Source of the DNA: Prosthecobacter sp.
GTDB lineage: Bacteria > Verrucomicrobiota > Verrucomicrobiia > Verrucomicrobiales > Verrucomicrobiaceae
Assembly (NCBI GenBank): GCA_021733925.1
Contig: JAIPJY010000033.1
Coordinates: 1 to 64,000, forward strand
Direction: 5' to 3'
Length of the DNA stretch: 64,000 bases
Both the position numbers and the translations under genes were made by a program. Of the stretch, positions 1-64,000 are shown in pieces. Numbering within the stretch: the first letter of the stretch is position 1; each line of letters starts with the position of its first letter. The notes beneath the pieces are model-generated. The model saw nothing but the letters and a program-made list of their open reading frames with translations. It had not been told where the DNA came from and made no database searches.

Positions 1-291
1 TCGCATGGGACAGCATCCGCCTGATTTGACGGGCAAACACACCAAAACCGCAACTCGCCCTCCGCCACTTTCGCGCCTCTCTCCCTGGCTACATCAAGGC
101 TTGCCCCTCATTCGGCACCGCCTATGGGATGGCTGTGAACTGAGAACTGAAAACTGAGAACTGAAAATTGGCCGGAGATGGGTGCCCGGGGAATGCGGGT
201 GAGGTGGGAGTGATGAAAGTCTTGGGGGATGGGTCCGGCTATTTTGCTGCTTGACCCCGGGCGGGGTACGAGGCAACTGCGGGAACCTACC
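1..291. other. Intergenic leader, no gene seen
   Basis: No convincing coding frame lies in the first 291 bases; open frames here are short, low-complexity and mostly antisense. The stretch holds a 14-bp tandem repeat (positions 139-166). The upstream gene is outside the window. Confidence 0.6.
139..166. repeat. Two perfect tandem copies of a 14-bp A-rich repeat
   Basis: The unit ACTGAGAACTGAAA occurs at 139-152 and again at 153-166, preceded by a related GTGAACTGAGA and followed by a decayed copy. It is non-coding and resembles other short tandem repeats seen in spacers of this window at 1592 and 28858. Confidence 0.75.
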
Positions 292-834
292 ATGAAGAAA
301 GTTTCCCTTTTTCTCCTGCTCACGAGCGCCCTGTCATTGATGAGCTGCGCCACGGCCTCCAAGCCACAACGCCAGCCGGTGGCGGGTGGTGAGATGGTTT
401 CCTTTCCCAGCGAGCAGATCTCGTTCTTTTTGCCAGACGGCTGGAAGGTGATGCCGAAAACGAAGGGCGAGGGACGGCTGCTGGGTGCGGCACATGATAA
501 CGGCGATCAGCCCGGGGGCATCGTGTTTGCTCTGATCACGGCGCCTGATTCCAGCCACAAGGGAGTCAAAGACCCTTATTTCATCAAGGATTACCAGCGC
601 GCCTGGAGCGCGAAGGGATTCACGAAGTTCAGCAAGCCGCAACTGGTGACGGTGGGCGGACGTGAGGCGATGCGCTGCGAAGCGCGCAAGCCGGAAACGA
701 ATCAATCCTTCTTGAACTACACGTTCATTGAGAAGGGGAAGATGGTCGGCCTGCTGTTTGCCTACTACGGCATGCCGATCTCGCGCGGTCCGGCGGTGCA
801 GCGGATTGTGGATTCGTTCTCGATCGCGCGGTAG
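292..834 (+). CDS. Small secreted lipoprotein of unknown function
   Basis: This 180-residue protein begins with a charged MKK, a hydrophobic stretch and a lipobox LMSC with the cysteine at residue 19, so it should be lipid-anchored outside the inner membrane. The ATG at 292 was chosen because it opens directly into this signal; the frame is open upstream to 229 but that part looks unlike protein. The mature part has a compact alternating pattern (FPSEQISFFLPDGWK near residues 40-54) recalling PsbP/Mog1-like or DUF1795-type folds, but I cannot assign it firmly. It stands alone, upstream of and convergent with the minus-strand ATP synthase operon. No enzymatic motif was recognised. Confidence 0.75.
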   Translation: MKKVSLFLLLTSALSLMSCATASKPQRQPVAGGEMVSFPSEQISFFLPDGWKVMPKTKGEGRLLGAAHDNGDQPGGIVFALITAPDSSHKGVKDPYFIKDYQRAWSAKGFTKFSKPQLVTVGGREAMRCEARKPETNQSFLNYTFIEKGKMVGLLFAYYGMPISRGPAVQRIVDSFSIAR

Positions 835-1085
835 GTGGGAAGGGCATCAGGTTGGCTGAATCTGAGGGAGGCTGCTGCTTTCGAGCGGGTTGTGATGGGC
901 GTGGGGGGCCCGGGTTTGCGAAGGGGCACCGGCTGCCATGTTTGAGTGTCTCTCGGTATGCGTGGGCTGAACCGGCCTGCGAAAGCGGTAGCTGCGTTCG
1001 TTCCTCACTTCGCAACCGCAGTCCATATCGGAGGCGTGAGCATGCGGGGCGTCACTGGCTGTTTCTCATTTCGCGACCGCAGTCC
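835..1085. other. Intergenic region with dispersed repeat, no gene
   Basis: Between the lipoprotein and the ATP synthase terminator there is no supportable gene. The stretch carries one copy of a 48-bp repeat (981-1028), a partial second copy (1065-1086) and G-rich low-complexity sequence around 895-915. Confidence 0.6.
981..1028 (+). repeat. Dispersed 48-bp intergenic repeat, copy A
   Basis: The segment starts GAAAGCGGTAGCTGCG and ends ACCGCAGTCCATAT. It matches the reverse complement of 40161-40208 at 44 of 48 positions by hand alignment. A truncated copy with CTCATTTCGCGACCGCAGTCCA follows at 1065-1086. Confidence 0.8.
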
Positions 1086-1086
1086 A
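1065..1086 (+). repeat. Partial copy of the 48-bp dispersed repeat
   Basis: The 22 bases match the distal half of the repeat at 981-1028 with two differences (CTCATTTCGCG against CTCACTTCGCA, then the shared ACCGCAGTCCA). It abuts the poly-A side of the ATP synthase terminator. Confidence 0.6.
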
Positions 1087-1118
1087 AAAAAAGACCATGA
1101 GATTGAAGTCTCATGGTC
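1086..1118 (-). terminator. Rho-independent terminator of the ATP synthase operon
   Basis: A perfect 10-bp stem, GACCATGAGA (1093-1102) with TCTCATGGTC (1109-1118), encloses a 6-nt loop. On the minus strand it is followed by seven T residues (complement of 1086-1092). It lies 39 bp beyond the atpC stop, so it should end the a-to-epsilon transcript. Confidence 0.93.
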
Positions 1119-1156
1119 CGCTGTGCTCAGGGGGGAGCGAATCTATGTAACCCAAA

Positions 1157-1573
1157 TCAAATGGTCTTGCGCTTGCGCTTGATGTTGAGATGGATGGTGG
1201 CGCGCTGAATGGCTGCCATGGCGGCGGCCACTTCTTCCTGATGTTCGCCGGGCTTGAGAGTTTCGAGGGACTTCTTCGCTCGGGCGATGGCTTCCTCAGT
1301 GGCTGCTTCGTCGATCTTGTCGGCGTCAATGGCGGCATCGGTGAGGATGCGGGTGACGGAGCCGGTCACTTCGACCAAGCCTTCGCCAACGGCCATTTCA
1401 ATCGTTTTGCCGCCTTTGGTGATGCGCAGCTCTCCGGGGACCAGGGTGGTCACCAAGTTGCTGTGAGCGGGCAGGACGCCCATTTCACCCTCATACCCCG
1501 GAAGCACGACGGTATCGACCTCATCGGAGTAGATGCGGGCTTCAGGGGTGACGATTTCCAATTTAAGAGGCAT
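1157..1573 (-). CDS. atpC: F1Fo ATP synthase subunit epsilon
   Basis: This 138-residue protein is the epsilon subunit of the F1 central stalk, which couples and regulates rotation. The N-terminal beta-sandwich carries the family signature LEIVTPEARIYSDEVDTVVLPG followed by GEMGVLPAHSNLV (about residues 4-42), and the C-terminal 50 residues are helical and charged (the regulatory hairpin). Its length is normal. It is the last gene of the atp operon, separated from atpD by 82 bp that contain a short AATGACGA repeat, and is followed by the operon terminator. ATG start; no Shine-Dalgarno is visible, as for most genes here. Confidence 0.97.
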   Translation of the reverse strand: MPLKLEIVTPEARIYSDEVDTVVLPGYEGEMGVLPAHSNLVTTLVPGELRITKGGKTIEMAVGEGLVEVTGSVTRILTDAAIDADKIDEAATEEAIARAKKSLETLKPGEHQEEVAAAMAAIQRATIHLNIKRKRKTI

Positions 1574-1591
1574 GGGCTAGGCTGAGCGGTT

Positions 1592-1620
1592 AATGACGAA
1601 TGACGAAATCAGAATGACGA
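1592..1620. repeat. AATGACGA short repeats in the atpD-atpC spacer
   Basis: Three copies of AATGACGA occur at 1592-1599, 1599-1606 and 1613-1620. They are non-coding and lie between two co-transcribed genes. The class resembles the tandem repeats at 139 and 28858. Confidence 0.65.
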
Positions 1621-1655
1621 TTGAATGCACTGCCACAGATGGGCAGCGCTGAAGC

Positions 1656-3152
<1,497 letters not shown>

Positions 3153-4031
3153 TTATTCAAGAGCCATCTTGGCGGTGGTGATTTCGAGGAGTTCGTTGGT
3201 GATCGCGGCCTGACGAAGCTTGTTATACTCAAGGCTGAGATCCTTGATCATCTGCTTGGCGTTGTCTGTGGCGTTCTTCATGGCCACCATCCGGCTGGAG
3301 TGCTCGGAGGCGCGTGATTCGAGCACCATCTGATACACGGTGTCGTTCACATACTGAGGCAGGACGGTTTCAAAGACGACCTGGGCGCTGGGTTCAAATT
3401 TGTACTCAAGAGTAGCCGCGGCAGCAGGGGTGATCTCGTGGCCGAAATCGCGCTTGCCACCCAAGGTCACCGGATTCACGGGCAGAAGCTGCTCGACCGA
3501 TGGAAGGATGGTGACGGTGTTGATGAAGTTGTTGAAGACGGCGAGCACCTTCTTGTATTCGCCCGTGCGATACTTATCCTGGATGAAGCGGCTGACTGCG
3601 CGCACTTCGGCGAACTTGGCAGGGTCCTTGATCGGGAAGTCAGCTAGGAGGGTGCGGCGCAGGCGGTTGATGGCCTGGACGGATTTACGGCCGATGGTGA
3701 CGTATTCCACTTCACCTTCGATCTGCGTGGTGAGGAGCTTCTTGAACAGGTTGGTGTTCAAGGCACCGCAGAGACCTTTGTCGGAGGCGATGAGGAGGAC
3801 GAGGGTCTTCTCACCTTTGCCTTCGGCGAAGAAGGGGTGGATGCCTTCTTCGGCATGCACCTTCAGATTCACGAGGACCTTGTTGAGCATCTCGGCGTAG
3901 GCACGGCCATGGCTGGCCTGGTCCTGCGCTTTTTTCATCTTCGCAGCCGCGACGAGCTGCATGGCCTTGGTGATCTGGGCCGTGTTTTTGACCGATTTGA
4001 TTCGGCGTCTGATGTCGCGGGTGGAGGGCAT
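3153..4031 (-). CDS. atpG: F1Fo ATP synthase subunit gamma
   Basis: The 292-residue gamma subunit forms the rotating shaft of F1. The N-terminal helix MPSTRDIRRRIKSVKNTAQITKAM and the C-terminal helix with SRMVAMKNATDNAKQMIKDL, ending EITTAKMALE, are the conserved coiled-coil pair. The central part shows the family's LIASDKGLCGALNTNLFK motif. Length matches the family (about 287-290). It lies between atpA (43 bp upstream) and atpD (39 bp downstream) in the operon. Confidence 0.97.
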   Translation of the reverse strand: MPSTRDIRRRIKSVKNTAQITKAMQLVAAAKMKKAQDQASHGRAYAEMLNKVLVNLKVHAEEGIHPFFAEGKGEKTLVLLIASDKGLCGALNTNLFKKLLTTQIEGEVEYVTIGRKSVQAINRLRRTLLADFPIKDPAKFAEVRAVSRFIQDKYRTGEYKKVLAVFNNFINTVTILPSVEQLLPVNPVTLGGKRDFGHEITPAAAATLEYKFEPSAQVVFETVLPQYVNDTVYQMVLESRASEHSSRMVAMKNATDNAKQMIKDLSLEYNKLRQAAITNELLEITTAKMALE

Positions 4032-4074
4032 GTGAGCGGGGAGCTAGGAGCGTGTAGCAGAAAACCGGAGAACT

Positions 4075-5604
<1,530 letters not shown>

Positions 5605-5652
5605 GGTATTGCTTGTTTGAAAAAACTGAGAGAGGGGCTGAGGGCGGGAAAA

Positions 5653-6051
5653 TTAAGCGGAAAGGGATTCGGACAGGGCTTTGAGGCGGGCTTTGACACT
5701 GCCATCCCAAACGTCGGAACCGACTTTGACGCGGATGCCGCCAAGCAGTTCTGGATTGACACTGAAATTGAGGGTGAGCGGGCGGCCATACTTCTTGGAG
5801 AGGCTGGCCTGAAGCTCGGACTGGGTGGCAGGAGTCAGGGCGGTGGCGCTTTCCACTCCGGCAAGCTGACGATCCACTTCATTGGCCACGAGGCGGGCAA
5901 AGGCATCGAGGATGCCGATGTAGCCACGGGGCTTGTTTTTAGCGACCGTGCTGACCACTGTGCGCACGCGGGACTCGTCCATTTTCCCGTCTGCGATACA
6001 GGCGCGGAAAAGCTGGCGGGAGGTGCGGCGGGCTTCCTTGGTGATCTTCAT
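5653..6051 (-). CDS. atpH: F1Fo ATP synthase subunit delta, short form
   Basis: At 132 residues this delta (OSCP) subunit, which links the peripheral stalk to F1, is clearly shorter than the usual 175-180. The C-terminal half keeps the family pattern (SLSKKYGRPLTLNFSVNPELLGGIRVKVGSDVWDGSV), the strand-helix region contacting subunit b. The N-terminal helical bundle that binds alpha is reduced. Identity rests on this C-terminal motif and on the position between atpF and atpA. No frameshift is apparent, because the start follows atpF by only 21 bp. It is probably a lineage-specific short form and not a broken gene. Confidence 0.92.
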   Translation of the reverse strand: MKITKEARRTSRQLFRACIADGKMDESRVRTVVSTVAKNKPRGYIGILDAFARLVANEVDRQLAGVESATALTPATQSELQASLSKKYGRPLTLNFSVNPELLGGIRVKVGSDVWDGSVKARLKALSESLSA

Positions 6052-6072
6052 GGTGGTGAAGCGGAGAGAAAA

Positions 6073-6612
6073 TTAGGCGGAGACCTGGGCGGAGGTTTCC
6101 TGATTGATGCGGGTCTGGTCGTCGGTGTTGAGGACCTTGCCGGTGACACGGCTGGTGGCGTCAGAGACCATGCGGCCGAACTCACGCTTGAGCTGGGACA
6201 TGAGCTGCTCCTGTTCGAGCTGCGCGGCTTCACGAGCCTTGGTGATGATGGTGTTGGCGGAGGAAACGGCCTCCTGCTGGCGGCGCTCCTGGATGGCCTT
6301 GGCGGCGTCATCGGCTTCCTTCACGAGGCGGGCTGCATCAGCCTCTGCCTTGTCGAGAATGGCCTGGGAGTTCTGCTTGGCCTCGGCGGCGTCACGGGCG
6401 ATTTTTTCGAGCTTCGCTTCGCCATCGGCGATGCGCTGACGGCGCTGCTCCAGCATGCCGAGGATGGGGCCGAAGGCGTATTTCTTGAGGATCATGAAGA
6501 CGATCCAGAAGATGATCACCTGGGCGAAAAACTTCGACCACGCGAGGCCGAATTGACCAACAAATGCATCAAGGGCACCGGCGGCAATGATTGTGGGCGT
6601 GGTGAGAGTCAT
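6073..6612 (-). CDS. atpF: F1Fo ATP synthase subunit b
   Basis: The membrane-anchored peripheral stalk subunit, 179 residues from the ATG at 6612. The frame extends upstream only through a TTG at 6663. A single transmembrane helix (about residues 28-42, FFAQVIIFWIVFMIL) is followed by a long charged coiled coil rich in E, K, A and Q, typical of subunit b. Only one b-type gene is present, so the stalk is probably a b homodimer. It lies 92 bp after atpE and directly before atpH. Confidence 0.95.
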   Translation of the reverse strand: MTLTTPTIIAAGALDAFVGQFGLAWSKFFAQVIIFWIVFMILKKYAFGPILGMLEQRRQRIADGEAKLEKIARDAAEAKQNSQAILDKAEADAARLVKEADDAAKAIQERRQQEAVSSANTIITKAREAAQLEQEQLMSQLKREFGRMVSDATSRVTGKVLNTDDQTRINQETSAQVSA

Positions 6613-6704
6613 AAGAGGCGCGATAGTGGACAGATGAAATACTGAATTGATGGTCGAGAACAAAGGGCGGCGGATTGCGAGATGCGATCCGCCGCCAAGG
6701 AATG

Positions 6705-6962
6705 TTACTTGATACCGCCAAGGTAGGCGATAATGCCAAGGCCTTCAGCGAGGGCCATGCCGATGATGCTCAGGGTGAGGATGTTGCCGAAAGCGCCAGG
6801 ATTGCGGCCGACGGCTTCCACGGCTTTCGAGCCGATAAGACCGACGCCGATTGCGGCACCAGCGCCACCGAGACCACCAGTCATGCCGAGAGAAGCGGCG
6901 GTTTGAAGTTGTTCAGCATGGGCTGCTGCAGCCTGGGCCATTGAGATGAGTTCCATTGTCAT
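6705..6962 (-). CDS. atpE: F1Fo ATP synthase subunit c
   Basis: An 85-residue proteolipid that forms the rotating membrane ring. Two hydrophobic helices flank the polar loop GRNPG (residues 52-56), and the ion-binding carboxylate is Glu73 in MALAEGLGI. Helix 1 has IGVGLIGSKAVEA, lacking the glutamine typical of sodium-binding rings, so proton coupling is the simpler reading (inference). ATG at 6962 or 6956 is the likely start; the longer frame to 7028 adds a basic, non-hydrophobic stretch unlike the family. It lies between atpB and atpF. Confidence 0.96.
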   Translation of the reverse strand: MTMELISMAQAAAAHAEQLQTAASLGMTGGLGGAGAAIGVGLIGSKAVEAVGRNPGAFGNILTLSIIGMALAEGLGIIAYLGGIK

Positions 6963-6999
6963 AATGTTAGTCGTGTTTGGTTTGTTGTGTCGCCAGCGT

Positions 7000-7016
7000 C
7001 CACGCGTTGCGCATGG
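7000..7016 (-). other. Small stem-loop in the atpB-atpE spacer
   Basis: On the minus strand CCATGCG, a CAA loop and CGCGTGG can pair over 7 bp with one G-U. There is no T-run, so it is not a terminator. It could protect or separate the atpE message, but that is speculation. Confidence 0.3.
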
Positions 7017-7036
7017 TCCCGCGAGCAAATTCGAGA

Positions 7037-7948
7037 TTAATGATGCTCTTCCTCATGACCGTGATCGTCATGAGTGGTGGACAGCTGGATGTAAACCGAG
7101 CAGAGCAGAGTGAAGACGATCGCCTGGAGCAGGCCGACGAGCAGTTCCATGAAGTAGAACGGCAGGGGGAGGATGATGCTGCCCAGGAAGCTGCCAATCG
7201 CGCCGGTACCATTCATCATGTCGCTCATGGCATGAATCACATTTTCACCCGCGAAGATGTTGCCGTACAAGCGGATGGAAAGCGTGACGGGGCGGATGAC
7301 GATGGAGACGACTTCAATGACACCAACAAAAAGGAAAACCACGGCGACCACCATGCCCATGACTCCTTTAAGACCACCCTTGGGTCCGAAAGTGTGAACG
7401 ATGAAGCCCCAGACGCCGATTTCCTTGATCGTGAGGAACAGCCAGACAAGGAAGGATGAAACTGCGATGCCAACGGTTGCATTAAGGTCTGCCGTAGGCG
7501 GGCGAAGCAGCGGGTCGTGAGCCGCATCAATGGACAGAAAACCTGTTCCTTTCCCCCAGCCGATGGTGCCCACGCCTGGCAGCAGGCCGAACCAGTTCGA
7601 GATGAGAATGTAGATAAAGAGCGTGCCAAGCAGAGGGAATGCGAGGCGGGCCTGTTTTTCACCCACGATACCGACGACCTGATTGTAGAGAAACTCGACG
7701 ATGAATTCGAGGAAGTTCTGCGCCTTGTGCGGCACCAGGGTCATGTTCTTGGTCGCCTTGCGGGAGAACCAAAGAACGATGCCCATAACAACGAGAGCGA
7801 CCAACACCGAATTGGTGACGAAACTCAGGGTGCTGGTTTCTGTAAACAAGCCGGATGCATAGCTGTGCACGTTTGCGAGCAGCGGCGGCAGGGAGGCTTG
7901 TTGAGAGAGAAAGGACGACATGTGAGTAGGGTCTGCCGGGGATGGCAT
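7037..7948 (-). CDS. atpB: F1Fo ATP synthase subunit a
   Basis: The stator channel subunit of Fo, 303 residues with at least five hydrophobic helices. The essential arginine of helix 4 is visible as Arg226 in VTLSIRLYGNIFAGE, and the preceding family segment PHKAQNFLEFIVEF is at about residues 73-86. The C-terminus is histidine- and glutamate-rich (THDDHGHEEEHH). Two ATG starts are possible, 7948 and 7921; neither has a Shine-Dalgarno and both follow GACCCTAC. It is the first gene of the operon; no atpI/atpQ gene lies upstream in the window. Confidence 0.96.
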   Translation of the reverse strand: MPSPADPTHMSSFLSQQASLPPLLANVHSYASGLFTETSTLSFVTNSVLVALVVMGIVLWFSRKATKNMTLVPHKAQNFLEFIVEFLYNQVVGIVGEKQARLAFPLLGTLFIYILISNWFGLLPGVGTIGWGKGTGFLSIDAAHDPLLRPPTADLNATVGIAVSSFLVWLFLTIKEIGVWGFIVHTFGPKGGLKGVMGMVVAVVFLFVGVIEVVSIVIRPVTLSIRLYGNIFAGENVIHAMSDMMNGTGAIGSFLGSIILPLPFYFMELLVGLLQAIVFTLLCSVYIQLSTTHDDHGHEEEHH

Positions 7949-7978
7949 GCGTAGGGTCTAACCGGGATCGGGGGAGCT

Positions 7979-8007
7979 TTTTTAGCCACATGAGAGGGTA
8001 TAGGCAA
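7979..8007 (-). promoter_or_regulatory. Candidate sigma70-type promoter of the atp operon
   Basis: On the minus strand TTGCCT (8007-8002) is followed by a 17-bp spacer and TAAAAA (7984-7979). Transcription would start near 7972, leaving a leader of about 24 nt to the first ATG or 51 nt to the second. The Crp-like palindrome sits just upstream, centred near -51. Confidence 0.45.
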
Positions 8008-8013
8008 GCCCTA

Positions 8014-8033
8014 TTTGTGAAAAATTTCACAAA
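8014..8033. promoter_or_regulatory. Crp/Fnr-like palindromic operator upstream of atpB
   Basis: The 20-bp sequence TTTGTGAAAAATTTCACAAA has perfect 9-bp arms around an AA centre and contains TGTGA-N6-TCACA, the exact core of the enterobacterial Crp consensus. It lies immediately upstream of the predicted atpB -35 box. The regulator is not encoded in the window. Confidence 0.55.
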
Positions 8034-8378
8034 GTCGCCATTCTCCTCGTGGTGGATGCCCAAACTGCCGCCTTGGGCCGCATGCCCTGCAGCCCATTTT
8101 ATGGCGAAAAAAGGGCTCTTTGGGGTGGCTGCAAAAGTTTGGCGGCGTTGTCAGAGCTGGCGCTACAAGAAATTATCCGCAAATGGCTCTGAAATTTACT
8201 TTGTTGAGCGGCGCGCGCCTGGACGGAGACCGCCGAGTTCAAGTGCAACGAGGGCCAGGCGTACACCCTGCCATTGCGCATTTTTTTGCCGCAGATCGGA
8301 ATTTTGTCAGGAACCATCCGGATTTGAATAAGTGAGGTCAAAGTCTCGACATCCCATCCGCCTCGTGCGAGCGTCTCC

Positions 8379-10424
8379 ATGATGTTGTCCCACTCTTGTA
8401 GTATCGCCTTTTTTGCCCTCGCCTTGCTGGTTGCACCGGTCAATGCCGCAGTGAAATCGAAGGCAAGGGTGGTTTCCGCAGAGGGAAAGCCGAATGTGAT
8501 CTTCATCATCGCGGATGATCTGCGTGATTACGCCGCCTGGATGGGCGGGCACCCGCAGTCAGTGACGCCCAACATGGACCGACTGGCGAAAATGGGCATG
8601 CGCTTCACCAATGCGCACTGCAATTACGCGCTGTGCAATCCTTCCCGTACCTCCCTCCTCACGGGCATGCTGCCGTCCTCGAGCGGTGTGTTTGGCAATG
8701 AGCAGGACTGGCGGCGCAGTGTGCAGATCGCAGGCAAGCCGACGCTGCCGGAGCATTTCAAGGCCCGGGGCTACACGACGGCTGCGGCAGGGAAAATCTT
8801 CCACGCCAATCACGGCGGGCCCGAAGGCCGACTTGCCGGATGGCATGGGGGACGGCGTGGTTTTGAACTGGATGCGGCCTGGGACCTGCGCTTTCCGCAG
8901 GCGGGTGTGCAGATTCCGGATCTGCCGGTGCACACAGGACAGAACTTCAACGGGCTCAACATCTGGCACTGGGACTGGGGTGGTATTCCTGTCGCGGAAG
9001 AAAAGACCGACGACGGCCAGATCGCGACGTTTGCCGCTGAGTTTCTGACGCAAAAGCAGAAGAAACCGTTCTTCCTCGCGCTGGGGCTCTACCGCCCGCA
9101 TTCACCGTGGTATGTGCCGCAGAAGTACTTCGATGCGCTGCCGCTTGATTCGATCAAGGTGCCGGAAGTGAAGGCGGATGATCTAGATGATGTTCCTGCC
9201 ATTGCGAAAACGCATCTTAAGGAAGGATTGCACAAACAGATCCTCGAAAAGAACCTTTGGAAGGACGCTGTGCGCGCCTACCTGGCCAACGTGGCGTTTT
9301 GCGATGCCATGCTGGGACGCATTCTGGAAGCTGTGGAAAAGGGGCCGAACGCGAAGAACACGATCATCGTTTTCACCTCTGATCACGGCTGGTATCTCGG
9401 GGAAAAGCAGATGTGGCACAAAGGCAAGCTCTGGGAGCCAACGACGCGCGTGCCGCTCTCGATCTACGCTCCAGGTGTCACCCAGCCGGACAGCCTTTCA
9501 GCGCAGCCCGTGGCTCTCATTGATCTCTATCCCACGCTGTGTGATCTCACCAAGCTGCCGCTGCCGGAGCATCTGGACGGCAGCAGTCTGAAGCCGCTGT
9601 TGCTGGACCCGGCGACCAAGCGCGACCGACCCGCCATCACCTGCATGAACGGTGGCAAAAACGCAGGGTATGCCGCGCGCGATGAACGCTGGCGCTACAT
9701 TCGCTACGCGGATGGCAGCGAGGAACTCTACGATCATCAAGCCGATCCGCACGAATGGACGAACCTCGCCTCGAAGCCGGAGTACGCGGCGCTGAAGTCC
9801 ACGCTGGCAGGCTTTTTCCCGAAGGAATTCAGGAGCGCCGTGCGTCCGGTGGCTGAAATCATCGGTGCCGCCAGCCCCGCGGGTTCGGTCGATTTGATGT
9901 TGAACATCGGCGATGTGCTCAGCGCAGCCGAGGCGCCGAAGCTGCAGGGCAGGGGTGTTTTCATGGATGCCTCCTTTGAGTTTGATCCGCTGGTGGACCA
10001 GGACAGCACGCTGCTGGCCCAGGGGGACGAGCAGTCCGGCTATGTCCTGCATCTCGTGGCCGCCCAGCCCACGCTGACCGTGTTTGTGAACGGCAAGAGC
10101 ACGACCATCAGCGGCGCAGCGCTTGAGAAGGGCCGGGTGAACATGCGTGCGCAAATTGACACCGGTGGTGTCATCACGCTCGCTGTTCCAGGACACAGCG
10201 AGGTGCTGGCCGTGGCGCCCTTTGAACAAGGATTCCCCCAGGAACCCAAAGCGGGCATCGCCGCCGGGCAGAGCTTCGGGATTTTGAAGCTCGCCCAGTA
10301 TCCCAACAGCACGCCGTTTGACGGTGTGGTTTACCGTTTGAAGCTGACGATTCTCCCTACGCATAAGGTGTCCGCGCAGCCTGCCCCGCCACCCGCCGCC
10401 CCGGCGTCGGACAAAGTTCCGTAG
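8379..10424 (+). CDS. Secreted sulfatase with C-terminal extension (iduronate-2-sulfatase-like)
   Basis: This 681-residue protein has an N-terminal signal peptide (hydrophobic residues about 9-23, ending VNA-A) and a type I sulfatase core beginning PNVIFIIADDLRD. The formylglycine motif CNPSR has its modifiable cysteine at residue 86. The metal-site segment FTSDHGWYLGE and the GKLWEP region also match the family, and DLRD with the H-K-G-K region recalls iduronate-2-sulfatases (subfamily S1_7-like; recognition only). Residues from about 500 onward form an extra domain, ending in a Pro/Ala-rich tail, that is not part of a standard sulfatase and may bind carbohydrate or surface. It should hydrolyse sulfate esters on glycans in the periplasm or outside the cell. 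It is divergent from atpB. Confidence 0.9.
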   Translation: MMLSHSCSIAFFALALLVAPVNAAVKSKARVVSAEGKPNVIFIIADDLRDYAAWMGGHPQSVTPNMDRLAKMGMRFTNAHCNYALCNPSRTSLLTGMLPSSSGVFGNEQDWRRSVQIAGKPTLPEHFKARGYTTAAAGKIFHANHGGPEGRLAGWHGGRRGFELDAAWDLRFPQAGVQIPDLPVHTGQNFNGLNIWHWDWGGIPVAEEKTDDGQIATFAAEFLTQKQKKPFFLALGLYRPHSPWYVPQKYFDALPLDSIKVPEVKADDLDDVPAIAKTHLKEGLHKQILEKNLWKDAVRAYLANVAFCDAMLGRILEAVEKGPNAKNTIIVFTSDHGWYLGEKQMWHKGKLWEPTTRVPLSIYAPGVTQPDSLSAQPVALIDLYPTLCDLTKLPLPEHLDGSSLKPLLLDPATKRDRPAITCMNGGKNAGYAARDERWRYIRYADGSEELYDHQADPHEWTNLASKPEYAALKSTLAGFFPKEFRSAVRPVAEIIGAASPAGSVDLMLNIGDVLSAAEAPKLQGRGVFMDASFEFDPLVDQDSTLLAQGDEQSGYVLHLVAAQPTLTVFVNGKSTTISGAALEKGRVNMRAQIDTGGVITLAVPGHSEVLAVAPFEQGFPQEPKAGIAAGQSFGILKLAQYPNSTPFDGVVYRLKLTILPTHKVSAQPAPPPAAPASDKVP

Positions 10425-10525
10425 CGGGCGCTCAGGTGCTCTGATGCTTCATTTATCAATTTCCGCACATCAATAGTGCTGGTGCGTGAACATTCGTGAG
10501 TTAAAGACTCTCCCACCCAAAAAAC

Positions 10526-10891
10526 ATGCGCGCACGCATCATCAAAGACTTTCGTTTCGAGGCCGCCCAGACGCTGCCCAATCTTCCTGGCGACCACAAA
10601 TGCACCAAGATGCATGGTCATTCCTTCAAACTGGAGATTGCCGTCGAGGGCGAGGTGGATCCGACAATCGGCTGGGTCTATGACCACGCGGAAATCTCCA
10701 GGGCAATGAAGCCGATCATGGACCGACTGGATCACTCCTACCTCAATGAGATCGAAGGTCTGGAGAATCCCACCATTGAATACATGGCTGCATGGCTTTG
10801 GAAAAAGCTGGCCCCGCAGCTGCCGGGTCTCTGCGAGATCGTGATCCACGAAACACCCAACGCCCGTTGCGTGTTTCGTGGCGAGTTTTGA
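10526..10891 (+). CDS. queD: 6-carboxytetrahydropterin synthase, QueD family
   Basis: A 121-residue T-fold protein resembling E. coli QueD over its whole length, an enzyme that turns dihydroneopterin triphosphate into 6-carboxytetrahydropterin for queuosine synthesis. Seen are CTKMHGHSF with Cys26, His30 and His32, GEVDPTIGWVYDHAE, RLDHSYLN, GLENPT, and HETPNARC with the catalytic-type glutamate. The first zinc-ligand histidine of the usual FEAAHRLP is glutamine here (FEAAQTLP, Gln15), which could weaken zinc binding or mark a sub-family. No other queuosine gene is nearby. It converges with the next gene, leaving 4 bp between stop codons. Confidence 0.9.
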   Translation: MRARIIKDFRFEAAQTLPNLPGDHKCTKMHGHSFKLEIAVEGEVDPTIGWVYDHAEISRAMKPIMDRLDHSYLNEIEGLENPTIEYMAAWLWKKLAPQLPGLCEIVIHETPNARCVFRGEF

Positions 10892-10895
10892 TCGA

Positions 10896-13019
10896 TCAAG
10901 CCTTGGCCAAAAGGCGCGCTTTGCGCCGACGGCGGAGGGTCAGGACGGCAAGGCCCAGACTGCCCAGCAAGGCACGGGAGGGCTCAGGCACGGCGTCCAC
11001 ATGCAGCGTGAGTGAGCTGGCACCGATGGTGAACTGGCCGGCAAAGCCAGATGGCGTGGAACCGAAGGCAAGGTTGGAGAGAGACAGTCCGGAGACGGAG
11101 CTGTAATTCATCAGCGTGTAGTCCGAGCCCGAGGTCAGGCCATTGTTGAGGATGTCAAAAAGCGCGGTGCCTCCGCCCGTGAAGTTCAGCGAGCCGCCGA
11201 TGTTGAGCAGATCGGATGTGGTGCCGAGATCGAAGGCAAAGTGCGATCCGTCCATGATGTTGAGATTTCCATCAATGGTCAAGGTGCCCGGGCTGAGGCC
11301 GGGAGCGAGGGTGCCGCCGCTGGCGATGGAGACGTTTCCTGCAATGTCTCCCGTGCCATTCAGAGTTCCGGTGGAGTCAATGAAGACATCGCCCGAGCCG
11401 GTGGCGCTGCCGGTGGTGTTGGTGACACTCAGTGTGCCGCTGACGGTGGTGTTGCCGCTGTAGGTGCTGGCACCGGACAAAATGACGTTGCCGCTGGAGA
11501 TGTCCACGCTGCTGAAATTGGAGATCGCCCCTGCATAGCTGAAGGTGTTGCCTGCGCCTGGATCGAATTTGGCGGTGTTCGTGCCGGTGCCGCCGTCGAT
11601 GTCGCCTGTGATGGAACCTCCGGTGACGGTGAGCGTGTCATTGCCGCCTTGCAGGGCGATGGCTTTGCCGTTGTCTCCCGTGATGGTCCCAGCGTTGCTG
11701 AGGGTGTCGTTGCCATTGCCGGTTTGGATGGCGGCTCCGACAGTTAAAGCATCGCCTGCGCCGCGAATGGTCCCATCTGCATTGTTGGTGACGGTGTTGT
11801 CAAAGGTGCTGATCATCTGGATTGCGTAGCCGGTCGTGCCCCGGATGAGGCCGCTGTTGGTGATGCTGGTGGCAGCGAAGGCGTTGCCGGAGCTGGAGTT
11901 GTCCACCAAAATGCCATGACCCTCGATACCGGTGCCATCCAAGGCTCCGCCTGTGATCTCTGCTCCGGAGTAGTTGATGATCGTGCCTCCACCAATCGAA
12001 ACGCCTTCAGGATGGTTGGTCAAGGTGTCGGAGCCAACGCCATTGGCTCCAAGACCGCGGATGATGCCATGATTGTAAAGAGTGGTGATGCCGTCCACAT
12101 CGACGCCATCGCCGTCACCCACGTCGTAATGCGCACTGTCGTAATTGCCTGCAATGGTCCCATAGTTGGTGACCGTGGCGGAAGAGGAGGCTGCGGCGGC
12201 GCTGTTGTTGTCAATGTTGATGCCGGAGCCGTTCACGCCGGTGATGGTGCCGTCGACGTTGTTCGTCACGGTGATGTTGAATGAATTGACGGCGTCTGAG
12301 GCGGCACCTCCGGTGATGCCGTGGCGGCCGGAGATGGAGCCTCCATTGTTGTTGGTGATCTGAACCCCGGTGTTGGTCTGCGCATCGATGCCATCGCTGC
12401 TCGTGGCAGCAATCTGCGTCGTGACGGCGGTATCAACGATTGGCACAGCGAGGATGGAGCCATTGTTGACAATGGTGCCGTTCACGCCCGGACGCACGGC
12501 ATCCGCCGCCGTGGCTTTGAGCAGACCGGTGGAGTAGTTGGTGATGGTGGTCGTTCCGGAAGTGATGGCGGCGAGATCCAGCGCCTGTGCGCCTCCTGCT
12601 GAGGCATTGACGGAAATGATGCTGCCGTAGTTGTCCACCGTGACATTGTCGGAGGCCTTGTTGGCGCGGACGGTGTCAGAATCAGCGGACTGGATCAACG
12701 CACCAGCGTTGTTGGTGATGGCCATGGTGACGCTGGCCGTGTTGAGATCAATGGCCCTACCAGTTCCAGTCTGGCTGATGGTTCCGTTGTTCGTGATGCT
12801 GGCATTGTTACCCGTGACTGTGACGGCAACTGTTGCGCCGCTCACAGTGAGTGAGACGCCGCTGTTGACGGTGCCGGTTTGGCCGGAGCCGCTGCCCAGG
12901 GTCTGGGCGGTGGTGGAGTTGGAACTGATGACGAAGGTTGCCGCTTGAAGCGAGGCAACCGAGAGGAGGCTGGCAACCACAAGGGCGGCTGCGGAGATGT
13001 TGCGATGCTGAATTTTCAT
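10896..13019 (-). CDS. PEP-CTERM surface protein with autotransporter-type repeats
   Basis: A 707-residue exported protein. The ATG at 13019 opens into a signal peptide (MKIQHRNISAAALVVASLLSVASLQA); the longer frame to 13112 is not needed. The body is a Ser/Thr/Asn/Gly-rich beta-helix array with repeated ITNNGTI/VTNYGTI phrases, followed by an autotransporter-associated beta-strand repeat (GNVILSGASTYSGNTTVSG and GTGDIAGNVSIASGGTLAPGLSPG). The C-terminus is a PEP-CTERM sorting signal: VPEPS, a short hydrophobic helix, then RRRRKAR. No translocating beta-barrel is present, so export is probably by Sec plus exosortase, for which no gene is in the window. Its function is probably structural or adhesive. 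Confidence 0.88.
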   Translation of the reverse strand: MKIQHRNISAAALVVASLLSVASLQAATFVISSNSTTAQTLGSGSGQTGTVNSGVSLTVSGATVAVTVTGNNASITNNGTISQTGTGRAIDLNTASVTMAITNNAGALIQSADSDTVRANKASDNVTVDNYGSIISVNASAGGAQALDLAAITSGTTTITNYSTGLLKATAADAVRPGVNGTIVNNGSILAVPIVDTAVTTQIAATSSDGIDAQTNTGVQITNNNGGSISGRHGITGGAASDAVNSFNITVTNNVDGTITGVNGSGINIDNNSAAAASSSATVTNYGTIAGNYDSAHYDVGDGDGVDVDGITTLYNHGIIRGLGANGVGSDTLTNHPEGVSIGGGTIINYSGAEITGGALDGTGIEGHGILVDNSSSGNAFAATSITNSGLIRGTTGYAIQMISTFDNTVTNNADGTIRGAGDALTVGAAIQTGNGNDTLSNAGTITGDNGKAIALQGGNDTLTVTGGSITGDIDGGTGTNTAKFDPGAGNTFSYAGAISNFSSVDISSGNVILSGASTYSGNTTVSGTLSVTNTTGSATGSGDVFIDSTGTLNGTGDIAGNVSIASGGTLAPGLSPGTLTIDGNLNIMDGSHFAFDLGTTSDLLNIGGSLNFTGGGTALFDILNNGLTSGSDYTLMNYSSVSGLSLSNLAFGSTPSGFAGQFTIGASSLTLHVDAVPEPSRALLGSLGLAVLTLRRRRKARLLAKA

Positions 13020-13170
13020 GTTGGGGGGGCGAAAGCGCGCGCTTATGCGTGCGATGACAGCGGCTGTCGAAAGCCGCGGCGTTACGATTTCGCCTTGTGG
13101 CAATCCCGGCACACTGAGGGTGAAAATCCCGGACTCTGGCCGGCTCCAATATGGAAAAAACGTAACATGA

Positions 13171-13198
13171 CTTGTCGCCTTGCTTCCATGGCTATAGT
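13171..13198 (+). promoter_or_regulatory. Candidate promoter of the GMC oxidoreductase operon (leaderless)
   Basis: CTTGTC (13171-13176), a 16-bp spacer and TATAGT (13193-13198) precede the ATG at 13205 by six bases. A transcript from this promoter would begin at or beside the start codon, so it would be leaderless. Weak -35 box. Confidence 0.35.
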
Positions 13199-13204
13199 CC
13201 CGCT

Positions 13205-14983
13205 ATGCCTGTCCTTACCGAACGCAAAACGCAGCCGCAGTATGATGTCATTGTCGTGGGCTCTGGAGCCGGCGGCGGCATGGCGGCGATGATTCTGGCC
13301 TTGAATGGCGTGAAGGTTCTCATGATCGAGGCCGGGCGTAATTATGAGCCGGTGAAGGAGACGCCGATGTTCAACACACCGGAGATGGCGCCGCTTCGTG
13401 GTGCGGCCACGCCGGACAGTCCCTTTGGGTTTTATGATTCGAACATCGGCGGCTGGCAGGTGCCCGGTGAGCCCTATACCAACAAACTGGGAACGGAGGG
13501 CGACTTCTGGTGGTGGCGTGCGCGCATGCTCGGCGGGCGCACCAATCACTGGGGCCGCATCTCGCTGCGCTTCGGCGAGTTTGATTTCAAACCGAAATCC
13601 CGCGACGGCCTCGGAGTTGACTGGCCGATGAACTATGCCGACATGGCCCCGTGGTATGATCGCGTGGAGCAGTTGATCGGCGTTTATGGTGAGAACGATG
13701 GCATCGCGAATGCACCGAACTCATCTCCCGGCGTGCTGATGCCGCCACCGAAACCGCGAGTGGGTGAGTTGCTCGCGAAGAAGTCGGGTAGGAAGATTGG
13801 CGTGCCCGTCGTCGCCGCGCATCGGGCGGTGCTGAGCCAGCCGATGGACTGGAAAAATCTGCCGAAGGCGCTCTTCCCGAACAATCCCAAGGCGCAGGAA
13901 ATTCTCGGCAAGGACATGATGACACGCGCCGCCTGTTTTTGGGCCACGAACTGCATCCGCGGCTGCAGCATTCGTGCGAATTTTCAGAGCACGACTGTGC
14001 TGCTGCCGCCCGCGCTGGCCACGGGAAATCTCGACATCATCACAGATGCGATGGTGCGTGAAGTCGTGATGGATGACAGCGGCAAAGCCACCGGCGTGCA
14101 CTACATCGACAAGGTCACCCGCCGTGATGCCATTGCGAAAGCCCGCGTGGTCATTCTCGCTGCGAGCACCTGTGAAACCTCGCGCATCCTGCTGAATTCG
14201 AAGTCACGCGACAAAGCGGGCCTCGCCAACTCCTCAGGGCAGGTGGGGCGCAATCTCATGGACAGCGTCGGCACACGCCTGGGGGCGCACATTCCCGCCA
14301 TGGAAGACCTGCCGCCGATGAATGAAGATGGCGCGGGTGGACTGCACACTTATGTACCGTGGTGGCTGGTGAATGATCACGCCAAGCTCGGCTTTGCCCG
14401 GGGGTATCACATCGAGATGGGTGGTGGCCGGCAGATGCCGGAGGCGAAGAGCTTTGGTTATCTCGATGCGACTTCTCCGGGTGTGTATGGCCGCAAACTC
14501 AAGGAGGAGGCGCGCCGCTACTACGGTGCACAGTTCGGTTTTTCCGGACGCGGCGAGATGATTCCCAACAAGGACTGCTACAGCGAACTCGACCCCAACG
14601 TCGTGGATCAATGGGGCATTCCCGTGCTGCGTTTTCACTGGAAATGGAGCGATCACGAGATCAAACAGGCGGAGCACATGCAGCAGACCTTTGCGGAAAT
14701 GCTCGAAGGCATGGGGGGCAAGGCCAAACCGCTCAGCGGTGCGGATTCCATCCAGCGGCCCGGCGAGATCATCCATGAAGTCGGCACCGCGCGCATGGGC
14801 GACAAGGCGGCTGAGAGCGTCACCAATCAATACTGCCAGAGCTGGGACGTGAAGAATCTTTTCCTCATGGACGGCTCCGTCCTGCCCAGCAACCCCGACA
14901 AAAACCCCACGCTCACCATCCTTGCCCTCGCCTGGCGTTCCAGCGAATGGCTGATGGAGGAGATGAAACGGGGGAATCTGTGA
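13205..14983 (+). CDS. GMC-type FAD-dependent oxidoreductase (sugar/alcohol dehydrogenase)
   Basis: A 592-residue flavoprotein of the GMC family, whose members oxidise alcohol groups of sugars. The Rossmann motif GSGAGGG is at residues 19-25 after YDVIVV, and the C-terminal signature has HEVGTARMG with the active-site histidine, then NPDKNPTLTI with the partner asparagine. Start at 13205 (ATG) gives the normal N-terminus; the frame opens earlier only with TTG. It has no signal peptide of its own. The downstream operon supplies a membrane protein and a Tat-exported gluconate-2-dehydrogenase subunit-3-like protein, so it is likely co-exported as a complex (inference), passing electrons to a cytochrome not encoded here. 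Confidence 0.9.
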   Translation: MPVLTERKTQPQYDVIVVGSGAGGGMAAMILALNGVKVLMIEAGRNYEPVKETPMFNTPEMAPLRGAATPDSPFGFYDSNIGGWQVPGEPYTNKLGTEGDFWWWRARMLGGRTNHWGRISLRFGEFDFKPKSRDGLGVDWPMNYADMAPWYDRVEQLIGVYGENDGIANAPNSSPGVLMPPPKPRVGELLAKKSGRKIGVPVVAAHRAVLSQPMDWKNLPKALFPNNPKAQEILGKDMMTRAACFWATNCIRGCSIRANFQSTTVLLPPALATGNLDIITDAMVREVVMDDSGKATGVHYIDKVTRRDAIAKARVVILAASTCETSRILLNSKSRDKAGLANSSGQVGRNLMDSVGTRLGAHIPAMEDLPPMNEDGAGGLHTYVPWWLVNDHAKLGFARGYHIEMGGGRQMPEAKSFGYLDATSPGVYGRKLKEEARRYYGAQFGFSGRGEMIPNKDCYSELDPNVVDQWGIPVLRFHWKWSDHEIKQAEHMQQTFAEMLEGMGGKAKPLSGADSIQRPGEIIHEVGTARMGDKAAESVTNQYCQSWDVKNLFLMDGSVLPSNPDKNPTLTILALAWRSSEWLMEEMKRGNL

Positions 14984-14997
14984 GATCAGATCAATCA

Positions 14998-15495
14998 ATG
15001 GTTTTTGAGATGAATCGTACGTACAGAAATCGACGTCATGGGGTGGCAGATCGGTCACCTCGCGCAAAACCTAACCCGAGGAGGGCTCAATCACTGGCTC
15101 TTACGGGCGTGATCCTTGTCATTGTGGCTATGCTGCTCAAGGTCATTGGCTTGGTCATGCTTGCTCATGGGGCGGCGACGTTGGATCTCGGTAAGATTAA
15201 CGACGAGACGGCCCTCGCTGGAGCACTCGCTCCGTTTTTGTCAGCGCTTGCCAGTGCGGGCACAATTCTGACTGCTGGAGACTGGCTGCAGGTCATCGGA
15301 GCTGTGGTTGTCACTTACTCCTTTCAGTGGGGTGAGTACAGGGGGCGCTGGTTTTTTTGGGCGATGTTGATTCTCGCCTTGTTGGTTGTCTGGCAGCCTG
15401 TTGCCGGAACTGTTTTTGGCGTGTGGTGGTTTTGGTGCCTTGCTTGGACCCGCACTGAATTTTTCTCGAAACAGGGCATTCTCACCTCCCCATGA
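14998..15495 (+). CDS. Small three-helix membrane protein of unknown function
   Basis: Between the oxidoreductase and its partner lies a 165-residue protein with a basic N-terminus (RNRRHGVADRSPRAKPNPRR) and about three hydrophobic segments: LALTGVILVIVAMLLKVIGLV, a second from LAGALAPFLSALA to VIGAVVVTYSF, and a Trp-rich third (WFFWAMLILALLVVWQPVAG). The start may be 14998 or 15010. Its stop overlaps the next ATG by four bases (ATGA), indicating translational coupling. A faint resemblance to the MotA/TolQ/ExbB helix pattern (ALAGALAP) is too weak to name it. I do not recognise the family. Confidence 0.65.
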   Translation: MVFEMNRTYRNRRHGVADRSPRAKPNPRRAQSLALTGVILVIVAMLLKVIGLVMLAHGAATLDLGKINDETALAGALAPFLSALASAGTILTAGDWLQVIGAVVVTYSFQWGEYRGRWFFWAMLILALLVVWQPVAGTVFGVWWFWCLAWTRTEFFSKQGILTSP

Positions 15496-16151
15496 ACAGC
15501 GATCCCTCTCCCATCTCCCGTCGCCATGCCCTGAAGGGCCTCCTCAGTGGTGCTGCGGGTGCCGCCGCCGTGCCGGGCCTCGCCGCTCCGAATCAAACCG
15601 AACCGGCGCCACCGGTGCATCCCTCACGGTTTGTCTTTCACGACCCCGATTTCATGGGGACGCTGAAGTTTCCGTGGGAAAAGTTGCTGTCTGCCGAAGA
15701 ACTGGCCACCACGCAGGCCCTGGCCGATTTGATCCTGCCGAAGGATGAAACCTCGCCCGCTGCCTCCGAGGTCGGCGTTCCAGAATTTATCAATGAATGG
15801 GTCAGCGCCGATTATCCCGCACATCAGGAGGATCGTGAGACCCTGCGCGGCGGTCTCGGCTGGCTCAATACGGAGAGTTTTAAGCGCTTTTCGAGGCGTT
15901 TTGAGGAGCTGGGGGGCGATCAGCAGTCGCAGATCGTAGATGACATCTGCGGTGCGGCCAAAGTCAGCCCGGAGCACCATGTCGGGGCGGTCTTTTTCAA
16001 GCGTTTCCGCCAGCTCTGTATCGGCGGCTATTACAGCCACAGCCAGACCTGGAAAAGCCTTGGCTACGTGGGCAATATCACCATCGGCGGCCCTTATCCC
16101 GGGGTTTTGCCGGAGGTCATCGAGAAGCTGGGGCTTCAGGACGTGGTTTAG
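15492..16151 (+). CDS. Tat-exported gluconate 2-dehydrogenase subunit 3-like protein
   Basis: A 219-residue protein with a twin-arginine signal, SRRHALKGLLSG followed by an Ala-rich stretch (residues 9-32). The mature domain has the subunit-3 pattern: LSAEELATTQALADLILPKDETSPAASEVGVPEFINEW, then the C-terminal YYSHSQTWKSLGY and GPYPGVLPE. In known enzymes this small subunit pairs with a GMC flavoprotein and carries it through the Tat system. The GMC gene lies upstream in the same direction, supporting that role. It is coupled to the preceding gene by a 4-base overlap. Confidence 0.88.
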   Translation: MNSDPSPISRRHALKGLLSGAAGAAAVPGLAAPNQTEPAPPVHPSRFVFHDPDFMGTLKFPWEKLLSAEELATTQALADLILPKDETSPAASEVGVPEFINEWVSADYPAHQEDRETLRGGLGWLNTESFKRFSRRFEELGGDQQSQIVDDICGAAKVSPEHHVGAVFFKRFRQLCIGGYYSHSQTWKSLGYVGNITIGGPYPGVLPEVIEKLGLQDVV

Positions 16152-16259
16152 GCCCGGATTTGGGGCTGAAAAAGACTTCATTTGGAAGCAAAAAATCCCT
16201 TTGCTCACCCTTGCATCTTGCTAGTCTGAATGGGTCATCATCGAGCACGTTTCCGGTAG

Positions 16260-18872
<2,613 letters not shown>

Positions 18873-18899
18873 AGCGAATCAAGAGGCCAATTAGCTGAG

Positions 18900-19358
18900 A
18901 TGGGCACGGTCGATCTACATGAACTTAAAGTCTACCAACTCGCGATGCGAGTTGGGGAAGACGTGTGGACTGTGACCGCCGGTTGGGAATGGATCACGAA
19001 GCAGACGGTCGGATTGCACTGGGTTCGCGCTGCCGATTCCATTGCGGCCAACATCGCCGAAGGTTACGGACGCGGCTGCGCCAAAGAGAATGTCAGATTT
19101 TGTTACGATGCCCAGGGCTCTCTCCGCCAGACTCAAACATGGCTCGAAAAGGCGACTGCTCGAAGGTTCGTCACCGAAGCTGTGGCCAGAGACCTCTCAA
19201 TGAAACTCGACTCCCTCCGTCGCCAGCTCGACAGCCACATCGCTTCCTTCGATCTCACTCAACCCAACGCGGTTCGCGAAAATTCCAGAGACAGTTCCAT
19301 TCATCTTCTGCCTCTTGAAGAGCTCTTCTACCCACGCCCTTCCCCCTGGAATAATTGA
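18900..19358 (+). CDS. Four-helix bundle (S23 / 23S rRNA intervening-sequence-type) protein
   Basis: A 152-residue all-helical protein of the S23 family. The signature is VDLHELKVYQLAMRVGEDVW at the start, then ADSIAANIAEGYGRG and FCYDAQGSLRQTQTWLEKA. The family was first met inside intervening sequences of 23S rRNA genes, and many chromosomal copies have no known role. Here it sits in the same direction between gyrB (27 bp upstream) and gyrA (44 bp downstream), so it probably shares their transcript. The C-terminal about 30 residues are an unstructured extension. There is no rRNA in the window. Confidence 0.85.
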   Translation: MGTVDLHELKVYQLAMRVGEDVWTVTAGWEWITKQTVGLHWVRAADSIAANIAEGYGRGCAKENVRFCYDAQGSLRQTQTWLEKATARRFVTEAVARDLSMKLDSLRRQLDSHIASFDLTQPNAVRENSRDSSIHLLPLEELFYPRPSPWNN

Positions 19359-19402
19359 CTTTTTGACGGCTCTGCGCCGCCAGCCCTGACCTTTCCCAAC
19401 TC

Positions 19403-22057
19403 ATGCAAGATCCCAACATTCGCCCCATCTCTGTCGCTGAAGAAGTGAAGAACTCCTTCCTCGACTATTCGATGTCCGTCATCATCGCCCGTGCGCTGCC
19501 GGATGTCCGCGATGGTTTGAAGCCCTCCCAGCGCCGCATTCTGTATGCCATGCATGAGCTGTCGCTCTATCCGCCGAAGAAGCACATGAAGTGTGCGAAG
19601 ATCTGCGGTGACACCTCCGGTAACTACCATCCGCATGGTGAGGCGGTCATTTATCCGACGCTTGTCCACATGGGGCAGCCCTGGGCCATTCGTGAGCCAT
19701 TGATCGATCCCCAGGGGAACTTCGGTTCCGTGGAAGGCGATCCTCCGGCAGCCATGCGATATACGGAAGCCCGCATGACGCATCTGGGCGGCACTTTGAT
19801 GTCGGACATGGAGAAGGAGACCGTCGATTTCGTACCGAACTACGATGAACGTCTCACCGAACCGACGGTATTCCCGGCGGCGTTCCCCAATCTCATCGTC
19901 AATGGCGGCACCGGCATTGCCGTCGGCATGGCCACCAACATGCCGCCGCACAACCTCGGCGAAGTCGTGGATGCCGTGTGCTCGCAGATCGACAATCCGC
20001 AGATCACATGCACGGAGTTGCAGGCATTCATCAAAGGCCCCGATTTCCCGACGGGCTGCGTCATCCTCGGCACCAATGGAATCCGTGACTACATGGAAAC
20101 CGGCCACGGCAGCGTGCGCATCCGCGGTCAGGCGGAGATTGCCGAAAACGGCAACCGTGAGCAGATCATCATCACCGAGATTCCGTTCAACGTGAACCGC
20201 GCAGAGTTGGTGAAACGCATCGCCGAACTCGCGAACGAAAAAGTCATCGCCGAAATCAGCGGTGTTCGAGACGAGTCGGATGAAAACACCCGCGTCGTCA
20301 TCGACCTCAAGCGTGACGCTCGTGGTCAGGTCGTGCTGAACAATCTGTACAAGCACACCGCGCTGGAGTCGAGCTTCTCGATCCACATGCTCGCCATCGA
20401 CGGTGGCAAGCCGCGCGTGCTGAGCATGAAGGACGCGATTGCCTGCTACATCGAGCATCGTCGCGAGGTCATCATCCGCCGCACGCGCTTCCTGCTGAAG
20501 CAGGCCGAGTTCAAAGCTGAAAAACTCGAAGCCCAGCTTCTTGCGCTCGGCCATCTGGATGACTTCATCAAGATCATCCGCGACAGCAAGAACCGCGACG
20601 AAGCCCGCGAGCGCCTCAAGGCTTATAACTTCTCCATCACCACCGCCGAACAACTCGGCATCATGATTCGCGGTCAGGCCAGCATCGTGGGAGACAGCTA
20701 CATCTTCACTGACAAGCAGGTCGAAGACATCCTCGAACTCCGCCTCTACCAACTCGTTGGACTTGAGCGCGACAAGATCAAGGCGGATTACGACGATGTG
20801 CTCGTCAGCATCCGTGACTTCATGGACATCCTGGCCCGTGAAGCCCGAGTGCTGCAGATCATCAAGGATGAACTTCAGGCCATCCGCCTCAAGCACGCCA
20901 CCCCACGTCTGACACGCATTGAGGCTGCCGAGGGCGAGATCGAAAACATCGATCTCATCCCGAACGACCCGACCGTCGTCACCATGACGCACATGGGCAG
21001 CATCAAGCGCACCGCTACCGCCGAATACCGCGTGCAGGGTCGCGGCGGCAAGGGCCTCAAAGGCATGGAAACCCGCGATGCGCAGGGCGAGGACGAAGCC
21101 ACCGACTTTGTGGAGCGTCTCTTCAGCGCGCATCTGCACGACTTCCTGCTCTTCTTCACGAACACCGGCCGCATGTATGTGGAGCGTGTGCATCAGATTC
21201 CCGAAGCCTCGCGTACTGGCAAAGGGCGCAGCATCAAGAACATGCTCAATCTGCGCGCCGAGGAAAAGATCGCAGCCGTGCTCATCCTGGAAGCCCAGGG
21301 TCAGGAGGATGAAGCCATGTGGGCCGCTGACAAGTATGTGCTCTTCGCGACGAAGGACGGCACGGTGAAGAAAACCGCCCTCGAAGAATTCAAAAACTAC
21401 CGCAAGGACGGCATCATCGCCATCAAGCTCGATGAAGGCAACGACCTTGTCGATGTCGTTCTCACTGACGGCAACAAGGAGGTCTGCCTCGTCACCCATG
21501 AGGGCATGTTCGCGCGCTTCCATGAAACGGGAGGTGACCCTGAATCACCGAATCTGCGTTCGATTGGTCGTAACACCGCAGGTGTTCGCGGCATCACCCT
21601 GGACGATGGCGACTACATCGTCAGCTGCATCACGAACGAGCCCGACACCATGGTGCTCGTCGTCTCTGAGAACGGTCTCGGCAAGCGTACTGCCTTCGAT
21701 GAGTACCGCCTCCTCACCAATCGTGGCGGCAAAGGCGTGACCACAATGAATGTCACCGAGAAGACCGGCAAGGTCGTCGCTGCCAAGGCGGTGCATGACA
21801 AAGATGAACTCATGCTCATGACCACCAAGGGCCAGAGCGTGCGCATCCGCGTCTGCGACATCCGCGAAACCGGCCGCAATGCCCAGGGTGTCAAACTCAT
21901 GGGGCTCAAGGAAGGCGAAACCATCCAGGACGTGGCCACCGTGGTTGCCGATGAGGCAGAGTCCACTGAGGAAGAAGCTGCCGTGGTGGAGCCAGCTCCA
22001 GACGCACCCGCCGCTCCGGAGGCACCAGCAGCGGAAGACACGCCTGCGGCGGAATAA
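19403..22057 (+). CDS. gyrA: DNA gyrase subunit A
   Basis: An 884-residue DNA cleavage and rejoining subunit. It has the N-terminal signature SVIIARALPDVRDGLKPSQRR, the catalytic tyrosine Tyr120 in AAMRYTEARM, and a C-terminal beta-pinwheel with the GyrA-box-like QGRGGKG, which favours gyrase over topoisomerase IV. The tail is acidic and Pro/Ala-rich. In the quinolone region HPHGEAVIYPTLV, the positions equal to E. coli Ser83 and Asp87 are Ala81 and Pro85. A rho-independent terminator follows the stop codon. Confidence 0.96.
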   Translation: MQDPNIRPISVAEEVKNSFLDYSMSVIIARALPDVRDGLKPSQRRILYAMHELSLYPPKKHMKCAKICGDTSGNYHPHGEAVIYPTLVHMGQPWAIREPLIDPQGNFGSVEGDPPAAMRYTEARMTHLGGTLMSDMEKETVDFVPNYDERLTEPTVFPAAFPNLIVNGGTGIAVGMATNMPPHNLGEVVDAVCSQIDNPQITCTELQAFIKGPDFPTGCVILGTNGIRDYMETGHGSVRIRGQAEIAENGNREQIIITEIPFNVNRAELVKRIAELANEKVIAEISGVRDESDENTRVVIDLKRDARGQVVLNNLYKHTALESSFSIHMLAIDGGKPRVLSMKDAIACYIEHRREVIIRRTRFLLKQAEFKAEKLEAQLLALGHLDDFIKIIRDSKNRDEARERLKAYNFSITTAEQLGIMIRGQASIVGDSYIFTDKQVEDILELRLYQLVGLERDKIKADYDDVLVSIRDFMDILAREARVLQIIKDELQAIRLKHATPRLTRIEAAEGEIENIDLIPNDPTVVTMTHMGSIKRTATAEYRVQGRGGKGLKGMETRDAQGEDEATDFVERLFSAHLHDFLLFFTNTGRMYVERVHQIPEASRTGKGRSIKNMLNLRAEEKIAAVLILEAQGQEDEAMWAADKYVLFATKDGTVKKTALEEFKNYRKDGIIAIKLDEGNDLVDVVLTDGNKEVCLVTHEGMFARFHETGGDPESPNLRSIGRNTAGVRGITLDDGDYIVSCITNEPDTMVLVVSENGLGKRTAFDEYRLLTNRGGKGVTTMNVTEKTGKVVAAKAVHDKDELMLMTTKGQSVRIRVCDIRETGRNAQGVKLMGLKEGETIQDVATVVADEAESTEEEAAVVEPAPDAPAAPEAPAAEDTPAAE

Positions 22058-22073
22058 CATAAGGATTCGATGC

Positions 22074-22104
22074 AAAAGAGGCGCAGACATTCTGAGCCTC
22101 TTTT
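22074..22104 (+). terminator. Rho-independent terminator after gyrA
   Basis: AAAAGAGGC (22074-22082) pairs perfectly with GCCTCTTTT (22096-22104) around a 13-nt loop. The distal arm ends in a run of T. It lies 17 bp after the gyrA stop and before the next promoter region. Confidence 0.85.
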
Positions 22105-22169
22105 GACGTCCACGTCTGACGGATGGAATTAGCGGTAGAATGACGGCATGGGCATCGTTGAGATGCAGC

Positions 22170-23768
22170 ATGATCCGACTGCCTATTTTCTTCCTGCTGT
22201 TCGTCTGCGCCACGCTGCAAGCTGCGCCATCGAAGCCGAATTTTGTCATCATTCTTGCGGATGATCTCGGCTATTCGGATCTGGGTTGTTATGGCAGTGA
22301 GATTGCGACGCCGAATCTGGACAAGCTGGCGGCGGGTGGGCTGAAGTTCACGCAGTTTTACAACACCGCACGCTGCTGGCCCACGCGCAGCGTGCTCATG
22401 ACCGGGCACTATGCGCAGCAGATCGGCATGGACCCGCAGTATGGCAAATTCCCGGCGTGGGTGCGCACGCTGCCGCAGCGCCTCGCGCCGCTGGGCTATC
22501 GCAGTTACCATTCGGGCAAGTGGCATGTGAACAATGCACCGCACGTCGTGGCGGATGGCGGATTCACGCATTCGTATTACGTGGCGCAGCAGGACAATCA
22601 TTTTCATCCCAAGAAGCATGAACTGGATGACCAGCCGCTGCCAGAGCCTGAAGGGGTGTGGTATTCGAGCATCGCGATTGCGGATCATGCGATCGACTTC
22701 CTCAAGGAGCACGCGCAGCAGCATGCAGGCGCACCGTTCTTCACCTATGTGGCCTTCACAGCCCCTCACTTTCCCGTTCAAGCACTGCCGGAGGACATTG
22801 CCAAATACAAGGACAGCTACACGAAGGGCTGGCCGACAACACGCGCAGCACGCTTCGAACGGCAGAAGCAGCTGGGCCTCATCTCGACGACCTTGTCCGA
22901 TCCTGAACCGCAGATCACCGCACCCAGCGGCAAGGAGAGCGATCTGGAAATCCTCGGCCCCGGCGAGACGCGGCATGCGGAGCCATGGGACAGCCTGACC
23001 GCTGAACAGAAGCAGTTTCAGGCCACGAAAGAGGCCATCCATGCGGCGATGATTGATCGCTTGGATCAGGAAGTGGGGCGCGTGATCGCACAGTTGAAGG
23101 CCATGAACGCCTACGAGGACACGCTCATCCTGTTTCTCTCGGACAACGGTGCGAGCGCGGAGATCATGGTGCGCGGACTCGGGCATGATAAAAACGCGCC
23201 GATGGGCGCGGCGGCATCCTATCTCTGCCTTGGACCCGGCGGATCGACGGTATCCAACACGCCCTTTCGTCGTCATAAAATATGGACGCATGAAGGTGGT
23301 ATCAGCACACCGTTCATCGCGCATTGGCCGCAGGGAATCAGTGGGAAGGGCGAGCTGCGGCACACACCGGGGCATGTCATCGACATCGTGCCCACGATTC
23401 TCGTGCTCGCCGGTGGTGACGTCACCGCCATGCCTGAGAACGCACCGCCGTATCCCGGGCGCAGTCTGGTGACCGCATTTGCAAAGGATGAGACGATCAG
23501 CCGCGACTTCCTGTTTTGGAATCACTCTGGAAATCGCGCACTGCGGGAAGGGGACTGGAAGATTGTCAGCGCCGCCGACAACGCCGATGCATGGGAACTT
23601 TATGACCTGAGCACAGACCGCGCGGAGTCGAACAACCTCGCTTCCAAGGAACCTGAGCGCGTGAAGGCGATGGCCGAACGCTGGGAGAAACTGGAGAAGG
23701 AATACGTCGCACAAGCCGGGCCGAAACCCGCAGGCAAGACGAAGAAGGGAAAGGGCAAAAAGGAATAG
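22170..23768 (+). CDS. Secreted arylsulfatase-family protein
   Basis: A 532-residue sulfatase. The ATG at 22170 gives a clean signal peptide (IRLPIFFLLFVCATLQA); an earlier ATG-rich stretch to 22140 adds only a weak N-terminus. The core begins PNFVIILADDLGYSDLGCYG, with the formylglycine motif CWPTR and its cysteine at residue 69 (Cys-x-Pro-Thr-Arg), then HSGKWH and FLSDNGAS. It ends in a Lys-rich tail (KTKKGKGKKE). This is the S1 arylsulfatase type; the glycan substrate is not predictable from sequence. It follows the gyrA terminator as an independent unit and converges with the PaaK-like gene. Confidence 0.9.
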   Translation: MIRLPIFFLLFVCATLQAAPSKPNFVIILADDLGYSDLGCYGSEIATPNLDKLAAGGLKFTQFYNTARCWPTRSVLMTGHYAQQIGMDPQYGKFPAWVRTLPQRLAPLGYRSYHSGKWHVNNAPHVVADGGFTHSYYVAQQDNHFHPKKHELDDQPLPEPEGVWYSSIAIADHAIDFLKEHAQQHAGAPFFTYVAFTAPHFPVQALPEDIAKYKDSYTKGWPTTRAARFERQKQLGLISTTLSDPEPQITAPSGKESDLEILGPGETRHAEPWDSLTAEQKQFQATKEAIHAAMIDRLDQEVGRVIAQLKAMNAYEDTLILFLSDNGASAEIMVRGLGHDKNAPMGAAASYLCLGPGGSTVSNTPFRRHKIWTHEGGISTPFIAHWPQGISGKGELRHTPGHVIDIVPTILVLAGGDVTAMPENAPPYPGRSLVTAFAKDETISRDFLFWNHSGNRALREGDWKIVSAADNADAWELYDLSTDRAESNNLASKEPERVKAMAERWEKLEKEYVAQAGPKPAGKTKKGKGKKE

Positions 23769-23794
23769 GGAAGCCTGCGTGCCTGCTATTCCTT
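23760..23794. terminator. Bidirectional hairpin between convergent genes
   Basis: AAGGAATAG (23760-23768) and CTATTCCTT (23786-23794) form a perfect 9-bp stem around 17 nt. The arms are the last codons plus stop of the sulfatase and of the PaaK-like gene, both ending Lys-Glu-stop. There is no strong T-run. Confidence 0.4.
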
Positions 23795-25240
23795 GAAGGG
23801 AATGTTTTGCTCCACTTTGCCCGAGCGCGGGTCTCGATCCAGATGATGAACCAGAACGGCTTTGGCGCTGACTTTGCCGCAGCCGCCTTCGATCAGGCAT
23901 TGGCGGATGGAAGCTTCCAGCCGGGACTGGATATCGGCTGGATCGACACCGGGTTGTATGACAAAGCGGCCTTCGATGGAACTTGGGCCCGTTTGGCAAA
24001 ACTGGTAAGCGGCCACCAGTGGCTGGTGCTCCATGACCGAGAGAAACTTGGTGCCCACAAAAATCAATTTTTCAGGGGCATGAAAAGTGTAGGTCATGGC
24101 ACTGCGCCCGCTCAGTTGATGGATGACTTTGAACGGCCAGCCTGCGGGTGGCGGGCCAAGCCGAACCCTGTCATCAATGCGATAACGCAGCAGCGGCAGT
24201 GCTGTGTTGAACAGCGGAGTGACGAGGGCGTGATCGGAGAGAGTCTCGGGCGGGGCTTCCTGCTCGTTTGGATCCACCGCTTCAAAAACCGCCAGGTCTT
24301 CAAAGACAACCATGTGATCCATGCCTGACCACTGGCGGGCGATGCCAAGAGACTCGCCGCAGCCATAGCCATTCATTGGCTCAATGCCCCAGGCTTGTCT
24401 GCACAGGGAACGAATGCCTGGTGTCAGGCCATCGCCGCCCGTGGAGATGGCGCCACTTTCTGCGGGGAGTTCCAGCCGAAGCGTTCCGTCGAGCTTGGCT
24501 TGTGCGAGACGCCCGATCAGTGATGCATAACCAATCAGAACAGTGGGCTTCATCTCATGGAGTTGATCAATGATCTCCTGCCAGGGGGCGGTGACACTGA
24601 TTGGCCGGTAGTCACAAAAAAGTGAGCCAATCCATGGGCGTGTTTTCAGCAGGCTCGCTGACACGGATGGAGCCGAGGAGCAGATGAACGATGCTGCAAC
24701 TGGGCGTTTTTTAAACAACGGCAGCCTCGGCGTCGCAGCATTCTTTGTCGTGGGCGCAGTGCGGATGGCATGGGCAGCGTGATTCCAGTCCACCGATGTG
24801 ATGTCATTGGGAATGGCGAGGGCGGCGCCAGAGGTGCCGGAGGTCATGCTCACCATCCAGCGACCATGCATAAGCTTGCCCCAGTTATGCGGATTCTTTA
24901 GGTGCTGCTCAAGAGCGGCCCAGCGCAACCGTGGGTCTGGAACGATCTCATCCCAGTTCTCAACCAAAGCAGCTTTGGTAAGGACGGGAATGTCTGAGAG
25001 TGCGCAACGGTCGAGATCCAAGCCCGCCAGTTGACGACGGTAAAAAGGACTGGTGGCGAAAGCACGACGGGCAACTGAACGCCAGCGCCGCTCTTGAAGC
25101 GCGAGCATGTCGGAACGGCTCAGGCTCTGGGCATGACGGATAGACTTCGAAGCACGATAAAGATTCAACGTCCTGAGCATGGCTGTGATGTGCATCAACT
25201 TACGCAGTCTGCAAGAAGGAAGCCTGATGTGTTTCTTCAT
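23786..25240 (-). CDS. PaaK/CapK-type adenylate-forming ligase, paralog 1
   Basis: A 484-residue ANL-superfamily enzyme of the phenylacetate-CoA ligase / CapK branch. It has the phosphate-binding motif SMTSGTSGAAL (about residues 130-140), the A5-like NGYGCGES, the A7-like LLRYRIDDRV and a C-terminal glycine-lysine near RSGKVEQNI. Such enzymes activate a carboxylic acid with ATP as the adenylate and often pass it to CoA. It is about half identical by eye to the gene at 25908-27332. The two flank a LuxI/FeeM-like acyl synthase, so it may supply that enzyme's acyl donor (inference). Its start region faces the acyl synthase across 124 bp. Confidence 0.82.
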   Translation of the reverse strand: MKKHIRLPSCRLRKLMHITAMLRTLNLYRASKSIRHAQSLSRSDMLALQERRWRSVARRAFATSPFYRRQLAGLDLDRCALSDIPVLTKAALVENWDEIVPDPRLRWAALEQHLKNPHNWGKLMHGRWMVSMTSGTSGAALAIPNDITSVDWNHAAHAIRTAPTTKNAATPRLPLFKKRPVAASFICSSAPSVSASLLKTRPWIGSLFCDYRPISVTAPWQEIIDQLHEMKPTVLIGYASLIGRLAQAKLDGTLRLELPAESGAISTGGDGLTPGIRSLCRQAWGIEPMNGYGCGESLGIARQWSGMDHMVVFEDLAVFEAVDPNEQEAPPETLSDHALVTPLFNTALPLLRYRIDDRVRLGPPPAGWPFKVIHQLSGRSAMTYTFHAPEKLIFVGTKFLSVMEHQPLVAAYQFCQTGPSSIEGRFVIQPGVDPADIQSRLEASIRQCLIEGGCGKVSAKAVLVHHLDRDPRSGKVEQNIPFKE

Positions 25241-25297
25241 CGTGGGAGTGATGCACCACTTTATTCGTGCAATTTGAGCTCCTCGGTTTTAAACTGC

Positions 25298-25314
25298 CTG
25301 TGAGTTGAGAACAG
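25298..25314. promoter_or_regulatory. Weak lux-box-like dyad in the divergent spacer
   Basis: CTGT and ACAG are separated by 9 bases in CCTGTGAGTTGAGAACAGAC. LuxR sites usually have CTGT-N8 or N10-ACAG, so the fit is imperfect. It lies 51-67 bp before the acyl synthase ATG. Confidence 0.15.
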
Positions 25315-25364
25315 ACAACCACTGCTCCCCGTTGCCTTGCAACACGACTCTTTGTTCAACTACC

Positions 25365-25898
25365 ATGGTCAGAGAAATTGAATTCAATTCCCATCGCAAA
25401 ATCATCGAAGACTTTCGACGCGCATCCTATGGCGGCACCATCACCCATGTGCTGGATGAATTTGATGACGTGGCGCATCATTTTGCCCTGTTCGACAAAC
25501 GGGACAAAGTGCTGGGTGTCACGCGGGTTTTACGCAGTGATGAGGTGAAGCAGTTCGAAATGATGCGTGAATCGCAGTTGAAGGATCTGGTGCTGCCGCC
25601 GGCCAAGCTCAGTTTGGAGCTTTCACGCGCATGCACCATCAAGGGAAGTGCGGGCATTCATCTGCTGAGTCTGTGCATGGGCATCAATGATTATGCAGTC
25701 AAAAACAATGCGGAGTATCTGATCACCAAAACGGGGAAGCATCTGCTGTCCCTGTACCAGCATTTTGGTTTCACCACGTTTGGCCCGCCTTTTGTCTCGG
25801 ATTTCTTTGAGGATAAACGTCCCATTTATCCGATCATGTACCGCTGGACTGTCGTCAAAAGGGAGGAGCCTGAAGAGGAGGAGGTGCTGGTCTGGTGA
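25365..25898 (+). CDS. LuxI/FeeM-superfamily acyl synthase (GNAT fold)
   Basis: A 177-residue protein; ATG at 25365 was chosen because the upstream extension is not conserved-looking. It aligns with acyl-homoserine-lactone synthases and N-acyl amino acid synthases: LDEFD at residues 30-34 matches the D-x-x-D pair (D45 and D48 of LuxI-type enzymes), GVTRVL supplies the conserved arginine at 54, and ELSRAC at 85-90 supplies the Glu and Arg of the E-S-R motif. The LuxI Trp34 and Glu43 equivalents are missing, so it is not a standard AHL synthase. Members also include exosortase-associated acyltransferases. It probably joins an activated acyl group to an amine in the cytoplasm. It converges with one ligase and diverges from the other. 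Confidence 0.78.
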   Translation: MVREIEFNSHRKIIEDFRRASYGGTITHVLDEFDDVAHHFALFDKRDKVLGVTRVLRSDEVKQFEMMRESQLKDLVLPPAKLSLELSRACTIKGSAGIHLLSLCMGINDYAVKNNAEYLITKTGKHLLSLYQHFGFTTFGPPFVSDFFEDKRPIYPIMYRWTVVKREEPEEEEVLVW

Positions 25899-25907
25899 GG
25901 TTCTGCT

Positions 25908-27332
25908 TCAGTCGGCCTCAAGCTGGCTGTGCAAAGGGAGTGGGATGAATTGCTGGAGCTTGCCCGAATGTGGGTCAGGCTCAATAAACGGCACCGCATG
26001 AGCGGCGATTGTCACCTTGTCACAGCCGCACGAATTCAGGTGGACACGCATATTGCGCAGTATTTCGGACGTGAGCTGCGCCACATCTGTTCCAGGCACA
26101 GGCATGCACAAACATTCCACACTGGAAGGACTGGTCTGGCGGGCCTGCCAGTTGATCACACGCGGATCGGTTTCGTGAATGCCAAAGACGTTCATCCCAA
26201 CGATGACATGCTCTTCCGGTGTGTGGAAGGTGAAGGTCATGGCGCTGCGTCCAATGATTTTGTCGATGCTTCTGAATGGCCAGTTTGCGTGCACCGGTCC
26301 GAGCCGGACACGGTCATTCAGACGATAGCGCAATAATGGAAAAGCACGGTTGATGAGCGGTGTGATCAGTACGTGGTCTGAAATTTCACCTTCGGGCACG
26401 GGTTGATCCTGTGCATCGACCGCCTCGAAAGCGGTCAGATCTTCCAGGAGCATGAGTTGATCAACCCCTTGCCACTGGCGTGCTATCGCAGGCGATTCAC
26501 CACTGCCGTAACCGTCCAGCGGTTGCAGATGAAATGCCTGCTGACACATCGAACGAATCCCCGGTGCCAAGACGTCGCCACCTGTCGAGATGCTCGATCC
26601 TGGCACGGTGAAATCCAGTTGGAGCCTGCCGTCAAGCTGCGCCCTGGCGAGGCGCTCGAGTATGGAGGCATAGCAGATGAGGACATTGGGTTTGAGCTTG
26701 TTGAGGCGCTGCAGAATGTCCGGCCATGAGGCCCCTGCATCTATGGCGTGGTGACTGCTAAACAAGGCTCCAATCCAAGGCCTGGTGTGAAACAGTGCTG
26801 CCGAAGCCGACGGCGCGGTTTCCCAGATGAAGGCCGCCATGCGTGGCCTGCGCTGAAAGGGGCTCCAGGTCAAAGGCTTGTGGCTCGTGGCAGTGGTGCC
26901 GTTGCGCGCAGCATGCACGGCATGCAGCCAGTCCACCGATTCCACGTCATGAGGTGTTATAATGGGGATGCCTGAAGTGCCCGAAGTTTGGCAGACCAGC
27001 CAGCGGCCTTTGAGGCGTCGGTTCCAATTGGCCGGATTTTCCAAATGCTTTTCCAAGGCCGCACGGCGCAGGCAAGGTTCCGCAACGATGTCATCCCAGT
27101 GCTCGACAAGCATGGATTTTGTCAGCGGTGGAATGTCTGCCAGTGAGCAGCGATCCACATCGACTCCAGCCAGGTGGTGACGATAAAACGAGCTCGTCTT
27201 CAGCGCATAACGAGCAAGTTCACGCCATCGACTTTCCTGCAACGCCAGCAGTTCGCCTCGCGTCATTGCTTGTGCGCGGCGCAGGGAACTGCGTGCGCGA
27301 ATCAGAGTCCTCAATCGAATCACTAAATCCAA
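25908..27332 (-). CDS. PaaK/CapK-type adenylate-forming ligase, paralog 2
   Basis: A 474-residue paralog of the gene at 23786-25240, with the same motifs in order: SFYRHHLAGVDVDRCSL near residue 47, CQTSGTSGIPI as phosphate loop, DGYGSGESPAIARQW, LLRYRLNDRVRLGP and a C-terminal HSGKLQQFI lysine. ATP-dependent activation of an acyl or aryl acid is the family reaction; the acid is unknown. The start is TTG at 27332 or GTG at 27323, since no in-frame ATG lies near the conserved N-terminus. Its stop is 9 bp from the acyl synthase stop. The duplicated pair with an intervening acyltransferase is unusual. Confidence 0.82.
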   Translation of the reverse strand: MDLVIRLRTLIRARSSLRRAQAMTRGELLALQESRWRELARYALKTSSFYRHHLAGVDVDRCSLADIPPLTKSMLVEHWDDIVAEPCLRRAALEKHLENPANWNRRLKGRWLVCQTSGTSGIPIITPHDVESVDWLHAVHAARNGTTATSHKPLTWSPFQRRPRMAAFIWETAPSASAALFHTRPWIGALFSSHHAIDAGASWPDILQRLNKLKPNVLICYASILERLARAQLDGRLQLDFTVPGSSISTGGDVLAPGIRSMCQQAFHLQPLDGYGSGESPAIARQWQGVDQLMLLEDLTAFEAVDAQDQPVPEGEISDHVLITPLINRAFPLLRYRLNDRVRLGPVHANWPFRSIDKIIGRSAMTFTFHTPEEHVIVGMNVFGIHETDPRVINWQARQTSPSSVECLCMPVPGTDVAQLTSEILRNMRVHLNSCGCDKVTIAAHAVPFIEPDPHSGKLQQFIPLPLHSQLEAD

Positions 27333-27368
27333 TGGCTCATGATACGCTCTTTGTCCAAGAATCGAAAT

Positions 27369-27917
27369 TCACTGCTTCATGCCACCGATCTTGCAGCCCT
27401 GCGCCTCAGGATGTGGTGAGGGAACCGCCTTGCCCGCAAGGATGGCATCAAGCGCGTCGCGGAGGTCCTGCGTGGTGGCGGCGCGCTGACGCTTGGTGGG
27501 GCCGAGGTAGAGGTCGTTGATGCGGCCTTTGTAAAGCGTCTCCGCTTTGGGTGACAGGACCACCACCTCCGGCGTGATTTTGGCCTGCACCTGCTTGGCC
27601 AGCGCCTGTTCTTTGTCGAGCAGCACGGTGGCTTTGAACTCCGAGAGGATGGCATGCTCCATCGCCACTTCATTCGTGATCTCCGGATCGGAGTGCACGA
27701 GGTAAACGACGACGCGGTCGCTGTAATCGGCGGTGATCTGGTTGATCTCCTTCATGAACGACTTGGTGGTCGGGCAGAACGGCGAGACGAAAAAGAGCAC
27801 GACCGCTTTCTTCTCCCCTGTGATCAACGGATCATAGCTCTTGCCGTCGGTAGCCGGCAGTTCGAGCGCGGCAGCGAAGCCGGTGAACAGCAGTGAAAAG
27901 AGAAGCAGCCAGCGCAT
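27369..27917 (-). CDS. Exported thioredoxin-fold (redoxin-like) protein
   Basis: A 182-residue protein with signal peptide MRWLLLFSLLFTGFAAALE and a redoxin core (VVLFFVSPFCPTTKSFMKEINQITADY). The active-site area keeps one cysteine (CPTT, not CxxC), and another cysteine lies near the end (GCKIG). It resembles AhpC/TlpA-family redoxins that often occur beside membrane or haem proteins in this phylum. Its start follows the fabD stop by four bases, so it is probably co-transcribed. An oxidoreductase role is possible but unproven. Confidence 0.75.
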   Translation of the reverse strand: MRWLLLFSLLFTGFAAALELPATDGKSYDPLITGEKKAVVLFFVSPFCPTTKSFMKEINQITADYSDRVVVYLVHSDPEITNEVAMEHAILSEFKATVLLDKEQALAKQVQAKITPEVVVLSPKAETLYKGRINDLYLGPTKRQRAATTQDLRDALDAILAGKAVPSPHPEAQGCKIGGMKQ

Positions 27918-27921
27918 GAGC

Positions 27922-28845
27922 TTATAGCAGTTGAGCCACCGCCGCATCCAGAGAAGCCGCATCCTTGATGCTGATGACCTTCACGGATTTGTCGATCTTG
28001 CCCATGAGTCCGGCGAGGGTGGCGTCTGGGCCGAGTTCGATGAAGGTGGTGTGGCCTGCTGCGATGAGATGCTGCATGCTTTCCACCCAGCGGACGCTGC
28101 CGGTGACCTGGCTGGTGAGCGTGGAGCGAATTTCTTCGGGTGTGGAAACAGGCCGTGCCTCGAAGTTGCAGATGACGGGAACGCTCGGGCTTTGAATGGA
28201 CGCAGAGGCAAGGGCCACGGCGAGTTTGTCCTGCGCGGTCTTCATCAAACGGCTGTGGTAGGCACCGGCGACGGGCAGGGGAATGGCGCGCTTGATGCCT
28301 TTGTCCTTGGATTTGGCGGCTGCATCGGCAATGCCTTCGGCGCTGCCGCTGAGCACGATCTGGCCGGGGGCGTTGAGATTGGCGACGTCCACATCGCACT
28401 CCTGGGCGAGTTCGCGGATGGCGGATTCCTCACCGCCGAGCAGTGCGAGCATGGCCCCCTTGGTGTTTTCGCAGGCTTCTTCCATGAAACTGCCGCGCTG
28501 AAAGACGAGGTTGAGGCCGGTGGCGAAGTCGAAGGTGCCAGCGGCGGCGTGTGCGGTGAATTCACCGAGGGAAAGACCCGCCGTGGCGGTGATGTTGAGC
28601 GCCGGGACCTTGCTCTTCAGCACTTCGAGGATGGCCAGACCGTGGGCATAGAGAGCAGGCTGGCAGCGGGATGTCTTGGTCAGTTCCTCCATCGGGCCTT
28701 CAAACATGATGTTTGAGAGCGAGTAGCCAAGGGTGGCATCGGCCTGGTCAAAGAGGGCGCGGACGGTGGGATAGCTTTCGGCAAGATCTTTGCCCATGCC
28801 GACTTTTTGGGCGCCTTGACCGGCGAAAAGGAGAACTGCGTTCAT
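27922..28845 (-). CDS. fabD: Malonyl-CoA:ACP S-malonyltransferase
   Basis: FabD (307 residues) moves malonyl from CoA to acyl carrier protein to start fatty-acid elongation. The N-terminus is the classical LLFAGQGAQKVGMGKDLAE, the nucleophile is Ser92 in GLSLGEF (normally GHSLG), and the catalytic histidine lies in GAYHSRLM. ATG at 28845 gives this N-terminus; the frame open to 28911 reads through a repeat. It lies downstream of glycerate kinase with an 81-bp spacer holding a GGATACT repeat. No other fab gene is nearby. Confidence 0.94.
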   Translation of the reverse strand: MNAVLLFAGQGAQKVGMGKDLAESYPTVRALFDQADATLGYSLSNIMFEGPMEELTKTSRCQPALYAHGLAILEVLKSKVPALNITATAGLSLGEFTAHAAAGTFDFATGLNLVFQRGSFMEEACENTKGAMLALLGGEESAIRELAQECDVDVANLNAPGQIVLSGSAEGIADAAAKSKDKGIKRAIPLPVAGAYHSRLMKTAQDKLAVALASASIQSPSVPVICNFEARPVSTPEEIRSTLTSQVTGSVRWVESMQHLIAAGHTTFIELGPDATLAGLMGKIDKSVKVISIKDAASLDAAVAQLL

Positions 28846-28857
28846 TCGGAGATGCGG

Positions 28858-28878
28858 GATACTGGATACTGGAGACTG
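28858..28878. repeat. 7-bp tandem repeat (GGATACT) upstream of fabD
   Basis: Units GGATACT (28858-28864), GGATACT (28865-28871) and GGAGACT (28872-28878) lie 12-33 bp before the fabD ATG on the template side. They are non-coding, of the same short-repeat type as those at 139 and 1592. Confidence 0.65.
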
Positions 28879-28926
28879 GTTGTTTAATGAGTGAGAGGGA
28901 GCACTGAGCACGGTCCATGGGGCCGG

Positions 28927-30051
28927 TCAAGAGGTGGTCAAGAGGGCACGGATGGCCGGGCTTTGGGCGATGACCGCTGCCGCCAGGAGTTCTGGACCTC
29001 GCTGGATGGCTTCAGCCAGAGGCATTTCCTTGGGCTTGATGGCACAGAGGAGATCGAAGCGGGTGCGGAGCTGGTCTTCGGCCTCGATGGCTCCGGCAAA
29101 AGCAGCGACGGGTTTGCCAAGTTCGCGGGCCATGTCAGCAACACCCATGGGGCCTTTGCCATGGAGCGTCTGCGCATCCAACCGGCCTTCACCGGTAATA
29201 ACGAGGTCAGCGGCGGCGATGCGTTCACGCAGATGGACGAGATCGGCGATCAAATCGAAACCGCTGGTGAGTCTGGCTCCGCAGAAGGTCATGAGACCAA
29301 AGCCGAGTCCACCGGCAGCTCCTGCGCCGGGAATGTTGCGGTTATCGACGCCGAGATCACGTTTCGCGATGTCTGCGAGGTGCTGCAGCCGGTTCTCGAA
29401 GAACTCGAAGTCCGTCACACCCTTCTGCTTGCCATAGACCTGGGTGCAGCCATGCGGCCCGAGCAGGGGATTGTTCACGTCACAGGCGACGAGGGTTTCA
29501 GGGAACGCAGTGTCTGGCGGTTCGATCCTGGCCAGCCGATCCATGTTCACGATGATGGGTTCCAGCGGTGCGCCAGAAGCATCGAGGAAGCGAAATCCCA
29601 GCGCTGCCGCCATGCCGACGCCAGCGTCATTCGTGGCACTGCCCCCGATGCCGATGACGATGCGCTGCACGCCTCGTTCCATGGCATCCTGCAGCATCAA
29701 ACCCGTGCCGTGGGAACTGGCTGTGGCCGGATTGAGCGGAAGGTCACTGACCATGGCGAGACCGGAAGCGGCGCTCATTTCCATGATGGCTTCCAGGTGA
29801 CCCTCGGCATGGACGAGTCCATAGCGGGCGGTGACCGGGCGGTTTTGGGCGTCAAAGGTGGCGGTTTCACACCATTCGCCGTTCAAAGCGGTGACAACGG
29901 CTTCTGCCATGCCTTCCCCCCCGTCAGCGATGGGGCAAAGGTCGCAGACGACCTCAGGCTGGGTCTGATTCAGCGCCGAGGCGATGGATTGAGCGGCCTC
30001 GGTGGCCGGGATGGAGCCTTTGAACTTGTCGATGGCGATGAGAATGCGCAT
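28927..30051 (-). CDS. Glycerate kinase (GlxK/GarK type)
   Basis: A 374-residue glycerate kinase of family PF02595, which phosphorylates D-glycerate to a phosphoglycerate with ATP. The N-terminal signature is IAIDKFKGS and CPIADGGEGMAEA (about residues 39-51), and the glycine-rich RIVIGIGGSATNDAGVGMAAALG segment is central. Length matches the family (about 375-380). It may feed glyoxylate or glycerate carbon into glycolysis. Gene names glxK and garK both exist for this family, so I leave the symbol blank. It precedes fabD in the same direction. Confidence 0.93.
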   Translation of the reverse strand: MRILIAIDKFKGSIPATEAAQSIASALNQTQPEVVCDLCPIADGGEGMAEAVVTALNGEWCETATFDAQNRPVTARYGLVHAEGHLEAIMEMSAASGLAMVSDLPLNPATASSHGTGLMLQDAMERGVQRIVIGIGGSATNDAGVGMAAALGFRFLDASGAPLEPIIVNMDRLARIEPPDTAFPETLVACDVNNPLLGPHGCTQVYGKQKGVTDFEFFENRLQHLADIAKRDLGVDNRNIPGAGAAGGLGFGLMTFCGARLTSGFDLIADLVHLRERIAAADLVITGEGRLDAQTLHGKGPMGVADMARELGKPVAAFAGAIEAEDQLRTRFDLLCAIKPKEMPLAEAIQRGPELLAAAVIAQSPAIRALLTTS

Positions 30052-30260
30052 GGGCCGCTTAAAATGGCGAGAGGTGGCAGGCTGCCAAGAGTTTAAGGCG
30101 CTGCGCTTGAACGTGGGATGTGCCGGACGCGTTCACATGGACCGATACGGACGTTGAACCTTCCCAGAACCCATTTCGCCCTCCAAGCCACCTCATTGAG
30201 CCGCCTGACTCTTTGACAGCGAAGCCTTTGACCTCAACCACCCTTTGTCAGGGAATTGTA

Positions 30261-30318
30261 AAAAACCTTGAATTCACCTTGCTTTAACAACGTTATTATT
30301 ATTAATTTTATAGTAATT
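30261..30318 (+). promoter_or_regulatory. AT-rich promoter-like region of the sensor kinase operon
   Basis: In otherwise GC-rich DNA this 58-bp stretch is strongly AT-rich (TTATTATTATTAATTTTATAG near 30293-30313). TTGAAT and TTGCTT are possible -35 boxes and TATAGT (30309-30314) a possible -10, but spacing is not ideal. A start near 30321 would favour the downstream ATG at 30406. Confidence 0.35.
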
Positions 30319-30405
30319 ATGTCGATCGCAGCCCTGGCAGAGATCAGTTCACCCCTGATCGCATCCAGCACAGACCGCTCCGCCAGGAGTGGTTCAGAAG
30401 GAACC

Positions 30406-31764
30406 ATGCCTCAGCCCAACCGTTTCGAACAGGAACAGATGGAGCTCAACCTGCGCAATGCCCGCATGGGAGCCTGGTTTGTCATGGTCCTCGTACCACT
30501 GTGCAGTGTCCTCGACTGGATGGCCTATCCGGCCGATTACTGGCAGTTTTTGGTGCTTCGTCTGGCCTGCGCGGCGAGTTGCGTGCCTTTGCTCCTGGCG
30601 CTGAATGGATCGCTCGGGCGCAAATACTGCCGCGCCTACCCGATCATCCTTCCTCTGCTGCCAGCGCTGATGATCTGCTTCATGATCTACCTCAGCGGTG
30701 ATCCCGGCTCCGGCTATTACGCGGGCCTGACGCTGTGCATCGTCTCGACGGCCTTTGTGTTCCACTGGACGTTCCGCGAGATAGGCATCACGCTCGGTCT
30801 GGTGGTGCTGGCCTACTTTGCCGCAACGCTGCCAAATCTGCATGCCGGGCAGGACACACGGGCGCTGGGGATTTTCGTGAACAACACCGGCTTCATTCTG
30901 CTGAACTGTGTGGTGCTTTATTTCGGCAGCCGTCAGCATCATGCGATCCGCCTGCGGGAATTCGCCAACCGCTGCAAGGTGGAGGATCAGCGCGAAGAGC
31001 TGGCCGCACGCAATGAGGAACTCACCGCCACGTTGAAGCGCCTGCGCGAAACTGAAGCCCAGCTGGATCAAAGTGAAAAGCTCGCATCCATCGGCCGACT
31101 CAGCGCCGGTATTGTGCATGAGATCAACAACCCGCTGAACTACGTGAAGTCGGCGATCTATTTGCTGAAGAAAAAGGGCAAGGCGCTGCCGCCTGAAATC
31201 GCCGAATCCTTCACCAGCATTGCCGAAGACATTGGCGAGGGCATTGACCGCGTGGCTGCCATCGTGTCGGATCTCCGCACCTTTGCACATCCGGAAAATC
31301 GTGGTTCCAGACCGGTCGATTTACAGGAGATCTCGCGCAAGACGTTGCGCCTGCTGGCAAAAGAGATCGGTGACCGCGGAGTGCGGCTGGTGGACGAGAT
31401 CCCGGCTGGCATCATCGCTCAGGGGGATGAAAACTACCTCATTCAGATTTTACTCAACCTCGTCCAGAACAGCCTGGATGCTCTGGCGGATCGTCCATCT
31501 CCCACCATCTGGCTCAAAGCCTGCGAAACGGCAAACGGTGTTGATTTGATTGTGCGGGACAACGGCACAGGCATACCGAAGGAGAATCTCTCGAAAATCT
31601 TTGATCCCTTTTTCACCACCAAGCAGGTGGGGCAGGGCATGGGCCTGGGACTGAGCATCTGCTTCCGCATGATTCAGAACATGGGCGGCGAAATGAAGAT
31701 CGACACAGCGGTGGGCAGCCACACGCAGTTCACCCTGAGCCTGAAGAAACCTGAGAACACCTGA
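30406..31764 (+). CDS. Membrane-bound sensor histidine kinase
   Basis: A 452-residue kinase with about six hydrophobic segments in its first 190 residues (no large periplasmic domain), a coiled coil ([18 protein letters not shown]), the phosphoacceptor H-box [13 protein letters not shown] and a full HATPase domain: N-box [12 protein letters not shown]1 DNGTGIP, F-box IFDPFFTTK and G2 [12 protein letters not shown] at 30406 is preferred because AAGGA precedes it by three bases and because the AT-rich promoter overlaps the earlier in-frame ATG (30319, which would add 29 residues). The next gene begins six bases after its stop. The signal sensed is unknown. Confidence 0.88.
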
Positions 31765-31769
31765 AACTG

Positions 31770-33026
31770 ATGCCGAGCACGCTGCTATCGCCTTATCACA
31801 TTCTCTACGTCGATGACGAGGAGAAGGCGTTGCATTACTTCAAGGAGATCTTCGGTGATGAGTACACGATCCACATCGCCAACAATGCGATGGATGGTTA
31901 TCGCATCCTGCAAAATTACGGACCGCAGATTGGCCTGCTGCTCACGGACCAGCGCATGCCGGGGCCCAGCGGCATTGAGTTGATGGAGCATGCCCGCAAG
32001 CTCAATCCCAATCTGGTGCGCATTCTCGTCACGGCCTACACGGATTATCAGGCGGCGGTGGACGCGGTGAACTCCGGGCGCTGCTTCCGCTATCTGCACA
32101 AGCCCTGGGATCCGGATGAACTCGGCGTCGTGATCAAGCATGGGCTTGATTACTACAATACGCTCATCGAGCGCGAGCGTCTGCTGGTGGAGAAGGCGGA
32201 GTCCGTGCGCAACATGCTCTCCGCAGACAAAGTTTCCGGCCTCGGCATTCTGGCAGAAGGTTTGAACCATCACCTGCGCAATGCACTCACCGTCGTGCGT
32301 GCCTTCATTGATCTGGCGCCAATGAAACTGATGGAGGAGATCGGCGGCGCTCATCCACGTGATCCTTCTTTCTGGATTGATGTGCAAAATCAGGCGCAGT
32401 CACAGCTTGAACGCATTCAGTCCATGCTGGCCAAGCTGGCCGAGGCCTCGCACTCCAAACGTCTGGAACGCAACGATCAATGCCATCTCGGCAATGTGAT
32501 CAATGAGATGCTCGAAATGTTTGCCGCGCAGATGCAGGAAAAAAATCTGAAAATTGAGGTCTCAATCGACCCAAGTCTGCCACCCGTCATGGTGCATGCT
32601 GCGCGCTTCCGCCTGATGTGGCGATTGATCTTCATGGAGGAGCTCACGCACCTCAGCCCCGGCGACAGCATTCACATCAGCGCCAAGCTCAGGCAGGATG
32701 CGAAAGGTCAGAAGCACCTGGTGATGTATGTGCGTGACACCGGTGTCTGGGAGGGCGCGGACAAGCCGGTGAACTTGTTTGATCCCTTCTACACCCGTAG
32801 CCGCAAGCCGGATGACTTCGGTGTGAACATGATGGCCTGCTACGTCACAATGCACCTGCATGGCGGCACCGCCGAGGCGCGCCATCTGGAACCACGCGGA
32901 CTGGAGCTGGAATTCAGCCTGCCGGTCGAAACCAACATGGAGCCCAAGAAGGAGGAAGATTTCTTCCGCAGCCTGCTCACCCACGAAGAGCGCTGGAAAC
33001 TGCGTGATGAGATGGTGGCCGCGTAG
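31770..33026 (+). CDS. Response regulator fused to a degenerate histidine kinase domain
   Basis: A 418-residue protein. Residues 10-125 are a receiver (ILYVDDEEKAL, phosphoacceptor Asp in LLTDQRMPGPSG, TAYTD, YLHKPWD). A helical linker leads to a histidine-box-like GLNHHLRNALT and an ATPase-like domain whose motifs are eroded. The N-box Asn is Glu (FMEELTHL), G1 reads DTGVWEG, and G2 lacks the double GxG (DFGVNMMACY), while the F-box LFDPFYT remains. It is probably a partner of the preceding kinase, acting as a phosphate sink, scaffold or dimerisation module rather than an active kinase. There is no DNA-binding output domain. Confidence 0.85.
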   Translation: MPSTLLSPYHILYVDDEEKALHYFKEIFGDEYTIHIANNAMDGYRILQNYGPQIGLLLTDQRMPGPSGIELMEHARKLNPNLVRILVTAYTDYQAAVDAVNSGRCFRYLHKPWDPDELGVVIKHGLDYYNTLIERERLLVEKAESVRNMLSADKVSGLGILAEGLNHHLRNALTVVRAFIDLAPMKLMEEIGGAHPRDPSFWIDVQNQAQSQLERIQSMLAKLAEASHSKRLERNDQCHLGNVINEMLEMFAAQMQEKNLKIEVSIDPSLPPVMVHAARFRLMWRLIFMEELTHLSPGDSIHISAKLRQDAKGQKHLVMYVRDTGVWEGADKPVNLFDPFYTRSRKPDDFGVNMMACYVTMHLHGGTAEARHLEPRGLELEFSLPVETNMEPKKEEDFFRSLLTHEERWKLRDEMVAA

Positions 33027-33039
33027 GAACGCCTACGCG
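33020..33039. terminator. Hairpin between convergent genes (no U-tract)
   Basis: CGCGTAGG (33020-33027) and CCTACGCG (33032-33039) form a perfect 8-bp stem with a 4-base loop. It includes the stop of the receiver protein and ends just before the stop of the convergent oxidoreductase. It may serve both strands. Confidence 0.4.
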
Positions 33040-33040
33040 T

Positions 33041-34477
33041 TCACCCCAGCTTCCAACCATCACGCGGCACACGACTCAGGAAACGATTCGCGTCCTCATT
33101 GTTCGTGATGCGCATGGCTTTGGCATCCCAGAGAATTTTGCCACCAGCGCGATGCGCAACGTTGCCGAGGTGATTGGCCTCGGTGAGCGGACCCGCATAG
33201 CTGAACGGGCTGCCGGTAGGCGTGCCGTTGCGGATGGCGGCGAGGAATTCGGCGTGCTGGCCGGGGGAGTCGGCGATGAAAGGTTTCGGAGCCTGGAAGT
33301 CTTTGAACGTAGCTTCGGGCAGGAGGATGTGCTTGCCGTAGTCGGAGAGCAGCATGCCTTTGTCGCCAATGAAAAGGACACCGCTGTTCCACTTGCTGAT
33401 GAGGGGATCATTCTTCCACACGTCGGGTTTGTCCGCGCCCTGATGCCAGTGGAGCTTGCAGGCAGGCATGTCGCCACGTGGACCGTACTCATACACCGCG
33501 TGCATCGAAGCCGGGGCGATCTCAGGATGCGGAGGCGGGCCAAAGGCTTCGATGCTGAGAGGTGCATCGAGCTTGAGCGCCCAGAAGGGGAGGTCGTTCC
33601 AATGGCTGCCGAGGTCGGACATGGTGCCATTACCGAAATCCCACCAGCGGTACCACTTGGGACCGGGGAAATAAACGCTGCTGTAAGGACGCATCGGCGC
33701 AGGGCCGATCCACAGGTCCCAGTCCAGATACGGCGGCGGTGTTTCTACAACTGTGGGACGCTCAGTGACGTAGATGATGTCGCCGTTTTTCTTCGAGTCT
33801 TCCTCGCTCTGCAAACCCCAGGCGCGCGAGACGCACACATGGGCCTCGCTCACTTTGCCAATTGCGCCGCTTTGAATCAGCTCGACCACGCGGCGGTAGT
33901 TTGGCATGCCGTGAATCTGCGTGCCCATCTGCGTGACGACGCCCGCCTTGGCCGCAGCCTCGGTGATGAGACGTGCTTCGGCGACGTTGTAGGAGAGCGG
34001 CTTCTCACAATACACAGGCTTCTTCATCAGCAGCGCAGGCAGGGTGGCATAGGCGTGCGTGTGCTCGGTGGTGCTGACAGCGACGGCGTCGATCTCGCCT
34101 GCACTTATCTGATCGTAGAGCTTGCGGAAGTCGCGGAACTTCTTCGCTTTGGGAAACGCGGCACCTGCACGGTCAAGGTTCTCGCCATTCACATCGCAGA
34201 GAGCGACGACGTTTTCACGAGGTTCGATGGCTGGCGGCGGCTGTGCGCCAGCGTCGGGCTTGCCGGCATTTTTGCCACGTGGCGGCGTGTACAACGCGAC
34301 ACCGGTGAGTTCCTTGATGTTCGCTGCACCGCGCCCACCGACACCGATGAAGACGAGGTTCAGTTTGTCGTTCGGCGAGCGTGAACTGACGATGGCGGGA
34401 AATCCCAGGGCCGCAGCGGCGCTGGCGCTGTGGGCGAGGAACTGACGACGGGACGAAACGGGTTGGCTGGCACTCAT
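33041..34477 (-). CDS. Tat-exported Gfo/Idh/MocA family oxidoreductase, copy 1
   Basis: A 478-residue NAD(P)-dependent oxidoreductase-fold protein with twin-arginine signal [20 protein letters not shown] (about residues 8-27). The Rossmann domain starts [19 protein letters not shown], an insertion rich in Pro/Gly/Lys sits around residues 65-85, and the family EKP motif occurs as [10 protein letters not shown]. Large PVC families of this type act on glycans outside the cytoplasm. It is one of the few genes here with a good Shine-Dalgarno (AAGGAG six bases before the ATG). It lies downstream of a sulfatase in the same direction (65 bp), suggesting shared use. Confidence 0.9.
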
Positions 34478-34483
34478 GGTTGT

Positions 34484-34489
34484 CTCCTT
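34484..34489 (-). promoter_or_regulatory. Strong Shine-Dalgarno of the Gfo/Idh gene
   Basis: On the minus strand AAGGAG precedes the ATG at 34477 by six bases. Most other starts in the window have no comparable site, so this one is exceptional and fixes the start. Confidence 0.7.
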
Positions 34490-34542
34490 ACAACGCTCGT
34501 CGCAGCCAGAGTTTCAGAGGAATCGTCAAGTTGACGCCTCAA

Positions 34543-36189
34543 TCACTCCGCCTTCTTCTTTTTTCCTTCTCCAGGTTTCTTCGGCTCATTGAGCGGCTTG
34601 TCGGGATCATACTTCGGATTGCGCTCGGGAATCTGAGCGCCGGAATCTTTGAGCCATGCCATGAGCTTGTCATGCAGTTGCATGGCGCGCACGGAATCGA
34701 AGGGAGCACGGTTGTCCACTTCACCGGCGTCGAGTTTCAGGTTGTAAAGTTCGACGTGGTTGTCCTCATGGAAGAGAATGAGCTTCCAGTCGCCTTCGCG
34801 AATGGCGCTGTATGGCATGGCGCTGCCGGGATGGTAGTGCGGGTAGTGCCAGTAGATGGCGTCGCGGGCGAGGGTGTCCGTGCCGCCGAGCAACGGCAGC
34901 ATCGACTCACCATCGACGATCTGATCCTTCTTGAGCGGCGTCTGCGTGGCCGCGAGCAGCGTGGGAACGGTGTCATAGGTGATCACGGGCACACCGCAGG
35001 TGCTGCCGGGTTTCACTACGCCGGGCCAGGCAACGATAAGCGGGATGTGCACGCCGCCTTCATACGCACTGCCTTTGCCAAGACGTGCTGGACTGTTATC
35101 GGTGGGACCGCGCGACCAGCCTTGCGGACGCACGAGATGGCTGAGGCCGCCGTTGTCGCTGGTGAAGAGGAAGAGGGTGTTTTCGGTGAGCTTCAGTTCA
35201 TCCAGTTTGGCGCGCAGCTTGCCCACGCTGTCGTCAATGCTCTCGACCAGCGCTGCATACACGGGGTTGCTGTGACCGCCGACACCCTTCTTGGCCTGAT
35301 ACTTCGCGACGACTTCCGGCTTGCCCATGATTGGTGTGTGGACGCCGTAGTGCGGGAGATAGACGAAGAACGGCTTGGCCTTGTTCTTCTCAATGAATTT
35401 AACGGCTTCATCCGTGAGGCGGTCGCTCAGAAATTCATCCTTGGGACCATCCGGCAGCGTGGCGATCTTGTAGGGCGAGAAGTAGTTCGGCGGGGAACCC
35501 GCGTGGGTGCCGCCGATGTTCACATCGAAGCCCTGCTTGGTGGGATAAAAATCTTCCTCCCCAAGATGCCATTTGCCGATGCTCGCCGTGGCATAGCCGC
35601 GCGTCTTGAGACGTTCGGCGATGGTTGCCTCCTCCAGCGGCAGCTGCATCGTCCACTTCGGAATGAGCAGACGGCCATTGTCCGGCACATGACCGGCGAT
35701 CCAGTCGGTGATGTGCAAACGGGCAGGCGTTTTACCCGTCAGCATGGCTGCACGTGTGGGCGAGCACACGGTGCATGCCGCATACGCCTGCGTGAAGCGC
35801 ATGCCTTCCTGCGCGAGTTTGTCGATGTTCGGAGTCTCATAATACTTCGATCCATAGCAGCCCAGATCCGTCCAGCCCATGTCATCAACGAGCACGACAA
35901 TGATGTTCGGCGGCGGCCCCGCTGGCAACTGCGGCACCACAGGGACTTTCACCGGTGGCGGCGCGATGGGCGGCAAAGGGGCAGGCGGAGCGGCTTCTGC
36001 AGATGTAGCGGGTGAAGCCGCAGGCCCAGATGCGGCTGACGCTGGAGCAGGCGGTGTTGCTGAAGGGGTTGGCGTTGGGGAGGCTCGTGCGACCGGAGTT
36101 TCTGGCACCGGTGGAGCTGGATTTACCGAAGGAGTTTGGGCGGTCAAAAGACCTGCCATGCAAAGGAAGGTAGCGAGAAAGCGGTGCAT
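34543..36189 (-). CDS. Secreted sulfatase with proline-rich N-terminal linker
   Basis: A 548-residue sulfatase. After a signal peptide (MHRFLATFLCMAGLLTAQ) comes a Pro/Ala/Ser-rich linker of about 75 residues (to about 93), then the catalytic core PPNIIVVLVDDMGWTDLGCYG with the formylglycine cysteine at residue 142 in CSPTR. FTSDNGGLSHL and IGKWHLGE are further metal- and substrate-site matches. The C-terminus is Lys-rich (KKPGEGKKKKAE). The linker suggests display away from the membrane or wall. It is arylsulfatase-like; the substrate is unknown. It lies just upstream of the Gfo/Idh gene on the same strand. Confidence 0.9.
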   Translation of the reverse strand: MHRFLATFLCMAGLLTAQTPSVNPAPPVPETPVARASPTPTPSATPPAPASAASGPAASPATSAEAAPPAPLPPIAPPPVKVPVVPQLPAGPPPNIIVVLVDDMGWTDLGCYGSKYYETPNIDKLAQEGMRFTQAYAACTVCSPTRAAMLTGKTPARLHITDWIAGHVPDNGRLLIPKWTMQLPLEEATIAERLKTRGYATASIGKWHLGEEDFYPTKQGFDVNIGGTHAGSPPNYFSPYKIATLPDGPKDEFLSDRLTDEAVKFIEKNKAKPFFVYLPHYGVHTPIMGKPEVVAKYQAKKGVGGHSNPVYAALVESIDDSVGKLRAKLDELKLTENTLFLFTSDNGGLSHLVRPQGWSRGPTDNSPARLGKGSAYEGGVHIPLIVAWPGVVKPGSTCGVPVITYDTVPTLLAATQTPLKKDQIVDGESMLPLLGGTDTLARDAIYWHYPHYHPGSAMPYSAIREGDWKLILFHEDNHVELYNLKLDAGEVDNRAPFDSVRAMQLHDKLMAWLKDSGAQIPERNPKYDPDKPLNEPKKPGEGKKKKAE

Positions 36190-36384
36190 GAAATAACGGG
36201 CTGAGGAATGAATTGAGACGCTGTCTCATCTTCTACCCCCTGACAAGAACTTATGTGAAACGGGAGCGGATTTTCCGGGCGGAGATTATGCGGATGGTAT
36301 TTTGATCAGATGGAGCGGATCGCCTGTTGGCCGATTCTCCCCGCGCAGTGCATTTCAGAAGCGAATAAAAGCTCGAATTCTGGC

Positions 36385-36714
36385 TCATCGCACTTCGACA
36401 ATTCTCTGATCTGAAGACAATGCGGCTTCGATGGAAGGCCAGATTTGCTCAAGCTTGGAAAGCAAATGCTGGGTCCGGCAATTGCCAAGTCGTAGCCAGA
36501 GCAGTTGTCCCTGTTCTCCCGGACGTGTCGCCAAGATAAAAAAATCTTCGTCCTTGGAAACAATAATTCGATTTTCTGAGAGAGCCTCAGCCCAAATCTT
36601 GCGATCATCAGTCTGCCCTTGGCCACGATCCAAAACATGAATGGCATCATGGCCTTTGGCACTCAGCCAGCGGGCGAGGGCTGCAGGCAGTTGATTGTCC
36701 ACCAGGAATTTCAC
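36385..36714 (-). CDS. DUF5615-type PIN-like protein (putative toxin)
   Basis: A 109-residue protein of the DUF5615 PIN-like group. The pattern is MKFLVDNQLPAALARWLSAKG with an early aspartate, HDAIHVLDRGQGQTDDRKIWAEA, and IIVSKDEDFF with further acidic residues, as in PIN-type nucleases. The preceding gene is a DUF433 protein whose stop overlaps its ATG by four bases; this pair is a recurrent toxin-antitoxin-like module. The nuclease activity is a family inference. It stands between two sulfatase genes. Confidence 0.85.
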   Translation of the reverse strand: MKFLVDNQLPAALARWLSAKGHDAIHVLDRGQGQTDDRKIWAEALSENRIIVSKDEDFFILATRPGEQGQLLWLRLGNCRTQHLLSKLEQIWPSIEAALSSDQRIVEVR

Positions 36715-36938
36715 GCGGCGATGGCCAGAATCGTGTGATCTGTCTGTCGTGCCGCATAGGTGAGCGCAGCCTTAATGTCGTCGGCTTCCAAAAAGTCGTA
36801 GTCCTGCAGAATTTCCTCGTGGCTGGCACCTGCGGCGATCAGTTCGAGAATGTCACTGACACGAATTCGATAGCCACGGATACAAGGACGCCCGCCACAT
36901 TTTCCGCTTTCGATGGTGATGCGATCCAGCAGGTTCAT
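36711..36938 (-). CDS. DUF433 protein (putative antitoxin)
   Basis: A 75-residue DUF433 protein with the expected pattern LDRITIESGKCGGRPCIRGYRI, VSDILELIAAGASHEEIL and a helix-turn-helix-like C-terminal half (DYDFLEADDIKAALTYAARQ). ATG at 36938 gives the usual N-terminus; 36956 is possible. It partners the downstream DUF5615 gene with an ATGA overlap, so the two are probably made together and act as antitoxin and toxin. It may also autoregulate. Confidence 0.82.
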   Translation of the reverse strand: MNLLDRITIESGKCGGRPCIRGYRIRVSDILELIAAGASHEEILQDYDFLEADDIKAALTYAARQTDHTILAIAA

Positions 36939-37019
36939 GGGAGGAAGATTGCTCATGCAGCCAAAAGAGTCAAGACGGTGAAGTCTTGACTCCACAAAGC
37001 GCACCTTGGCTTCTTCGTA

Positions 37020-38498
<1,479 letters not shown>

Positions 38499-38580
38499 GG
38501 TTGGAGTTCTCAACGAAGGGATGCCAGCGTCTTTGTCAAAAAGGAAAGGCCGCGCCTTGTGTGGCGTTTTCCTTCACGCC

Positions 38581-40089
38581 ATGACCAACCGCCGCTCCTT
38601 CCTCAAACAGTCCGCCGCCGCTTCCACCGGCGTCTTCTACATCGCCAAAACCTCCTGGGCCCAGAAAAGCCCCGGTGACACCATGAACGTGGCCGTCATC
38701 GGCTTCGGCGGGCGAGGTGGCTCGCACATCAGCGGCTACAACAAGCTCAACAAAGAGGGCGTGCGCGTCGCGGCACTGTGTGATGTGGACAGCAAGACCC
38801 TCGACAAAGGACTGGCGTCTTACGACAAAGAAAAAATCAAAGTCACCGGCTACAACGATCTGCGGAAGCTTTTGGAGAACAAGGACATCGATGCCGTGAG
38901 CATCGCCACGCCCAACCACTGGCATGCACTGGCCACGATCTGGGCCGTGCAGGCGGGCAAGGACGTCTATGTCGAAAAGCCCGTGTCACACTGCGTGTGG
39001 GAAGGCCGGCAGATGGTCAAGGCCGCACGCAAATACAGCAAGATCGTGCAGACCGGCACGCAGTCGCGCTCCAGCCGCAAAGGCATCGGTGAAGCGGTGA
39101 AGTATGTGCAGGATGGCAATCTGGGAAAGGTCCTGCTCGCACGCGGCCTGTGCTACAAACGCCGCCCCAGCATCGGCAAGACCGAAGGCCCGCAGCCGGT
39201 TCCTGAAGGCATTGATTACGATCTCTGGTGCGGTCCCGGCCCGAAAGGTCCGCTCATGCGCGCGAAACTGAAGTACGACTGGCATTGGACCTGGGCCTAC
39301 GGCAACGGCGACCTCGGCAACCAGGGCATCCATCAGATGGACATCGCACGCTGGTTCCTTGGCGAGATGGAATTGTCCCCCAGCGTGTGGAGCGTGGGCG
39401 GCCGCCTCGGTTATGAGGATGACGGTGAAACGGCGAACACGCAGATCATTTACCACGGCTATGAAAAGGCACCGCTCATCTTTGAAGTGCGCGGCCTGCC
39501 GGACGCGAAAGACGGCAAGAACATGGACAAACTCATGCAGACCAGCAAGGGCGTGAAGTTTCAGCCCCTTGCCGGCAAAGATGGCAAAGAAGGCGTGACC
39601 GGTGCTGGCGTCGGCGTCATCATCGAGTGCGAAGGCGGCACGGTCGTGGTGCCGAATTATTCGGGTGCCGTGGTCTTCGACAAGGAGGGCAAGGAAATGA
39701 CGAAATTCGAAGGCAGTGAAGATCACTTCAAAAACTTCATCAACGCCTGCCGCAGCCGCCGTGTGGATGACCTGCACGCCGACATCCTTGAAGGCCATCT
39801 CTCCAGCGCCCTGTGCCACACCGCGAACATCAGCTATCGTCTCGGCAAGCAAGAGAAGCCTGCTGCCATTCTTGAACAGATCAAAGGCGACTCATTTGGC
39901 ACGGAAAGCTTCCAGCGCATGCAGGAGCATCTGGGCAAAAACGAGGTCGATCTTACCAAGGACATGCTGACCCTCGGCCCGGTCCTCAAAATGGACGGCA
40001 AGACCGAGCGTTTCATCGATCAGGATGATGCCAACGCCATGCTCAAGGACAAGTATCGCGAGCCGTTTGTGGTGCCGGATGAGGTGTGA
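38581..40089 (+). CDS. Tat-exported Gfo/Idh/MocA family oxidoreductase, copy 2
   Basis: A 502-residue protein with twin-arginine signal TNRRSFLKQSAAASTGVFYI. The nucleotide-binding start is MNVAVIGFGGRGGSHISGY, the EKP motif is YVEKPVSHCVWEGRQMV, and the segment YDLWCGPGPKGP matches the PVC-expanded subgroup. The ATG at 38581 was chosen because it opens the Tat signal; the frame open to 38497 is upstream noise. Glycan or sugar redox chemistry in the periplasm is likely. It is divergent from the sulfatase at 37020-38498. Confidence 0.9.
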   Translation: MTNRRSFLKQSAAASTGVFYIAKTSWAQKSPGDTMNVAVIGFGGRGGSHISGYNKLNKEGVRVAALCDVDSKTLDKGLASYDKEKIKVTGYNDLRKLLENKDIDAVSIATPNHWHALATIWAVQAGKDVYVEKPVSHCVWEGRQMVKAARKYSKIVQTGTQSRSSRKGIGEAVKYVQDGNLGKVLLARGLCYKRRPSIGKTEGPQPVPEGIDYDLWCGPGPKGPLMRAKLKYDWHWTWAYGNGDLGNQGIHQMDIARWFLGEMELSPSVWSVGGRLGYEDDGETANTQIIYHGYEKAPLIFEVRGLPDAKDGKNMDKLMQTSKGVKFQPLAGKDGKEGVTGAGVGVIIECEGGTVVVPNYSGAVVFDKEGKEMTKFEGSEDHFKNFINACRSRRVDDLHADILEGHLSSALCHTANISYRLGKQEKPAAILEQIKGDSFGTESFQRMQEHLGKNEVDLTKDMLTLGPVLKMDGKTERFIDQDDANAMLKDKYREPFVVPDEV

Positions 40090-40160
40090 GGAGATGGTTC
40101 AAACCTCATAGGCTGATAGCAGCCGCAACTCCAAAGACGCTCCGCGTGGCCGCAGCCCCC

Positions 40161-40208
40161 ATATGGACTGCGGTCGCGTAGCGAGGAACGAGCGCAGCTA
40201 CCGCTTTC
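40161..40208 (-). repeat. Dispersed 48-bp intergenic repeat, copy B
   Basis: The reverse complement matches 981-1028 at 44 of 48 positions. It lies in a repeat-rich spacer after the second Gfo/Idh gene. Confidence 0.8.
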
Positions 40209-40231
40209 GATGGGTCATGCATGCTCACGCG

Positions 40232-40318
40232 TGCCACGAGACATTCGAAAGCGGAAGCCTGTGACTCTTCGTGGGCCGTGTTAGCCTGCGCACGCCACGA
40301 GACGCTCGAAAGCGGAAG
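40232..40318 (+). repeat. Two direct copies of a GCCACGAGA-GAAAGCGGAAGC repeat
   Basis: GCCACGAGACATTCGAAAGC (from 40232) and GCCACGAGACGCTCGAAAGC (from 40293), each continuing GGAAGC, are about 60 bp apart. Outside them a longer direct repeat begins AGCCGCA..CTCCAAAGA at 40120 and 40340. The TCGAAAGCGG part resembles an end of the 48-bp repeat. Confidence 0.65.
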
Positions 40319-40378
40319 CTACACCTTTTCAGGGTTGCTCAGCCGCACTCCAAAGATGTGCCGCGATGGCAGCAAACC

Positions 40379-40597
40379 TCAATTCACAACCCCGCCCAGC
40401 ATCTCCCCATATGAGAAGTCGCTGACGTACAAGCTGACTCGTACGGCGGCGCCTTCCTCCAGTGGAAAGTCAGGCAGTTCCTTCTGGATGGTGCCGAAGA
40501 TTTCTTTGCCATTCGGCAGCACCGCATGGCAGGTGCGTGGGCTGAGCACACGACGAATCGTGGCCACGGTTTCAACTCGGTGGGCGATCTCCATCAC
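40379..40597 (-). CDS. IF-1-like (S1/OB-fold) small protein
   Basis: A 72-residue protein resembling translation initiation factor IF-1 by pattern: RVLSPRTCHAVLPNGKEIFGTI, GAAVRVSLYVSDFSYGEML, against IF-1's LPNTMFRVELENGHVV and GDKVTVELTPYDLSKGRIV. It is probably an OB-fold RNA-binding protein, a divergent IF-1 paralog and not the housekeeping factor. It is the last gene of a minus-strand operon; its ATG overlaps the stop of the S41-like gene by four bases. The same operon has thiD. Confidence 0.65.
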   Translation of the reverse strand: MMEIAHRVETVATIRRVLSPRTCHAVLPNGKEIFGTIQKELPDFPLEEGAAVRVSLYVSDFSYGEMLGGVVN

Positions 40598-41691
40598 TTC
40601 GTCACGGGAATGGCACGGCGTGCCGGGGGTTCATTGCTGACAGGAGCCTTCTGCTTCCAGTCGATCTTCGCGGATTGAAACAAGGTGCGTGCTGTGATGA
40701 GGTCCACCGCACGTTGCAGCACGGTATCCGAGGGCTTCCGCTCATCCTCCGGCAGGGCTTGACCGGCGGAACGCTTGAGATAGGAATCGAGTTCGGGATT
40801 GGTGTTCGCGACGAGTGCGGCTTCGTTGAAGCGCGGGCGCGGCTTGTCGATGATCGAGCTTTTCACGTCCGCTGCATCAGTGGAGTGATACACCTGGCGT
40901 TTGAGACTGGTCAGCATGGAGATCGGGAAATCAGGCTGCAGGCCCTTTTTAAACACCGAACTGTCGTCCTCCAGCAGTACCTCGGCACGGGCAAACCGCA
41001 GGGACCACTCGGCATCCACCGGCACTGTTTCATAGCGCACCGCTCCGCCGCGTGTGGGAGCGCCGATCAAGAGCGCCTGCTTCCGACGGCGCAGCACGGC
41101 GGCCATGGTTTCACCGAGGTTGTTGGTTTCATCATCGACGAGGACGAGCAGCTGCTGTGTCCACACGGGCTCGCGCGAATTCGTTTCGACCTCGGAGGAC
41201 GTCTGCCCCATCTGTTTCATTTTAAACAGCACTTCGCCCTTGGGCACAAAGAGGCTCAGCATGTCCGCCGCGTCATCAAAGTCCCCAGGCGGGGCCGGAC
41301 TGCGCAGGTCGAGGATGAGATATCCGACCTTCTTGCTCACAAAGTCACGCAGATGCTGTTCCAGTTCCTTCGTTTCGAGCTGTGTGAATTCACGCGGGCG
41401 AAGGTAGCCGATCTGCGGTGTGAGCAGCTCGGCCTGCACGCCCGTGCGTGCGCCGGATTTGGCTTCACTCGTGCGCGGCACCAGTTCGGCACCGAAATCA
41501 AGACGCTGTAGCAGACCAGAAAGGGCGGCACGGTTCAGCACATCAAATGTCAGGTCGCTGCTGCGGATGTATTCCTTCTGGAGAATGCGAAACGCCGTCT
41601 GAATCCCTGCCTGGCTGACATCCTTCGTCTCCGTGCTGCTGGCGGCAAACACGGAGGAGGTGAAAGTCAAAAAGAGGGCGAGTCGTCTCAT
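40594..41691 (-). CDS. Exported S41 (CtpA)-like protein, catalytic residues lost
   Basis: A 365-residue protein with signal peptide MRRLALFLTFTSSVFA. It keeps the S41 fold pattern: LILDLRSPAPPGDFDDAADMLSLFVPKGEV corresponds to the LILDLRGNPGG...FLPKG block of C-terminal processing proteases. The nucleophile segment, normally SASASE, reads TNNLGE, and the later TFGKG lysine segment reads TRGGA, so both Ser and Lys of the dyad are absent. It is therefore probably a non-proteolytic relative that binds peptide or partners. No PDZ domain is obvious. It is coupled by ATGA overlaps with thiD upstream and the IF-1-like gene downstream. Confidence 0.8.
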   Translation of the reverse strand: MRRLALFLTFTSSVFAASSTETKDVSQAGIQTAFRILQKEYIRSSDLTFDVLNRAALSGLLQRLDFGAELVPRTSEAKSGARTGVQAELLTPQIGYLRPREFTQLETKELEQHLRDFVSKKVGYLILDLRSPAPPGDFDDAADMLSLFVPKGEVLFKMKQMGQTSSEVETNSREPVWTQQLLVLVDDETNNLGETMAAVLRRRKQALLIGAPTRGGAVRYETVPVDAEWSLRFARAEVLLEDDSSVFKKGLQPDFPISMLTSLKRQVYHSTDAADVKSSIIDKPRPRFNEAALVANTNPELDSYLKRSAGQALPEDERKPSDTVLQRAVDLITARTLFQSAKIDWKQKAPVSNEPPARRAIPVTK

Positions 41692-42500
41692 GTGTCGGTC
41701 TGCTGGAGATGATTGAGAGCATGTACGGGGCCTGCGCCAGCACTTTGCCACATGAAATGCTGGGCGATGGCCCGACTGACAAACTCCTTGGCTGTCGCGA
41801 CGGCATCATTCAGGCCCATTTCATACGCCAGACCGGTGGCGATGGCGGCGGAAAACGTGCAGCCCGTGCCATGCGTGCGCACCCCCGGCGTGCGTGGGGC
41901 GGTGTGCCAGAAAAGCTCGCTGTTCAGGCAGAGGACATCGGCGGCGTCTCCCTGCAGGTGCCCGCCTTTGACCAGCACGGCGGCATCAAAACGCTCGCTC
42001 AGTTCAAGGGCGCAGGCCTCCATGGCTTCGGTGTCGGGGACCTCGCGATCCCACAGCACGCGGGCTTCGTCCAGATTCGGCGTGATAAGCGAGGCAAGCG
42101 GAAGCAGTTCGTCGATCAGGGTGCGCACGGCGGCGTCTTCGAGCAGTTTGCCGCCACTGGTGGCGATCATGACCGGGTCAACGACCAAGGGGATGAGCCC
42201 ATGGCCGAACTGCAGCCAGGTTTTGGCCACCGCCTTCACCTGATCCCGACCGCCGAGCATGCCCGTCTTCGCAGCGGCAATCGGGAAGCCGCCAAACAGC
42301 ACACGGATCTGATCTTCAATGAACTCCGCATCCATTAAGCGCACCTGCGAAACGAGGCCGGGCGTCTCAGAAACCACACCCGTCAGCGCATTCAAGCCGT
42401 AGCCGCCGAGGGCTGAAATGGCCTTCAAATCCGCCTGCACCCCCGCTCCGCATGAAGAATCTGAACCTGCAATGGTGAGTACGACGGGAGGGGAGGACAT
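41688..42500 (-). CDS. thiD: Hydroxymethylpyrimidine/phosphomethylpyrimidine kinase
   Basis: ThiD (270 residues) phosphorylates HMP and HMP-phosphate in thiamine synthesis. The N-terminal motif VLTIAGSDSSCGAGVQADLKA starts about residue 7, ALGGYGLNALTGVVSE follows, and the C-terminal anion-hole motif is THGTGCTFSAAIA. ATG at 42500 was chosen for this N-terminus; the frame extends to 42722 without family similarity. No TPP riboswitch was seen upstream. It leads the operon with the S41-like and IF-1-like genes and is divergent from apaG. Confidence 0.93.
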   Translation of the reverse strand: MSSPPVVLTIAGSDSSCGAGVQADLKAISALGGYGLNALTGVVSETPGLVSQVRLMDAEFIEDQIRVLFGGFPIAAAKTGMLGGRDQVKAVAKTWLQFGHGLIPLVVDPVMIATSGGKLLEDAAVRTLIDELLPLASLITPNLDEARVLWDREVPDTEAMEACALELSERFDAAVLVKGGHLQGDAADVLCLNSELFWHTAPRTPGVRTHGTGCTFSAAIATGLAYEMGLNDAVATAKEFVSRAIAQHFMWQSAGAGPVHALNHLQQTDT

Positions 42501-42746
42501 GGTGGCGTCCGCGAATGGTACGAGCCCGGCTGCTTTTTGCAAATGATGCGTCGTCGTCTTTCGACGGAGCGGAATGGAATCACGCCCCCCGCTCAGAGCC
42601 ATCTCGCCGGGTGAAGTTGCAGCCATATTCGCCAGAAGATGCAGTAGGGCGTTGTAGCGCTGTCCATCACTAAACGAGGCCATGTGTAGCCATAGGATTT
42701 CCCAAACCCCGGCTTGTGGCATTCAGCGTATGAACTAAACTCGTGC

Positions 42747-43127
42747 ATGAATTTCGATCCGTTGCCAGGACTCACGGTCACGGTGGACAGCATCGCCTAC
42801 GACCCCACACGGCCTGCTCCTCCGGACAGGCCGCACCCGTTTGTGTATCATCTGTCGATCCACAACGACTCACCCGACATTGTCCGCATCTTTGGCCGCA
42901 AATGGATCGTGCGTGACACCGATGGTGACACCATGGTCGTCGAAGGCGACGGCGTCGTCGGCCAGTTCCCCAATCTCTCCCCCGGGGAAACCTTCAGCTA
43001 CAATTCGTATCACGTCATCAAGACCGAAAGCACCGCCACCGGCTCCTTCTTCGGCACCACCCCTGACGGTCGCCGCGTCTGCACGAAGATTCCGCCGATT
43101 GAGATGCATCCGCCGTTGATGGCGTAG
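42747..43127 (+). CDS. apaG: ApaG (DUF525) family protein
   Basis: A 126-residue ApaG-domain protein with an immunoglobulin-like beta fold. The family pattern is GLTVTVDSIAYDP, FVYHLSIHNDSPDIVRIFGRKWIV, DGDTMVVEGDGVVGQFPNLSPGETFSYNSYH and a C-terminal IPPIEMHPP. ApaG's role is unclear (linked in enteric bacteria to Co/Mg resistance and to Ap4A phenotypes). Length matches (about 125). ATG at 42747; the frame is open upstream to 42714. Divergent from thiD. Confidence 0.93.
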   Translation: MNFDPLPGLTVTVDSIAYDPTRPAPPDRPHPFVYHLSIHNDSPDIVRIFGRKWIVRDTDGDTMVVEGDGVVGQFPNLSPGETFSYNSYHVIKTESTATGSFFGTTPDGRRVCTKIPPIEMHPPLMA

Positions 43128-43130
43128 GGC

Positions 43131-43155
43131 AAGGAGCGGCACTTGCCAAGTGCCG
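43131..43155 (+). repeat. ACTTGCCAAGT palindrome family, copy 1
   Basis: AAGGAG is followed by CGGCACTTG-C-CAAGTGCCG (43137-43155), perfect 9-bp arms around one base. Related copies are at 56055-56079 and 56113-56137. It lies between convergent apaG and the SUMF1-like gene. Confidence 0.75.
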
Positions 43156-43242
43156 TAAAAGATCAGGGAAACTGTGCTCCTTCAACGCCCTCGCCAAGGA
43201 GCTTTAAGAACGCCGTTTCCAAGCCGGGACTTGGGGGACGCC

Positions 43243-44001
43243 TCACTCCTTCTCACACACAATCCGAAACCCGACGCTGTCGAGGTGCACGTTGTACGGA
43301 TCAGGACCGCGAAATGACGCCATCAAGCGTTTCTCGCTGCCCGTACGGAAGGCGCCACCACGGACGATACGCAAGGTATTGTTCGGCGGATCATACCAGC
43401 CATCGACCCATTCCCACACGTTGCCGGCGAGGTCGTGGAGGCCATTCGCATCGGCAGGATAACTGCCCACGGGCGCGGTATCAGAATAGCCATCATCCAT
43501 CTCCAGCCACTTGGCGTCGTAGCTGTTGTGATACTTTTTGCCGAAGGCCTCGTCGCAGAAATTACCGACGGTCTTTGAGAGTGGAGCCTTGCCCCAGTGA
43601 TGGACACCCGTGCTGGGCGGTTGCTGATTGGGGGCGATGTCCGGCTTCTCCTGCAAACCTGCCAGCACGCTCCACTCCTGATCGGTCAGCAGGCGATACT
43701 TGCGACCTTCCTTCTTGCCCAGCCATTCACAGAAGGTCTGCGCCTCGGTGAAGCTGACATTGATCGCGGGATGATCGGGCGTTTGCGGGAAGTCAGGCTT
43801 CTTCCATTCGGCGTTCGTCGCGGTGGCGAACGGCTGATAATCCTTCACCCGTGTCTCATAGCGGCAGACCAACACACCGATGCTCGCCACGCGCACAAAC
43901 GGCATCGCCAGACTGTTGGAGAATGCCGTTTCGATCTTGGCCGACTGCGCGCTGGCGCAATGCGCCAGCAGCAGAAAGAGAGCGGGAAGCGTGCGCTGCA
44001 T
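43243..44001 (-). CDS. Exported SUMF1/FGE-domain protein without catalytic cysteines
   Basis: A 252-residue secreted protein (signal MQRTLPALFLLLAHCASA) with a formylglycine-generating-enzyme-type domain: VSFTEAQTFCEWLGKKEGRKYRLLTDQEWSVLA, then LAGNVWEWVDGW and RIVRGGAF. True FGE has two cysteines just after RGGSF (for example FLCHDSYC); here the segment is AFRTGSEKRLMASFRG with none. The only late cysteine is in RIVCEKE. It is probably a SUMF1-fold binding protein or another nonheme-type member, not the sulfatase-maturing enzyme. It follows the esterase gene by three bases on the minus strand. Confidence 0.85.
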   Translation of the reverse strand: MQRTLPALFLLLAHCASAQSAKIETAFSNSLAMPFVRVASIGVLVCRYETRVKDYQPFATATNAEWKKPDFPQTPDHPAINVSFTEAQTFCEWLGKKEGRKYRLLTDQEWSVLAGLQEKPDIAPNQQPPSTGVHHWGKAPLSKTVGNFCDEAFGKKYHNSYDAKWLEMDDGYSDTAPVGSYPADANGLHDLAGNVWEWVDGWYDPPNNTLRIVRGGAFRTGSEKRLMASFRGPDPYNVHLDSVGFRIVCEKE

Positions 44002-44004
44002 GGC

Positions 44005-46023
44005 CTACTTTTTCACGGGGGCGGCTTTCCATTCCCAGCTCTCGCCGAAGAATCCCGCATCGCTGATGCCACCGGGAGCCTGGCTGGTGACAGGCTTGGT
44101 GAGGTCGATCACCGCCCAGTCGGGCAGTTTGGCCACCTGCCGCGCGTTGTTGAGGTAATCGTATTCGCGGTAGGTGAAGCCGCTGTTAATCACGACATAC
44201 TTCGTGGGATTGAGCGGGTTCGGGTAGATGAGCACCGGGGCGTTCGTGGCTGCGTCGTAGGTCTTGCCATTGGCGACGAGCTTGTCCTTGGACCACTGGA
44301 TCGGCAGTTTGTCGGCGATCTTCGCGAGGATGGCATTGCTCTGCGGATCGCCCCACAGCACGAGGTTGTTCGCGGCGATGTCGGCATCGCTGACGGCAGT
44401 GTCGTCTTTGATCGGGGCATCGCCACGGAACTGACGGCGCCATTCAAACTGCGCGCGTTCAAGCTCCGCCTTGGCCCAGGCATCCACCTTCTCGCTGGCT
44501 CCGGCCTTGGTGGGTTTTACGAAGAGGAATTTGTCCATGAAGGCGTCGTCGATCGGACCTTCGAGGCCATGCTTTTTGATCAATTTGCCGTCGCCTTCGT
44601 TGTCGAGTGTCTGTGTCCACTTGCCGTTCTTCATCTGGAAATGCACCAGCCATGAGCGGTCCAGTTTCGGACGGGTGACTTCAAGCAACTGGCCGTCGAT
44701 GCTGACCACGGGCTTGAAGAGCAGGGGCATCGGGCAGGTGCCTGAAGGCATGTCCAATGTGAAGGCGCTGATGTTCTGCAGCTTGATCGTGATCTCGGAC
44801 GGGCCGGTGATGCGGGCATGAATACGGCCGCGTGCCCAATGTTCCTCCAGAGTATCCACCGTGACCCAGAACATGTGGTTGTAGCGCAGGAACCACGTGG
44901 AAAGATGGATTTCCTTCGGCGCACGATTCCGTCCCATGGCCGCGATGCTGGCAAGGCGCTTTTCGATTTCGACGAGCGAGTCAGGATGAAGCTTGTGTCC
45001 GGTTTGCGGACCGATGATGTGCAGTAGATCCACGTTCTCACCGCGCAGCGCCTTCTCCATCATGTCGGCCGCCTGCTTCTGTTTGTCGATCTCGCCGCTG
45101 TAGGCCACGGTCGGGCAGTTCTCCAGGTTCAGCGCGTTGTCCGTGGCATTGTACCAGTGCCAGAGCTTTTGCTGATACCACGGAGCACCGCTCACATCTT
45201 CGTTCTGAAAGCCACCGAGGAACTCGGGTGTTTCAGAGAAGCCTGCACCCGGATTCGCACCGCACCACTTGTCCGCGTAGTTCACCGCAAACTGCCACGC
45301 CGCCGCGCCGCCCATGCTGAAACCGCGCACGATGATGCGGTCTTCGTCGATGGCGTAAAACTTGGATGCGTGATCAATGGCTTCGATCAAATCAATCTCA
45401 CCCGCAAACTTGTTCGCGCAGCAGTAGCGGCCATAGGGATGCAGCACCAGCGCCCCCTTCGGCGCGATCTGGCCAGCCTGCTTCCTCCGCTGGTCGAGGA
45501 ATGAGAGCTCGCTGAGCGTCTCACCACGTCCATGGCACCAGGCATCGAGACGCACAGGCGCACCGACATAGCTTTCAGGAATGACCATGCCGTAAGGCTG
45601 TACCGAGCCATCGATCTTTGAGCGGTAGGCGCGCACCACCAGCCCCTTCTGCTTCGTCCATGGTGCCTGACCGGCTTTGAATTGCTCAGCACGTTGCAGG
45701 CCTTCGGCGATGATTTCGTCCGCGCTCTTGAGTTCGCCCAGCTTATGCACCTCGTTGTAGTGCAGCGCCCAATCGACAGCTTTATGGTAGATCTCAATAT
45801 CAGGCAGCAGATCTGCGAGCTGCGGATTCTTCGCCTGCGCCTTGGCCGCTTCATCAATGGCAATGCGGAGTTTTTTCAAACCTTCCGTGAGACGGGCACG
45901 ATCCGCATCAGGAACGGCAACGCCGGGAGGTGGCACAGGGCGGACGTTATCGGCACTGTTGTCCTTGGGGCCATCGGCTAGGGCGGCGCTGAGGGCGAGA
46001 AAAGGGAGGATGAGACGCTTCAT
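44005..46023 (-). CDS. Exported alpha/beta hydrolase (prolyl-oligopeptidase/esterase family)
   Basis: A 672-residue protein with signal peptide MKRLILPFLALSAALA. A helical N-terminal domain is followed by an alpha/beta-hydrolase core with the nucleophile elbow GFSMGGAA and an upstream ALVLHPYGRYCC segment. The later part carries a beta-rich domain (FTLDMPSGTCPMPLLFKPVVSIDGQ) and a C-terminal segment with VLIYPNPLNPTKYVVINSGF, seen in PVC prolyl-oligopeptidase-like proteins. It is likely an extracytoplasmic esterase or peptidase; the substrate is unknown. It sits in the middle of a three-gene minus-strand operon. Confidence 0.82.
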   Translation of the reverse strand: MKRLILPFLALSAALADGPKDNSADNVRPVPPPGVAVPDADRARLTEGLKKLRIAIDEAAKAQAKNPQLADLLPDIEIYHKAVDWALHYNEVHKLGELKSADEIIAEGLQRAEQFKAGQAPWTKQKGLVVRAYRSKIDGSVQPYGMVIPESYVGAPVRLDAWCHGRGETLSELSFLDQRRKQAGQIAPKGALVLHPYGRYCCANKFAGEIDLIEAIDHASKFYAIDEDRIIVRGFSMGGAAAWQFAVNYADKWCGANPGAGFSETPEFLGGFQNEDVSGAPWYQQKLWHWYNATDNALNLENCPTVAYSGEIDKQKQAADMMEKALRGENVDLLHIIGPQTGHKLHPDSLVEIEKRLASIAAMGRNRAPKEIHLSTWFLRYNHMFWVTVDTLEEHWARGRIHARITGPSEITIKLQNISAFTLDMPSGTCPMPLLFKPVVSIDGQLLEVTRPKLDRSWLVHFQMKNGKWTQTLDNEGDGKLIKKHGLEGPIDDAFMDKFLFVKPTKAGASEKVDAWAKAELERAQFEWRRQFRGDAPIKDDTAVSDADIAANNLVLWGDPQSNAILAKIADKLPIQWSKDKLVANGKTYDAATNAPVLIYPNPLNPTKYVVINSGFTYREYDYLNNARQVAKLPDWAVIDLTKPVTSQAPGGISDAGFFGESWEWKAAPVKK

Positions 46024-46053
46024 GGTTGGGGAAGAGTGAAAAGACGAAAGGAG

Positions 46054-46662
46054 CTATTTCTTGCGTGTGCGTTTCGGTTTCGGTTTTTCGGCGGAGAGCA
46101 GCGGCACGTTGTGGATTTCAAAGGGCGCACTGCTGGCGCTGTCGAACTCAGCGGCGGCTTCGAGTCCGGCGCGCGCGACTTCCTCGGCGGTCTTGCACTT
46201 GTCATACGCAGCCTGCATCGCACCCAGCGCATAGTCGCGGCCCGAGCCTGCGGCCCAGAACTTGTGAAACTGCTGCGCGGATCGGTACGAATAAATGGCG
46301 AAGATGCCGTGCGGGTTTGCCAGCAGGCCGTAGAACTGCGTGGTCTCATACTCCTCGCCCTTGTCCGGCATGGCGGCCATGAAGTACTCAGCCTTCAGCC
46401 AGGCGTGTGAATGACGGAAGGTTTCAAAGATCGCCTCGCAGGAGGAAAAATCGCGCGGTCGGTCCGGGTTGGAGAAGTAGCTGTTCATCACCACCAGACT
46501 CGCCGAAGTGCCGGTGAGTCCGATGTGGGTGTCCGCGATCTTGGTGATCTTGGTCTTGTTGACGACATGCTGCGCCTTCTGCCGCAATGAGCCGAGACAG
46601 CTGAGCGTGTCAGCGCCGATGCAGGCGACGCCATTCTTCTGAGTAACTACGATGGTGGACAT
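46054..46662 (-). CDS. HslV/proteasome-like Ntn hydrolase with N-terminal serine
   Basis: A 202-residue protein aligning with HslV over its N-terminal half. After Met removal the sequence STIVVTQKNGVACIGADTLS parallels HslV [20 protein letters not shown], with Ser1 in place of Thr1, Asp17 conserved, a lysine near position 33-35 (NKTKITKIADTHIGLTG) and a GSGRDYALGA glycine-serine loop like HslV GSGGPYAQAA. It is probably a self-compartmentalised peptidase or amidase-type Ntn hydrolase; no HslU/ClpX gene is nearby. The C-terminus is Lys-rich (KPKPKRTRKK). It leads the operon with the esterase and SUMF1-like genes. Confidence 0.78.
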   Translation of the reverse strand: MSTIVVTQKNGVACIGADTLSCLGSLRQKAQHVVNKTKITKIADTHIGLTGTSASLVVMNSYFSNPDRPRDFSSCEAIFETFRHSHAWLKAEYFMAAMPDKGEEYETTQFYGLLANPHGIFAIYSYRSAQQFHKFWAAGSGRDYALGAMQAAYDKCKTAEEVARAGLEAAAEFDSASSAPFEIHNVPLLSAEKPKPKRTRKK

Positions 46663-46965
46663 GAGGGAGCATGACTAGCGGCGGCCCGGCACACGTGCAA
46701 GCGCATCACATGGATCTCGTCAGTTGATGCCTCTCGGTCTGCGTTCCTGCGGGCAGAAGTTCATCAGAGTGCCCGAATTTGCCCCGTCAAAGATTAAGCA
46801 TTAATTTCCTATGGCGAGTAACGATTAACGCCACAGATTTAAATCGCTAGAGAAAGTTGACACTAGGCATTTATGGATTGCTGTAAGCAAAGCACTGATT
46901 GCATCCGGTTTTACCCGTGGGGTGCAGACTCTTTCTGGCCCAACCAATTTCAAATCCTACTATTG
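46663..46965. other. Intergenic region between divergent genes
   Basis: Apart from a possible promoter for the downstream secreted-repeat operon, I see nothing here. The frame open from 46873 reads into the next gene but its first 31 residues are not signal-like. Confidence 0.6.
46857..46885 (+). promoter_or_regulatory. Weak promoter candidate before the kelch operon
   Basis: A perfect TTGACA -35 (46857-46862) is followed after 17 bases by GCTGTA (46880-46885), a poor -10. The ATG lies at 46966, giving a leader of about 75 nt. Confidence 0.3.
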
Positions 46966-49263
46966 ATGAAGCTCATTGCCGTTCTGTTCGCCATTCTCAG
47001 CGCTACCGTGCTTCACGCACAGGTGCCGCAGATCATCAATTACCAGGGCCGGGTAGCCGTCGGCACGACTAACTTCGACGGCAGCGGCCAGTTCAAGTTC
47101 GCCCTGGTTAACACCGATGGCAGCACGACCTACTGGAGCAATGATGGCACCAGCACGGCGGGCAGCGAGCCAACGGCAGCAGTGACGCTCACCGTGACGA
47201 ATGGCCTCTATTCCGTGCTGCTCGGCAACACCGCGCTCACAAACATGACTGCCATTCCCAACAGCGTGTTCATCAACGCCGACGTGCGACTCCGCGTGTG
47301 GTTCAATGACGGCGTGAACGGCTCTCAATGGTTGTCACCCGATCAGCGCATCGCTGCCGTTGGGTATGCGGTCATGGCGGCAGGCGTGAACCTTCCTGCC
47401 ACCACCAGTGCGACCGATGGCGTCATTCTGCAAAATGGCGGCAGCCTGCTGCACACCTTTGGGTCAAACAATCTCTTTGCCGGAGCTGGCGTTGGCAATT
47501 TCACCATGACGGGCGGTGACAATGCGGCCGTCGGCTTCAATGCGCTCGCTCTCAATACCACAGGGCATAAAAACGTCGCCATCGGCAGCGGAGCGCTCGC
47601 CGTGAATACCACCGCGAGTTCCAACACCGCCGTCGGTATGCAGGCGCTCTCCCTTGCGACAGTCGGCGGTCAGAACACCGCCTCCGGAACCTATGCCTTG
47701 TTCAGCACTAACACAGGCAGCAACAACACCGCGAGCGGCTACAATGCCTTGCAGGCCAACAGCAGCGGGAGTTCCAACACAGCATTCGGCTGGCTGGCGC
47801 TCACAGGCAATACGACGGGCGGCAACAACATCGGTCTGGGCAGAAGAGCGGGCGAGAACCTCACCACGGGCAGCAACAACATCGACATCGGTCATTCCGG
47901 CGTGGCGGGAGAGTCCAACATCATTCGCATCGGCGATGGCACCACGCAGACGGACACCTACCTCACGGGCGTCGTTCACGGCAACGGCTCGGGTTTGACA
48001 GGTATCACCGCCGTCAGTCTGGCAGCCAACAGCGTGACGAGCACACAGATCGCCAGCGGCGCGGTCGCTGAAAGTTTGGCCGCAGACAATCAAAGCGCTG
48101 TCGTCAGTGGCGGAGTGGTCATGTCGGCGGATGCCAGTTCGGCCTCCCTGCAGGCGGCTGGTTACTCCAAGCTCGGCCAGGCCTCGGTTTCCGTGGCGGA
48201 ATCCTGGGCCGCCACGCAGACTGCGGACACACCGGACGGTCGGGCTTACCACTGCGCCGTCTGGAGCGGGACAGAAATGATCATCTGGGGGGGCAAAGAC
48301 GGCAGCGGAGTCTTGAACACCGGGGGGCGCTACAATCCGACGACAAACAGTTGGATCGCCACCTCCACCACCAACGCCCCTGTCGCCCGCTTCAAACAGC
48401 GGGCTGTGTGGGCGGACACGGAAATGATCGTGTGGGGGGGCAACGATGGAGGTTCGACCCACTACAACACCGGCGGGCGCTACAATCCCACGAACGACAC
48501 CTGGACACCCACGGCCACACTCAACGCGCCCAGCGCCCGCTCGCAAAACTCGGCGGTTTGGACCGGGACGGAGATGATCGTCTGGGGCGGAGTCTCCAAT
48601 GGTCCCACCTACCTCGCCAATGGCGCTCGCTACAATCCCACCACCGACACTTGGACTGCCATGTCCACCACCGGCGCACCTACCGCCCGCAGTCAGCATG
48701 CGGCGATCTGGACCGGGACAGAAATGATCATCTGGGGTGGCTTGGGTACCGGCAGTGTGTACTTCAATGACGGCTTTCGCTACAATCCCACCACCGACAC
48801 CTGGACCGCGATCTCCACCACCAACGCGCCCGGCGTCCGCTCCGGTCCTGGCGTCGTGTGGACAGGCACCGAAATGCTTGTCTGGGGCGGCTACAATGCA
48901 GGAACCTACCTTGATGACGGGGCTCGTTACAACCTCACCACCAATACTTGGGTGGCCCTTCCAACGACCAGTGCGCCCTCCATCCGCGCCAATTTTACCT
49001 CCGTATGGAGTGGAGACAAGATGATCATCTGGGGCGGTTATGGCGGCAGCGGTGGCGGTTTCTACCTCTCGACGGGGGCCAGCTACTCGCCCACGTCCGA
49101 TGCCTGGGTACCCCTGCCAAGCTCAGGCCTCAGCAGCAGAGGCGACCACACGGCAGTATGGTCCGGCAGCGAGATGGTCATATGGGGCGGTTCCTCCGGC
49201 AACTATGCCGATGGCGCGCGTTATTCTCCCTCACGCATACTTTATCTTTACCAGCGTAACTGA
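46966..49263 (+). CDS. Exported protein with Hep/Hag-type and seven kelch repeats
   Basis: A 765-residue secreted protein. ATG at 46966 opens a signal peptide (KLIAVLFAILSATVLHAQ). Residues about 20-160 form a beta-rich domain (VPQIINYQGRVAVGTTNFDG) often found at the start of PVC tail-fibre-like proteins. Then come Asn/Gly-rich repeats like trimeric-adhesin heads (NTAVGMQALS, NTASGYNALQ, NTAFGWLALT), a linker, and seven kelch-type repeats with the core E-M-I-x-W-G-G, about 50 residues each. The kelch part should form a seven-bladed propeller. It is probably a surface or environmental-contact protein. The downstream secreted gene is in the same operon. Confidence 0.85.
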   Translation: MKLIAVLFAILSATVLHAQVPQIINYQGRVAVGTTNFDGSGQFKFALVNTDGSTTYWSNDGTSTAGSEPTAAVTLTVTNGLYSVLLGNTALTNMTAIPNSVFINADVRLRVWFNDGVNGSQWLSPDQRIAAVGYAVMAAGVNLPATTSATDGVILQNGGSLLHTFGSNNLFAGAGVGNFTMTGGDNAAVGFNALALNTTGHKNVAIGSGALAVNTTASSNTAVGMQALSLATVGGQNTASGTYALFSTNTGSNNTASGYNALQANSSGSSNTAFGWLALTGNTTGGNNIGLGRRAGENLTTGSNNIDIGHSGVAGESNIIRIGDGTTQTDTYLTGVVHGNGSGLTGITAVSLAANSVTSTQIASGAVAESLAADNQSAVVSGGVVMSADASSASLQAAGYSKLGQASVSVAESWAATQTADTPDGRAYHCAVWSGTEMIIWGGKDGSGVLNTGGRYNPTTNSWIATSTTNAPVARFKQRAVWADTEMIVWGGNDGGSTHYNTGGRYNPTNDTWTPTATLNAPSARSQNSAVWTGTEMIVWGGVSNGPTYLANGARYNPTTDTWTAMSTTGAPTARSQHAAIWTGTEMIIWGGLGTGSVYFNDGFRYNPTTDTWTAISTTNAPGVRSGPGVVWTGTEMLVWGGYNAGTYLDDGARYNLTTNTWVALPTTSAPSIRANFTSVWSGDKMIIWGGYGGSGGGFYLSTGASYSPTSDAWVPLPSSGLSSRGDHTAVWSGSEMVIWGGSSGNYADGARYSPSRILYLYQRN
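48250..49215 (+). repeat. Seven tandem kelch-coding repeats of about 150 bp
   Basis: The nucleotide phrase GAAATGATCATCTGGGG and close variants recur near 48274, 48421, 48568, 48721, 48871, 49018 and 49168, about 147-153 bp apart. The TACAATCCCACCACCGACAC phrase also recurs. Recent internal duplication is likely. Confidence 0.8.
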
Positions 49264-49277
49264 GAGCCACGCTTTAA

Positions 49278-50201
49278 ATGAAGAACGCCATCATGAAAAC
49301 CGCAGCTACCTTTTCCCTGCTGCTGCTCACCAGCATGCTGCATGCCGGTCCGCGCACGAGCACGAATTACTCCATGACCACGGACATCACCGATGCGGGC
49401 GGCAGACGCGCAACCAGCGTGAACTACACCAACGACGGCAGCGCAGGCGGTGTGACCGGTATCGCTACCGTCGCGAGTCCCTCTGAGACGGCGAAGAGCG
49501 GCTATGTCGGCCAGCTTTATGAAGTTGCCGCCGTGCAGGTCGCCGCAACACCCACGACGGTGAATGAAGGCAGCACACGGCAGCTTGCCGCCTCTGCCAC
49601 GCTGGATGACGGCACCACTCTGGCCTCGCTCGCCAGCTCCGTGTCATGGAGCGTGGTCAGCGGTCCCATCTCCGGCATCAGCACCAGCGGTCTGGCCACC
49701 GCCGGCAACGTGTATCAGGACACCGCCGCCACGGTGCAGGGCAGCTACTTCGGCGCCAGTTCCACGCTGGGCCTCACAATCCTCAACACCGGCAATGACG
49801 ATCTGGGCATTTATGCCGGCGATGGCATCGACGATCCCTGGCAGGTGCAATACTTCGGGCAGAATAATCCGCACGCAGCGGCGGGTTTCGTCAGCGATGC
49901 CAGCGGATTGACGAATCTTTTCAAATACACCGCCGGTCTGGTGCCCAATGATTCCAGCTCACGCTTTCTGCTCCACAACGCCCCGGTGCCTAACCAGCCC
50001 GGCCAGATGCAGATTGTCATCAGTCCACGACTGTCTGACCGCACCTATACCGTCAAAGCCAGCCCCACACTCGGTTCGGGAGCTGCGTGGAATGATCTCA
50101 CCAGCTTCAGCATCAGCGACAACGGCACCGAGCGAACCATCACAGATCTTGACGCCACCGGTGCGCGCAAGTTCTACCACGTCGAAATCACCAAGCCATG
50201 A
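49278..50201 (+). CDS. Exported Ig-like (Big_2-type) protein of unknown function
   Basis: A 307-residue secreted protein with signal peptide KNAIMKTAATFSLLLLTSMLHA. A central domain around residues 88-170 (VQVAATPTTVNEGSTRQLAASATLDDGTTLASLASSVSW) looks like a bacterial Ig-like fold. The C-terminal region (GDGIDDPWQVQYFGQNNPHAAAG, NLFKYTAGLVPND, LSDRTYTVKASPTLGSG) matches a PVC secreted tail with a dockerin-like D-G-D-G-I-D-D sequence. It starts 14 bases after the kelch gene, so the two are co-transcribed, and it ends in a terminator hairpin. Confidence 0.8.
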   Translation: MKNAIMKTAATFSLLLLTSMLHAGPRTSTNYSMTTDITDAGGRRATSVNYTNDGSAGGVTGIATVASPSETAKSGYVGQLYEVAAVQVAATPTTVNEGSTRQLAASATLDDGTTLASLASSVSWSVVSGPISGISTSGLATAGNVYQDTAATVQGSYFGASSTLGLTILNTGNDDLGIYAGDGIDDPWQVQYFGQNNPHAAAGFVSDASGLTNLFKYTAGLVPNDSSSRFLLHNAPVPNQPGQMQIVISPRLSDRTYTVKASPTLGSGAAWNDLTSFSISDNGTERTITDLDATGARKFYHVEITKP

Positions 50202-50202
50202 T

Positions 50203-50241
50203 GAAAGCAGTTCTGAGCCTCAGCTTGGAACTGCTTTCTTT
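50203..50241 (+). terminator. Terminator hairpin after the secreted-repeat operon
   Basis: GAAAGCAGTTC (50203-50213) and GAACTGCTTTC (50228-50238) form a perfect 11-bp stem with a 14-base loop, followed by TTTCC. The hairpin starts two bases after the stop codon's first base. It lies between convergent genes and may serve both. Confidence 0.75.
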
Positions 50242-50251
50242 CCGGCATGCC

Positions 50252-51472
50252 TCACGGCAAGAATTGCCCACGGCGAATCTCTGACCCTTTGAAGATGATG
50301 CGAAAGCGGAAGACCTTCTTCTTCCGGCACTGAATCTGCCCGGTTTGAAGATCAAAACGATCCGGGATCTCGATGAGGTGAACATCCGCCGTGGCGTGGA
50401 AGCCACGCTCGGAGAAGATGTCGATGAGCATCGCCAGCGCTTCAGGATCGTGGAAGAGCTTGTCCTCGGAGTTGATGTCGGCGCGGCCGGAGATCGCATG
50501 ACGTACAATGATGGGCATCATCTTGTCCTGGATGAAGGTGACCACCGCCTGCATGAGCTCCGGTTTCCCCACCTTGTAGGCATCAAGACGGCGCACGAGG
50601 TCCTGACGCGCATGACGCACGATCTCGCTGGCCAGCGGCAGATCACGCAGCTGGTCAAAGGTGCGCGGATCAAGTTCCAGCGAGCTTTGGTACTCCAGTT
50701 CGCGAATGATGTTGTCCTGCACCAGTTCCAGCGGTGCCTGCGCATTGATGAAGTGGTAGTGGAAGATTTCCTTCAGCGAGACCAGCGCATCGTAGGTCTT
50801 CTCTTTGAAAACCTTGTAGCGATTGCGCGCCAGCGCGGGATTGAAGTCGGTGTTGCGCTCCTCCCACAGATCTCCCAGTCCCGAACTGCGGACTTCCTCA
50901 TTGTGCGCCAGCACCTCACGTCCGCGCTTGAGCTGACGGGCGACACTTTCCGCCTCATCGACAAACAGCACCATGATGTGGAAGATGGGCTGCTTGTAAT
51001 GAGCTGCGTCGGGTGTTTCCGAAAAATCACGACGCAGCCGGATCATCTCATCAAAGAGCATCTTCAAACATTCCACCTGCACCTTGGTGCGTGGGAAGCC
51101 GTCGAGAATCGCGCCGTTCTGCTGCTCAGGTTCGAGCAGCTTGCGGATGAGAATGCCCACCACCTCGCGGTCGCCCACCATGCCACCCTGAGACTTGAGC
51201 TTTTGTGCTTCCGGGCTGTCCAGCAGCGCGCTGACCACAATCGGCTTCGCTGTGATGCCGCGCACTTCGCGGATGAAGTCCGTGTTCGTGCCCTTGCCCG
51301 CGCCCGGCGCCCCGCCCAGCAGGATCAGTTCCTTCGGAAACCGCAGCTTCTCGCGGCCATAGTCTTCTTCGAGCTGCTTCCAGACATGATTGAAGATGAG
51401 CTGGGCATCTTTGATTTCCAAATCCGCCGGAGCGGCAGGTTTGGTGGTTGGATCTTGTGATGAGGGCTGCAT
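50252..51472 (-). CDS. Adenylate-kinase-like nucleoside monophosphate kinase with C-terminal extension
   Basis: A 406-residue protein. The P-loop GGAPGAGKGT is at residues 53-62 after ELILL, and ILDGFPRTKVQ is the NMP-binding motif of adenylate kinases. The zinc/LID CxxC pair is absent. From about residue 255 there is a helical, charged extension, unlike ordinary 190-220-residue Adk, ending in a beta-rich VFRFRIIFKGSE segment. It likely phosphorylates AMP or another NMP, but the extension suggests an added role. It is larger than housekeeping Adk, so I give no gene symbol. It converges with the secreted-repeat operon and lies downstream of the giant fusion gene. Confidence 0.82.
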   Translation of the reverse strand: MQPSSQDPTTKPAAPADLEIKDAQLIFNHVWKQLEEDYGREKLRFPKELILLGGAPGAGKGTNTDFIREVRGITAKPIVVSALLDSPEAQKLKSQGGMVGDREVVGILIRKLLEPEQQNGAILDGFPRTKVQVECLKMLFDEMIRLRRDFSETPDAAHYKQPIFHIMVLFVDEAESVARQLKRGREVLAHNEEVRSSGLGDLWEERNTDFNPALARNRYKVFKEKTYDALVSLKEIFHYHFINAQAPLELVQDNIIRELEYQSSLELDPRTFDQLRDLPLASEIVRHARQDLVRRLDAYKVGKPELMQAVVTFIQDKMMPIIVRHAISGRADINSEDKLFHDPEALAMLIDIFSERGFHATADVHLIEIPDRFDLQTGQIQCRKKKVFRFRIIFKGSEIRRGQFLP

Positions 51473-51525
51473 TCGATGGTCAAACCGCTTATCGGGATTC
51501 CCACGGGTCTGTCAATATCTGCTTC

Positions 51526-54500
51526 TTAACCCTTCAAGGTCATCAAATAAGCCAGCAGATCCGCCACCTGCTGATCCTGCAGCGCATCAAGCAACCCCTC
51601 TGGCATGAGGCTCCTTCGGATGAACTTCGTGCTGCGGATGTCCTTTTTGTCGAGGCGGCGGTCGGGAAATCCAGGCATGCGAACAACGGTGGCGTCCTTG
51701 TCCTCACTGACAAAGAAGGCATCAATGAGGTCGCCGTTTTTCATTTCAACACGGTAGATGCGGTAGCCAGCTTCCATGGCGGCATTGGGGGTCAAGATGT
51801 TGCGCAGCACGCCTTCGAGACCCATCGCGCCTGCACCACTGAGGTTCGGGCCGATCTGGCCTCCGGCGGCTCCGATTTGATGGCAGGCCATGCAGAGGGC
51901 ACTCAGGACTTTGCCATTCTGCACGTTGCCCTTGGGTGCGAGGGCAACATATTTGGCGAACTTGGTGTCGAGCGCTTTGGCCTGCTCCTCAGTGAGCAGC
52001 GGTGGCGTGTCGATGGTCTTGGCAAGGCGTGCGCCTTTGCCAAAGATGTTTTTCTGTCCCGGCTTGAGCAGGTCTGAGGAATAAACCAGATCAGAACCGG
52101 CTAAAGCCGGGACTACAATACGGTCGAACGTGGCTCGGATCTCTTGAGCGCTGCGGGCCTTTTTCCACACGCGGAACTCAGTAATGACGCCTTCCGTTCC
52201 TTGCTTCGGACCACTCCAGCCGATTTTGCAGTTCTCCCACTTCGCAGGCGCGGGTTTGGTGCCCGTGGCATCCAGTTCGCCGTTTTGGAAGATGCGAATG
52301 ATGCCTTTCTCGTCACGAGTGACGGCCAGGTGCGTCCAAAGATCGGGCGTCATGGGCTTGGTCGATACGCAGACATCCTTCAGCTCGCCTCCGGCATACA
52401 CGCGGAACTTGGAGCCAAAGAAGTTCATGTCCACACCACCCGGGGTGCCGAGGAGGCTGTCAGCATTGCTGATGCCTTCCGCGAGCCGCACCCAGGCCTC
52501 AACCGTGAAAGGCCCGTCGAGCGTGATCTTCGCATCCACCACAGCCGTGTCTTCCCCATCAAGCAACAATACTTCACGGAAGATGCCGCCGAGTTGCTGC
52601 TGGAGCTTTTCAAGCGCCGGATCATTGCCAAGCACCGTGGCAAGTCGCTCGACGGTAGGGCCATCGAGATCGGCTTGGGACAATGCTGTGCTGTTCAAGG
52701 CTGTGACGATGGTCTTCGCGCCCGCTTTGGTGGTGGCAAGAGTATTCAGTGCCGCACGACGCTGCGAGGGCGCCAGCGAAGGGAAGAGCCCGATGACAAG
52801 GTCACCGGCATCAGGTGAGGAGGAGGCTGCCAGGGCCTCCAGAGCGGCTTCGCGGGTGACGGGATCTGTGGTTGATCCTGCGATGGCGGCGAACAAGGGA
52901 GCAGCGCTGCTGCGGATATCACGGAGAGTCCTCAGGATGGAAGGAGTGGCAGTAAGTTCAAGAAGATCCTTTTCGAGTGCTGTGAGCTGGAAGCCGCCGA
53001 TGAGTTGCAGGGCGAGATCGGGTGATGAACTGAGCATCATCCTGGCCGTCTCGTTGAGCAGCGGCGCGATCTTGGCGTCATCCAGCTTCGTGCGCTGCGC
53101 CAGCAGCTTCTCAGCGACAATCGTGCGCGATTTTTCATTCGTCAGCAGCGCCTTCAAAGCATCGCCAACTCCAGGCTCAGCCGGGAACTGTGCCAGCCTC
53201 AGCAGTTCCTCATCATTCGGCGCACGGTCAAGCTGCGGTAGCAGCTTCGCCACACGCGAGGCACTGCTCTTCGGCTCCAGCGCCAGCGAGGCCAGAACGC
53301 GAGCTTCCACCGGCAGCTTCGCCGCAGATTCGGAGTCGAGGAACTTTACGACGACATCCGGCTGCCGCTCAAGAAACATACGAACGAGGAAGCGCTCAAA
53401 CTCGCGATCATACGCTTCACGAATCGGAATCTGCTTTGGGCCACGCGAAGATTGTCCCAGCGGGCCGGGAAGGGAGGGGCGGGCCGCCTGTAGCATCGCT
53501 TCAATGATTTCTGCGTCTTGCGGAATGCGGACGTTCGCGCTTACGCCAGTTGGCCGCACGCTCTTGAGGTTCATTCCATAAAGCGATTGGATCGCAGCAC
53601 GGCGGACATCAGGGGAAGGATCACTCACAAGCGCCTCACGTATCATCTCCATGGGGGCGCCATGTTCTGACATTCCCATACGTGCGATGGGCCACAGGAT
53701 TCCGGCACTCCTGATGGCTTCAGCACGAATGGAAGGATTTGGGGACTTCAGAAGATCCTTCAATGACTCGGTGGTCATATGACGTGCCGCTTCCAGGTAC
53801 CACAGAGTTTGAATGATTCTTGGCGCGCTGGATGTCGGTGCCTTGACGATGGCGGAGAGTTTCGAGATGTCTGCTTTTTCTGGCGGGCGGTGAATCGCGG
53901 TGAGAGAGGGGGCCAGACCGTCCGCCAGCGTTTGCCACGCCAGATGCGCTTTGGCGACAGGCTCACAACCCAGCAGGGCGGTGAGTTCCTCGGTGTCAAG
54001 ATTTGTGAAGTCAGGAATTTCTGTTTTCGCACCCTTTGGCTTCACCCGCCAGATACGCCCTCGCGTCTTGTCACGGTCCGGATGCGTTCTCGGCACTTCA
54101 TTGTGGGAGATGATCTTGTTGTACCAATCCACGATGTAGATGCAGCCATCAGGCCCATTCGTCAGGCCCACGGGGCGGAAGAAAGGATCGTCGCAGGTGA
54201 GGAGGTCGGTGAGTTGTTCGAGTCTGAGGCCAGTCACGTTGCCCTGTTTTTCATCGTCAGGCTGGGTGCGGTGCAGAGCGATGGTTTGAATCTTGGAGAT
54301 GATGGGATTGGCGACGGCCATGGTGTGCGCGGCTTTGGTGTCGCGGAGTGGGCCGCTCTCGATCAGCGCCAGACCGCTCAACCCCGTGCCGCCCATGCGG
54401 AACTCAGCCTGTGGCGGGAAGTCGGGCTGATAGCTCTTTTTGAGGGCTTCCATGCCGCCGGGGTAGTACGCGTACTCTTGGAAGGGCATGACGGGGTAGC

Positions 54501-55959
54501 CATAGTCGTTGGCCTCCTGGATGAATGCCTCACCTTCGCCGGTGATGACGAGTCCCCAGATGTTGTTGGGGCCGACGCTGGTCATTTCAAACTCGCTGCC
54601 ATCGGGCCGGAAGCGGGCCATGCCGCACTTCGGGTAATCAATGATCACATCACTGCCGGGTTGGTGCACCTTGCTGTTGTTGAAGAGACCCTGAGCCATC
54701 CAGATCCAGCCGCCGGGGGCGCGGGTGAACTGATGCGGAAACAGGTGCGAGTCCTGCACTCCAAAGCCTGTGAGGATGACGTCAAACGTATCCGCCTTGC
54801 CGTCTCCATTGGTATCTTTGTAAAGCTTCAGGTCGTGACCGTGCTGGACGTAGCAGGTGTCGCCATTGCCCCAGGGCAGCATGCCAGTCGGGATGGCAAG
54901 GCCGTCGGCGAAGACGGTCGGATCCGTGAGTCCACCCGCGGGAATCGGCCCATTCACCGACTCCCGCGGATAGACCAGCACCTTGTCCTTGCCATGCGCC
55001 GCATAAACCGCCTCGGCGGCGGCGGGGTTTTCATTGGCATCCACCGGGTACTCCAGCGCGGTCTGCGTCCACATTCGCCCTCGCTGATCAAAGTAAACGC
55101 TGACGAATTTACCGAGCCCTTCGCTCTCTTTGACGACGAGTTCGATCTCATAGCCCTCGGGCACATGGAACTTCTTCAACTGCTCCTCAGCGGTCAAAGC
55201 GGTGCCCTGGACATTGTTGTAGCTGATGTCACGCTTCGGCGCTCCAGCATTGGCCTGCGGTTTCGGCGGCGGAGCAACGAGTTTGCGTGCGGCATCGACA
55301 CCACCAAGTGATTCCCAGGTCGGCGCCCCGGGCGTAGCGGGCAACTCTTCAATCATCACATCCTTGACCTGCACGAGACAAACGCCGCCGCTGTGCACCT
55401 GCGGTCCAATGAGTCCATCCAGCGCGATGTTTTTGTCCTCTTCGGTGTAGTCGATGCAGTTGACGCCGTTAATCCACGTCTGGATGCGTGGCCCTTCAGC
55501 GCGGATGCGGTATTCGTTCCAGCCGAAGACATCAATGGCCTTGTCCAGCGCGGCCTGCTGCTCAGGCGTGGGAGCCCAGATGACCTTGTTGCGGCGGAAC
55601 TCGTCATAAATCTTGCCAAACCAGCCCGCCCCGCAATCCACCTGATACCCCGTCATGTGCGCACCGCCGGGCACGCGCATGCTGCGAATCTGAATCCCAC
55701 TGTTGAGCATCCCGGTCTTCGGATCACCGCTGACCTTGATCTTGAGCTTCAGTTCGAAGTTCTGATAGCTCTTCTTCGAGCAGATGAAATGGTTCTCCTT
55801 GATCTTCTCCGTCGTGGAGCCGCCGGTGATCATGCCGTCTTCGACTCGCCAGATCTTGGGATCGAAGTCCCAGCCGTCGAGAGTCTTGCCGTCAAAAAGG
55901 GAAATCGGCTCCGCATGGAGTGCAGTGGTAAGGAGGAGCAAAGAGAGCAGGTGCTTCAT
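51526..55959 (-). CDS. Giant exported DUF1080-dehydrogenase-cytochrome fusion
   Basis: A 1477-residue PVC-type protein. It starts with a signal peptide (KHLLSLLLLTTALHA). Residues about 17-205 are a DUF1080 / 3-keto-disaccharide hydrolase domain (SLFDGKTLDGWDFDPKIWRVEDGMITGG). Residues about 255-650 form a membrane-bound-dehydrogenase-type propeller (LTAEEQLKKFHVPEGYEIELVV, GYPVMPFQEYAYYPGGM). HEAT-like helices run from about 690 to 1110, a LamG-like lectin domain from about 1130 to 1310, and a PVC haem-binding c-type cytochrome domain ends the chain with CMACH at residues 1356-1360. It probably binds and oxidises a glycan outside the cytoplasm. It stands upstream of the Adk-like gene. Confidence 0.9.
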   Translation of the reverse strand: MKHLLSLLLLTTALHAEPISLFDGKTLDGWDFDPKIWRVEDGMITGGSTTEKIKENHFICSKKSYQNFELKLKIKVSGDPKTGMLNSGIQIRSMRVPGGAHMTGYQVDCGAGWFGKIYDEFRRNKVIWAPTPEQQAALDKAIDVFGWNEYRIRAEGPRIQTWINGVNCIDYTEEDKNIALDGLIGPQVHSGGVCLVQVKDVMIEELPATPGAPTWESLGGVDAARKLVAPPPKPQANAGAPKRDISYNNVQGTALTAEEQLKKFHVPEGYEIELVVKESEGLGKFVSVYFDQRGRMWTQTALEYPVDANENPAAAEAVYAAHGKDKVLVYPRESVNGPIPAGGLTDPTVFADGLAIPTGMLPWGNGDTCYVQHGHDLKLYKDTNGDGKADTFDVILTGFGVQDSHLFPHQFTRAPGGWIWMAQGLFNNSKVHQPGSDVIIDYPKCGMARFRPDGSEFEMTSVGPNNIWGLVITGEGEAFIQEANDYGYPVMPFQEYAYYPGGMEALKKSYQPDFPPQAEFRMGGTGLSGLALIESGPLRDTKAAHTMAVANPIISKIQTIALHRTQPDDEKQGNVTGLRLEQLTDLLTCDDPFFRPVGLTNGPDGCIYIVDWYNKIISHNEVPRTHPDRDKTRGRIWRVKPKGAKTEIPDFTNLDTEELTALLGCEPVAKAHLAWQTLADGLAPSLTAIHRPPEKADISKLSAIVKAPTSSAPRIIQTLWYLEAARHMTTESLKDLLKSPNPSIRAEAIRSAGILWPIARMGMSEHGAPMEMIREALVSDPSPDVRRAAIQSLYGMNLKSVRPTGVSANVRIPQDAEIIEAMLQAARPSLPGPLGQSSRGPKQIPIREAYDREFERFLVRMFLERQPDVVVKFLDSESAAKLPVEARVLASLALEPKSSASRVAKLLPQLDRAPNDEELLRLAQFPAEPGVGDALKALLTNEKSRTIVAEKLLAQRTKLDDAKIAPLLNETARMMLSSSPDLALQLIGGFQLTALEKDLLELTATPSILRTLRDIRSSAAPLFAAIAGSTTDPVTREAALEALAASSSPDAGDLVIGLFPSLAPSQRRAALNTLATTKAGAKTIVTALNSTALSQADLDGPTVERLATVLGNDPALEKLQQQLGGIFREVLLLDGEDTAVVDAKITLDGPFTVEAWVRLAEGISNADSLLGTPGGVDMNFFGSKFRVYAGGELKDVCVSTKPMTPDLWTHLAVTRDEKGIIRIFQNGELDATGTKPAPAKWENCKIGWSGPKQGTEGVITEFRVWKKARSAQEIRATFDRIVVPALAGSDLVYSSDLLKPGQKNIFGKGARLAKTIDTPPLLTEEQAKALDTKFAKYVALAPKGNVQNGKVLSALCMACHQIGAAGGQIGPNLSGAGAMGLEGVLRNILTPNAAMEAGYRIYRVEMKNGDLIDAFFVSEDKDATVVRMPGFPDRRLDKKDIRSTKFIRRSLMPEGLLDALQDQQVADLLAYLMTLKG

Positions 55960-56054
55960 AGGTTGGAATAACGCATGGGTTAAACGCAGGCTAGCAGGAT
56001 GACATGCACGGTGTCATGCCCGAAATGCACCTGTGCAGCGCACCATGCCAAATC

Positions 56055-56079
56055 AAGGAGCGGGACTTGCCAAGTCCCG
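56055..56079 (+). repeat. ACTTGCCAAGT palindrome family, copy 2
   Basis: AAGGAG is followed by CGGGACTTG-C-CAAGTCCCG (56061-56079). It is inverted relative to copy 3 (56113-56137), and the pair could form a long hairpin. Both lie upstream of the AraC gene. Confidence 0.75.
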
Positions 56080-56112
56080 GTTTGGGCGCTTGTGAGAGGC
56101 TCCAGCGCACGA

Positions 56113-56137
56113 CGGCACTTGGCAAGTCCCGCTCCTT
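56113..56137 (-). repeat. ACTTGCCAAGT palindrome family, copy 3
   Basis: CGGCACTTG-G-CAAGTCCCG (56113-56131) followed by CTCCTT matches the reverse complement of copy 2 at 24 of 25 positions. Confidence 0.75.
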
Positions 56138-56169
56138 GCCAAGCCTGCGCGGCGCGCTGTAATGCTTCC

Positions 56170-57003
56170 ATGCACCCCGACCTCACCGAAACCACCCTCG
56201 ACGGCCCGCGCACGCGGCGCTGGGTGGTGGAGGCCCGCGAGTGCGTGGAGATGACCACGCATCGCATCGCACGCTTTGGCATGGATGAGGCACTGCCTCC
56301 CTACCGGCGAGTGCGCGTGAGTCCGACGGGCAGTTTTGTTCTCGCGTGTGTAAGTGGCGAAGGCTCCATCTTGCTCGATGGCCGCTGGCAGCGGGTGAAG
56401 CCTGGCATGGTATGTCTCGCTCCTCCACGAGTGCTGAATGCGTTTGAGGCCAGAGGTCGCGAGCGCTGGTGCTTTGCATGGATTCGCTATGACGAGCCCA
56501 ATTTCGTCGCGCCCGTGGTCGGTGCCGCATCTCCCGTGATGCCGACGGCCCAGGCTGATGAAATCGCACGTATCATCCATGGCGTGCGCGCCGAATGGGA
56601 AGGGGAGCGCGAGCCGCGATTGCTCCATCACTGGCTGGAACTTCTGCATGCCACCATCCGCCGCATCGCGCAGCCATGGCGCAGCCGCGAGCCTCGTGTG
56701 GCCAAACTGTGGGCGGATGTGGAAAAGGACCTCATGCGCGACTGGACACTCGCCGAACTGGCGCATCGCAGCCACTGCAGCCCCGAGCACTTGCGACGCC
56801 TTTGCATGAAGGAGCTCGGCCGCAGCCCGATGCAGCACCTCACCTGCCTGCGCATGGAGCAGGCGCGCCGCTTCCTCGAAGCAGGAAACGACAAGCTTGA
56901 AGTCGTGGCCTCAAACGTCGGCTACGCCAATGCCGCGATCTTCTCACGCGTGTTCAAACGCTGGGTCGGCGTGGCACCCGGGGAGTATCGTGGGAGAGTG
57001 TAG
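56170..57003 (+). CDS. AraC-family transcriptional regulator
   Basis: A 277-residue regulator. The N-terminal half is a cupin-like ligand domain (residues about 35-110, with SGEGSILLDGRWQRVKPGMVCLAPPRV). The C-terminal 100 residues contain two helix-turn-helix motifs of the AraC type: WTLAELAHRSHCSPEHLRRLCMKELGRSPMQHL and LEVVASNVGYANAAIFSRVFKRWVGVAPGEYR. ATG at 56170 was chosen because the upstream frame to 55999 is made of the palindromic repeats. It is divergent from the DUF1080 fusion and may control it or other sugar genes, but no target is shown. Confidence 0.9.
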   Translation: MHPDLTETTLDGPRTRRWVVEARECVEMTTHRIARFGMDEALPPYRRVRVSPTGSFVLACVSGEGSILLDGRWQRVKPGMVCLAPPRVLNAFEARGRERWCFAWIRYDEPNFVAPVVGAASPVMPTAQADEIARIIHGVRAEWEGEREPRLLHHWLELLHATIRRIAQPWRSREPRVAKLWADVEKDLMRDWTLAELAHRSHCSPEHLRRLCMKELGRSPMQHLTCLRMEQARRFLEAGNDKLEVVASNVGYANAAIFSRVFKRWVGVAPGEYRGRV

Positions 57004-57057
57004 CGAACACCGCCACTTGCCACTTTTCCGTTTGGCTCCTAATCTGAAGCCTTTGAT

Positions 57058-58161
57058 ATGCAAAACGACCTCGCGGAGAGCATCCGAAGCAATCTTCTGA
57101 CCCAGGCGCTGATCGTGGTGCTCTGCGTCTCTTTCTCAAGCAGCCGTCATCAGCAGACGAATGACATGGTGGAGCTGGAAAAACCATATGTCACACATCG
57201 GCTGCTGACAGTCACGACAGGCGATGTGCGTCATGATGACAGTGATTTCGACGAGTCCGTTTCGGAAAAACTGGCGGCTGACATGGAGCGTGGATTTACA
57301 CTGGGCACCACATCGCTCGAAGTGGATTCATTGGCGGTGTTTTTGTCGAAGACGAAGGCGGATTATGATCCGCCTGTTCATCGTGTGTCACTGCCCAGTG
57401 GTGGCTGGTTGAGATTTCGTGCCAGCCATCATTCATTCAAAGAACTGGCTCCGCCACCTGCCGGCAGTCTGGTTCCTCTTTATGAAATCACCATTCTTGT
57501 GGGTGAAAACTCGGATCTGCACCGGAGGGCCCCATTCTCCGTCATACTGACGAATGCGGAACAAAGCAGGCACCCGGCGTCAGGAAAAACAGACTGGGAG
57601 CCGATGGAACTGCGAGCGAGCGCAGACCACCACGCCGAACCCTTCAGCGCCACGGATATTGAAAACCGCATTCGTCTCAAAGCCCAGGCATGGACGCAGG
57701 CCACGGATTCTGTGGACAGCCTGTATGCCTCCTCTCGCTATGCCTACGAGAACGAGCAGATCACCATCCCCATGGTGAATGTCCAAATCTCCGCAAGTCT
57801 CGCACTGGCCGCGCTGGCGCTGGTCTCCACGGCCTTAAGCGCCCATGCCTCCTATCAGTGCCGGGTCGCTCACTCCAGCGAAGGGGGAGAGGAAGGCAGC
57901 AGCCTGCTCATTTTGCGCCCGGTGGGAGGAACCGTGCCGCCTGGCTGGTGGCATTATGCGTTGGCCCAGGCGGAGGTCTTTTTTGTGCAGCCCCCCTACT
58001 GGGCGGGATTGCTTGCTCCGGTGATCTGCTCACTGCTGCTCGGCCTCATCCACCGTGATGTGGAGTTTTGGTGGCTGGGGTGGCTTCTGCTCCCATTCGC
58101 TCTTGCCTACACTTCACTGCTCGGAAAAAGGATCGTCGGCTCCTCATGGAAGCATTTGTGA
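57058..58161 (+). CDS. Membrane protein with N-terminal and three C-terminal helices, unknown
   Basis: A 367-residue protein. It has one N-terminal hydrophobic segment (NLLTQALIVVLCVSF), a central soluble region of about 190 residues (residues about 40-235), and C-terminal hydrophobic stretches (VNVQISASLALAALALVSTAL, YWAGLLAPVICSLLLGLI, LGWLLLPFALAYTSLLG). The soluble part has no motif I recognise. It follows the AraC gene by 54 bp in the same direction and precedes the ELWxxDGT-repeat gene. I do not recognise the family. Confidence 0.7.
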   Translation: MQNDLAESIRSNLLTQALIVVLCVSFSSSRHQQTNDMVELEKPYVTHRLLTVTTGDVRHDDSDFDESVSEKLAADMERGFTLGTTSLEVDSLAVFLSKTKADYDPPVHRVSLPSGGWLRFRASHHSFKELAPPPAGSLVPLYEITILVGENSDLHRRAPFSVILTNAEQSRHPASGKTDWEPMELRASADHHAEPFSATDIENRIRLKAQAWTQATDSVDSLYASSRYAYENEQITIPMVNVQISASLALAALALVSTALSAHASYQCRVAHSSEGGEEGSSLLILRPVGGTVPPGWWHYALAQAEVFFVQPPYWAGLLAPVICSLLLGLIHRDVEFWWLGWLLLPFALAYTSLLGKRIVGSSWKHL

Positions 58162-58230
58162 GTGAGTTCGCGGGCGGGAGGGTGATTCAAACATTGACGC
58201 CCTCAGCCAGGCTTCGCTATTCTGCCGGAT

Positions 58231-59625
58231 ATGTGGCGCTCATTTCTTTGCCTAGGGGTCATGCTGACCACCGCTCTCACTGCAGCAGAACCCGCGAAGC
58301 TGCGATTGGTCGCCGACCTGAATCCGGGGCCGGACAGCTCTGTGTTGACAGACTTCTTTGTGTCGGAGGGCAAGGTCTGGTTTAGAGCTGCATCCACTCA
58401 GGGCGGCAAAACAGTTTGGTCGCTCTTTGTCACAGACGGCAGTACGGCTGGCACGCGACGCATCAAAGATTTTCCGGTGAATGATCGCAGTTCATTTTTT
58501 GACAACCCCTTTGTTTTTGAGAACCGCCTGTACTTCCAGGGACCTAACGCTGCTCTAGGCAAAGGCAGCCGGGTCTGGGTGACGGACGGCACCGAGGCTG
58601 GGACTCAGCCCATTTCCGAGGATGGCAAAGATGTGTGTGATGAATACAAGCCAGTTCTAGTCGGTGATCGCCTGGTGCTCTTACTTCATGGCGACTACGA
58701 TGGGCATGGATTGGTGGCACTCAATCTCCACACCGGCGTGACGGAAACCATTGCCGTGCCTTTTGACGGCTGGGAGGACCAAACCGATGTCGCGATGCTG
58801 AAAGGGAACCTGCTGAGACTGGACTTAAATGGCAAGGCGTTGTGGAGCATCGATGGCACACGTTCCGGATTGAAAAGGCTGGTTTTGCCGGGACTCCCGA
58901 CCTTTGAAAATGATGATGGACTCAATCAATTTGTCTCCCTGCCCAATGGAGTACTGATGCTGCCCAATGGGCAAATGAAGCCACCATTGGAGTTGTGGCA
59001 TACGGATGGAAAGTCCTTGGCCAAAGTGGCTGCATGGTGGCCCGACAATCTTGCCACTAAACTCTGGTTCGGTCGTGTGGGTGATCTCGGCCTGATGCTC
59101 GCCTACGATCGTACCCGGCGCTGCGGCTTGTGGAGCAGTGATGGCACAGCCGCAGGATCAAGGACCCTTTTGGACAGCGATCCGTACAAGGATGCCGACT
59201 TCTCTTTTCCAAGAACTCCTCATCCTAGTCCGGTGGTCGCCGGAGGACGGCTCTACTTTCTGATGGATGACGGTCAGCATGGTCTTGAACTTTGGTGCGC
59301 GGATGGCACCCCAAGTGGCGCGCATCTCGTGGTCGACATTGCCCTTGGAGATGAAGATGCGGAGATTTTCAAATTGTTCCCGATGGCAGATGGTCGCCTG
59401 TTGTTCCAGCGCAAGAACGCAAACGCTGACAGAGACGTTTGGATCACTGACGGGTCAGAAGTGGGAAGCCGCAGACTGGCAACACTCAAACGGTGGACTG
59501 ACGTCGATGCCGTGCTCAACGGGATGCTTCTCATGGTGTCGGAAAATGATCAGTTCGGGCAGGAACTTCACGCCCTGGACATCCCGGCACTGACCACGCC
59601 CAAGGCGGCAACCGGGTCCAAGTGA
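58231..59625 (+). CDS. Exported ELWxxDGT-repeat (beta-propeller) protein
   Basis: A 464-residue protein with signal peptide WRSFLCLGVMLTTALTA. The body has ELWxxDGT-type repeats: VWVTDGTEAGT, LWHTDGK, LWSSDGTAAGS, LWCADGTPSGA, VWITDGSEVGS, plus LFVTDGSTAGT, about six in all, spaced 45-80 residues. These repeats commonly form beta-propellers on exported proteins. Its function is unknown. It converges with ppc, leaving 33 bp, with no clear hairpin. Confidence 0.85.
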   Translation: MWRSFLCLGVMLTTALTAAEPAKLRLVADLNPGPDSSVLTDFFVSEGKVWFRAASTQGGKTVWSLFVTDGSTAGTRRIKDFPVNDRSSFFDNPFVFENRLYFQGPNAALGKGSRVWVTDGTEAGTQPISEDGKDVCDEYKPVLVGDRLVLLLHGDYDGHGLVALNLHTGVTETIAVPFDGWEDQTDVAMLKGNLLRLDLNGKALWSIDGTRSGLKRLVLPGLPTFENDDGLNQFVSLPNGVLMLPNGQMKPPLELWHTDGKSLAKVAAWWPDNLATKLWFGRVGDLGLMLAYDRTRRCGLWSSDGTAAGSRTLLDSDPYKDADFSFPRTPHPSPVVAGGRLYFLMDDGQHGLELWCADGTPSGAHLVVDIALGDEDAEIFKLFPMADGRLLFQRKNANADRDVWITDGSEVGSRRLATLKRWTDVDAVLNGMLLMVSENDQFGQELHALDIPALTTPKAATGSK

Positions 59626-59658
59626 CCTCGGCGCGAACCTCGGGAACTCTGCCTTGTT

Positions 59659-62412
59659 TTAACCCGTGGTTCGCAGCCCGGACGCAATCGCATTGATCGA
59701 AATCAGCAAGTCCGAAACCATCGCATCCGCAGCCTCCGTTTTACCGGCAGCAGTGAGTCCACGCCATTCACGCAGCAGGGCGATCTGCTGATCGTGCAGC
59801 ACCTTGAGCGGTTCTTCACGAATGTTCAGCGTGTAGGCGAGCCGCGGACGGCGTCCTTCGAAGGTGCCTTGGAAGAGGTCGTCGATGATGGCGCGGGTGG
59901 CTTCGTATTCGCTGAGGATGGTGCCGAGAAAGCGGTCACGCACGGCGGTGTCTTCCACCAGACCGGCGTAGGCGCGCATGAGGTCGGTGTTGGCGCTGAC
60001 GAGGGAGCTCTCGATGTTGGTGAGGACGTAGCGCAAAAAGGCCGAGCCGGGAATGGCGGCGGCCAGGGTGGCGTAGCTCTTGGGAGCTTCGGTCTTGAGC
60101 TTGGTTAAAGCGCTGCCGGCACCGAACCAACCGGGGAGATAGAAACGTGACTGAGTCCAAGAAAAGACCCACGGAATGGCGCGCAGATCGTCGAGCGAGG
60201 CCTGGCCGGTACGGCGGGCAGGGCGGGAGCCGATGCGTGCGTTTTCCAGCGCATCAATCGGCGTGGCCTGCCGGTAGAACTTCATGAAGTCCGGCGCGTG
60301 CAGGAAGGCGCGATACGCATCACGGCTGTCGGCAGCCAGTTTGTCAAACAGCGGTTCAAGTTCCGGCGGGGAGCTGGATTCAGTGCAGCGATGCCGTGCG
60401 GTGGCAGCCGTGGCAGAGGCCATGAGCAGCTCGGAATTATAAACAGCGGAGCCAATGTGCGCGTATTTTTGCGCGATGGTCTCGCCCTGCTCAGTCATGC
60501 GCATGCCGCCGCTGAGAGAGCCGTGCGGCAGCGCTTCCATGAACCAATGCGTAGGACCTGCACCACGTCCGACGGTGCCGCCACGGCCATGGAAAAAGAT
60601 CGGGCGCACGCCATGCCGATGGATCGTGGTGGAAAGCTCACGCTGCGCACGATGCAGTGCACACTGGCTGGCAACGATGCCGCAGTCCTTGTTCGAGTCG
60701 GAGTAGCCAACCATCATCTGGAACACGGGCGTGCCGCCCTTGCTTTGCGCGAGAAGACTGCGCTTGGCGACAGGATGCGAGAGAAAGGCCTCGACGATGC
60801 CCGGGCCGGATTCGAGATCGCCCATGGTTTCAAACAAAGGCACGACGGGCAGGGGACACACGAGACCTTCATCACTCCAGGCCATGAGCCCGGCTTCACG
60901 AGCCAGAATAAAGACGACGAGCATGTCTTCCACACAACGTGTCATCGAAATGATCAGGGAACCCAGCCCCGCATTGCCAAACTTGGCGCGGTGGTCGGCC
61001 AGGACGCGGTAGCAGTCCAGCACGGTGTCTGCTTCAGGTCCGGCGGAGATGCCAGGAGAGAGGAAGGGGCGCGGAGAGGCGAGTTCGCGATCAAGCAGGG
61101 CACGCTTTTCCTCTATGCTCCAGTCGATGAAGGAGCCTCCGTCCAGCAGGCCAGCGGCACGCAAAAGCTGATCGAGCGCCTTCTCATGGAACGCGGAATT
61201 CTGACGTACATCGAGCACCGCAGAGTGGAAACCGAAGGCGGTGAGATTGCGGCGGAACGGAACGATCTGTTCTTCGACAACGGCCTTGGAACCGACATCA
61301 AGCAATGTCTGAGCGAGGATGTCGATGTCAGCACGCAATTCCTCCGGCTGCACATACGCGACAGCTGAGGAGGGCTTCTCAATGGCGAGCAGGACCTTCG
61401 CGTGCATGAGGTAAACAGCGGCACGCCACGGCTCTTCCTTGTTGCGCTCCAAAATGTTGGCGAGATCAACGCCCGGCTCGGTCTTGAGCTGCGCAGTGAG
61501 GGTCCCGATCAGCTCCGTGAGATGCGGCGGCGTGATCTGAAACAGCGAACTCAGCGGCAAATGGAACGCGAGAGCTTCCAGCCCTCGGCGCTGCACGCGC
61601 AGGGCGTTTTTGCGCATGACCTTCAAGGCATGGCGGGTGACATCTGCCGTGACAAATGGGTGACCGTCGCGGTCGCCGCCGATCCAGGAGCCAAAGCGAA
61701 TCAGCGGCGGCAGGGAGTCAACTTCCGCCACATTAAAACCAGCGGCCTGCCAGGCCTCGCGCAGGTGGACATGCGCACGGGTCAGCGCCTCAGGAAACAC
61801 ATCGCGCAAATAGTGCAGCGCGTTTTGTAGCTCAGCCTCGATGCTGGGGCGCGTGACGTGGATCTCGCCGGTGCGCCAGAGGTTTTCGAGTTGGGTCTGC
61901 AGCTGGCTTTGCAGGCGGGCCTGCTCACGCGGCGTGTAGGCCGGGTTCTCATGACGGTTCATGAGGCTGTAAATCTCGCGGTGCAGCTCGCGCACGGTCT
62001 CGCGCTTGGCCTCGGTGGGATGTGCGGTAAGCACGGGTTCCACGCAGACATCGCGCAGCGCCGCGAGGATTTCCGCCTCGGTGAGGCCAAGTGTTTGCAA
62101 ATGCCTCAAATTGTCCGCCCACAGGCCCTTCTCAGCCTCGGGACCGCTCTTTTTCTCACGCAGACGGCGGATTTGCGAGGCGGCCCGCTCCTCGACGACA
62201 TTGAGCAGCTGAAAAGCGATCGAATAAGCCTGACCCAGGGAGCGATTCGTTTTTTGCGGAACCCCGGTGCCGATCCATGGGAGGCTGGCGGCCAGTTCCG
62301 GCTCCCCCAGCTGCTGAAGCACGGCGGAGAAAGCCTCCATCAGGTATCGCAGGTCGTCTTCGAGAAGTTGAAAGCCGAGGGTGCGGAGGTTTTGCGGAGG
62401 AGTTTCGGACAT
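59659..62412 (-). CDS. ppc: Phosphoenolpyruvate carboxylase
   Basis: A 917-residue PEP carboxylase, which makes oxaloacetate from PEP and bicarbonate to refill the TCA cycle. Visible are the active-site histidine His131 in LTAHPTEAKRETV, the SNKDCGI segment, the glycine-rich FHGRGGTVGRGAGPTH, the MTEQGETI motif and DLRAIPWVFSWTQSRFYLPGW near the end. It is slightly longer than the E. coli enzyme (883). It lies alone on the minus strand, converging with the ELWxxDGT gene and downstream of a Gfo/Idh gene. Confidence 0.96.
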   Translation of the reverse strand: MSETPPQNLRTLGFQLLEDDLRYLMEAFSAVLQQLGEPELAASLPWIGTGVPQKTNRSLGQAYSIAFQLLNVVEERAASQIRRLREKKSGPEAEKGLWADNLRHLQTLGLTEAEILAALRDVCVEPVLTAHPTEAKRETVRELHREIYSLMNRHENPAYTPREQARLQSQLQTQLENLWRTGEIHVTRPSIEAELQNALHYLRDVFPEALTRAHVHLREAWQAAGFNVAEVDSLPPLIRFGSWIGGDRDGHPFVTADVTRHALKVMRKNALRVQRRGLEALAFHLPLSSLFQITPPHLTELIGTLTAQLKTEPGVDLANILERNKEEPWRAAVYLMHAKVLLAIEKPSSAVAYVQPEELRADIDILAQTLLDVGSKAVVEEQIVPFRRNLTAFGFHSAVLDVRQNSAFHEKALDQLLRAAGLLDGGSFIDWSIEEKRALLDRELASPRPFLSPGISAGPEADTVLDCYRVLADHRAKFGNAGLGSLIISMTRCVEDMLVVFILAREAGLMAWSDEGLVCPLPVVPLFETMGDLESGPGIVEAFLSHPVAKRSLLAQSKGGTPVFQMMVGYSDSNKDCGIVASQCALHRAQRELSTTIHRHGVRPIFFHGRGGTVGRGAGPTHWFMEALPHGSLSGGMRMTEQGETIAQKYAHIGSAVYNSELLMASATAATARHRCTESSSPPELEPLFDKLAADSRDAYRAFLHAPDFMKFYRQATPIDALENARIGSRPARRTGQASLDDLRAIPWVFSWTQSRFYLPGWFGAGSALTKLKTEAPKSYATLAAAIPGSAFLRYVLTNIESSLVSANTDLMRAYAGLVEDTAVRDRFLGTILSEYEATRAIIDDLFQGTFEGRRPRLAYTLNIREEPLKVLHDQQIALLREWRGLTAAGKTEAADAMVSDLLISINAIASGLRTTG

Positions 62413-62524
62413 GGCTGGGTGGAGCTTATGAATCTAAGCAGGAAGGATGCCTGATTCACACTCAGCCGTCTCGAAAGCCGAAGGAAAAGGCTAGATCAAG
62501 CGCCAATCGCTGAAATGGCAGCTT

Positions 62525-63835
62525 TTAGACCGGGTAAAGCCAGGGCTTCCGATACTCGCGCTGCATGAGTTTGCTGGCCTCTGCGTCGCCAATAATCAGC
62601 TCCTTCTCAGGGTCCCAATGGATGCTCCGGCCGGCTTTGTAGCTAAGCATGCCGAGCAGGGGCAGGCAGGTGGACCGGTGGGCGCTTTCGATGTCGGCGA
62701 TGGGCTGCTTTTTCTTCTCGATGGCATCGATGAAATCGGCCCAGAGCAGGGCGATGTTGTGACCATCGGGCTCCTGAAGCTGGTGGTTGCCGTGCTTCTC
62801 GCCCTCTTTGGGATTCACCGGGTAGAAGGTCCAACCGTCGCGCCAGCCGATGTGCAGCACGCCTTTCTCGCCGTAAAAGTAGCAGCCGATCTTGTGCTTC
62901 TCGTTGTTGTTCTCGGCAAACTTGCGGTGCTCCCACACGGCCGTGAACTGCTCAAACTCAAACGTGGCCACCTGATGATCCGGCGCATCGGTGGTCTGCT
63001 CCTTGTCATTGAGCACGGCAGGACCGGCGATAGGCCGCCCCCCGGTGCAGAAGATTTTCTTTGGCCCTTTTTCGCCACTCCAGAGCATGATCTGGTCCAG
63101 CCAATGCACGCCCCAGTCGGCCATGGTGCCGTTGGCGTAGTCGAGGAAATGACGCCAGCCGCCGGGATGCAGCTTGGAGTTGAACGGGCGCATCGGCGCC
63201 GGGCCGCACCACAGGTCCCAGTCCATGCCTTCGGGCACCTGACTGTTCGGTTTCGGCTGCTCGGGGCCGCCCTTGCTGTCGGCAAACGCGCGCACCATGC
63301 CCACCTTGCCCACGGCGCCGGATTTGAGAAAATTCATCGCCTCGACGTGATGCGGGCCGATCCGGCGATGCAGACCCACCTGCACCACGACGCCAGCCTC
63401 GCGGGCGGCCTTCACCATCGCCTTGCTCTCATTGATCGTGTGCCCCGTCGGCTTTTCGACATAGATATGAGCGCCTGCTTTGCACGCAGCGATGGTTTGC
63501 AGCGCATGCCAGTGGTCCGGCGTGGCGATGATGACGATCTCCGGCTTCTCCTTGTCCAGCAGTTCGCGGTAGTCCTTGTATAGCTTCGGGTCGTCTCCAG
63601 AGAGGCCGTTCACCTCATCACCCGCATTGGAGGCCACGTCTTCATGCACATCACACAAAGCGCAGACCTTGATGCGGCCGGAAGCCAGCGCCTCCTTCAA
63701 GATGTTCATCCCCCACCAGCCTGAACCAATCAAAGCCGTCCGGTACTTCTTCGCCGGATCAGCCCCGAAGATGTGAAACGAGGAAGCGGCAAACGCGGCG
63801 GTGCTGGTGGAAAGAAAATGGCGGCGGGAAGTCAT
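62525..63835 (-). CDS. Tat-exported Gfo/Idh/MocA family oxidoreductase, copy 3
   Basis: A 436-residue protein with twin-arginine signal TSRRHFLSTSTAAFAASSFHIFG. The Rossmann start is YRTALIGSGWWGMNIL, the EKP motif is YVEKPTGHTINESKAMV, and the WDLWCGPAPMRPFNSKLHPGGW region matches the PVC-expanded subgroup. ATG at 63835 opens the Tat signal; 63865 would add ten residues. It is probably a periplasmic sugar or glycan oxidoreductase. Upstream lies an inverted-repeat spacer. Confidence 0.9.
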   Translation of the reverse strand: MTSRRHFLSTSTAAFAASSFHIFGADPAKKYRTALIGSGWWGMNILKEALASGRIKVCALCDVHEDVASNAGDEVNGLSGDDPKLYKDYRELLDKEKPEIVIIATPDHWHALQTIAACKAGAHIYVEKPTGHTINESKAMVKAAREAGVVVQVGLHRRIGPHHVEAMNFLKSGAVGKVGMVRAFADSKGGPEQPKPNSQVPEGMDWDLWCGPAPMRPFNSKLHPGGWRHFLDYANGTMADWGVHWLDQIMLWSGEKGPKKIFCTGGRPIAGPAVLNDKEQTTDAPDHQVATFEFEQFTAVWEHRKFAENNNEKHKIGCYFYGEKGVLHIGWRDGWTFYPVNPKEGEKHGNHQLQEPDGHNIALLWADFIDAIEKKKQPIADIESAHRSTCLPLLGMLSYKAGRSIHWDPEKELIIGDAEASKLMQREYRKPWLYPV

Positions 63836-63903
63836 GGATGGCGGCGATGAAAGCATGCGCGTCAAATAACGCCAGCCGTTCGAGAGGCTTGCGAAGGAAA
63901 GAC

Positions 63904-63976
63904 AGTACTGGTGAGCTTTAGCTCGCTCCGGACAGCGCGGCGCATTTCCCAGAACGAGCTAAAGCTCGCCAGTACT
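63904..63976. repeat. Inverted repeat with AGTACTGGYGAGCTTTAGCTCG arms
   Basis: Left arm 63904-63928 and right arm 63952-63976 match as reverse complements at 23 of 25 positions, with a 23-base spacer. A T-run follows on the plus strand. It is non-coding. Confidence 0.7.
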
Positions 63977-64000
63977 TTTTCACCTGAAACCCGCTACGCA

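Follow-up and report, generated by a model that had tools for sequence, protein, structure and literature searches.

An optional gene island in Prosthecobacter pairs a predicted FeeM-like acyl synthase with PaaK-like ligases and may encode one biosynthetic pathway

A 64,000-nucleotide stretch of Prosthecobacter sp. DNA (the window; contig JAIPJY010000033.1, positions 1 to 64,000) carries an optional island of three genes: AS, which encodes a predicted FeeM-like acyl synthase, and LIG1 and LIG2, which encode PaaK-like adenylate-forming ligases. With odds slightly better than even (roughly 0.53), we read the island as biosynthetic, with AS acting as an N-acyltransferase and the two ligases activating acids in one pathway. 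The observations behind this reading are the family and predicted fold of AS, the family of the ligases as judged by sequence, purifying selection on all three genes, a second AS-ligase pairing elsewhere in the same genome, and the presence or absence of the whole island between fixed borders. The possible product is an amide-linked small molecule or lipid not yet described, and if AS is tied to acid-activating ligases, the island would mark a natural-product route in Verrucomicrobia.

LIG1 (23786..25180) and LIG2 (25908..27332) lie on the minus strand on either side of AS (25365..25898, plus strand; 177 aa), and rechecking the coordinates found all three open genes where an earlier note, made from the sequence alone, had placed them; homologues put the start of LIG1 nearer 25180 than 25240, the position that its ORF reaches. 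LIG1 and AS are divergent and AS and LIG2 convergent, which means that the three genes do not form one operon or transcript. The divergent intergenic region (25181..25364) is poorly conserved among seven orthologous loci, in which no conserved operator between LIG1 and AS is obvious. The island is bordered on the left by a sulfatase gene (22140..23768, plus strand) and on the right by a gene for a thioredoxin-like protein (27369..27962, minus strand) that is present in 37/48 genus genomes. In island-free genomes G002, G012, and G022 these two border genes adjoin, with match ends ~113, 67, and 52 bp apart, respectively, and in G011 and G032 gyrA directly adjoins the thioredoxin-like gene. The trio is an optional island, present or absent between fixed borders. 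We do not count the neighboring FabD, HK, and RR genes among its parts, since they keep the same place in island-free genomes (e.g., G002, G012, and G022). The GC3 of LIG1, AS, and LIG2 is 0.62-0.63 vs. 0.73 for the window (SD 0.05, 40 genes), and the codon score of LIG2 is the lowest among window genes, that of LIG1 the third-lowest (scored with our own gene calls and with LIG1 among the training genes, which would push its score up), and that of AS the 13th lowest; these values would fit gain of the island from elsewhere, short of proof. In G446, remnants of AS (residues 81-177) and LIG1 (residues 160-464) abut, and one deletion seems to have taken the 5' parts of both genes. The intact genes are under purifying selection relative to their orthologues, with no internal stops and pN/pS values of 0.09-0.20 for AS (6 comparisons), 0.18-0.25 for LIG1 (6 comparisons), and 0.25-0.27 for LIG2 (3 comparisons), ratios that are rough at the high dS involved (0.67-1.9).

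To the island's presence and absence we add the association of the two families across loci. The 18 full-length AS genes comprise seven at loci orthologous to the window locus (type I), nine at type II sites, one in G022, and one at a type III locus; the broken copy in G446 stands outside this set. Their neighborhoods, all within the genus, bear out the pairing: a PaaK-like ligase lies ≤3.7 kb from AS in 13/18 cases (type I, 7/7; type II, 6/9; others, 0/2), although the 13 pairings go back to just two inherited loci and do not count as separate events. The enclosure of AS by two ligases, which the earlier note had made its headline, is not a conserved feature, as the bracket is kept in only three of the seven type I loci: the window's own (G000), G030, where a glycosyltransferase gene sits between AS and LIG2, and G004, where both bracketing ligases belong to the LIG2 clade. 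G008 has both ligases on one side of AS, and the loci of G001, G027, and G029 have LIG1 only.

The second pairing lies on another contig of the window's genome (C99), where a paralogue of AS (46% identical) is found 2.4 kb from a third ligase (58% identical to LIG1). This type II arrangement, in which a zinc-type alcohol dehydrogenase gene separates a ligase from AS, recurs in six genomes (G000, G001, G020, G027, G029, and G030), and at five of these loci (G001 being the exception) an orphan protein of ~390 aa is also encoded, in one or two copies. The type II sites of G011, G012, and G446 hold the dehydrogenase, the orphan protein, and AS without a ligase; that of G022 holds two ligases, with AS ~60 kb away; and those of G008 and G004 hold the dehydrogenase and orphan protein without AS, G008 additionally carrying a lone divergent AS (type III). 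The orphan protein has no Pfam or NCBIfam match and is encoded in 13/48 genus genomes, 11 of which also carry AS; read by eye, its sequence was labeled FemAB-like. The cooperation of the three genes proposed in the earlier note thus gains a second AS-ligase locus in the same genome and loses the two-sided bracket. Of the 35 genus genomes searched for both families, 11 have AS and 9 have close ligases, and every genome with a close ligase also has AS (Fisher 8e-7, uncorrected for relatedness). Trees resolve three ligase clades (LIG1, LIG2, and type II) and divide AS into two main clades, a pattern that would be expected if a ligase-AS pair had duplicated, though they do not order the events.

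The best-surviving alternative is that AS and the ligases are independent and merely share two variable sites that collect lineage-specific genes, with no common pathway. Both sites do take up other genes (a glycosyltransferase at 3/7 and a methyltransferase at 2/7 type I loci; DUF5685 at one type II locus and a sulfatase at another), 5/18 AS genes have no nearby ligase, and AS and the ligases do not form an operon. Against this stand the pairing of the same two families at two unlinked sites, despite divergence to about 45% identity for AS and about 57% for the ligases, and the finding that none of the AS-free genomes among the 35 has a close ligase. We give independence a real but clearly minor chance.

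Within the genus, AS is present in 12/48 genomes, and it was found in 0/20 genomes from other genera of the family (E up to 1e-3). In a draw of 387 genomes from the phylum (≤8 candidates scored per genome, E up to 1e-8), AS was recovered from its own genome only. The ligase profile (E up to 1e-60, ≤4 candidates scored per genome) reached one further genome of the 387, G265, which belongs to the same family and has neither an AS match nor an AS-like gene seen beside its ligase. G040, whose ligase relative is 27-29% identical, likewise has no AS match. Outside the phylum, AS was looked for in a plasmid collection, which gave no match (E up to 0.01), and by short peptide patterns that reach close relatives only. 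Six named records with close orthologues are MAGs labeled Prosthecobacter, Verrucomicrobiaceae, or Verrucomicrobia.

To place AS itself, we compared its sequence and predicted structure with known acyltransferases. Acetyltransf_5 (PF13444) is its sole Pfam family at E up to 1 (29.9 bits, E 9.6e-7; Pfam gathering cut-off 22.4 bits), and the AHL-synthase Pfam family gave no match at the same threshold. The LuxI/FeeM-type residues picked out in the earlier note (LDEFD, Arg54, and Glu85 and Arg88 of ELSR) hold as positions, since D31, F33, D34, R54, E85, S87, and R88 are invariant in 11 aligned homologues, but the letters ELSR do not, being replaced by EVSR, EFSR, EGSR, and others. Also upheld, in an alignment by eye using what we take to be the LuxI numbering (Trp34 and Glu43/44), is the claim that AS lacks the equivalents of Trp34 and Glu43: its only tryptophans are W161 and W177, with none at the LuxI place, and V29 occupies the place of Glu43/44. 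AS thereby differs from the AHL synthases LasI, TofI, RpaI, and BjaI, in these residues as well as in having no AHL-synthase family match. Its E-x-S-R pattern is like that of LasI (E101, L102, S103, and R104), whereas the FeeM pocket instead has E94, V95, V96, and Q97, as listed in Table 1 of PMC9654057, in which the FeeM entry bearing on the LuxI Trp34 place is printed 'Try32'.

Among solved structures, the predicted structure of AS is closest to FeeM (N-acyl amino acid synthase, PDB 2g0b; 16% identity), which heads both fold-comparison lists with 159 residues aligned vs. 136-137 for the GNATs. Neither outcome that the earlier note named as refuting its reading was seen, either in the neighborhoods of homologues or in the overall predicted fold. 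A profile built from the AS alignment found a single match among PDB sequences, a methyltransferase at E 0.048, which we take as chance. The fold prediction argues against reading AS as a common small GNAT with a small metabolite or a protein as its acetylation substrate, as does membership of Acetyltransf_5 alone among Pfam families, a family that also takes in the genome's OlsF-like protein; we consider the GNAT account unlikely.

We also weighed whether AS is the amino-acid N-acyltransferase of membrane aminolipids, an equivalent of OlsB, with the ligases as bystanders. AS weakly matches NF052554 (OlsB ornithine N-acyltransferase; E 5e-6), and next to the type II site is a gene for a fatty acid hydroxylase with strong OlsE-like matches, which occurs in 25/48 genus genomes, namely 12/12 with AS vs. 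13/36 without it (Fisher 9e-5, inflated by relatedness). The OlsB score, however, is 26.4 bits against a cut-off of 350; an OlsF-like protein is separately encoded in the window's genome, the one genome considered here (412 bits, which also falls short of its cut-off of 620); and the hydroxylase is found in 31/68 family genomes, 19 of which lack AS. Given the separate OlsF-like gene and these 19 genomes, an ornithine-lipid role is unlikely, and we hold the bystander account as a whole to be quite unlikely; an aminolipid product is kept open because the OlsE-like gene is present in all 12 AS genomes. An exosortase link, suggested earlier from a PEP-CTERM-like protein that is indeed in the window (10896-13112, motif seen, ~11 kb from LIG1), finds no support, as AS scores 17.5 bits against TIGR03694 (exosortase-associated acyltransferase; cut-off 111.95) and the genome's three exosortase-family genes are on contigs C47, C43, and C39, with none on C51 or C99.

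Returning to the preferred reading of a shared pathway, the ligases were characterized by family searches and alignment. LIG1 and LIG2, described in the earlier note as minus-strand adenylate-forming ligases about half identical to each other, are 51% identical (50.9% as measured), with LIG2 in a separate clade. No Pfam family matched either protein (E up to 1), and their NCBIfam PaaK-like matches are weak (E 4e-15 for LIG1 and 2e-14 for LIG2), with best scores of 55.7 and 53.5 bits, respectively, against a cut-off of 300 (PaaK, DVU1553, and BagE/FevW models); both match the BagE/FevW model below its cut-off. By sequence, they would fall inside the PaaK-like superfamily with no named equivalog. 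The best PDB sequence matches of LIG1 are AjiA1 (E 7e-10), PaaK (phenylacetate-CoA ligase), and 6siw, a 'PaaK-like ligase' (E 6e-8) that we take to be NatL2; AjiA1, NatL2, and BagE/FevW are ester- or amide-forming PaaK-like ligases. An alignment of 13 ligases (12 from the genus plus that of G040), read with what are presumably the standard motifs (P-loop, YGx[ST]E, RYRxxD, and C-terminal Lys), has Y272, G273, E276, R332, Y333, D337, and K455 invariant; the Ser/Thr before E276 is replaced by Gly or Ala in 12/12 genus sequences, and the P-loop is altered in 3/12. A CxC near RYRxxD, taken as the equivalent of the zinc pair reported for NatL2 (Cys308/Cys310, PMC7204872), is absent from the 12 genus sequences and present in G040. 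The C-terminus after K455 is short in the genus ligases, judged by eye, which is PaaK-like and unlike the extension of NatL2.

FeeM-type N-acyl amino acid synthases take a long acyl chain from ACP and attach it to an amino acid, and their N-acyl amino acid products are a class with bioactive members. We propose that AS would couple an acyl or aryl group, once activated, to an amine carried by an amino acid or an amino-lipid precursor, and that LIG1 and LIG2, as PaaK-type enzymes, would adenylate carboxylic acids for the AS pathway. The ligases might provide the acyl donor by way of CoA or a carrier protein; on the other hand, they might activate the free carboxylate of an N-acyl amino acid for the next coupling, and two diverged ligases could serve two acids or two steps. 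The retained C-terminal Lys, together with no evident NatL2-type extension by eye, leans toward the CoA option, while later carboxylate coupling is kept open because NatL2, of the PaaK family, is described as making its ester directly without CoA (PMC7204872). From the observations above we infer the acyl transfer itself, the nature of the donor (long-chain or aryl) and of the amine, the sequence of steps, and the sharing of one pathway.

The N-acyl tyrosine gene clusters described in PMC12479983 likewise have tailoring genes next to those for N-acyl amino acid synthases. Tailoring in two Pseudomonadota clusters is ascribed there to ThiF and nitroreductase family proteins, and the paper's main text does not contain the word 'ligase'. 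A few searches of open-access literature, which brought up papers on FeeM-type synthases, showed no ligase-FeeM pairing, which is weak evidence of absence, and no open-access paper was found that combines Verrucomicrobia, LuxI, and acyl-homoserine lactone synthase. AS is set apart from FeeM by its adjacent PaaK-like ligases and by a conserved C-terminal tail (25875..25898 with the stop codon, plus strand; EEEVLVW), which is modeled with low confidence in the predicted structure.

This tail is new to the present analysis. All 18 full-length AS proteins end in Trp and carry an EEEVLVW-like tail, with EEEVLVW itself in 13 and EEEVFVW, EEEVLCW, GEEVLVW, DDELLVW, and DDSVFVW in the rest, joined to the fold by a linker of variable length. 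In open-access literature no tail of this kind was seen, in searches that were few and none aimed at the tail. Docking of the ligases or the orphan protein is unlikely to be its sole role, as G011 and G012 keep the tail without a close ligase and G001 keeps it without the orphan protein, although such docking may still occur in other genomes; our guess is that the tail docks a general partner (a carrier protein or protease) or is self-regulatory. A carrier protein docked there would bring the acyl group, and a protease docked instead would set the level of AS. A bolder version, which we regard as doubtful, has a genus-specific FeeM-fold family working through this docking and in this way channeling what the PaaK-like ligases make into acyl- or aryl-amides of a new class in Verrucomicrobia. 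The tail is in any case short and exactly defined. A degenerate pattern for the DNA of tail and stop gave 15 matches in the 48 genus genomes, every one at the end of an AS gene (14 full-length genes and the G446 remnant), with no match for the reversed control; it misses four full-length genes, those encoding EEEVLCW, GEEVLVW, DDELLVW, and DDSVFVW. The tail codons vary synonymously, showing that selection acts at the protein level.

Most of the type II sites, which form the second genomic setting of the FeeM-like acyl synthase, also hold an orphan protein of ~390 amino acids; it lies in one or two copies at L032:8506-10916 (minus strand), L034:5608-7961 (plus strand) and L038:8808-9983 (minus strand). 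The protein is present in 13 of the 48 genomes of the genus, 11 of which also carry the acyl synthase, and was not found in the 20 other genomes of the family; a Pfam and NCBIfam scan of one copy returned no match. In genome G011, a DUF5685 protein (PF18937, E 1e-15; L033:6845-7909, plus strand) sits between the orphan protein and the acyl synthase.

Next to a type II site, L032:14753-15652 on the plus strand encodes a fatty acid hydroxylase that is OlsE-like, with 338 bits against a model cut-off of 475; it occurs in 31 of 68 family genomes, including all 12 with the acyl synthase. The window's own genome encodes an OlsF-like bifunctional aminolipid synthase at L103:4485-6338 on the minus strand (412 bits, cut-off 620).

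Alignment of the G040 ligase (L067:7267-8649, minus strand) with the genus ligases reveals that its CPC cysteines, near the RYRxxD motif, are replaced in 12 of 12 genus rows.

In G446 (L064:8348-9550), an acyl synthase remnant, whose C-terminal tail can still be read, directly abuts a remnant of the flanking ligase LIG1, as if a single deletion had taken out the 5' region common to both genes. The type I islands, orthologous to the window trio, also enclose a glycosyltransferase (3/7) or a methyltransferase (2/7); such additions lie at L027:2992-4218, L026:10689-11348 and L029:10350-11009. Elsewhere in the window, positions 40594-41751 (minus strand) encode a C-terminal processing peptidase-like protein that matches TIGR00225 at E 4e-19, under the model cut-off.
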